Positions 1-25,471 of a stretch of DNA of 25,471 bases are shown in pieces. Source of the stretch: a virus. The position numbers and the translations under genes are program-made. A model generated the notes under the pieces. That model made no database searches. It worked only from the letters and a program-made list of their open reading frames with translations, and was not told the origin of the DNA. Where the stretch lies: positions 1 through 25,471 of the IMG/VR virus record IMGVR_UViG_3300035704_000390; one strand, written 5' to 3'. The stretch's first letter is position 1, and every line of letters begins with the position of its first letter.

Positions 1-99
1 GACATCGCCTGCTTACCGCAGCCAGGTGAGGCCCCACCCGGCTATTCGGTCAATCCCGATACCCCCGGCTCCAATCCCAAAGCCTCGCAGATCGAATAG
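1..99 (+). CDS. possible 3' end of a gene entering from the left
   Basis: Frame 1 is open from the window edge to a TAG stop. It encodes 32 residues rich in Pro, Gly and Asn (it begins DIACLPQPGEAPPGYS). The mixed codon use looks more like a real gene end than the Arg/Pro runs typical of shadow frames here. It has no recognisable domain and its start is outside the window. It would converge on the holin gene. Chance openness over 33 codons at this GC content is quite possible, so this is tentative. Confidence 0.25.
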   Translation, partial: DIACLPQPGEAPPGYSVNPDTPGSNPKASQIE

Positions 100-177
100 G
101 ATCACAGGCTCTCAGGGTGAGGGTTTTGCGTAAGGTATTTGCAGCGAGTGCCGAGGACGGTCCGCTCCTCGCCCCCC

Positions 178-567
178 TCACCGCTTGAAAATCCGCGCGA
201 CCTTCTCGATCGTGCGGCCGCCGAAATAGGCGTAGATCACGGCCTGGAAGACGCCCCAGAGGTTCGGGTCGAGCGCGTCGGTGGTGCCGAGGCCGAGCAC
301 CTTGTCGTAGACGACGACCTTGAAGGTGAAGACGATGAACGGCGCCGCAAAGAGCGGGCGGATGATGGCGGTCGGCCACCAGCCCTGCTCCTGGCGGATG
401 AGCGCGGCCTCGGTCTGGCGCTGCGCAACCTCGCCGAGGATTTCTTTCTCGGCGAGATCGACCGCGAGGTTGTCCTGCTGCGTGGTGTTTTGCAGCCTGG
501 TCCGGTAGGCGTCGATCAGCCCCTTGATGACGGGGCCGCCGAGGAAGGAGAAGAGCGCGCCCCACAT
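178..567 (-). CDS. phage holin, 3-TM family
   Basis: This 129-residue protein resembles the 'holin of 3TMs' family found in phages and gene transfer agents of alphaproteobacteria. Hydrophobic segments are seen near residues 1-17, 65-84 (including IIRPLFAAPFIVFTF) and 100-117, with a polar, Glu/Gln-rich stretch (about 25-60) between the first and second. It ends in a basic tail. The family forms inner-membrane lesions that release or activate the endolysin. The start is supported by AGGGAG just upstream on the minus strand. It is the last gene of the late operon, after the endolysin. It is separated from the endolysin by about 210 bases, most of which is a palindromic repeat. Confidence 0.85.
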   Translation of the reverse strand: MWGALFSFLGGPVIKGLIDAYRTRLQNTTQQDNLAVDLAEKEILGEVAQRQTEAALIRQEQGWWPTAIIRPLFAAPFIVFTFKVVVYDKVLGLGTTDALDPNLWGVFQAVIYAYFGGRTIEKVARIFKR

Positions 568-605
568 GGTGTGCTCCCTGGTTTCGCTCTTGCGTTACGT
601 TTCTG

Positions 606-746
606 CGTCATTGCCCGCGCACGCGCGCAATCCAGTACTCACCGAAAGTGAGTGGGACGACTGCGATGCCCTGCGAAGCGCTCCGGCGTACTGGATCGCC
701 CGCGGGAGTTTACCCCCGACCTGATCGGGGGCGGGCGATGACGGCG
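606..746. repeat. REP-like palindromic repeat, copy 1
   Basis: The segment opens with cgtcattgcccgc and closes with gcgggcgatgacggcg, so its ends are inverted. It contains 'aatccagtact' and the near-complement 'gtactggatcgcccgc'. The same ends recur at 22088-22172 around a shorter centre. It fills the gap between endolysin and holin genes and may fold as an extended hairpin. I recognise the type from Bradyrhizobium-like genomes from memory. Confidence 0.65.
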
Positions 747-774
747 TCGGATGTGCACCGAGGTCGAGAAAGCC

Positions 775-1608
775 TCATCCGGTCGCGGCCTTGATCTTGT
801 TGTCGTGCGCGAGGCCGTAGAGCGTGAGCACGATGGTCGCGACCGCGATGGCGAGCAGCGCGTATTTCACGATCGCGATCGTGTCCTGGAAGGGCGCGAG
901 CTGCTGGCTGGCGTTGCCGAGCTGCTCCGCGAGGCCGGCCGCGACCACGGTGCCGGTGGTGGTGGCGGCGCCGGTCGCGGGCGTGAGCGGCGGCGCGACG
1001 GTGTCCTCGGCGCGCGCCCGCGCGGTCGCCTGCGCCCTGAGCTCGTCGTGCAGTCCGTTGCGCTGCGGCGCGGCGGCTTGCGCCGCAAAAGCCTTCGCGG
1101 CCTTCTCGACGTGGTCGACGCGCGCGAGCCAGCCGCGGCCGTAGCGCGGAAACTGGCGCAGCGCGCGGTAGAAGGCGCGCCGGCGCTCGCAGAAGGCGTG
1201 GATCGCGGCCTCGGCGCCGCCAGGCGCGGCGGCGAGCGCCATCACGCGGGCGAGCGTGACGTCGCCCATGAAGCCGTCGACGCGCACGCCGATCGCCTGC
1301 TGCAGGTTCTTTGCCGCCTGCGCCGGGCCGGTGTTCACGCAGGCATCGAAGAAGGCGTAGTCCATGCCGGCCGGCAGGCGGTCGCACCACGGCGACCAGT
1401 AGCGGTCGCGGTAGATCTCGGTGTATTCGGCCGGCGTGATCTTCCACACGTCCTGGACGGGGAGGCTGTGGCGGGCGCGAAAGCCGTCGTATTCGCGCTG
1501 GATGATGCCGTAGGCGGTGCGGCCGCCGTGGTCATGCGGATCGTCGTCGAGGCCGCCCTCGTCGACGAGAACGAGCTTGAGTGCGCGCGCAAAGTTTTCG
1601 GCGGTCAT
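775..1608 (-). CDS. endolysin, GH108 N-acetylmuramidase with C-terminal membrane segment
   Basis: The 277-residue product degrades peptidoglycan for host lysis. Residues 1-90 match glycoside hydrolase family 108, with the hallmark EGG at 17-19 (Glu17 is the expected catalytic acid) followed by HGGRTAYGI at 27-35. Residues about 95-175 match the PG_binding_3 domain that usually follows, including NLQQAIGV and DGFMGDVTL. Most family members end near 180 residues. Here an Ala/Thr-rich linker leads to a hydrophobic segment at about 246-266, so the enzyme may be membrane-tethered. The start follows the stop of the preceding small membrane-protein gene by 3 bases, implying translational coupling. 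It lies in a lysis cassette with that gene and the holin. Confidence 0.92.
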   Translation of the reverse strand: MTAENFARALKLVLVDEGGLDDDPHDHGGRTAYGIIQREYDGFRARHSLPVQDVWKITPAEYTEIYRDRYWSPWCDRLPAGMDYAFFDACVNTGPAQAAKNLQQAIGVRVDGFMGDVTLARVMALAAAPGGAEAAIHAFCERRRAFYRALRQFPRYGRGWLARVDHVEKAAKAFAAQAAAPQRNGLHDELRAQATARARAEDTVAPPLTPATGAATTTGTVVAAGLAEQLGNASQQLAPFQDTIAIVKYALLAIAVATIVLTLYGLAHDNKIKAATG

Positions 1609-1611
1609 GGG

Positions 1612-1866
1612 TCACATCCCGATCTTGGCCTTGATGGCGATCACATCGTTCTTGAGCGCATCGATGCCGGAGGTTTCCAGCGCCTTGATGCGGTTCTCGA
1701 AGTCGACGAGCTGGCCCTGGGCGCGCGCCGCGACGGCGCTCTTCTCGCTGGCGAACCACGCCGCGATTTTTGCCTTCCAGGCCGGCCAGCGCGCCGCGAT
1801 CCAATAGATCAGCAGGATGCCGGCGACGCCGAGGGCGGCGCCGAGCGCGAGCGTGAGGGTGTCCAT
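1612..1866 (-). CDS. small single-TM phage protein of the lysis cassette
   Basis: The 84-residue protein has one N-terminal membrane segment (about residues 4-23, LTLALGAALGVAGILLIYW). An amphipathic, Ala/Lys/Glu-rich helical tail follows and ends in KAKIGM. The internal ATG at 1866 is preferred because AAGGAAAG lies 8-10 bases upstream; the longer frame has no such site. It is the first gene of the lysis cassette, 3 bases before the endolysin. Its topology resembles an inner-membrane spanin subunit (Rz-like) or an accessory holin, but no family is recognised and no outer-membrane spanin partner was found. The function is inference. Confidence 0.65.
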   Translation of the reverse strand: MDTLTLALGAALGVAGILLIYWIAARWPAWKAKIAAWFASEKSAVAARAQGQLVDFENRIKALETSGIDALKNDVIAIKAKIGM

Positions 1867-1922
1867 TCGATTACTTTCCTTTCTCGTCGTGGTAGCGTCC
1901 CCGCGGGTCGCGGAGGGACATC

Positions 1923-2978
1923 GTGGGGGCAATCCGGCTATTTCTTGCACTCGTCGTCGCCGCCAATCATTTCATGAACGAAACGATCTGGCCGTCGGGC
2001 GGCGTCATTTCGATGCGGGTTCTGCTCGGCTTCAATGCCGGCTATGCGGTGCTGTTCTTCTACGTGATCAGCGGATTCCTGATCACCTACACGCTGAGCG
2101 AAAACTATCGGCCGACCGCCGACGGCGTGGCCGCGTTCTATCGCAACCGCTTCATCCGCATCTTCTCGCTGTACTGGCCGCTGTTGGCTTTCGTCGTCGT
2201 GGCCGGGGAATGGCCGCACGAAATCGGCGACGTCCTGACCAACGTGTTCCTGATCGGCGCCGACTGGCGCGTCATGTTCGCGCGCTTTCCGGCGGAGCAT
2301 TGGGAGGCCCTTCCGACGCACCTGCATCAGGCCTGGACGCTCGCGCCCGAGCTCTGCTTCTATCTCGCGGCGCCATGGCTGCTGCGCTCATGGAAAGCGG
2401 CCGCCACCCTGCTCGGCCTCTCGTTTGCGTTGCGGTTCGCGCTCCTGGCGGTGCCCGGCCTCGATCCGCGCTGGACCTACCTGTTCGCGCCGCCGACGTT
2501 CGGCTTCTTCATGCTCGGTCATCTCGTGTGCAGGGCCGCGCGGCATTGGCCGCAGCTCGCGGACCGCCGCGCCGGCGGCGCGCTGCTCGCCATATGCTTC
2601 GCGACGCTCGCGCTCACGCGCCCGACCGTCGCGTTCGACACGCCGCGCCTGTGGGTGGCGATCCTCGCCTTCACGGCGGCCTTGCCCGGGCTGTTTGCCG
2701 CCACGAAGGATGCACGCCTGCTCAATACGCTCGGCGCCCTATCCTACCCGCTCTACCTGACGCATGAGCTCACGCGGGCCTATGGCGAGAGGCACCTCGT
2801 GGCATCGATCCCGCTCGATCACCCGATAATGTTGCTGGCCGCCTATTGCGCAGTTTGCGTCCTGATCGCTGTCGCGGTCCATTTTTTGATCGAGGGGCCG
2901 CTGGCAGCACTGGCGCGAACGACGACCAAACGCGTGATCAATGGGAGTTCCATGCCGCGCGGATCACCGGCGGAGTGA
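1923..2978 (+). CDS. acyltransferase 3 family membrane protein (OafA-like O-acetyltransferase)
   Basis: This 351-residue integral membrane protein with about ten hydrophobic segments belongs to the acyltransferase 3 family, which O-acylates surface polysaccharides. Family marks include IRLFLALVVAANHF at 4-17 with Arg5 and the conserved His16, FYVISGFLIT in the second membrane segment, and the basic loop FYRNRFIRIFSLYW. It lacks the C-terminal SGNH domain that some relatives carry. It starts with GTG, preceded by GGAGG. It lies on the opposite strand to the phage genes and upstream of a methyltransferase, and the pair looks like lysogenic-conversion cargo that could change O-antigen or another glycan. 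The actual substrate is unknown. Confidence 0.9.
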   Translation: MGAIRLFLALVVAANHFMNETIWPSGGVISMRVLLGFNAGYAVLFFYVISGFLITYTLSENYRPTADGVAAFYRNRFIRIFSLYWPLLAFVVVAGEWPHEIGDVLTNVFLIGADWRVMFARFPAEHWEALPTHLHQAWTLAPELCFYLAAPWLLRSWKAAATLLGLSFALRFALLAVPGLDPRWTYLFAPPTFGFFMLGHLVCRAARHWPQLADRRAGGALLAICFATLALTRPTVAFDTPRLWVAILAFTAALPGLFAATKDARLLNTLGALSYPLYLTHELTRAYGERHLVASIPLDHPIMLLAAYCAVCVLIAVAVHFLIEGPLAALARTTTKRVINGSSMPRGSPAE

Positions 2979-3046
2979 AGGGTGGGAATGTGAGGGTGCC
3001 CATTTGCAGGTTTCCATTTCCGCCTCCGTTGCGGTAGTCTTCCCGA

Positions 3047-3877
3047 ATGGGGCTCAGTCCAGGTTGGCTGGATTTATTTTGCGATCTCGTGCGCGCGGGG
3101 GAACTGAAGCCCGGCGATGCGATTCTGGATTTTGGCGCGTCCGAACTGTTCTGTTCCGACGATCCGCAAAGTCTCAATCGCGTTCTCTCCGCCTGCGGAG
3201 CGCCGCTCTATTCCGATGACGAGTTGGAACGGCTCGCTCAGCGCGCCTATGCGCGCATCCTATTCGAGCGTGCTGGATTTCGTTACGAGGCAATCGATTA
3301 CGCTGCTTATCCTGGCGTGATTCGGCTCGATCTCAATACCGCGTCGCTCCCCTCGGAACATCACGGAAAATATCGGCTCGTCAGTAACTCCGGCACCAGC
3401 GAGCACATCCTCAATCAATGGAACGTGTTCCAAGCGATACACGAGGCTGCGGCACCTGGCGCGCTGATGTACCACAGCGTGCCCGGCTGGGGCCATTTCG
3501 AGCATGGAATCATCGAGTACTCTCCGAAATTCTTCCGGGCGCTCGCGGACGCAAACGGTTATGAGATCGAGCGATTTTCGGCGTGGTCGGATGGGACTTC
3601 GGAAGTGCTCGACGTCCGCCGATTGCCCTGGGTGAAATTCTCGACGTCGCCAATAGTGGAAAAGGTTTGGCTTCACATCCTATTGCGGAAGTCCTCGGAT
3701 CGCCCATTCGCCGGACTCAATGATCCCGCGCACAATCGCGAATGGCGCATCCCGCAAAGCCGCCTGCGTTTTGAGGCGAGATCACCCGCGACCCGTATCG
3801 TCCGCCGACTTTTACTCAATTCTCTTCTTGCAGTTAGACGATTTGGCGAACGTGTGCAGGCTTTGACACATCGCTAG
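3047..3877 (+). CDS. probable class I SAM-dependent methyltransferase
   Basis: The 276-residue protein looks like a Rossmann-fold methyltransferase. Residues 25-33 (AILDFGASE) resemble motif I of the SAM site, Asp95 lies in a second-strand-like segment, and 109-120 (YRLVSNSGTSEH) resemble the post-II/IV region. A stretch like LYHSVP follows near 152. The C-terminal 60 residues are basic and hydrophobic. Codon use is clearly more AT-rich than in the phage genes, suggesting separate acquisition. It follows the acyltransferase by 68 bases and may share its transcript, perhaps methylating a glycan or a small molecule. Its TAG stop overlaps the stop of the convergent tail-collar gene on a single CTAG. 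No strong ribosome binding site is seen. Confidence 0.68.
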   Translation: MGLSPGWLDLFCDLVRAGELKPGDAILDFGASELFCSDDPQSLNRVLSACGAPLYSDDELERLAQRAYARILFERAGFRYEAIDYAAYPGVIRLDLNTASLPSEHHGKYRLVSNSGTSEHILNQWNVFQAIHEAAAPGALMYHSVPGWGHFEHGIIEYSPKFFRALADANGYEIERFSAWSDGTSEVLDVRRLPWVKFSTSPIVEKVWLHILLRKSSDRPFAGLNDPAHNREWRIPQSRLRFEARSPATRIVRRLLLNSLLAVRRFGERVQALTHR

Positions 3878-4869
3878 ATGATACGCAGTACGAAGGTAAG
3901 CATCATGCAAGGCGGAAGGATTGAGTGAGCAGCGCCTCCGCCGGCGTTCTGAATGGTGATTCCCGTCGTTGCCAACTGGGTAGTACCACCGGTCGCGTTA
4001 AACAATCCGGACGTCCCACCGCCATTCGCGCTCGGCCCCGTGAAAATAAAAGTGCGCGCATCCTGCGCGTGCGCGTGTCCCGAATCGTTCACGCCGTGGC
4101 TATGAGAAGGCATCTCGCTGCTGCTGAGGGCATGCGTAGCCGATCCTCCGGCTGATCCCAATGTTGCGCCGCTCACGGTCCCGCCGTCGGTCGAGACCGA
4201 ACCAACACGACTGGCCGCACTGCCGCCCATATTGTCGAGCCCGAAGATCGAGCGTCCACGCAAGTCCGGAATGTTGAACGTCGTGCTTCCGTCGCCCACT
4301 CCAAACGTCGTCCCGATCAGCGAAAACAGCGTCGCAAATCCCGTCCGCGAAATCGCCTGCCCGAAGGGCAACGCGAACGCCGTGTTGGGCGCGCTCGATC
4401 CGACGTAGGGCAACAGGCCGCCGACGGGAATTCCGTAAGGATTGGCAGTGCCGCCCTGCAGATAGAATGCGCCGTCGACATTGTTATATGTCGCGACGTA
4501 CGGCGTGCCCTGGATCAGCATCCCCGATTGCAGCTCGAGCCCAGGACCGTAGCGCAGCGGCTTCGCGCCGAGCCCATCCACGCTCAGCGTCACGGTCGCG
4601 CCGTTGGTGATATGCGGCACGAACGCGAGCATCGCGCCGGCGAGGTGCGCGAGGGTGTCGAAACCCTGGTTGCTCGCCATCGTGTAGGCGGTCGCGGTGC
4701 CGGCCGTCGTGATCGTGCCCGACACGTCGTCGCGCCACTCCGCGGTGCGCGCCATCATGGCGCGGGCCGAGTCGTTCACGGCGGAGGGCGACATGCCCTC
4801 GGCCCAGTTGATCGTCGGGTCGGCGGTCGCATTCGACGCCGCAGTCTTCGACCATTCCCAGAACGGCAT
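3874..4869 (-). CDS. tail collar domain fibre protein
   Basis: This 331-residue protein has an N-terminal fibre-like region starting MPFWEWSKTA. A phage tail collar domain follows at about 149-210 (VGGLLPYVGS to FNIPDLRGRSIFGLDNMGG). A Ser/Gly-rich tip contains MPSHSHG at 253-259 and HAHA at 265-268, typical of collar fibres where His residues line the receptor-binding tip. It probably binds the host surface. The start at 4869 is chosen because GGAG lies 9 bases upstream and the gap to the preceding stop is 4 bases; the frame extends 14 residues further without a site. The gene ends on a CTAG shared with the methyltransferase. Confidence 0.88.
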   Translation of the reverse strand: MPFWEWSKTAASNATADPTINWAEGMSPSAVNDSARAMMARTAEWRDDVSGTITTAGTATAYTMASNQGFDTLAHLAGAMLAFVPHITNGATVTLSVDGLGAKPLRYGPGLELQSGMLIQGTPYVATYNNVDGAFYLQGGTANPYGIPVGGLLPYVGSSAPNTAFALPFGQAISRTGFATLFSLIGTTFGVGDGSTTFNIPDLRGRSIFGLDNMGGSAASRVGSVSTDGGTVSGATLGSAGGSATHALSSSEMPSHSHGVNDSGHAHAQDARTFIFTGPSANGGGTSGLFNATGGTTQLATTGITIQNAGGGAAHSILPPCMMLTFVLRII

Positions 4870-4873
4870 CTTG

Positions 4874-5542
4874 TCACTCCGTCGGATATTGCGGTTTGGC
4901 GACGCCGCCACCGGCGCCCGGTTGCGCGGCCGCGCTCGCCTGCGCGAGCGCCTTGGCGGCGGCGGCCTCGGGCGGCGTGCGCGCGGGCGGCGGCGCGGCG
5001 CCAGCGCGGGCCAGCGCGCCGAGGAGCTGCGGCGCGATCAGCCGCATGATGTCGGGATTGAGCGTCGCGGCCTGCGCGACGTCGGGCCGGATGCCGACGC
5101 CGACGAGCGCACGCACGGTCGCGGCCTGCTGCGCCTGCATGAGGCCGACCGGATCGGTGCGCTGGCCCGTCGCCGCGCCCGTGATGGCGCCGCCGATCGC
5201 CGGCAGCACGCCGTGGCCGTTGAGGAAGTTCATCATCGCGGCATTCGCGCGCGCGCCGAGACCCGGGCCATTGGCGGCCGGCGCGCCGGCGGGCGAGAAC
5301 GCGGCGCCGAGCCCGCCGAAGAGCGCCGCGAACGGGTTGCCGGCGGCGCCCTGCGCGCTCCCTGCCGGCAGCGACGCCGGCGCCGGGATGCCGGGCATGC
5401 CCGCAAAGGGTTGCGTGGCGCCCGCGAGGCCCGGCGAAACGCCGGGCGGCGGCAGCGCGTGATCGAGCCAGCCCGGTGTCGCGGCCTCGCTCGCCTGCTG
5501 GAAGATCGCCGGATCGTACGGACCGCCGTCGAGGATACCCAT
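4874..5542 (-). CDS. phage protein of unknown function, Ala/Pro/Gly-rich
   Basis: The 222-residue product starts MGILDGGPYDPAIF and is very rich in Ala, Pro and Gly. A flexible N-terminal half leads to a more helical section (about 100-190) with MMNFLNGHGVLPAIGG and LNPDIMRLIAPQLLGAL. A strong AGGAGG about 9 bases upstream fixes the start at 5542. It lies between the Ala/Asn-rich gene at 6176-7045 and the tail-collar gene, and ends 4 bases before the latter. Position and composition would suit an ejected internal virion or tail-tip protein, but this is inference and no family is recognised. Confidence 0.75.
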   Translation of the reverse strand: MGILDGGPYDPAIFQQASEAATPGWLDHALPPPGVSPGLAGATQPFAGMPGIPAPASLPAGSAQGAAGNPFAALFGGLGAAFSPAGAPAANGPGLGARANAAMMNFLNGHGVLPAIGGAITGAATGQRTDPVGLMQAQQAATVRALVGVGIRPDVAQAATLNPDIMRLIAPQLLGALARAGAAPPPARTPPEAAAAKALAQASAAAQPGAGGGVAKPQYPTE

Positions 5543-5657
5543 CGGTGCGCCTCCTGTTCGTTGCGCAATTCGGTTGTGGATCAGTTGATGAAGCATTTGA
5601 GGCTCGGCAAACTACTGTCTAGGCGCTACCATCGCTCCTCGACTTGGAGAAATTGCC

Positions 5658-6125
5658 ATGGTTGTTGGCGAGATCGCGGCTGGCGTGACCAGCCTGAAAG
5701 CAACGTTCGAACTCGCGCAGGCGATGATAGGCGTGCGAGATGCTGCCGCGTTCCAGGCCAAGCGCGCCGAAATGATCGGCCTTATCAACGACGCCCTGAG
5801 TAAGTCTATCGCATCCCAAGAGGCTCATCTGGAGTTGCTGGACGAGAAGCGCGCGCTTGAAGCAGAAGTAGCTCGCCTGACCGCATGGAATGCTGAGAAG
5901 AAGAATTACGAGCTTAAAACCATCGGTCGGGGCACGGTGGCTTTTATGTTGAAGCCAGATGCACGCGGCACCGAACCACCGCATTGGGTTTGCCCAACCT
6001 GTTTCGAGCAGAGCAAGAAAGCGTTTTTGCAGCCAACTGGCGTGCAGGTTGGCCGCGCCTTCCTGTTCCGGTGCCAGAACTGCCGGCAGGAGGTGGCGGC
6101 TAACTTTCAAGCCGAATGGAGTTAG
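5658..6125 (+). CDS. coiled-coil and zinc-ribbon protein (moron)
   Basis: This 155-residue cytoplasmic-looking protein has two parts. Residues about 10-85 are helical with a likely coiled coil (LLDEKRALEAEVARLTAW). Residues 110-145 carry two Cys pairs, C112/C115 (VCPTC) and C139/C142 (CQNC), that should bind zinc as a ribbon. The ATG at 5658 has GGAG upstream. It stands alone on the plus strand between two minus-strand phage genes. Base composition is lower in GC than its neighbours, which suggests separate origin. The zinc ribbon may bind nucleic acid or protein. No exact family is recognised. Confidence 0.72.
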   Translation: MVVGEIAAGVTSLKATFELAQAMIGVRDAAAFQAKRAEMIGLINDALSKSIASQEAHLELLDEKRALEAEVARLTAWNAEKKNYELKTIGRGTVAFMLKPDARGTEPPHWVCPTCFEQSKKAFLQPTGVQVGRAFLFRCQNCRQEVAANFQAEWS

Positions 6126-6175
6126 TTGCCACATTCAAACTGACCCACTGCCCGCAATTCTTTTCCGGATCATGC

Positions 6176-7045
6176 TCAGCTCGCTTTCGTTCGCAGCGGG
6201 CCGAGCAGGCTGTTGAGCCCGCCCGCGATGGTCGCGAACTGCTGCGCGCCCGACATGGTGCTCGTCCCGTTGCTCTGGCCGGTCGAGTTCTGCGTGCCGA
6301 ACTGCGCCGCGATCGGCGACAGGATGCCGGCGAGCGTCGCGGCGTTCTGCAGCGGCAACTGGCCCTGCTGGAGCGCGGCGGCGAGCTGCGTCTGCGCGCC
6401 GAGGTTGGGAAGCTGGAAGGCGTTCGGCGCGTTGGCGAGGCCGGCGGTGAGGATGCCGGAGTTGCCGGCGTCGAGATTGCCCAGGATGCCGCCGGTGTTG
6501 TTGGCGAGCCCGCCGAGCGCGCTCGCGGCGGCGAGCTGGTTGCTGGCGGCGTTCTGCAAGATGCCGCTGTCGCCCTGCGAGATCCCTTGCGCGATCGCGG
6601 CCGCGTTCGCGGGCGAGGCGAGCCGGCCGGCCGCGGCGAACATCGGGTTGACGGCGTTCTGCACCTGCGTGCTCACGGCGCCGAGCGCGGCACCGAGCGC
6701 CGGGTTGCTCGCCGGATCGAGCGCGTTGCCGGAGAGATAGGGCGCGAGCGCGCCGGCCGCGGTGTTGTAGCCGCTGTTCACCGTATTGGTCGCGGTGCCG
6801 TAGTTCGCGCCGCCGTTGAGCTGCGAGAGCACCGCGGCGCTCCCCGGCGCCGCAAACGGATTGGCGCCGCCGGCGTTCGCCTGGATCTGGTCGAGCGCGC
6901 CGGTGATCTGCGGCGTCACGCCGAGATTCTGCGAGCTGCCGTTGAGCGCCGCGAGCAGGTTCTGCAGGTCGCCCGCCGCCGGCGCATAAGGCTGCGTTTG
7001 CGACTGCTGCGTCGAGGATTGTTGCGTGGTCGATGTGCCGCCCAT
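6176..7045 (-). CDS. phage protein, Ala/Gly/Asn/Gln-rich, possible ejection protein
   Basis: The 289-residue protein begins with a Ser/Thr/Gln-rich leader (MGGTSTTQQSSTQQSQTQ) and continues as a long small-residue-rich sequence. It has helix-prone repeats with Ala, Asn and Leu, including NPMFAAAGRLASPANAAAIA and GGILGNLDAGNSGIL. There is one Arg in the central part and no Cys. It sits 12 bases downstream of the GNAT-like gene in the tail module. In podovirus-like prophages, proteins of this composition and place are often internal or DNA-transfer proteins, but no motif proves this. Confidence 0.75.
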   Translation of the reverse strand: MGGTSTTQQSSTQQSQTQPYAPAAGDLQNLLAALNGSSQNLGVTPQITGALDQIQANAGGANPFAAPGSAAVLSQLNGGANYGTATNTVNSGYNTAAGALAPYLSGNALDPASNPALGAALGAVSTQVQNAVNPMFAAAGRLASPANAAAIAQGISQGDSGILQNAASNQLAAASALGGLANNTGGILGNLDAGNSGILTAGLANAPNAFQLPNLGAQTQLAAALQQGQLPLQNAATLAGILSPIAAQFGTQNSTGQSNGTSTMSGAQQFATIAGGLNSLLGPLRTKAS

Positions 7046-7057
7046 GCTGGTGACCTT

Positions 7058-7483
7058 TCAGAACGTTTTGCGAATGACGACTTTGACGGTGCGGTAGCCT
7101 TCGAGCCGGCGTTGCCAGCCGGGGCGGCCGCAGATCTCCACCGCGGCGCAGCCTTCGGCGCGCGCGTAGTCCTCCAGCCCCGCGATCAAGTGCCCGAAGC
7201 GCGGCCAGTCGTGGCCGCCGCAGGCCACGATGGTGCACAGGCGCGCAGGCCCCTCGCCGGTCACCTTGGTGACGGCGGCCGCGAGGATCGCGCCGGCCGC
7301 GGTCGCGACCCACAGATAGGCGTTGGCGCCGAGCACGTCGGCCTCGACGTCGGCGAGGCGCCCCATGCCGCCGCGCGCCATGGCGCGCACAATATAATGT
7401 GCAACGTGCGGCCACAGCCGCGCGACCTCAGCGGGCGGTACGCAGGCGAGCGCGGCCGCGGCAGGCTCAGCCGAGGCAGACAT
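7058..7483 (-). CDS. GNAT-like protein of the phage tail module
   Basis: The 141-residue protein has an acetyltransferase-like layout. An N-terminal helical region includes LWPHVAHYIVRAMARGGMGR and LWVATAAGAILAAAVTKV. A segment reading VACGGHDWPRFGHLIAGLEDYARAEGCAAVEI matches the end of a GNAT fold, where the helix and strand after the acetyl-CoA loop lie. The C-terminus RPGWQRRLEGYRTVKVVIRKTF fits the last strand. The usual Q/R-x-x-G-x-G/A loop is poorly conserved, so catalysis is doubtful. The ATG at 7483 overlaps the end of the preceding gene by 17 bases. The same frame runs open far upstream, but that part is Arg/Ser/Pro-rich shadow. Confidence 0.72.
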   Translation of the reverse strand: MSASAEPAAAALACVPPAEVARLWPHVAHYIVRAMARGGMGRLADVEADVLGANAYLWVATAAGAILAAAVTKVTGEGPARLCTIVACGGHDWPRFGHLIAGLEDYARAEGCAAVEICGRPGWQRRLEGYRTVKVVIRKTF

Positions 7484-7702
7484 AGCCAAAAGTCCGGTCG
7501 GTCTGCACGCTGTTGGCGTGGGCGATGGTGAACGTCTGCTCGCCGACCGCGCTGATGAAGCAGCCGCCCGCCGCAAGCTCGGCCGCCGCGTGCGCGGTGA
7601 CGGGCGACAGCAGGATGACGCTGCCGCTCGCGCAGGTGAGCGAGGACACTGGGCGAATTTCTTCAAGTCTTTTTCGTCGCGGGCGACGACGTAGGCGGTC
7701 AT
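7467..7702 (-). CDS. small phage protein split by a -1 frameshift
   Basis: The conserved-looking body (GTG at 7649 to stop at 7467, including SSLTCASGSVILLSP and TFTIAHANSVQTDRTFGYV) is a complete beta-rich sequence with no good start of its own. Its frame stays open upstream to a stop at 7707-7709. A well-placed start, ATG at 7702 with AAGGGAG upstream, opens MTAYVVARDEK in the other frame. Joining them needs a -1 shift, most simply at the A5 run on the minus strand (plus-strand T5 at 7670-7674), which would give DEKRLEEIRPVSS. This may be a one-base deletion, a sequence error or programmed slippage. The joined product is about 78 residues, perhaps a structural accessory protein. Confidence 0.6.
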
Positions 7703-7735
7703 TGGTTCACTCTCCCTTCGCGGCCGGGCATAGCG

Positions 7736-7886
7736 CCGTAGGGTGGGCAAAGGCGGCCGAGGCCGCCGGCCTATGGGGCGCCGCCCGATCCGCCGTGCCC
7801 ACGCGTGATGCGCTTCCGCGCGGGCACGGCGCATCGAAGGCTGTGCCACACTGCAAACACTTCGGCCGCCTTTGCCCACCCTACGG
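7736..7886. repeat. nested inverted repeat, MITE- or REP-like
   Basis: The outer arms 7736-7760 (ccgtagggtgggcaaaggcg...) and 7862-7886 are perfect 25-base inverted copies. Inside them lie inner arms gccgtgccc (7792-7800) and gggcacggc (7822-7830). The unit fills the gap between the frameshifted small gene and the tail stabilisation gene. It has no coding sense. The nested palindromic build suggests a non-autonomous mobile repeat. No target-site duplication was identified. Confidence 0.75.
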
Positions 7887-7902
7887 ACCGACGACCGGGC
7901 GA

Positions 7903-9369
7903 TCACCGCGCCCCTTCGAGCGCGACCTCGGGCTCGACGCCGGTCGCAAAACTCCATGGCGTGCCGGCGGGGATGCGCACGTTGCCGCGCGCGTAGCGCG
8001 TCGAGGCGCGCTGCGGGCAGCTTCCGCTCGCGTCCATGGCGCTCTCGGGCGAAAAGACTTCCGTATCGGTCAGCCGCTCGCGGGTGCCGACCGAGCCGAA
8101 GGCGGCCGGCGCGTCGGTGATCGGGCGGAAGCCGCGCACGAACACGCGCCGCCCCTCCTGCGCCTGGGCGCTGGTCGCGAGCCGCGCCTCGAGGTTCGGG
8201 CCGCGGAAGAAGCCGAGCTGATGCGATGCATTGAAGCCGGCGATCTCGGGCGTCGCCGAGGTCGCAAAGCTGTCGAGCGAGGCGGTCAGCGCGTCGAGCG
8301 AGCCGCCCGGCGCGATCGCGTCGAGATTCTCCAGCGTGAGCCCCGGCTGCGCGCACGAGCCGAGGAATTCGCCGCTCAGCACGATCGGCGTGAAGCGCGC
8401 GAGCACGTAGTCGTAGACGAGGAGCTTGTCGAAGCGCGCCGCCGCGCCGGCGTTCGACTTGTAGGCCCAGAAGACGCGGTTGTTCTTCGGGTCGGAGGCG
8501 CCGAGCACGAGCTGCAGGTTGCCCTTGTCGAGGTCGGCGAAAAAGGTGCGGTCGACGCGCTCCTTGCCGATCGCGGCCGGGTAGCCGCCCGGGTCCATCT
8601 GCTGAAAGCCCTGTGCGCCGAGGAAGAAGATGCGGTCGCCGGAGCGGATCAGCGAATACGGCGCATAGAGCCCGCGGTCGTCGCTGATGCGCTCGATCTG
8701 AAAGATCACCGGCGAGCCCGGCGCATAGATCATGCGGCGGATGGCGGTGTCCTGGAAGATGTTGCCGAACTCGCCGCCCGCGACGCCACGCACGATGCCG
8801 CCGTCGGGCAGGTCCTGGAAATTCGAGGAGTTGGTGGTGTTGGTCCAGTTGGTCGGATCGCCGAGGCCCGACCACTGCACGCGGTAGGGATTGTTGAGCA
8901 GGCCGGAGAGCACCACGAAGTCGCCGACCACCGCGATGTAGCGCGCCTGCGGCGGCGACCCGGCGAGGTTGCCGAATGCGGTCGACGCCGTGAGGTCGAA
9001 GAACTGCGGCGCGACATTCGCCTGCACGACGATGACGAAGTTGATGTACTGGACGAACTGCCACTGATCGCTCGCCGAGACCGCCGAATAGCTCCCCGCC
9101 CCGAGGCTCACGTCGCTCCAGGTCTGGTTGGTGTTGTTGAGCTGCCAGAGCTTGGTCGCGGTCGCGGCGAAAATCGCGGTCGAGCCGTCGGTCTTGATCG
9201 CCTTGAAGAAGCCGCGGCACGCCCCGGGCAGGCTGGCGCTGTAGGCGGCAAAATCCTGCATCGGGCCGTAGCCGTCGCCGCGCGGCAGCACGTTGACGAC
9301 CTGGTCCGTGTAGGCGGCGGCGTAGTCGCTGATGTCGGGGCGGTACTCGCCGAAGGGAACGAGAGGCAT
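7903..9369 (-). CDS. tail stabilisation/hub protein, P22 gp10-like
   Basis: The 488-residue protein resembles the P22 gp10 'packaged DNA stabilisation' family (P22 gp10 is about 470 residues), which forms the tail hub below the portal and closes the DNA channel. Evidence is its length, its beta-rich pattern throughout, phrases such as MPLVPFGEYRPDISDY at the start, LSGLLNNPYRVQWSGLGDPT near 160 and SLIRSGDRIFFLGAQGFQQM in the middle, and its place after the adaptor in the tail region. No catalytic site is expected. It is separated from the adaptor by the AraC/beta-helix island. The upstream ribosome binding site is weak. Assignment to the fold is by resemblance. Confidence 0.8.
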   Translation of the reverse strand: MPLVPFGEYRPDISDYAAAYTDQVVNVLPRGDGYGPMQDFAAYSASLPGACRGFFKAIKTDGSTAIFAATATKLWQLNNTNQTWSDVSLGAGSYSAVSASDQWQFVQYINFVIVVQANVAPQFFDLTASTAFGNLAGSPPQARYIAVVGDFVVLSGLLNNPYRVQWSGLGDPTNWTNTTNSSNFQDLPDGGIVRGVAGGEFGNIFQDTAIRRMIYAPGSPVIFQIERISDDRGLYAPYSLIRSGDRIFFLGAQGFQQMDPGGYPAAIGKERVDRTFFADLDKGNLQLVLGASDPKNNRVFWAYKSNAGAAARFDKLLVYDYVLARFTPIVLSGEFLGSCAQPGLTLENLDAIAPGGSLDALTASLDSFATSATPEIAGFNASHQLGFFRGPNLEARLATSAQAQEGRRVFVRGFRPITDAPAAFGSVGTRERLTDTEVFSPESAMDASGSCPQRASTRYARGNVRIPAGTPWSFATGVEPEVALEGAR

Positions 9370-9557
9370 GTGTGCGGCCTATGAGATTTGTTGCGGCGTG
9401 GCCCGGGTCGCTCGCCGATGGACCGGCGCAAACGAAATAGAAGCGCCTCTCAAGAATAAGAGAAGGCGGCCTGAAGGCCCGCTGCGCGGATGTCTGCCAC
9501 CCTCGCTGGTCCACCGAGTCCGCGGACGAGACCCGCCAAAGCGAGGAGCCGACGCGC

Positions 9558-10523
9558 ATGCCGAAAACCGCACCGTTCATGATGATCGCGACCTGGCGCA
9601 ACTTCATTGTTCCGCTGGCAGCCGCCGTTTTCACCGTCGTTGCGGCGCCCGCGCATGCGCAGACGCGCGTCTTCGTCGGCGCGCTGGGAGCCGACAGCAA
9701 CAGTTGCAGCTTCGCGGCGCCCTGCCGGACCTTCCAGCACGCGCATGATGTCCTTCCGGCAGGCGGGGGCGTCATCGACGTACTCGACCCCAGCCGTTAC
9801 GGCTCGATCACGATCACCAAGCCGATCGATATCCAGGGGCATGGGATTGCCGAGATATCCCCGGGTAGCGGTCATGACGGCATCACCATCAATGCCGGCG
9901 CAAACGACGCCATTCTCCTGACCGGCGTGCTCGTCAACGGGGCGGCGGTCGGCGGCTCCGGCATCGTGTTCAACACAGGCAAGAGCTTGAGCGTCGAGAA
10001 TTGCATCGTCCGCAATTTCACGAGCGCCGGCCTGCGTGCGGTCGCGGGCGTTTTTACGATATCCAACTCGTCCTTTGCCGATAACACCTTCAACGGGATC
10101 CTCCTGCAGGCCACCGGCGGGACGATCACGGCCGCCATCGATCGGACCGTGATGTCCGGCAACGGCTTCACCGGCCTCAACCTGATCGGGCAAGGCGCCG
10201 CGGCGAAAGCCACGGTGACGGACAGCATCGCGGCCAACAACCTCGGCAGTCCGCCCAACGGCAGCGTCGGCTTTTTCGTGCAGGCGGCCGGTGCCAAGAC
10301 GACCCTGGTGCTGACGCGCTCCACCGCCATGGGCAATGAGGTCGGAATTCAAGCGAGCGGCACGAACGGGGCCATACGGATCGGCGGATCGGTCGTGACG
10401 GAGAACACGACGGGCTTCACCGTGTCCTCGCCCGCACAAATCTTCACCTATCAGGACAACATTTTTGACGACAACGGCACCCCCAGCGGCGGCGGGACCT
10501 TGACGCTCGCCAATCCGCAATAG
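9558..10523 (+). CDS. secreted right-handed beta-helix protein, paralogue 1
   Basis: The 321-residue protein has an N-terminal signal peptide ending near residue 35 (AAPAHAQ). TRVFVGALGADSNSCSF...CRTFQ follows, with two Cys that probably form a disulphide. The rest is a run of short beta-strand turns (GITINAGA, GIVFNTGKSLSVENCIV, GVFTISNSSFADN) typical of a parallel beta-helix. Such exported proteins often bind or cut polysaccharides, but no catalytic residues can be assigned. GAGGAG lies about 10 bases before the start; an ATG 7 codons in is also possible. It is the first gene of a plus-strand cassette with an AraC regulator and a paralogue. Confidence 0.85.
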   Translation: MPKTAPFMMIATWRNFIVPLAAAVFTVVAAPAHAQTRVFVGALGADSNSCSFAAPCRTFQHAHDVLPAGGGVIDVLDPSRYGSITITKPIDIQGHGIAEISPGSGHDGITINAGANDAILLTGVLVNGAAVGGSGIVFNTGKSLSVENCIVRNFTSAGLRAVAGVFTISNSSFADNTFNGILLQATGGTITAAIDRTVMSGNGFTGLNLIGQGAAAKATVTDSIAANNLGSPPNGSVGFFVQAAGAKTTLVLTRSTAMGNEVGIQASGTNGAIRIGGSVVTENTTGFTVSSPAQIFTYQDNIFDDNGTPSGGGTLTLANPQ

Positions 10524-10659
10524 GTCGCGACGCGAGAAGGTCAGCGCCGTCGACGATACCTTACCGGGGTGCCGGAACGGGCCGGCGAGATTTTCCTCGC
10601 AGCCCGACCGGCGCTTCGATGCTATGCTGCCGACGACGCAGTATTGCAGGTCGAACGAG

Positions 10660-11637
10660 ATGTCAGTCTCCCCGTCGGACGCGGCGACGATCCAATTTTC
10701 CACCGATGCGTTTTCCGCACGCGAGCGCCTGACCGCCTGGCGCGACACATTCGGCAGCCAGATCGCCAAGCTCGACATCGCGCCTTTGCGCGAAATTCCG
10801 TTCTACGCTCACATGAACATGCGGCTGATGCCGGGGCTCGTCATCGCGTCCGGGTCCGGCGCCGTCAAGGACGTCGGTCGCACCCGGGCGCTGGTTGCCG
10901 ACGGCAATGAGAGCCTGGTCCTGCATATTGCGTCCTGCGCGGGCCGGGCAACGCAGTTCGGCCAGGACATCCCGGTCGCGGCCGGGGACGCGATCCTGCT
11001 GTCGAATTCCCACATCGGCACATTCACGTTCGAACGCGAGCAGTCGGTTCTCGCGATCGGATTGCCGCGCGCGACGCTCGCACCCTCTCTTCAAGATCCG
11101 GACGCCGCTTTTACCCTCACCGTCTCCAGGGACAACGAGGCGCTGCGGCTGCTAAAGGCCTATGCGGGGACGCTCGAGCGAGGGCCTCCGGTCAGCGAGG
11201 AATTGCAGGCGCTCGCGGCGGCTCATGTCAACGATCTCGTCGCGTTGGCGCTCGGCGCGACGCGCGACGCAACCGAGATTGCGCGGACACGCGGCATACG
11301 CGCCGCCCGACTGCACCTGGCCAAAGCCCACGTGACACGGCACCTCGGGTGGGCGGGCCTTTCGCCCGGCAGCGTGGCGGCGCATCTCGGCATCACGCCG
11401 CGCTACGTCCACATCCTGTTCGAGACCTCCGGCATGTCGTTCTCCGAGTTCGTGCTTGCCCGGCGGCTCGCGCACGCACACCGGATGCTGACCTCCCCGC
11501 TTCACGCTGGCCAGACCATTAGCGCGATCGCCTTTGCGGCCGGCTTCGCCGATCTATCGCACTTCAACCGAAGCTTCCGCCGCCGCTATGGCTGCACACC
11601 GTCCGACGTGCGCATCGCCAGGCGCCGCGAGCGGTGA
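10660..11637 (+). CDS. AraC-family transcriptional regulator
   Basis: The 325-residue cytoplasmic regulator has an N-terminal AraC-binding-like cupin domain (about residues 15-170). The C-terminal part (about 225-320) is an AraC/XylS DNA-binding domain with two helix-turn-helix motifs: GSVAAHLGITPRYVHILFE, and ISAIAFAAGFADLSHFNRSF followed by the signature RRRYGCTPSDVR. The start at 10660 is chosen for the downstream sequence MSVSPSDAAT; the frame also has an ATG at 10624. Both have weak ribosome binding sites. It lies between the two secreted beta-helix genes on the same strand, with gaps of 136 and 143 bases, and probably controls one or both. Confidence 0.92.
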   Translation: MSVSPSDAATIQFSTDAFSARERLTAWRDTFGSQIAKLDIAPLREIPFYAHMNMRLMPGLVIASGSGAVKDVGRTRALVADGNESLVLHIASCAGRATQFGQDIPVAAGDAILLSNSHIGTFTFEREQSVLAIGLPRATLAPSLQDPDAAFTLTVSRDNEALRLLKAYAGTLERGPPVSEELQALAAAHVNDLVALALGATRDATEIARTRGIRAARLHLAKAHVTRHLGWAGLSPGSVAAHLGITPRYVHILFETSGMSFSEFVLARRLAHAHRMLTSPLHAGQTISAIAFAAGFADLSHFNRSFRRRYGCTPSDVRIARRRER

Positions 11638-11780
11638 CGACAGGCCGCCGCACCAAACACGATCGCGACCTTCGTCACGATTTTTCCAATGGACTTCCAG
11701 AGCGGCACCAGATCAGCGATGACACGCAAAGCGCATATATGGCATCCTGGCCGCCACGTTACGCCCCGGGGGGATCCGCC

Positions 11781-12542
11781 ATGAAACACGCATCCATTTT
11801 CACCACCGCCATCGCGTTGCTCGCACTCGCGGCCCTTCACGCCACGCCGGCCCAGGCACAAGCGGCACGCGTGTTCGTCAGCGGCGCGGGCAACGACAAC
11901 AACAATTGCAGCATCACGCTGCCCTGCCACTCCTTCCAGAAGGCCCACGACAGCGTGGCGGCGAACGGCGTGATCAACGTGCTCGATCCGGGCAACTATG
12001 GTCCGGTGACCATCACGAAGTCGATCAGCATCGACGGCCACGGGTGGGCGGGCGTGACGTCCGCGGGCAGCGGCAACGGGATCACGATCAATGCCGGCGC
12101 CACTGACAACATCAATTTGAGCGGCATCGTGATCGACGGCCTCAACGCCGGCGCCAACGGGATTGCGTTCAACAGCGGCGGATATCTGCAGATCGCCGAC
12201 TGCACGATCCGACATTTTGTGACCAACGGAGTCTTGCTTCAGTCAAACAGCGTGACGGGCGGGACCCCGACCATGATCCTGAACAGCGTCATCACGCAGA
12301 ACAATGCCGGAATCAATGTGATCCATAGTATTCTGTCGGTCGACAGATCGACCTTGGCCAAGAACGGCACCGCATTCGTCATAAACGACGGCGAGCTCCA
12401 ACTTGGTCGCTCGAGCGTCTTTGCCAACACCGCAGTGGCGCCCACTGATTTTACGGGCGCCTCGTTCGTAAGCTTCGGCGACAACCACTTCTTCAGCAAC
12501 GGCGGCACCGTCCCGATTTTCTTTAAGCCCCCGCTAGAATAG
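11781..12542 (+). CDS. secreted right-handed beta-helix protein, paralogue 2
   Basis: The 253-residue protein has a signal peptide to about residue 28 (HATPAQAQA). RVFVSGAGNDNNNCSI...CHSFQKAHD follows, closely matching the start of paralogue 1, including the Cys pair. It continues with GNGITINAGATDNINLSGIV and further beta-helix turns. It is about 70 residues shorter than paralogue 1. GGGGGGA precedes the ATG at 11781, which is chosen over longer upstream readings that lack a signal peptide. It is the third gene of the cassette, 143 bases after the AraC regulator. Substrate or partner is unknown. Confidence 0.85.
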   Translation: MKHASIFTTAIALLALAALHATPAQAQAARVFVSGAGNDNNNCSITLPCHSFQKAHDSVAANGVINVLDPGNYGPVTITKSISIDGHGWAGVTSAGSGNGITINAGATDNINLSGIVIDGLNAGANGIAFNSGGYLQIADCTIRHFVTNGVLLQSNSVTGGTPTMILNSVITQNNAGINVIHSILSVDRSTLAKNGTAFVINDGELQLGRSSVFANTAVAPTDFTGASFVSFGDNHFFSNGGTVPIFFKPPLE

Positions 12543-12634
12543 CCATCGCGCCCCGGCGCGACGGCATCGCGGCGGGCGCCGCATGACGACGGCCCGGGTA
12601 CGCTTTTCGCGACCCAGTCCAGCCGACGCCTAGC

Positions 12635-13258
12635 TCACGGCGTCGCGCCCATCACGCGCACCGCCGAGGGCGCGCGCGTCCTGGCGTCGAGCCGGTCGAT
12701 CTCGTCAAAGATCGCGTCGCGCCGTCCGGCCCACAGCGCCAGGCTGTCGGGATCCTTGACGAAGCCGTGCGCCTCGGCGAGCGCGCCGAAGAGATAGAGG
12801 TCGGGCCAGGTGGCGAAGAGCCAGTTGGTCGCGACCGGCGGCGTCTGCGCGGCGAGCGCCGCGAGATTTGGGACCTTCTGGAAATAGTCGAACGTCAGGC
12901 CGGTGTTGTCGGATGGCCCGAGCGTGAGGTTCGGCCCCTCGATGGTGAAGTAGCGCGGGTTGCCCTGCGGCAGCGTCGGAAACAGCGCATGCAGGTAGGA
13001 CGGATGCACGTATTCGAGCTCGCGCGGCGCGCTGCCGGTCCAGGTGACGCGCCGCCAGGTGAGATAATCCGCCGGCAGCGTCGCGACGCCGTTCGCGGGG
13101 GTTAGCGTGACGGTCGCCTCCTGCTGGCGCACGCGCAGGCGGCGGTTCGCCACGGTCTCGAACAGTGCGATGAAGTCGGGGATGTTCGCGGCGAGATCGG
13201 CGCGGGCGAGCCAGCTCGCGACCGCGGTCTGCAGGTCGGTGTAGGTTTGCAGGGGCAT
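12635..13258 (-). CDS. phage adaptor/head-tail connector protein, SU10 adaptor-like
   Basis: The 207-residue protein looks like the SU10-type adaptor that docks under the portal. It starts MPLQTYTDLQTAVASWLARADL and continues with FIALFETVANRRLRVR near residue 30 and a run of beta strands in the middle (TLPADYLTWRRVTWTG, LTLGPSDNTGLTFDYFQKVP). It ends with a helical section from about 140 that includes WPDLYLFGALAEAHGFVKD. The family links portal to tail. It lies 198 bases downstream of the small conserved gene at 13457-13744 and before the beta-helix cassette. No clear ribosome binding site is seen before the ATG. Confidence 0.85.
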   Translation of the reverse strand: MPLQTYTDLQTAVASWLARADLAANIPDFIALFETVANRRLRVRQQEATVTLTPANGVATLPADYLTWRRVTWTGSAPRELEYVHPSYLHALFPTLPQGNPRYFTIEGPNLTLGPSDNTGLTFDYFQKVPNLAALAAQTPPVATNWLFATWPDLYLFGALAEAHGFVKDPDSLALWAGRRDAIFDEIDRLDARTRAPSAVRVMGATP

Positions 13259-13300
13259 GATGGGTCTCGACGGCAGTGTGTGAGGTGAGCACGGAGGTTG

Positions 13301-13435
13301 CTCTCCCTCTCCCCGTTCTTACGGGGAGAGGGTTGGGGTGAGGGGCGCTGAGCCGCGGCGCATCACATTGTCAGTAACGACTCGCGGAGAAGCCCCCTCA
13401 CCCCGACCCTCTCCCCCAAAAAGGGGGAGAGGGAG
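13301..13435. repeat. paired inverted 'ctccctctcccc' repeats
   Basis: Two palindromic units face each other: 13301-13345 (cctctccccgttcttacggg, then gagagggttggggtgagggg) and 13393-13435 (the inverse order, ending aagggggagagggag). Each can fold by itself and the two can pair. The gap between is 47 bases. This unit type is common in Bradyrhizobium-like intergenic regions, from memory. It occupies the space between the adaptor gene and the small gene upstream, and may act as a transcription or mRNA-end signal. Confidence 0.75.
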
Positions 13436-13456
13436 CGCAGGCGCCGTGCAAACGCC

Positions 13457-13744
13457 TCACCGATCGACGCGCAGGTGCCGCCAGTCCGGGTCGTCGAGCT
13501 TCTTGCGGATGAACTCGCCGAACTCTTCGCCCGACATGCGCAGCACGTCGGCGCCCTCCTCGGTCATCCACTTGACCAGGACGACGTTCGGGATGGTCGC
13601 GATGTGGCGGCCCCAGTCGCTCCGCTGCGGCTCCGCTTGCAGCGCCTTGTTGCGCGCGAGGATCGGCTCAACGTCCTGAATGTGCTCGACCGTGAAGCGA
13701 TCGCCATCGCGATCGAGATGAACGCGGGCGACGACGTCGCTCAT
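13457..13744 (-). CDS. small conserved phage protein, unknown function
   Basis: The 95-residue protein is charged and soluble. It contains HIQDVEPILARNKALQAEP, then SDWGRHIATIPNVVLVKWM and ends KKLDDPDWRHLRVDR. The pattern (D-V-E-P-I-L, W-G-R-H, D-P-D-W-R-H-L-R) is familiar from small proteins beside capsid and adaptor genes in short-tailed phages, where its role is unknown. The ATG at 13744 has AAGGA upstream. It lies between the decoration-like pair and the adaptor, with palindromic repeats on both sides. Confidence 0.8.
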   Translation of the reverse strand: MSDVVARVHLDRDGDRFTVEHIQDVEPILARNKALQAEPQRSDWGRHIATIPNVVLVKWMTEEGADVLRMSGEEFGEFIRKKLDDPDWRHLRVDR

Positions 13745-13816
13745 CGGGGGAGTCCTTGGGTTTTTTTGGAGACGTTGTCGTAGTACGGATTCGATGCTGC
13801 GAGCGCCTACCTATGA

Positions 13817-13946
13817 CCCTCATCCTGAGGTGCGAGCGAAGCGAGCCTCGAAGGATGCAGGCCGAGGCGGCGCAACGAGCAAGCGGAACCGCATCGGCCC
13901 TCGTCCTTCGAGGGCCGGGCTTCGCCCGGCCGCCTCAGGATGAGGG
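13817..13946. repeat. palindromic intergenic repeat
   Basis: The ends ccctcatcctgagg (13817-13830) and cctcaggatgaggg (13933-13946) are perfect 14-base inverted copies. Inner hairpins include gcgagcgaagcgagcctcg and gggccgggcttcgcccggcc. It lies in the 252-base gap between the gene at 13457-13744 and the one at 13997-14311. No gene is seen in that gap. The type is a frequent Rhizobiales intergenic repeat, from memory. Confidence 0.75.
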
Positions 13947-13996
13947 ATCGAGGGATGGAGCTTGTGGCTACCCGTTGAAGACGCGCCCCCCTCGCC

Positions 13997-14311
13997 TCAC
14001 CCCAGCTCCGTCACCCACAGCGTCCCCGCCGTGCCGGTGACGAGGCCGCCGGTCGCGGCCTCGATCACGGCCAAGACCTCGCCCGGCGTCACCATCACGT
14101 ACTCGACCCAGCCGGCGGGCAGGAACGGCGAGGTGGCGGTCGCGGTGGCGCTGCCGTCGCCGATCTGGACGTTGCAGGCGGTGTTCGCGGCGATGCGGAT
14201 CTGGCGGGTCTGCGCGCCGAACGGCGCGCCGATCTGCGTCGAGGCGGCGCCGACCGCGATGGCCTGGGTGGCGAGCTCGCGGCCGTGGCCGAGTTCGATG
14301 GTTGCCGCCAT
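13997..14311 (-). CDS. small phage virion-like protein, possible decoration protein
   Basis: The 104-residue protein is beta-rich and lacks charged clusters. It starts MAATIELGHGRELATQ and includes APFGAQTRQIRIAANTACNV and LPAGWVEYVMVTPGEVLAVI. Its ATG lies 4 bases beyond the stop of the preceding gene, so translation is probably coupled. It follows another small beta-rich protein and the capsid gene, a place where decoration or head-completion proteins are usual. No family is recognised. Confidence 0.72.
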   Translation of the reverse strand: MAATIELGHGRELATQAIAVGAASTQIGAPFGAQTRQIRIAANTACNVQIGDGSATATATSPFLPAGWVEYVMVTPGEVLAVIEAATGGLVTGTAGTLWVTELG

Positions 14312-14315
14312 GGCG

Positions 14316-14681
14316 TCACCGGATGATCGCCGCGAACGCGCCCGGGATGCTGGTCCCGGTGCCGCCCGCGGGCGTGAACGTGATCAGGTCGCCCTCGTTG
14401 ACCGCGACGCCGTCGAGCGCGCCCGGCTCAAAAATGCTGGCGGCGCGCGCGCCGGTGCCGGCCGGAATGCTGAGAGCGCCGCCCGTGATGTCGGAACCGG
14501 CGTTGACCGTGACCGACACCGTGATGGTGCCCGTGGTGGTGCCGCCGGCGGCGGCCATCAGGCGCTCGATGAGGCCGGCGCGCGGCGCGATGGCGGATGC
14601 GGCGACCGGCGTGGTGGCGATCGACGTGGTCGACTCGCACAGCGGAATGTCCTTGAAGGGCCGCGGGGTGGGAAGAGTCAT
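14316..14681 (-). CDS. small phage virion-like protein, possible decoration protein
   Basis: The 121-residue protein starts MTLPTPRPFKDIPLCESTTS and is rich in Thr, Ala and Gly with alternating beta-strand patterns (TGTITVSVTVNAGSDITGG, VAVNEGDLITFTPAGGTG). The repeated T-G-T-I-T-V pattern is typical of small phage surface proteins. AGGA is upstream of the ATG. It is the first gene after the capsid, 97 bases on, with a hairpin between. A capsid decoration role is inferred from place and composition only. Confidence 0.72.
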   Translation of the reverse strand: MTLPTPRPFKDIPLCESTTSIATTPVAASAIAPRAGLIERLMAAAGGTTTGTITVSVTVNAGSDITGGALSIPAGTGARAASIFEPGALDGVAVNEGDLITFTPAGGTGTSIPGAFAAIIR

Positions 14682-14716
14682 GAATGGTGGTCCTGTTGAG
14701 GTGAAAACGATTCACA

Positions 14717-14749
14717 CCGTCATGGCCGGGCTTGTCACGGCCATGACGG
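14717..14749. repeat. short palindrome between capsid and decoration-like genes
   Basis: Arms ccgtcatggccg (14717-14728) and cggccatgacgg (14738-14749) are perfect complements around a 9-base loop. It lies just downstream of the capsid stop on the transcribed minus strand. It could protect or end the capsid mRNA, though no T run follows. It resembles a Bradyrhizobium-type 'ccgtcatggcc' intergenic repeat. Confidence 0.65.
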
Positions 14750-14778
14750 CGTGTGTGGCGTGCAGCTCGTCCGCCGCC

Positions 14779-15735
14779 TTACGACGTCGTGTTGTCGAAC
14801 ACGCCGCCCGAGGACTTCTCGTTGCGCGCTTCGAGCGTGTACTCGGAGAGCACCTCTTTGCGCTCCGAGTCGCCGGTCTTGGCGAGCGGGATCGACACCA
14901 TCTTGCGGCCGTTGAGATAGGCGACGGCCCACATGTCCATCTGCAGCACCAGCACGTCGCGCGGCCGCGTGAAGCGGTTGGCGACGACCTTGAGGTAGCC
15001 GAAGTCCGAGTCGTAGGCGTCGACCGCCGCGATGATCTTCTTGCCCTTGGTCTCCTCGATCGGCGTCGCGCGGCCCGTGAAGGTCGAGAACGTCTGCTTG
15101 TTGAAGCCGCCCGTCATGATGGTGTCGGGCTTGCCGCCGTTGTTCCAGATCGCCTGCAGCACCGTCTTGAGGCTCGCCTCCGTGAAGGCGCGCTGGGTGC
15201 CGTCGGTGCGCGTGCCGGTGCCGTCGGCGGCCGCCGGGTCGTTGCCGCCGGCGCCCTTGCTGGTGTTCGACTTGAGCCACGACAGCGTCGAGGCGAGCGT
15301 GCGCGCGGTCGCGGCGTTGCCGGCGTTCTTCGCCTGGTTGGTGCCGACCAGGATGCCCTCCATGTCGCGCTTGAGCTCGAGGCCCTTGAGCATCTCCTGA
15401 TAGGCCATCTCGTTGTCGCGGCCGGCGTGCTCGACCGCCTGCTGGGTGCCGGAAACCTGCGGCACTTTGCGGCTGATCTGCGCGACATTGCCGAGCCGCA
15501 CCGTCGGCGTGGTCGCGTCGGCGCTCGCGTCGTCGCCTTCGAGCTGGGCATTGGCGGTGTTGACCGCGGCGAGCGCCTGCGTCTGCCACTCGTGCAGCAC
15601 GGCGGTCGCCTTGGTCTTCTCGACGCCGGTCATGAACGGCGTGTCGGTCGGGTCGATGCGATGGATCACGTCGCTGAGATCCTCGCGATTGCCGGCGGCC
15701 GAATAGGTCGTGAACGTGTTGGCCGGAAGAGACAT
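14779..15735 (-). CDS. major capsid protein, SU10 type (DUF5309-like)
   Basis: The 318-residue protein forms the icosahedral shell. The N-terminus MSLPANTFTTYSAAGNREDL with DVIHRIDPTDTPFMTGVEK nearby matches the start of SU10-type capsid proteins (DUF5309). HEWQTQALAAV, an acidic loop, and VPQVSGTQQAVEHAGR follow. The middle has helical ELKRDMEGILVGTNQAKNAG, and the end carries YDSDFGYLKVVANRF and DMWAVAYLNGRKM. It has an HK97-like fold by family knowledge. AAGGAGA lies directly upstream and suits high expression. It follows the scaffold gene by 22 bases. Confidence 0.92.
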   Translation of the reverse strand: MSLPANTFTTYSAAGNREDLSDVIHRIDPTDTPFMTGVEKTKATAVLHEWQTQALAAVNTANAQLEGDDASADATTPTVRLGNVAQISRKVPQVSGTQQAVEHAGRDNEMAYQEMLKGLELKRDMEGILVGTNQAKNAGNAATARTLASTLSWLKSNTSKGAGGNDPAAADGTGTRTDGTQRAFTEASLKTVLQAIWNNGGKPDTIMTGGFNKQTFSTFTGRATPIEETKGKKIIAAVDAYDSDFGYLKVVANRFTRPRDVLVLQMDMWAVAYLNGRKMVSIPLAKTGDSERKEVLSEYTLEARNEKSSGGVFDNTTS

Positions 15736-15757
15736 GTCGATTTCTCCTTATTTTGAT

Positions 15758-16903
15758 TTAGCGGCGCTGCGCGGTGCGGCGGGCGACCAGAAGCGCCGCC
15801 GCGTCGCGCAGGTTGCCGGATGCGTTGAGACGTTCGGTGAGGTCCTTGACCCGGCCTTCCGTGTCCGCGTTGCGCGCGGGCGCGGGGCCGGGACGCTGCA
15901 CGTCGGGCACGGGGCGCGGCAGCGGCTTCTTCGCCGCCGCCTGCGCGTCGCGAAAACGCACGCCGTCGCGGATGAGGAGCTGAAGGCGGTGATCGCGCAA
16001 CGAGACGCCGCGCCCGCCGTTCCACATCTCGCCGAGCTCGGCTTGCGAAAAGCCGAGATCCTGGAGCATGTCGGTGGCCGTGCGTGCGGCTTTGGCCAGT
16101 GCCTCGCGGTCGGCGAGCTCGGGCGCCCGCTCGCGAAAGCGGGCGTCCTCGTCGGCCACGAAGGTGTGCCATTGCTGCGCCGCCTCGTGCGACTGGCGCG
16201 CCTGCGCGACCTGGAAGTGCTGCGTGACGGCCGCGATCTTCTTCTGCTGCGCGTCCCACTGCACGTATCGCGGCCAGTCCTCGCGCGCCATCTTCTCGAG
16301 GTCGGCGACCGACTGGATGTCCGCGAACGCGCCCGCCTGCTGCTCCTGCAAGGTCTGCAGCAGCATCGGCAGGGCGCCCTCGTATTGCGCCCGCGCGTGC
16401 TCGGCGGCCTGCTGCTGGGCGCTCAGGCCCTTGAGCTTCTCGGCCGCCTCGTTCTGACGGCGGAGGAAATCGCCCTCGCGTGACCGCTCGCGCTCCGCCA
16501 GCCGCTGCTGGGTGTCGCGAGGGAGACCGCGGAAGAGGTCTTTGTCCTCTTTCGTCCATGACCTCGGCGGCTCGATGGAGGGAAGCGCAGCTTCCCGATC
16601 GTCCGCCTGCGTCTCACCGGGACCAGCGCGCTCGGCGGTCTGCTCGATCGCCTGCTGGGCGGTGCCGGCTTCTTGCGAAGCCAATTCTTCGGCGGCGGGG
16701 GCGCCATCGCGCGCCGCATCCGCCGGTTGGTCGTCGTCGTCGCGCCGCCGCGCGCCGGCACGCTCTTTGGCGCGCGTGTCGACCAGCGAGCGCGCCGCCT
16801 CGCGCGGCGTCAGCGGCCCCTCGCCGCCCGCCGTGCGCTCGACAATATCGCTCGCGACCGGCGCCTCGCCGGCGCCGGCTACATTATTATTCTCGTCCAT
16901 CAA
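15758..16903 (-). CDS. scaffolding-like protein
   Basis: The 381-residue protein is highly charged and helical, as capsid scaffolds are. The N-terminal 115 residues are acidic and probably disordered, with EAGTAQQAIEQTAERAGPGE. A motif SIEPPRSWTKEDKDLFRGLP follows near 110-130, a common opening of scaffold cores in short-tailed phages. Then come Gln/Ala/Glu-rich helices (RDTQQRLAERERSREGDFLR, QFQVAQ-type repeats). The C-terminus is basic (ARRTAQRR), which suits docking on the capsid lattice. It directly precedes the capsid gene. AGAGG precedes the start. Confidence 0.85.
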   Translation of the reverse strand: MMDENNNVAGAGEAPVASDIVERTAGGEGPLTPREAARSLVDTRAKERAGARRRDDDDQPADAARDGAPAAEELASQEAGTAQQAIEQTAERAGPGETQADDREAALPSIEPPRSWTKEDKDLFRGLPRDTQQRLAERERSREGDFLRRQNEAAEKLKGLSAQQQAAEHARAQYEGALPMLLQTLQEQQAGAFADIQSVADLEKMAREDWPRYVQWDAQQKKIAAVTQHFQVAQARQSHEAAQQWHTFVADEDARFRERAPELADREALAKAARTATDMLQDLGFSQAELGEMWNGGRGVSLRDHRLQLLIRDGVRFRDAQAAAKKPLPRPVPDVQRPGPAPARNADTEGRVKDLTERLNASGNLRDAAALLVARRTAQRR

Positions 16904-16925
16904 AAACCTCTTGGTTTGTCGCCGT

Positions 16926-17216
16926 TCACACGATGCCGAAGCGGTGGCGCCGCTCGGCGAGATCGTCGAGCTCGCGCTTCGCGAGCTTGCCGTTGGTGAG
17001 CACGTGGCCGAGATGGTCGCGCACTTTCGCGACCACCTGCACGGCCTGCCACAGCCGCTCGCGCGCGTCGGTGTCGCGCGCGGCCGTCTCGCGCCACGCC
17101 TTGGTGTAATCGCGGTCGAGCGCCACGAAGGCTTCGATCAGAAATTCGTCGCGCAGCAGCGCGTCGGCACGCGCCGCCCGTTCGCTCGCGCGCGCGAGCG
17201 CGATCTCGTCGGCCAT
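16926..17216 (-). CDS. small conserved phage protein, unknown function
   Basis: The 96-residue protein is helical and charged, starting MADEIALARASERAARADAL. It includes LLRDEFLIEAFVALDRDYTK, then DTDARERLWQAVQVVAKVRD, and ends with LAKRELDDLAERRHRFGIV. It has no Cys or membrane segment. It is 22 bases before the scaffold gene with AAGGG upstream. The helical pattern could serve as a head-assembly accessory or small DNA-binding protein, but I cannot assign a family. Confidence 0.75.
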   Translation of the reverse strand: MADEIALARASERAARADALLRDEFLIEAFVALDRDYTKAWRETAARDTDARERLWQAVQVVAKVRDHLGHVLTNGKLAKRELDDLAERRHRFGIV

Positions 17217-17246
17217 TCTGAGTCACCCTTGTTCGTGTACCGAAGC

Positions 17247-17879
17247 TCACGCCCCGCGCCGCACGAGCAGCAGCAGCGCAATCGCCTCGTCGTCGTCGCG
17301 CTCGTGCGCGGCCGCGTGCGCCGCAAGCGTCGCCTGCGCGCTCGCGCGCGCCGCGATCTCGCGCAACTGCGCGACGCCGCGTGCGGCCGCGGCGGCATGG
17401 ACCTGAGCGAGCGCGGCCGCCGCCGCATCGCCACGGGCCTTCGCCTCGGTCCGCGCGCGCTCGCGGGCGGCTGCGAAAGCCGCTTCGCGGCGCCGGCGCT
17501 GCGCGGCGCGGCGCAGCCGCGCGTCGCGCGCGCGCCGTTCCCGCACGGCCTGCTCGGCGGCCCGCGCCGCCAGCATGTCGTGCCAGCGCTTGCGCGAGAA
17601 GGTGCCGCCGCTGATCGACGAACCGCCGCCGAGCAGGTCGTAGCTCAAGAACGCCGGCTCCGCCGTGCAGACGATGTGCCCTGTCTGCGCCGGCTCGACC
17701 GGATCAAAGACGACCGCGCGTCCGGTGAGCGCGTAATGGCCGAAAGTTGCGGTCAGCGTCGGCGTGAGATTTCCCGCCGCACCGGCAAGCGCGAATGAGC
17801 CCGCGCTGACCGATAGAACCGATATCGTGTTGGGAAGCTGCCCCAACGCGAACGACCCGAGCGGCCAAAATCCAAACAT
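17247..17879 (-). CDS. phage protein with hydrophobic N-terminal repeats and Ala/Arg coiled-coil tail
   Basis: The 210-residue protein has two unlike halves. Residues 1-80 contain short beta repeats (GSFALGQL, GSFALAGAA, GHYALTGRA), a pattern seen in phage structural proteins. From about 105 to 205 the sequence is almost all Ala, Arg and Glu, with a long coiled-coil look. The start at 17879 is chosen because its ATG overlaps the preceding TGA as TGATG, which couples it to the esterase gene. The extreme Ala/Arg tail is not a frame error, as no competing frame gives sense. Function unknown. Confidence 0.68.
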   Translation of the reverse strand: MFGFWPLGSFALGQLPNTISVLSVSAGSFALAGAAGNLTPTLTATFGHYALTGRAVVFDPVEPAQTGHIVCTAEPAFLSYDLLGGGSSISGGTFSRKRWHDMLAARAAEQAVRERRARDARLRRAAQRRRREAAFAAARERARTEAKARGDAAAAALAQVHAAAAARGVAQLREIAARASAQATLAAHAAAHERDDDEAIALLLLVRRGA

Positions 17880-18688
17880 CAGAATGGCGCCCCAAACGCT
17901 TGCAGCGCGGTCAGCCAAAGCCCCGCATAGGCATCCATGCCGGCGTCGTTGAAATGCGTGTTGTCGGCCTGACGGTTACCGGCACCAAGGCTATCGGCAT
18001 TCGGTCCCGCCCAGATGTTCGAGCCGTGATTGACCAGGGCGAGTTGCGCCGCCTGCACGGCCGCGCTCGTGGCGCCGCCGTTCCAGGTCTGCTCGGCAAT
18101 GAACCATGGCCCGGCGTATCCGGCGCTGCGCGTCGCCGAGATCACGGCCGTCATGGACGCCTGATAGCTCGACTGCGACGTCGCAAGGTTGGTGTCGGCC
18201 TCGCCCTGGCCCCACAATATCGCGGTCGGCGATACGCCCAGGCGCGCCTGAACGCGGCTGAGCGCCGCCGTCAGACGATTGCCGTATGAATTCTGCCAGT
18301 CCGCGGCTGCCGAACCCCCTATTGCGACCGGCACCAATATGACGCGATCAAAAAGCGCGGCGTTGATCAGCTTGTCGGCGAGCCGGCCGCCGGGATTTCC
18401 GCCCGTACTGCTGCACCCCAGAAGGGGATCAACGGCCGCGTAGATCGCGCCGTTGCAGGGATTGAGGTTGTCGACCTTTCCGGTGTTCGTCGGCGTGTAG
18501 GCTGTCGGCCCCAAGTTGCAGATATTCGACTGCCCCGCGAGAACGAGAATGCAGTTTCTAACCGCGCCATTGAGCGCCTGGGACGCAAGCACCTTTCCCG
18601 AAAGGTCGACATAACCCCGGTCACCTGCCGCCGCCGGCTCCGTCATGATGAACGGATCAGGTCTGCTGAGAACGACGCGGGCGAACAT
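17879..18688 (-). CDS. SGNH-type carbohydrate acetylesterase
   Basis: The 269-residue enzyme resembles the sialate O-acetylesterase (SASA) branch of SGNH hydrolases, which removes acetyl groups from sugars. The nucleophile Ser54 lies in AGQSN at 51-55, a block-II Gly lies near IGGSAAADW (123-131), WGQGEAD lies at 159-165, and the Asp242/His245 pair lies in DNTHF. There is no signal peptide, as expected for a virion-borne enzyme. It follows the tail fibre gene by 9 bases and precedes a gene joined by TGATG. In this place it probably deacetylates host surface polysaccharide during adsorption. The actual substrate is unknown. Confidence 0.87.
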   Translation of the reverse strand: MFARVVLSRPDPFIMTEPAAAGDRGYVDLSGKVLASQALNGAVRNCILVLAGQSNICNLGPTAYTPTNTGKVDNLNPCNGAIYAAVDPLLGCSSTGGNPGGRLADKLINAALFDRVILVPVAIGGSAAADWQNSYGNRLTAALSRVQARLGVSPTAILWGQGEADTNLATSQSSYQASMTAVISATRSAGYAGPWFIAEQTWNGGATSAAVQAAQLALVNHGSNIWAGPNADSLGAGNRQADNTHFNDAGMDAYAGLWLTALQAFGAPF

Positions 18689-18697
18689 GGGCGCGTC

Positions 18698-19918
18698 TCA
18701 CATCATGAGCCAGACCATCAGGCCCGGCCCGTTCAGCGCGGCCTGATCCCACACCGCCGTGTTCGTTCCATCAGATGCCTGCAGGGCTTGGATGAAGTGA
18801 AATCCAAGTTGCGGCTTGTAGCCGCCGCGAACTTTTTGAATATGCCTGACCGATAAAGCGGCCTGCGCGGTGTCCTGATCGGTAAAATCGGCCGCCGTCG
18901 TGGTGTCGAGACCGAAGCCTATCGAGGCTTTCGCGCCCGACACGGCGGCGGAATTCAGATGCACGGACAGATATGCGTCGATGCAATTCATGGCCAAGCC
19001 CGACACGAAGTTGAGGCGATTGTTCGTGCTGGCGTTGAGCGGCCCCTGTGTCGACGCGACCTGATTCCAGTTTGCCGTGCTGTCGCTCACCCGCGCAAAC
19101 ACGCAGGCCTGGTTGTAGGCGTTCCAGACGCCGAGGATTGCCTGGCCTCCGCCGGCGGCGGCATTGCCGAAGGTCATGTTGAGCAGCGAGCTGCCATCCG
19201 ATCTGACCGTACCGACAAACGTGCCACGGTTGGCCGCCGGACCGTTTGTGATGGCGTTCTTGTTGAGCGGAATGCCCGGCGCGGTCGTGAAATCGAGCTC
19301 GGTCGTGCCGGCGCCCGTGCCGCGTGCCGTGTCGGATATCCACGCCGGCCCGCGCGTCGCGCGGATCGTGCCGTTGTCGTTCCACACGAACAGGTCGTAG
19401 TTGGAATTCGTCGTCGTCGCCGCCGGGCTTTTTGTCGCGTCCGTCGTGGCCTGAGAAAGCTCGCCGCCGGTGTCGGTCATCACGATGCTGTTGCCGTTCC
19501 ACAGGGGGGCGAAACGACCGACTGCGGGCGTATAGTAGTGTGTCGTCGCCGCCGCGACGTCCGACGTCGGCACGGCCGTGCCGCTGGTCAGCGTGATGCG
19601 CCCTTGCGGCGACGTCGGCGCTGCAAAATCCTCTGCCGCCGCCGTGACGAATACCTGCGCCGAACCCGACAGGCTGATGGCGCTGTTCGAATTCGTACTG
19701 CGCAGCACGTTCCGGGTCAGGGTCGCGCCTGCGGCCGTATAGACGCCACGACCGATCTCGCTGTTTGCGCCATCGGCAATCGCATAGGTCACGGTGTCCT
19801 GGTCCACGACGCCGGCCGCCGAAAAGGTCAGGAACCCCGAGACCGCAGAGCCCAGCGTGATCGTACCGGTGCCCGCCGTCGGCGTCGTCATGCGGGCGAG
19901 ATTGTAAAGCTTTGACAC
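18698..19918 (-). CDS. tail fibre protein
   Basis: The 406-residue protein starts (GTG) SKLYNLARMTTPTAGTG. It continues with TITLGSAVSGFLTFSAAGV and GANSEIGRGVYTAAGATLTR, an N-terminal module common in fibres of Rhizobiales and Caulobacter phages. The middle and C-terminus are beta-rich (GNSIVMTDTGGELSQA, ASIGFGLDTTT, GGYKPQLGFHFIQ) and suit a trimeric receptor-binding shaft and head. GAGG near the preceding stop supports the start. It is directly followed by the esterase, with which it could form a receptor-binding and modifying unit. Confidence 0.85.
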   Translation of the reverse strand: MSKLYNLARMTTPTAGTGTITLGSAVSGFLTFSAAGVVDQDTVTYAIADGANSEIGRGVYTAAGATLTRNVLRSTNSNSAISLSGSAQVFVTAAAEDFAAPTSPQGRITLTSGTAVPTSDVAAATTHYYTPAVGRFAPLWNGNSIVMTDTGGELSQATTDATKSPAATTTNSNYDLFVWNDNGTIRATRGPAWISDTARGTGAGTTELDFTTAPGIPLNKNAITNGPAANRGTFVGTVRSDGSSLLNMTFGNAAAGGGQAILGVWNAYNQACVFARVSDSTANWNQVASTQGPLNASTNNRLNFVSGLAMNCIDAYLSVHLNSAAVSGAKASIGFGLDTTTAADFTDQDTAQAALSVRHIQKVRGGYKPQLGFHFIQALQASDGTNTAVWDQAALNGPGLMVWLMM

Positions 19919-19927
19919 GGATCAGCC

Positions 19928-20347
19928 TCACGCCAGCTGCAGGACGCCGTTGGTCGGATCGAACTGCACCTGGAAGCTGTTGCCCGCCGTGACCGTGAGA
20001 TTGGTGCCGTAGTCGTACCAGCCGACCAGGTTGCCGGCGGCGGGCGTCGCATTATAGAGGACACAGTAGCGGAACGGGCCGATCGCGCCCGGCGTCGCCG
20101 TGAACGTGACGTTGTTGAGCTTCAATATATATGTGCCGCCGGACTGCGCCGACGAGACCAGCGTCGCGGCGCTGCCGCCCGCCGTGTAGCCGTTGCCGGC
20201 GGCGATCTCGACGATGTTGGCGAAAACGGTATTCGTCGCGACCGGCGCCGTGTTGGTAAGTGCGACTTTCAGCGTATCGCTTCCGAGATTGTGCACTTTA
20301 TTGGCGACGTCCGCGACGAATTGGTTGAACTTGTTGAAGGTGGCCAT
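19928..20347 (-). CDS. small beta-rich phage tail protein
   Basis: The 139-residue protein starts MATFNKFNQFVADVANKVHN and continues with LGSDTLKVALTNTAPVATNT. A beta-rich core follows (GGTYILKLNNVTFTATPGAI, CVLYNATPAAGNLVGWYDYG). It resembles small structural proteins often found beside phage tail fibres or heads. It is 9 bases before the fibre gene and is the first phage gene after the plus-strand island. GGGGT is a weak ribosome binding site. A role in fibre attachment or the virion surface is inference. Confidence 0.78.
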   Translation of the reverse strand: MATFNKFNQFVADVANKVHNLGSDTLKVALTNTAPVATNTVFANIVEIAAGNGYTAGGSAATLVSSAQSGGTYILKLNNVTFTATPGAIGPFRYCVLYNATPAAGNLVGWYDYGTNLTVTAGNSFQVQFDPTNGVLQLA

Positions 20348-20739
20348 TCGCTACCCCGTTTGATTTTGTCAGCCGTGACCGTCACCCGAGGTGTGTCTCG
20401 GAGGGCTGCTGCGATCGAGTAGTCACGGCAAATGGAATGGAACGCCGACAGCGCTCTGCACCGATGGCGCGGCGTATGGGATCGCCGGCATTCATGGGCG
20501 AAGACGGCGCTGCTGTTGGGCCAGACGGAAACCGGGCGCACATGGTGGATGCGCGGCGCGGCGCGAGCAGCGCAAAACAACCGCAACCGTCACTTGCCAG
20601 GCATCATTTTCACGCGTCAGGCGCGGCCTTTAACCTTCCCCATGGAACCGCATCGCAATGTGACAAATCGCCTTGTCAGGCCGGAGCGCCTATGGTTCAA
20701 AAAACCGTGCGGTAATTTAACACTCCCAGGGGGGATGCT
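20348..20739. other. intergenic stretch without a convincing gene
   Basis: This 392-base gap must hold the promoters of the divergent genes on either side. A plus-strand frame (20432-20743) encodes 103 residues, Trp/Arg-rich with no recognisable domain, and has no good ribosome binding site. I regard it as unproven. No strong -35/-10 pair could be fixed by eye. The last 40 bases (caaaaaaccgtgcggtaatt) are AT-richer and are the likely promoter area for the gene at 20740. Confidence 0.5.
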
Positions 20740-21573
20740 ATGAAATCTGGAATTGCGTTGAAATCTGCGCTGGCCTTATCTGCCTCGGCTCTTGCACTCA
20801 CGTGGGCCGCGAGTCCGGCGGCCGCCGACTCGCAGAATATCAAAGGCTCCTACTTCTTCACGGGCTCGGCCTCGTGTCTCGTCTCGCCGGGTCATTTCGA
20901 TGCCCCGAATCCTCTTCCGGGCAACCCGCAGCCCGGCGTGCTCGCGCCCGGCTCCGGCTTCAACATCCGGCTGCAGCCGAACGACATCACGCTCCCCAAC
21001 CTGCCGAATGGAACTAACGACCAGCAGTCGTTCACCCGTTCGTTCTCGGTCACGGGCATTCGCACCTTCGACGGCAATGGCCATGGCACCGTCAACGGCA
21101 GCGCCGTCGGCCACGACGGCCGCCCGACGCCGGGGCCGACCGGCTGGCCGCACTTCCCGCCGTCGGCGGGCTCGTCCACCTTCAGCTACACGTTCACCTA
21201 TACGGTCGACGGCAACGGCGGCTGGAGCGCCACCATGGACCGGGGCAGCTTCAAGGAGACCTCCACCAGCGGCTCGCGCGCCATCGGACCGAACGGGGTC
21301 GACGCCAACGGGCAGCCGGTCGACGCGGGCTTCCCGCAGACCGCCACCATGTCCGACCCGAGCGGGCAAGGGTTCGACGTGATCCCGCCGATCGTCGGGT
21401 CGATCACCAACGACGGCAAGGTGCTGACCGCCTCGCATCCCGCGACCGTGGTGGAGACGCGCCTGTTCTCCAACGGCGACGTGTGGCCGGAGATCTGCGC
21501 GCGCTCGCGCGTGTTCACCCTGTTGCCGAACAACAACGGCAACGGCAACGGCAATAACGGCAACGGCAAGTAA
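20740..21573 (+). CDS. exported protein of unknown function with Asn/Gly tail
   Basis: The 277-residue protein has a signal peptide of about 29 residues (ALTWAASPAAADS). The mature part is beta-rich with Gly, Thr and Asn, including NIKGSYFFTGSASC and FNIRLQPNDITLPNLPNG. It has two Cys, one near the mature start (SASCLV) and one near the end (PEICAR), which may pair. It ends in a low-complexity tail (LLPNNNGNGNGNNGNGK). GGGGGG precedes the ATG. It is on the opposite strand to the phage genes, and the STN-like gene follows. No family is recognised. It could be a periplasmic or surface protein. Confidence 0.78.
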   Translation: MKSGIALKSALALSASALALTWAASPAAADSQNIKGSYFFTGSASCLVSPGHFDAPNPLPGNPQPGVLAPGSGFNIRLQPNDITLPNLPNGTNDQQSFTRSFSVTGIRTFDGNGHGTVNGSAVGHDGRPTPGPTGWPHFPPSAGSSTFSYTFTYTVDGNGGWSATMDRGSFKETSTSGSRAIGPNGVDANGQPVDAGFPQTATMSDPSGQGFDVIPPIVGSITNDGKVLTASHPATVVETRLFSNGDVWPEICARSRVFTLLPNNNGNGNGNNGNGK

Positions 21574-21586
21574 CCTGAACCGTTGC

Positions 21587-21618
21587 GGGCCGGTCCGACC
21601 TCGCGGACGGACCGGCCC
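21587..21618 (+). terminator. hairpin after the exported-protein gene
   Basis: Arms gggccggtccg (21587-21597) and cggaccggccc (21608-21618) are perfect 11-base complements with a 10-base loop. It lies 14 bases after the stop at 21573. Only a short, weak T-rich stretch (gtgactctta) follows, so termination strength is uncertain. Confidence 0.5.
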
Positions 21619-21657
21619 GTGACTCTTAACTCGCCGACGGCAAGCCGAGCCCGCCTC

Positions 21658-22059
21658 ATGCGCCGAAGCCGGACGTCACCGCGCCTGTCTGGTGTTCGCG
21701 CATGCGCGATCGCGATCGCGCTTTGCCTCGTGCCGCTAGCGGCGCAGGGCGAAGTCCGCGTCGACGGCAATCCGGCCGCCATCCGCATCACCACCCATCA
21801 TGATTCGATCAACAACGTGCTGGCCGCGCTGCGCACGAGCTTCCACGTGCAGCACCGGAGCGCGATCGCGCTCGATATGCCGGCCAACCCAACCTATGCG
21901 GGTCCGCTCGACCGCGTGATCGCCAACCTGCTCGACGACTTCAACTACATCGTCAAGAAGAGCCCGGCCGAGACCGAGATCATCATTCTCGGCCACCACG
22001 GCGAGGCCGCGATGCCGCCGCAGAAGCCCAGGCTCGACATCCTGTCGCGCTGGCGCTGA
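21658..22059 (+). CDS. small exported protein with STN-like fold
   Basis: The 133-residue protein has a basic N-terminus and a hydrophobic signal sequence (ACAIAIALCLVPLAAQG) ending near residue 31. The mature part, with RITTHHDSINNVLAALRTSF, HVQHRSAIALDMPANPTYAG and VIANLLDDFNYIVKKSPAET, resembles the secretin/TonB short N-terminal (STN) domain, which usually lies at the start of secretins and TonB receptors. Here it stands alone with a Pro-rich tail (MPPQKPRLDILSRW). The ATG at 21658 has no strong ribosome binding site; the same frame is open from 21583. It follows a hairpin after the exported-protein gene. Function unknown. Confidence 0.72.
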   Translation: MRRSRTSPRLSGVRACAIAIALCLVPLAAQGEVRVDGNPAAIRITTHHDSINNVLAALRTSFHVQHRSAIALDMPANPTYAGPLDRVIANLLDDFNYIVKKSPAETEIIILGHHGEAAMPPQKPRLDILSRWR

Positions 22060-22087
22060 CAGTTCTCTTTATTTCATGCTCTTGCGA

Positions 22088-22172
22088 CGTCATTGCCCGC
22101 GAAAGCGGGCAATCCAGTATCCACGAGAGTCAGTGAGTACCGGATCGCCCGCTTTCGCGGGCGATGACGGCG
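22088..22172. repeat. REP-like palindromic repeat, copy 2
   Basis: It opens with cgtcattgcccgcgaaagcg and closes with gctttcgcgggcgatgacgg, so its ends are inverted and can fold. It matches the ends of the repeat at 606-746, with a shorter centre. It lies between the STN-like gene and the end of the portal gene, close to the convergent stops of both. Confidence 0.75.
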
Positions 22173-22211
22173 GTGTGTGAGGTGCGGACGTGATGACGTC
22201 ACGCGCCAACA

Positions 22212-22245
22212 ACTCAAATCGGCTCCAAACTTAAATCGGCTCCAA
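22212..22245. repeat. 17-bp tandem duplication at the portal stop
   Basis: Copies 22212-22228 and 22229-22245 (aaatcggctccaa core) differ at one base. On the minus strand they contain the last codons of the portal gene (Leu-Glu-Pro-Ile, TAA) and then a second near-copy. It lies 40 bases from the REP-like repeat and may be a replication slip. Confidence 0.8.
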
Positions 22246-24582
22246 ATGACTCACCCGCCCTGCCGCGTCGCGCACGACGCGCATGGGGCGCGGCGGGGCG
22301 GCAGCTTGTGCCGGCGGATGGATGATCGGCGCGAGCCGCGCGATCAGGGCGTCGAGGTCGAGCGGCAACGACGACGGCGGCGCCGGCAGCGGCTGACCGT
22401 CCGGCCCGATGGCGCCACTGCCCGCATCGCCCATCGTGGCGCCGGCCGCATCGCTCATTCTGCCGCCCATCGCGGCCAGGCTCTTGATCAGATCGAGATG
22501 CCCGCGCTGCATCTCCATGGCGTGCAGCGCCGATTTGCGCACATCCTCGCGCTCGGCCAGCGCCTTCTCGTGCTCGAACTTGAGCGTCGCGACCGCCATG
22601 TCGGCCCGCGCCTGGGCGGCGACGTATTGCTGATCGGCCTGCGCCTTCGCGGCCGTGAGCGCGATGTGCTGCTGACCTTGCGCCTGGTCGCCTTGCGCCT
22701 TGAGCATGTCGGGATTGGGCGGCGGCGCGATCGGCGCGCTTGCGGGATCGAGCGGATTCGGCGGCGCCGCCGGATCGAGGAAATACTCGGAGGGAAACTG
22801 CAGCCCCGCGAGCTTGACGAACTCGCGCGCCGAATTGTGCAGGTTGCGCTTCGACACCATGCCCAACTGGATCGCCTTCTCCTGCAGGCCCATCACCTGG
22901 CCGAGCGCCGCGAGCTGCGCCTGCCGGGTGCCGGAGCCGAGCCCCACATGCACGGTGAGATGATCGCGCTTCTTCCACTCACGCGGATCGATCGTGACCC
23001 ACTGGTTGCGCAGCTGCACGGTCGCCTGCGCCTGGCCGTGCTTGCGGATGATCTCGTGCAGCAGCCAGAACAGATCCTTGATGCCGGTTTCGGCGAAGAT
23101 GCGCGCGATCAGCTTGATCTTGGCCTGCGCGGCCGTGAACACCTGGTTGACCGCAGTGGCGGTCTGGTTCGCCAGCGCGTCGGCGTCGATCCCCTGCCCC
23201 TGGCGCGTGACGCCGGTGCGCCACTCGCGCATCGCGTCCATGTATTCCATCACCGGGAACGCCTGCGCGGCGATCGACGGCACCACCTGCCAGTTGAGCC
23301 CGCCCGGCTGCTTCGTACGCACGATGCCGCCGGGCCGCGAGACGAGAAGATCGTCGAGCGTCTCCGGTCCGGCGAACTGCTCGGCGACCTCGACGCGCGG
23401 ATTGTTGGCGAGATAGACGTTGTCGAGCACGCCGCGCAGGATCGCGGTCTTGATGCGCTGGATGTCCATCACGAGATCGGCGAGCGAGCGGCCGAAGAAG
23501 CGATGCGTCTGGATCACGGGCGTCATCGCGGCAAACGGGATGTCGTCGAACTCGACGATGTCCGGCTTGCCGTCCTTGATCAGGATATCGCCCTGCTGGC
23601 CGCCGGTGCGCACCTTGTAGAGGCACGCCTTGCCGTCGCCTTTGTAGTCCATGCGGATGTAGTGCTCGGTCGTCTCGATGCGGCGCGCCGCCTGGTTGTT
23701 CTCGTCGCCCGTGTATTGGTACTCGTCGACGGTGTCGCGCCGCACTTCTTCGACATTGGTGATCGCCGTATAGGTCGGCAGCGTCTTCACTTGCTCCGGG
23801 TCGTATCCCTCGGCGATGAGTTTGGCCTGCTGGATGAGAATCTTGTGGAAGCAGTAGTCGCAGTCGCGCAAGCTGCGCGCATTACGGCTGATGCCGAATT
23901 CTTCCGGCGGCACGGCCTCGACGCGCGCCTCCGCGGCCTCTTTCGCGCGCACGCATTCGACGTCATGCAGCAGCGGACCGCCCGCGGGGAACGCCTCTCC
24001 GGCCGTCGCCGGCGCGATGGTGGGATCACTCCCCTGTCCGCCGGGCGGCGGCGACAGCGCCGGCCGCGCCGTATGCGCCGCGATCTCGATATCGGGATCG
24101 GCGGCAAGGATCGCGAACGCGTCGTCGGTCAGGTCGTAATAAGTCTCGCGCTCCTCAAGCGTCCGCGTCTCCCACCACACTTTGACGATGCCGGTCTTCG
24201 ACAGCAGCGCGTCCTTGATGAACGTGTAGAGGATCAGAAAGCCCGGGTTGCGCTGGAGGAAGACATGATTGACGTAGTCGGTCTCCTGCTCGGCCGCCGC
24301 GGTATCGTTCGGGCCGACCGGCGCGAACTTCACGATCTCGTCGCCCGAGCAAAAAATCTCCATCAGCGACGGCATGATGCCTTCGACCGTGTCGGCGACG
24401 TCGGTCGAGACCGCGCGCGAACGCCCCTCCGGCGCCGGCATGTCCTTCGCCATGTCGCCGAGGTAATAATCCATCGCGTCGGAGCGCTCGGCCGAAAGCT
24501 TTGAGGCCGCAATGGCAGCGAGCGCGTCGTTGCGCTCGGCCTCGAGCAGCGCCTTGACCTCGGTAAGCGACATTTTTGCCAT
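22231..24582 (-). CDS. phage portal protein
   Basis: The 783-residue protein forms the DNA portal at the capsid vertex. Family marks are the N-terminal DAMDYYLGDM and STDVADTVEGIMPSLMEIF, DYVNHVFLQRNPGF near 105, VPPEEFGISRNARSLRDCDY in the mid region, and VRTKQPGGLNWQVVPSI with FPVMEYMDAMREWRTGVTRQ later. These are typical of long portals of short-tailed phages. Residues about 630-720 form Gln/Ala/Glu-rich coiled coil (EHEKALAEREDVRKSALHAM), the expected barrel or crown. It starts MAKMSLTEV with no clear ribosome binding site. A terminator-like hairpin ends about 20 bases before it. No terminase is seen upstream. Confidence 0.92.
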   Translation of the reverse strand: MAKMSLTEVKALLEAERNDALAAIAASKLSAERSDAMDYYLGDMAKDMPAPEGRSRAVSTDVADTVEGIMPSLMEIFCSGDEIVKFAPVGPNDTAAAEQETDYVNHVFLQRNPGFLILYTFIKDALLSKTGIVKVWWETRTLEERETYYDLTDDAFAILAADPDIEIAAHTARPALSPPPGGQGSDPTIAPATAGEAFPAGGPLLHDVECVRAKEAAEARVEAVPPEEFGISRNARSLRDCDYCFHKILIQQAKLIAEGYDPEQVKTLPTYTAITNVEEVRRDTVDEYQYTGDENNQAARRIETTEHYIRMDYKGDGKACLYKVRTGGQQGDILIKDGKPDIVEFDDIPFAAMTPVIQTHRFFGRSLADLVMDIQRIKTAILRGVLDNVYLANNPRVEVAEQFAGPETLDDLLVSRPGGIVRTKQPGGLNWQVVPSIAAQAFPVMEYMDAMREWRTGVTRQGQGIDADALANQTATAVNQVFTAAQAKIKLIARIFAETGIKDLFWLLHEIIRKHGQAQATVQLRNQWVTIDPREWKKRDHLTVHVGLGSGTRQAQLAALGQVMGLQEKAIQLGMVSKRNLHNSAREFVKLAGLQFPSEYFLDPAAPPNPLDPASAPIAPPPNPDMLKAQGDQAQGQQHIALTAAKAQADQQYVAAQARADMAVATLKFEHEKALAEREDVRKSALHAMEMQRGHLDLIKSLAAMGGRMSDAAGATMGDAGSGAIGPDGQPLPAPPSSLPLDLDALIARLAPIIHPPAQAAAPPRPMRVVRDAAGRVSHLEPI

Positions 24583-24600
24583 GGGCGGATCGGCTCGCTT

Positions 24601-24641
24601 GAAAAAGCAAAGCGCCCGGCAGCACGAAGCTCCGGGCGCGA
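24601..24641 (-). terminator. terminator-like hairpin just before the portal gene
   Basis: On the minus strand the stem gcgcccgg...ccgggcgc (24632-24639 paired with 24612-24619) is followed by TTTGCTTTTTC. That is a stem-loop and T-run of the Rho-independent kind. It ends about 20 bases before the portal ATG. A second copy lies 172 bases upstream within the tandem repeat. Either it ends transcription from the right or the phage reads through it. Confidence 0.6.
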
Positions 24642-24891
24642 GATCAGCAGACTAGGATTTATGCCTTCGCCGAATTGCCGGAAAAGCGCAAGCGCGAATT
24701 GATTTATCCTCACCTATTCGCGAGGAGCCGCCGGTCGGCGGCGGCAAATAAGTTCACGAGGTTTTTTTCGCCCGAAAAGCAAAGCGCCCGGCGGCGCGAG
24801 GCTCCGGGCGCGAGATCAGCAGACTAGGATTTATGCCTTCGCCGAATTGCCGGGAAAGCGCAAGCGCGAACGGCGTTATCCCCGCCCATTC
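24603..24891. repeat. 172-bp tandem duplication upstream of the portal gene
   Basis: Two copies of about 117 bases (24603-24719 and 24775-24891) lie 172 bases apart. They share gcaaagcgcccggc, then ctccgggcgcgagatcagca, gactaggatttatgccttcg and ccgaattgccgg, with a few differences that include changes on both sides of the hairpin loop. Each copy holds a stem-loop. Between them lie gtttttttcgcccgaaaa and another small palindrome. No gene is supported in 24583-25037, which also holds a hairpin-rich end near 24900-24965. Confidence 0.85.
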
Positions 24892-25037
24892 TCGGGCGCG
24901 TCGATTGCGGCGCTACCCGCAACGCAACGCGCGCCCGAAGCAATGAGCCTCGGACGCGCGCTTGTTACTCCTGTCGTTCCCGGCATGCACCGATCGCGTC
25001 AAGAACGCGAGCGGCGCCGGCCGAGTACTGCCTACGG

Positions 25038-25217
25038 CTACAGACGCCGGCCGAAGCCGCCGCGGAAGCCGCCGAAGATCAGCGACAGCAAAAACAGAAC
25101 GATGAAGACGAAGAATACGATCTTTGCGATTCCGGCTGCCGCCCCGGCGATTCCGCCAAAGCCGAGAGCTGCCGCGATAAGCGCAATGATCAGCAGTGAT
25201 ATGACCGCGCCGAGCAT
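25038..25217 (-). CDS. DUF1328 family small membrane protein
   Basis: The 59-residue protein starts [19 protein letters not shown] and has two membrane segments (about 4-22 and 29-50, [16 protein letters not shown]) with [14 protein letters not shown] between. This is the DUF1328/YtjA family pattern, which occurs widely in bacterial chromosomes; the role is unknown. The start at 25217 follows GAGGA and is preferred to a frame extending 19 residues further. It ends with [11 protein letters not shown]. It probably belongs to the host and would mark the end of the prophage, though that is inference. Confidence 0.87.
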
Positions 25218-25309
25218 GGGGGCGTTCCTCCGTTGTGTCCCAAGTTCAACGCTCGGAGGATGCGCGAGTTCCATCCGGCCGCTGCGCGCGCGGCCGCCGA
25301 ATCAGGCGT

Positions 25310-25471
25310 TCAGATCTCGTCCGGATCGTCTTTGCGCGGGGCCAGCAGGAAAGCCGCCACCACGGCAAGGCCCAACACCGCATAGAGCTGCGGCTGCGCC
25401 GCCTGGAGCGCCGTCGCCAGGTGGCCGCAAAGGCGATCGAACTGGTCGACAAAAAAGAGCAGTTGGCTCAT
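25310..25471 (-). CDS. small single-TM protein reaching the window edge
   Basis: Reading from an ATG exactly at the window edge gives 53 residues, starting MSQLLFFVDQFDRLCGH. It has a membrane segment near 30-44 (LYAVLGLAVVAAFLL) and ends in a charged tail (PRKDDPDEI). It stops 93 bases before the DUF1328 start. The gene may extend past the edge. It is too short for recognition. It may be a host membrane peptide of the same neighbourhood as DUF1328. Confidence 0.55.
   Translation of the reverse strand: MSQLLFFVDQFDRLCGHLATALQAAQPQLYAVLGLAVVAAFLLAPRKDDPDEI

Follow-up and report, generated by a model that had tools for sequence, protein, structure and literature searches.

A beta-helix protein pair and an AraC-type regulator as probable host-derived cargo of a soil phage

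Genes at the locus

The window analysed here comprises the 25,471 bases of an IMG/VR virus record and is a linear fragment of a phage from soil. Its structural genes, which code for an SU10-type portal, the major capsid protein, an adaptor, a stabilisation protein, tail proteins and a GH108 lysozyme, are all on the minus strand. ORF and domain searches confirmed that three plus-strand genes are present between the adaptor and tail-stabilisation genes, as the initial annotation had described: a regulator gene of the AraC/XylS type and, on either side of it, genes for two paralogous proteins that we call P1 and P2. They had been placed inside the tail operon, which is correct by position but not by direction, as the trio is an antisense insert. 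The features of the region are as follows.

7903-9369, minus strand: gene for the virion/tail stabilisation protein (phrog_3287; INPHARED name 'phage stabilization protein'), one edge of the slot
9358-12634: cargo insertion, the whole segment missing from the empty site of the related contig L084 (blastn)
9558-10523, plus strand: P1, predicted exported right-handed beta-helix protein of 321 aa (PF13229), with the ribosome-binding site GAGGAG upstream
about 9558-9662, plus strand: P1 signal peptide, read by eye
10524-10659: gap between P1 and the regulator gene, with a terminator-like hairpin at 10570-10587 (plus strand)
10624-11637, likelier start ATG 10660, plus strand: AraC/XylS-type regulator (HTH_18, HTH_AraC, AraC_binding_2)
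11638-11780: gap between the regulator gene and P2, candidate promoter region of P2 as judged from sequence
11781-12542, plus strand: P2, a paralogue of 253 aa, shorter than P1
about 11781-11861, plus strand: P2 signal peptide, read by eye
12635-13258, minus strand: SU10-type adaptor gene (PF24175, phrog_2941), the other edge of the slot

The start of the regulator gene is probably the ATG at 10660, which agrees with the gap coordinates of the initial annotation. For P2 we retained the ATG at 11781, because the longer ORF from a GTG at 11634 overlaps the stop codon of the regulator gene and would bury the signal peptide. The hairpin at 10570-10587 is a consensus match only, five terminator-like sites being observed where 2.6 are expected.

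P1 and P2 are predicted exported beta-helix proteins

P1 matched PF13229 (Beta_helix, E 1.7e-9) and PF05048 in Pfam, and P2 had no Pfam match. The two proteins share 42% identity over 188 aa (44% in a second comparison), with an E value of 4.6e-36 that makes a chance likeness untenable, and the family tree joins them as sisters with support 98/89. The common N-terminal opening reported for them, RVFV...C...C..FQ.AHD, was recovered in both (RVFVGALGADSNSCSFAAPCRTFQHAHD and RVFVSGAGNDNNNCSITLPCHSFQKAHD). AlphaFold (AF2) modelled each as a right-handed beta-helix (pLDDT 85.4 and pTM 0.82 for P1, pLDDT 83.9 for P2), and these models, together with the Pfam match of P1, support the beta-helix nature first proposed. 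Both proteins start with what reads by eye as a Sec-type signal peptide ending in AxA-Q, a feature also clear in many relatives, and we have little doubt that they are exported.

Searched alone against solved structures, P1 gave no match; with Foldseek, its best PDB match was the pectate lyase Pel9A (TMq 0.67). P1 is alike in fold to Pel9A and to the mannuronan C5-epimerases AlgE4/AlgE6 (Foldseek E 8e-6 and 1e-5), and there is a weak profile match to AlgE4 (3.6e-10). P1 and P2 differ from these enzymes in having 14-18% identity to them, a two-cysteine N-terminal cap and, in the alignment, no conserved catalytic-type residue in the body. Across the whole family, the alignments likewise revealed no conserved catalytic-type polar residue in the helix body, where only Gly and Asn turn residues are kept. 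The suggestion that the two proteins bind or process glycans is thus compatible with the fold, and its processing half is weakened by the lack of such residues. Since none is conserved, a binding role is favoured over an enzymatic one, and on the strength of the alignments we lean towards P1 and P2 acting in surface binding.

Exact insertion of the trio into a slot that varies among relatives

With the two virion proteins that border the trio as queries, we retrieved about twenty related contigs from IMG/VR. One of them, L084, is 91-92% identical to the window in both flanking proteins (91% in the stabilisation protein) and has the site empty, its adaptor stop and the start of the next gene being 2 bp apart. 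In blastn, homology between the window and L084 ends at 9357 and resumes at 12635, and its empty site therefore identifies 9358-12634 as an exact insertion, whose junctions coincide exactly with gene borders. Comparison with this empty-site relative bears out the view of the trio as phage cargo. The G+C content of the insert is slightly below that of the rest of the window (0.644 versus 0.669), and that of P2 alone is 0.601.

In other relatives, the slot between the adaptor and stabilisation genes is 18 to 3116 bp long. Three of them carry in it small, exported cysteine-rich proteins of the GCG_CRPN type (NF047412), encoded antisense to the phage genes (L088:9578-9814(-), L089:1993-2229(-) and L093:1563-1889(-)). 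That of L095 harbours a TctC/Bug-type periplasmic binding protein (PF03401) at 11956-12909(+) plus two other ORFs; the TctC/Bug-type gene is a host-type gene running in the phage orientation. As its contents differ among relatives, we regard the slot as a cargo site, one that often takes exported host-type proteins. In four relatives (L092, L093, L098 and L101), the match to the stabilisation gene itself is broken near residue 354, with ~230 bp between the pieces, which suggests an insertion within the protein.

The trio resembles phage morons, which are accessory genes located between conserved structural genes, on the opposite strand and missing from near-identical relatives: here too, extra DNA separates genes that are adjacent in L084, in a slot that varies among the other relatives. 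It differs from them in that a paralogous exoprotein pair encloses its own AraC-type regulator, and the phage collections that we searched contain no such cargo. The divergence of P1 and P2 (dS >1 in the cap as well as in the body) long predates the separation of the phage from L084, whose flank is 91% identical, and the two genes thus appear to have entered the phage as a ready-made pair. By this reasoning, they were probably captured together.

Other segments of the window also fail to align with L084. A plus-strand cargo island at 1884-4213 comprises genes for an O-acyltransferase (PF01757, 1923-2978) and a methyltransferase-like protein (3047-3877, G+C 0.573); the methyltransferase-like gene has a homologue in the Bradyrhizobium-family prophage L204. 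A second plus-strand island, at 20348-22231 between the portal gene and the gene at 19928-20347, codes for an exported protein (20740-21573) and for another of 158 aa with no assigned family (21583-22059). Lastly, the plus-strand ORF at 5658-6125 has a low G+C content (0.577) and no Pfam or NCBIfam match.

Occurrence in other phages

We found no relatives of P1 in INPHARED phages or PLSDB plasmids, in line with the initial remark that the arrangement is not known as phage cargo, and among the papers listed for AraC, beta-helix and prophage, or for beta-helix and T2SS in rhizobia, none describes it. Pattern scans of IMG/VR with P1, P2 or the regulator as single queries returned no relative, which is weak evidence as such scans miss distant and maybe close records. 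Using a profile, we collected helix genes from three more virus contigs (L209, L210 and L211), none of which carries an AraC gene. L209 and L210 each have a single helix gene with the neighbouring tail genes on the opposite strand; helix genes are thus recurrent phage cargo. L210 also carries an O-acyltransferase, like the window at 1923-2978. Among the collections searched, the regulator together with a helix pair has so far been found in one phage. No integrase gene was detected in the window fragment or in the eight relatives checked, whose records are incomplete, and we therefore infer lysogeny from relatives such as the prophage ppBeUSDA76-2.

A patchy chromosomal family with large arrays

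The helix family is mainly chromosomal and patchily distributed. It was detected in 24 of the 248 genomes sampled from the family of Bradyrhizobium sp. 132 (10%), and in three of 289 drawn from the class of G001 (Centralia_MAG_152), a 5.4-Mb alphaproteobacterial MAG. G001 itself harbours 51 helix copies (loci L064-L073), an expansion of one exported helix family with a constant cap and a variable body that has not been studied before. The related genome G019 has 15 helix genes, and 14 of these make up a single 17-kb array with two AraC genes (G019:C5 230001-270000; L074, L075). Among array paralogues, the first 115 residues, which form the cap, have dN values of 0.03-0.10, and the body has values of 0.30-0.46. 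This pattern would fit a fixed cap with a variable binding face; relaxed constraint, or partial gene conversion in the cap, could possibly also give rise to it.

The idea, raised in the initial annotation, that the three-gene arrangement is tied to prophages was not supported. The trio is found in none of about 30 related Bradyrhizobium-family prophages, in which the slot is mostly occupied by other tail genes, and the chromosomal AraC and helix genes have non-phage surroundings, including a T2SS operon, phosphofructokinase and asparagine synthase. The opposite distribution that had been considered, mostly chromosomal and unlinked to phage, is thus seen in part, for the combination of AraC and helix genes.

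Genetic association with type II secretion

In G019, the large array is directly followed by an apparently complete T2SS operon coding for GspD, E, F, a pseudopilin-like protein, K, a PilN-like L and M, with one more helix gene after it. We searched for the GspD of this operon in 36 helix-bearing genomes, and 20 had a clear match. In 11 of these 20 genomes, no more than 12 kb separates the secretin gene from a helix gene, for 0.51 expected by random placement (P about 4e-15, under a null that assumes independence of genomes and of clustered helix genes); the other nine have no close linkage, in some cases owing to fragmented contigs. The genomic link between the helix family and T2SS is strong.

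Such linkage to gsp genes, as would be expected of T2SS exoproteins, is found for the family and not for the phage copies, the window being devoid of T2SS genes. Judging from these genetic neighbourhoods, the chances that P1 and P2 would leave the cell by T2SS appear about even. There is a likeness to CTX phage, whose exoprotein is exported by the host T2SS: P1 and P2 would also be phage-borne exported proteins that rely on a host T2SS. They are unrelated to the CTX proteins, and the host is likely a soil or plant-associated alphaproteobacterium.

The regulator and its chromosomal relatives

The product of the middle gene matched HTH_18 (4.6e-22), HTH_AraC and AraC_binding_2 (PF12833, PF00165 and PF14525, all above cut-offs), and it has the C-terminal double HTH and N-terminal sensing domain of AraC/XylS proteins. 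In the three upstream gaps, common 10-14-mers that might represent an operator motif were no better than those of shuffled sequence, and direct repeats were not found. A sigma-70 scan, which covers alphaproteobacterial promoters poorly, had no match. With no operator found, the proposal of local control by the regulator is drawn from gene order.

In G001 there are three places, and in G019 two, where an AraC homologue lies no more than about 300 bp from helix genes. The three G001 loci (C58, C77 and C202) encode the three best matches of the regulator in that genome and are located inside or at the edge of arrays. Both G019:C5 homologues lie in the array, one of them in a helix-AraC-helix arrangement with all genes on the plus strand. 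With a simple placement model, the probabilities of AraC-helix adjacency by chance are about 7e-4 and 3e-3. The idea that the regulator and the paralogues make up a module is therefore borne out by its recurrence with the same kinds of genes, once in the same order and orientation. No AraC homologue adjoins a helix gene in the 24 helix-bearing genomes of the Bradyrhizobium family, so that the linkage is confined to G001, G019 and the phage. An AraC tree, built to look for vertical co-inheritance with the helix arrays, did not group the phage regulator with those of the arrays, and the branching around the phage protein is poorly supported. The AraC-helix association may thus have originated repeatedly.

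At five loci of the same AraC subfamily in the Bradyrhizobium family and G019 (L135, L136, L137, L139 and L113), a simple tally without a null model recorded surface-protein neighbours. The neighbours of chromosomal AraC kin include autotransporters, a YadA-head protein, an outer-membrane beta-barrel and FG-GAP/RTX repeat proteins. By family name, the TIGR04094 regulators of YSIRK-targeted surface antigens in Gram-positive bacteria also represent AraC-type genes beside surface-protein genes; only the generic HTH of the trio regulator matches that signature (E 3.8e-5, far below cut-off), and the proteins and phyla are different.

Alternative interpretations

The location of P1 and P2 among tail genes, and a Foldseek likeness to tail spikes and depolymerases (Depo32, CBA120 TSP2), might suggest that they are virion parts that recognise host polysaccharide. 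Tail spikes would be expected in the late-gene orientation, without signal peptide and with a virion attachment domain. P1 and P2 do not fit this profile: both genes run against the direction of the late operon, both products have apparently cleavable Sec-type signal peptides (by eye) and no PHROG match, and we rejected a tail-spike identity on these grounds. Moreover, none of the close relatives of the phage has P1 or P2, and their chromosomal relatives adjoin T2SS genes in non-phage contexts. A virion role is thus extremely unlikely. That the trio has no function at all, as DNA acquired by illegitimate recombination or as an assembly chimera, is very unlikely as well. It is present on a single contig with no second copy in IMG/VR by the pattern scans, but its junctions fall exactly at gene borders, its three open frames have recognisable starts, relatives fill the same slot with cargo, and the window bears further plus-strand cargo elsewhere.

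Two other hypotheses retain the trio as functional cargo. The helix proteins might chiefly serve the phage by coating the lysogen and blocking the adsorption of competitors (superinfection exclusion), as could the O-acyltransferase at 1923-2978. The window and the unrelated L210 both pair a helix gene with Acyl_transf_3, which is typical receptor-modifying cargo, and the variable helix face is in keeping with such a role. Nevertheless, the family resides mostly on chromosomes and has expanded in places with no phage in sight, which suggests that it has a host role of its own, and we consider a chiefly phage-serving function unlikely. Alternatively, the regulator might mainly act on host or phage genes elsewhere, with the helix genes as passengers. 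AraC/XylS regulators are known as accessory genes of prophages, namely AppY of DLP12, PsrB and PatE, with wide host regulons (PMC10057817). The chromosomal kin of the trio regulator are often apart from helix genes, and its upstream gaps contain no local operator that we could find. Unlike AppY, known for its control of a host regulon, it lies between exported-protein genes and has homologues in arrays of the same family. This AraC/helix association in two host genomes (G001 and G019), along with the surface or exported proteins that often adjoin its chromosomal kin (by the tally without null), argues against a mainly distant role, which we regard as improbable. Control of the neighbouring P1 and P2 by the regulator is what gene order slightly favours, and that the trio would form a self-controlled module is plausible.

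Proposed mechanism and significance

Altogether, the trio is very likely captured host cargo. Our preferred reading, which we hold by a modest margin of confidence, is that of a lysogenic-conversion ('moron') cassette from an alphaproteobacterial chromosome, with a pair of beta-helix proteins controlled by AraC and exported by Sec and T2SS. Capture is well supported, and we infer that the regulator controls P1 and P2 and that these leave the cell by T2SS. In the lysogen, transcription of the trio would start from its own promoter(s), and the AraC protein would sense some signal and turn on P1 and P2. Their products would use Sec to pass the inner membrane, reach their folded state in the periplasm around a conserved cap with two cysteines (C50/C56) and be handed by the host T2SS to the cell exterior. 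There, the variable helix face may bind glycans or other surfaces, which would alter adhesion or mask phage receptors.

More tentatively, the helix proteins might represent a class of T2SS exoproteins that has escaped recognition, is diversifying and is repeatedly taken up by phages, a possibility that we view with some doubt. If so, the class would combine a constant export cap with a variable recognition helix in arrays that reach 14 or more genes and include AraC switches, and a lysogen would gain an exchangeable outer-surface recognition pair under its own switch.

The finding connects phage cargo with an exported-protein family of soil alphaproteobacteria that is large and unstudied, and provides this family with a candidate regulator and with T2SS as an export route that can be tested. 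In addition, the adaptor-stabilisation slot is defined as a site that holds exported host-type proteins in several related phages, whose effects on the cell surface are directly testable. What the phage has acquired is probably a bacterial module for surface proteins, which could alter the coat of the bacteria in which the phage lives.

Follow-up and report, generated by a model that had tools for sequence, protein, structure and literature searches.

Late control in lambdoid phages (Q and pR'-tR', as in lambda and phage 21) uses a regulator gene, a promoter, a nearby intrinsic terminator and, behind these, the late genes. The locus described here resembles this arrangement in that its relatives show a promoter closely followed by an intrinsic terminator ahead of late genes, and in that the first structural match of the predicted models of phage DUF6456-type proteins is Q21. 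In the window, i.e., the whole stretch of DNA that was analysed, a complete IMG/VR record of 25471 bases, the hairpins are clear and the promoter is putative. Unlike the lambdoid case, the present units are repeated, either in tandem arrays of up to six or at dispersed sites, and the phages are alphaproteobacterial, with no sequence similarity shown. Antitermination reportedly also links phage-derived loci in the Bartonella GTA (BaGTA), a likeness drawn from the title alone of a 2025 report by Korotaev et al.

The Caulobacter crescentus gene transfer agent (GTA) offers a second comparison: GafZ is described as an antiterminator that lets transcription pass terGTA, which consists of three 150-bp direct repeats bearing inverted repeats (PMC11150451). 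As far as the parts of that report used here go, the system (PgtaT, terGTA, GafZ) is like ours in concerning an alphaproteobacterial capsid gene cluster, in having repeats of roughly 150 bp that stand in tandem, contain inverted repeats and act there as a terminator, and in its DUF6456/GafA-family regulator, of a kind found in the window's relatives (PMC11150451). GafA homologues are described as carrying the DUF6456 annotation (PMC9638019, PMC9765227), and GafZ as resembling the C-terminal part of GafA (PMC11150451). Judged by their letters, the arrays of the window and of the related locus L005 have the terGTA type of feature, tandem direct repeats carrying inverted repeats. The two systems differ in that terGTA lies after the first gene of its cluster whereas the window units stand directly before the portal gene, as seen within the record's 25471 nt; in that the same parts of the report mention no promoter within the repeats, whereas each present unit has a promoter-like part; and in that the window record contains no GafZ homologue. 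At the targets of Pseudomonas AlpA, according to the portions of the paper used here, the terminator begins 54 nt (alpB) or 26 bp (PA0807) past the start or promoter and is overcome by an antiterminator that loads at the promoter; these targets differ from ours in having one promoter each, in not being phage late genes and in depending on another protein family (PMC7969949). What separates the present units from the known promoter-terminator-antiterminator systems is multiplication of the whole unit, and in the open-access literature we recognised no description of such units.

Hairpin units ahead of the portal gene

The minus strand of the window carries an SU10-type late module, recognised by Pfam and phrog matches: the portal gene (22231-24582, with its ATG at 24582; Pfam SU10_portal E 1.7e-193; phrog_1216), a scaffold-like gene (15758-16903), the major capsid gene (14779-15735), an adaptor gene (12635-13258), and tail and lysis genes. 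No terminase gene is seen in the 25471 bases, and the record stops 889 nt upstream of the portal gene, which is the first gene downstream of the array of hairpin units.

Host-like or accessory genes lie within or beside this operon, mostly on the opposite strand (plus strand: 1923-2978, 3047-3877, 9558-10523, 10624-11637, 11634-12542, 20740-21573 and 21583-22059; minus strand: 25038-25274). Their kinds include acyltransferase, methyltransferase-like, beta-helix, AraC-type regulator and DUF1328, among others, and the record has the look of a prophage that is rich in morons or partly domesticated. A separate repeat family is represented by a 40-nt inverted repeat (85%) at 22085-22172, part of which recurs 21 kb away at 606-642 as an 86% direct repeat.

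The array itself consists of two 120-nt tandem units on the minus strand, identical at 108 of 120 positions (90%) and spaced 172 nt from start to start. The portal-proximal copy, W1 (24603-24722), comprises an upstream block, a promoter-like part, a leader and a hairpin terminator, and W2 (24775-24894) is its portal-distal repeat. The tandem hairpin units reported by the first-pass annotation are thus real; its figure of 172 bp holds for the spacing, whereas the repeated part is 120 nt and the remaining 52 nt are not repeated. A divergent third unit, W0, at about 24910-25008 on the same strand, resembles the class found at the related loci L005 and L006: its local alignments with three such units score 71-80, against a shuffled maximum of 34.

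On the minus strand both W1 and W2 read GCGCCCGG..CCGGGCGC, then TTTGCTTTT. The W1 hairpin occupies 24612-24639 with its T-tract at 24611-24602 (fold -23.4 kcal/mol, z -2.7), and the W2 hairpin 24784-24811 with its T-tract at 24783-24775 (-19.4 kcal/mol, z -0.6). The stem letters are the same in both, as the annotation had said; the variation that it saw around the loop amounts to three T/C substitutions, located in the loop or its inner surroundings, and these are therefore not compensatory. The other nine differences fall within the first 41 nt, and the intervening 53 nt contain none. A terminator pattern scan of the window is weak by itself (3 found versus 1.9 expected), so that the significance of the hairpins comes from their conservation. 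The last T, at 24602, lies 19 nt before the portal ATG, in agreement with the earlier estimate of about 20 bases, and a promoter would indeed not fit between the nearest hairpin and the start codon.

A scan of the window for consensus sigma70 promoters found no site. Relatives with clear promoters nevertheless set the position of a putative core promoter, TTTCCG-N17-TAAATC, at 24656-24684 in W1, with the same promoter at 24828-24856 in W2, both on the minus strand. Of its two boxes, the -10 (CATAAATC) is fair and the -35 is poor. Upstream of this promoter, at 24686-24720 in W1 (minus strand), alignment places an upstream block, GAATAGGTGAGGATAAA..CGCTTGCGC. This block is conserved in the window class as GGGGATAAC..CTTGCGC, is common to the units of L005, L006 and L008, and may be an activator site. 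The promoter spacer of the window shows no significant palindrome (p 0.49).

Units in relatives and in host genomes

Loci related through the portal gene were collected from viral contigs (80 kept of 163 confirmed) and from genomes (25, mostly Bradyrhizobium). Homologues of W1 are present at L004, L007, L085, L008 and L083. In L004 there are six tandem copies, spaced by 130-135 nt, and the array ends just before the portal gene; it takes up the space that separates the portal from a probable divergent ORF, and this placement suggests the array as the place where transcription of the portal begins. L008 has two units 204 nt apart, ahead of an operon that, by eye, reaches the portal via a terminase-like ORF, and L007 has at least one; L083 and L085 are further loci from a pattern scan of viral contigs in which five stretches matched. 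The three units of L005 belong to a second sequence class, spaced by 275-276 nt, and include recent duplicates (97% over 276 nt). L006 has two units, far apart, and G010 five that are dispersed.

Two covariance models extend the picture. The first, R1, was built from 11 units, W1 and W2 among them, which score 128.8 and 129.5 bits respectively. It found additional, weaker units, and 44 of its 45 rows lie on the portal strand, as do all 25 rows of the second model, R2, over 96 loci; both counts include training members, which match by construction, and repeated contigs. A generic scan for a promoter followed by a hairpin in 108 portal-oriented loci gave 29 distinct matches on the late strand versus 3 on the other, identical segments being counted once and all three opposite-strand rows kept. 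Without deduplication the same scan gave 41 versus 4, and six Markov-1 shuffles gave 0-2.

A sigma70-type promoter is present in many of the divergent units. In the commonest class, class 2, it reads TTGACG-N17-TAGGAG and is followed by a 19-nt leader, a hairpin (GCGCCCGCC..GGGCGC) and a T-tract. Across 14 distinct class-2 units the identity is 0.97 in the leader, 0.49 in the spacer, whose length is constant at 17, and 0.26 downstream; the search pattern had fixed the -35, the -10, the two lengths and the start of the hairpin, and neither the spacer nor the leader letters. This pattern of conservation argues that the unit is a promoter, a short leader and a terminator, giving an RNA of about 50 nt. 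Between phage lineages the leader sequence differs while the architecture of the unit stays constant.

A palindromic element for binding an antiterminator was considered as a general feature of the unit and was not upheld. Among 12 lineages whose spacers were examined for palindromes, L060 alone stood out (p 0.001), and the 12 pooled gave p 0.011.

Some class-2 units (L118 2262-2540; L112 9218-9290) are followed by a second long stem, TTTCAGCCGAC..GTCGGCTGAAA, whose 5' arm overlaps the T-tract. Accessory genes, encoding a methyltransferase and Imm11-family immunity proteins, lie between or beside units at L112 8315-9046, L170 1002-1637 and L172 3232-3921, as if the units marked accessory-gene boundaries there.

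The first-pass annotation had allowed that the repeat might be a widespread dispersed element. For the window class this was checked in 397 genomes of the host order, a set defined at the level of the order, and the window-class core occurred in none; neither did the class-2 core. An exact search of viral contigs with the window's own 22-mer also returned no match, since the end of the leader varies. R1 matched none of the 20 sources of the Bradyrhizobium loci, 19 genomes and one phage record, in a search run without a positive control. The Bradyrhizobium class behaves differently in one respect: its promoter-like repeat, TTGACACGTCGGGCAAANCA, is dispersed in 57 of 60 Bradyrhizobium genomes with up to 41 copies each (example loci L149-L168; the reversed-pattern control gave 0). 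Most of the chromosomal copies inspected lack a hairpin, and those with one are mostly clustered, with a solitary case at L153. Both annotated clusters, G032 and G437, lie at phage packaging genes. In G032 the units flank a small gene that weakly matches the small terminase, and the large terminase comes next; the order in G437 is the same, and its large-terminase-like ORF seems to be truncated. Rfam gave no match at the gathering score (best E 2.4 at a low threshold), and a tRNA scan was empty.

A DUF6456/phrog_21451 gene beside the unit

In five relatives (L060, L061, L033, L059 and ppBeUSDA76-2) a gene matching DUF6456 and/or phrog_21451 stands directly before the unit, and in four of these (L060, L059, L033 and ppBeUSDA76-2) terminase genes follow it; in L061 a terminase was not identified. 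Specifically, ppBeUSDA76-2, which derives from Bradyrhizobium elkanii USDA 76, has an ORF at 16651-17184, a hairpin at 17199 and the terminase at 17739. The ORF matches phrog_21451 as well as DUF6456 (E 1.1e-5, 25.9 bits; 26.5 in the genome search, with a cut-off of 26.3). In L033, L059 and ppBeUSDA76-2 the unit or hairpin came to light first and the gene afterwards; L060 and L061 were looked at on account of the gene, already known there. The five cases come from 26 loci with an inspected upstream gene, and 20 of the 26, many of them on short contigs, have no such gene beside the unit. The DUF6456 Pfam scores straddle the cut-off (22.9-26.5 versus 26.3), with no Pfam match in L033. DUF6456 is present in other relatives, and in none of the nine records made up of the window and eight near relatives, which may be fragments. 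G496 gives a weak DUF6456 match.

In a Bradyrhizobium yuanmingense prophage (L099) a unit lies 14 nt past the end of a DUF6362 gene (3147-3554). The gene weakly matches sigma region 4 and is possibly a regulator of a second type acting on these units.

The L060 and L033 proteins were modelled with AlphaFold at mean pLDDT values of 65.8 and 67.7, with higher values in the helical C-terminal parts. For both, the first VIA-align row is the phage 21 antiterminator Q21 (6p18_Q), at Z 8.7 over 108 aligned residues (rmsd 5.4) for L060 and Z 8.0 over 102 residues (rmsd 4.5) for L033; the two models are not fully independent, since they share alignment rows. Q21 entries make up five of the top nine rows for L060 and four for L033, and the remainder are sigma-factor structures. 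Both Q21 scores are weak. Rows for sigma region 4 reach 7-8, the tool carries a warning on helical folds, and a Z near 8 may reflect a shared helical or sigma-4 arrangement. Foldseek alone gave no significant match for a DUF6456-type model (E about 2), and a PDB sequence search with the DUF6456 alignment gave ribosomal and other unrelated matches only. The predicted structure of GafZ is described, in the parts of that report used here, as having no similarity to known antiterminators (PMC11150451), and for this reason the Q21 match is a lead only. The DUF6456 kind of candidate antiterminator may be Q21-like in fold.

A proposed late switch and its alternatives

The sequences show a promoter-hairpin architecture conserved in relatives, the strand and position of the units, their multiplication in tandem, and the DUF6456/phrog_21451 gene directly before the unit in five relatives. 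We consider it somewhat probable that the units are multiplied late promoter-terminator units of the pR'-tR' kind under antitermination of the GafZ/Q21 type. RNA polymerase would start within a unit, make an RNA of about 50 nt and halt at the unit's own hairpin. A GafZ/DUF6456-kind antiterminator, from phage or host, would join the polymerase near the promoter, and the modified polymerase would pass the hairpin or hairpins into the portal gene and the remaining late operon. The array would then be an on/off switch for virus particle production, with three such units in tandem in the window and up to six in relatives.

The annotation had proposed that the portal transcript must either read through both hairpins, by antitermination or attenuation, or be silent. 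Antitermination is the best-supported reading, since in relatives the unit sits behind a GafZ-family gene and ahead of packaging genes. One part of that proposal is not supported, namely that the hairpins merely obstruct a transcript arriving from upstream. In relatives a promoter sits within each unit, upstream of its own hairpin, so that portal transcription may start in the array and have one hairpin to pass instead of both. For the window we infer that the poor promoters are active, perhaps helped by an activator bound to the upstream block, and that the hairpins terminate in vivo. The DUF6456 protein would be the antiterminator for these units, and the window would be served by one encoded elsewhere; with DUF6456 in none of the nine records, it would have to come from outside the record. 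The Caulobacter gafYZ genes need not lie in the GTA cluster either. Several observations count against antitermination: this lack of DUF6456 in the near records, the lack of a consensus -35 and of a significant palindrome in the window, the small share of loci with the DUF6456/phrog_21451 gene (five of 26, two of them chosen for it), the Pfam scores on either side of the cut-off, the ambiguity of a Z near 8, the conserved leader, which also fits a small RNA, and the orientation of two units of G013. These two point toward the 3' end of an ORF on the other strand; read-through would thus be antisense at first, which counts against a pure leader role.

The same G013 units, lying beside opposite-strand ORFs, would suit a family of small RNAs, in which the unit is a 50-nt RNA gene with a conserved trans-acting 5' leader, the tandem copies set the dose, and the portal gene is transcribed from elsewhere. 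The leader is also kept (0.97) while the promoter spacer drifts (0.49), and the units are multiplied in tandem. However, there is no Rfam family, the leader letters change between lineages while the architecture stays, antisense matches of the leader to the phage's own strand are not above chance (0 of 6 contigs), and the place behind a DUF6456 gene is left unexplained. We regard this alternative as unlikely, although conservation of the leader fits both it and antitermination.

Less probable again are plain terminators that insulate the late operon, or relics in a decaying prophage, which recombination would have multiplied and which would have no regulation of their own. The degenerate window promoter, the host-like genes inserted among the window's late genes and the recent L005 duplicates (97% over 276 nt) speak for this reading, but promoter and leader are conserved in relatives with clear -35 and -10 boxes, and the units are biased to one strand. 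That the units are a dispersed host repeat lying near phage genes by chance is very improbable: dispersed copies of the Bradyrhizobium-class promoter part do occur in 57 of 60 genomes, but most of the chromosomal copies inspected are without a hairpin, and the window-class and class-2 cores each occur in 0 of 397 genomes of the order.

Starting from the antitermination reading, we put forward, as a tentative extension, a late switch of multiplied self-terminating promoters in SU10-like alphaproteobacterial phages. It would be read by a DUF6456 antiterminator with a Q21-like fold, ancestral to GafZ/GafA; the copy number of the unit would be a tuning device, and the Caulobacter terGTA repeats a domesticated form. 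If this is true, the regulation of gene transfer agents would be linked to phage late control, phages would have the order GafZ-family gene, promoter-terminator unit, packaging genes, and terminators of the repeat type would have phage counterparts. The unit would also be a small module of promoter, leader and hairpin, of which natural variants with one to six copies exist, and a candidate function would be available for phrog_21451, a phage family without annotation.
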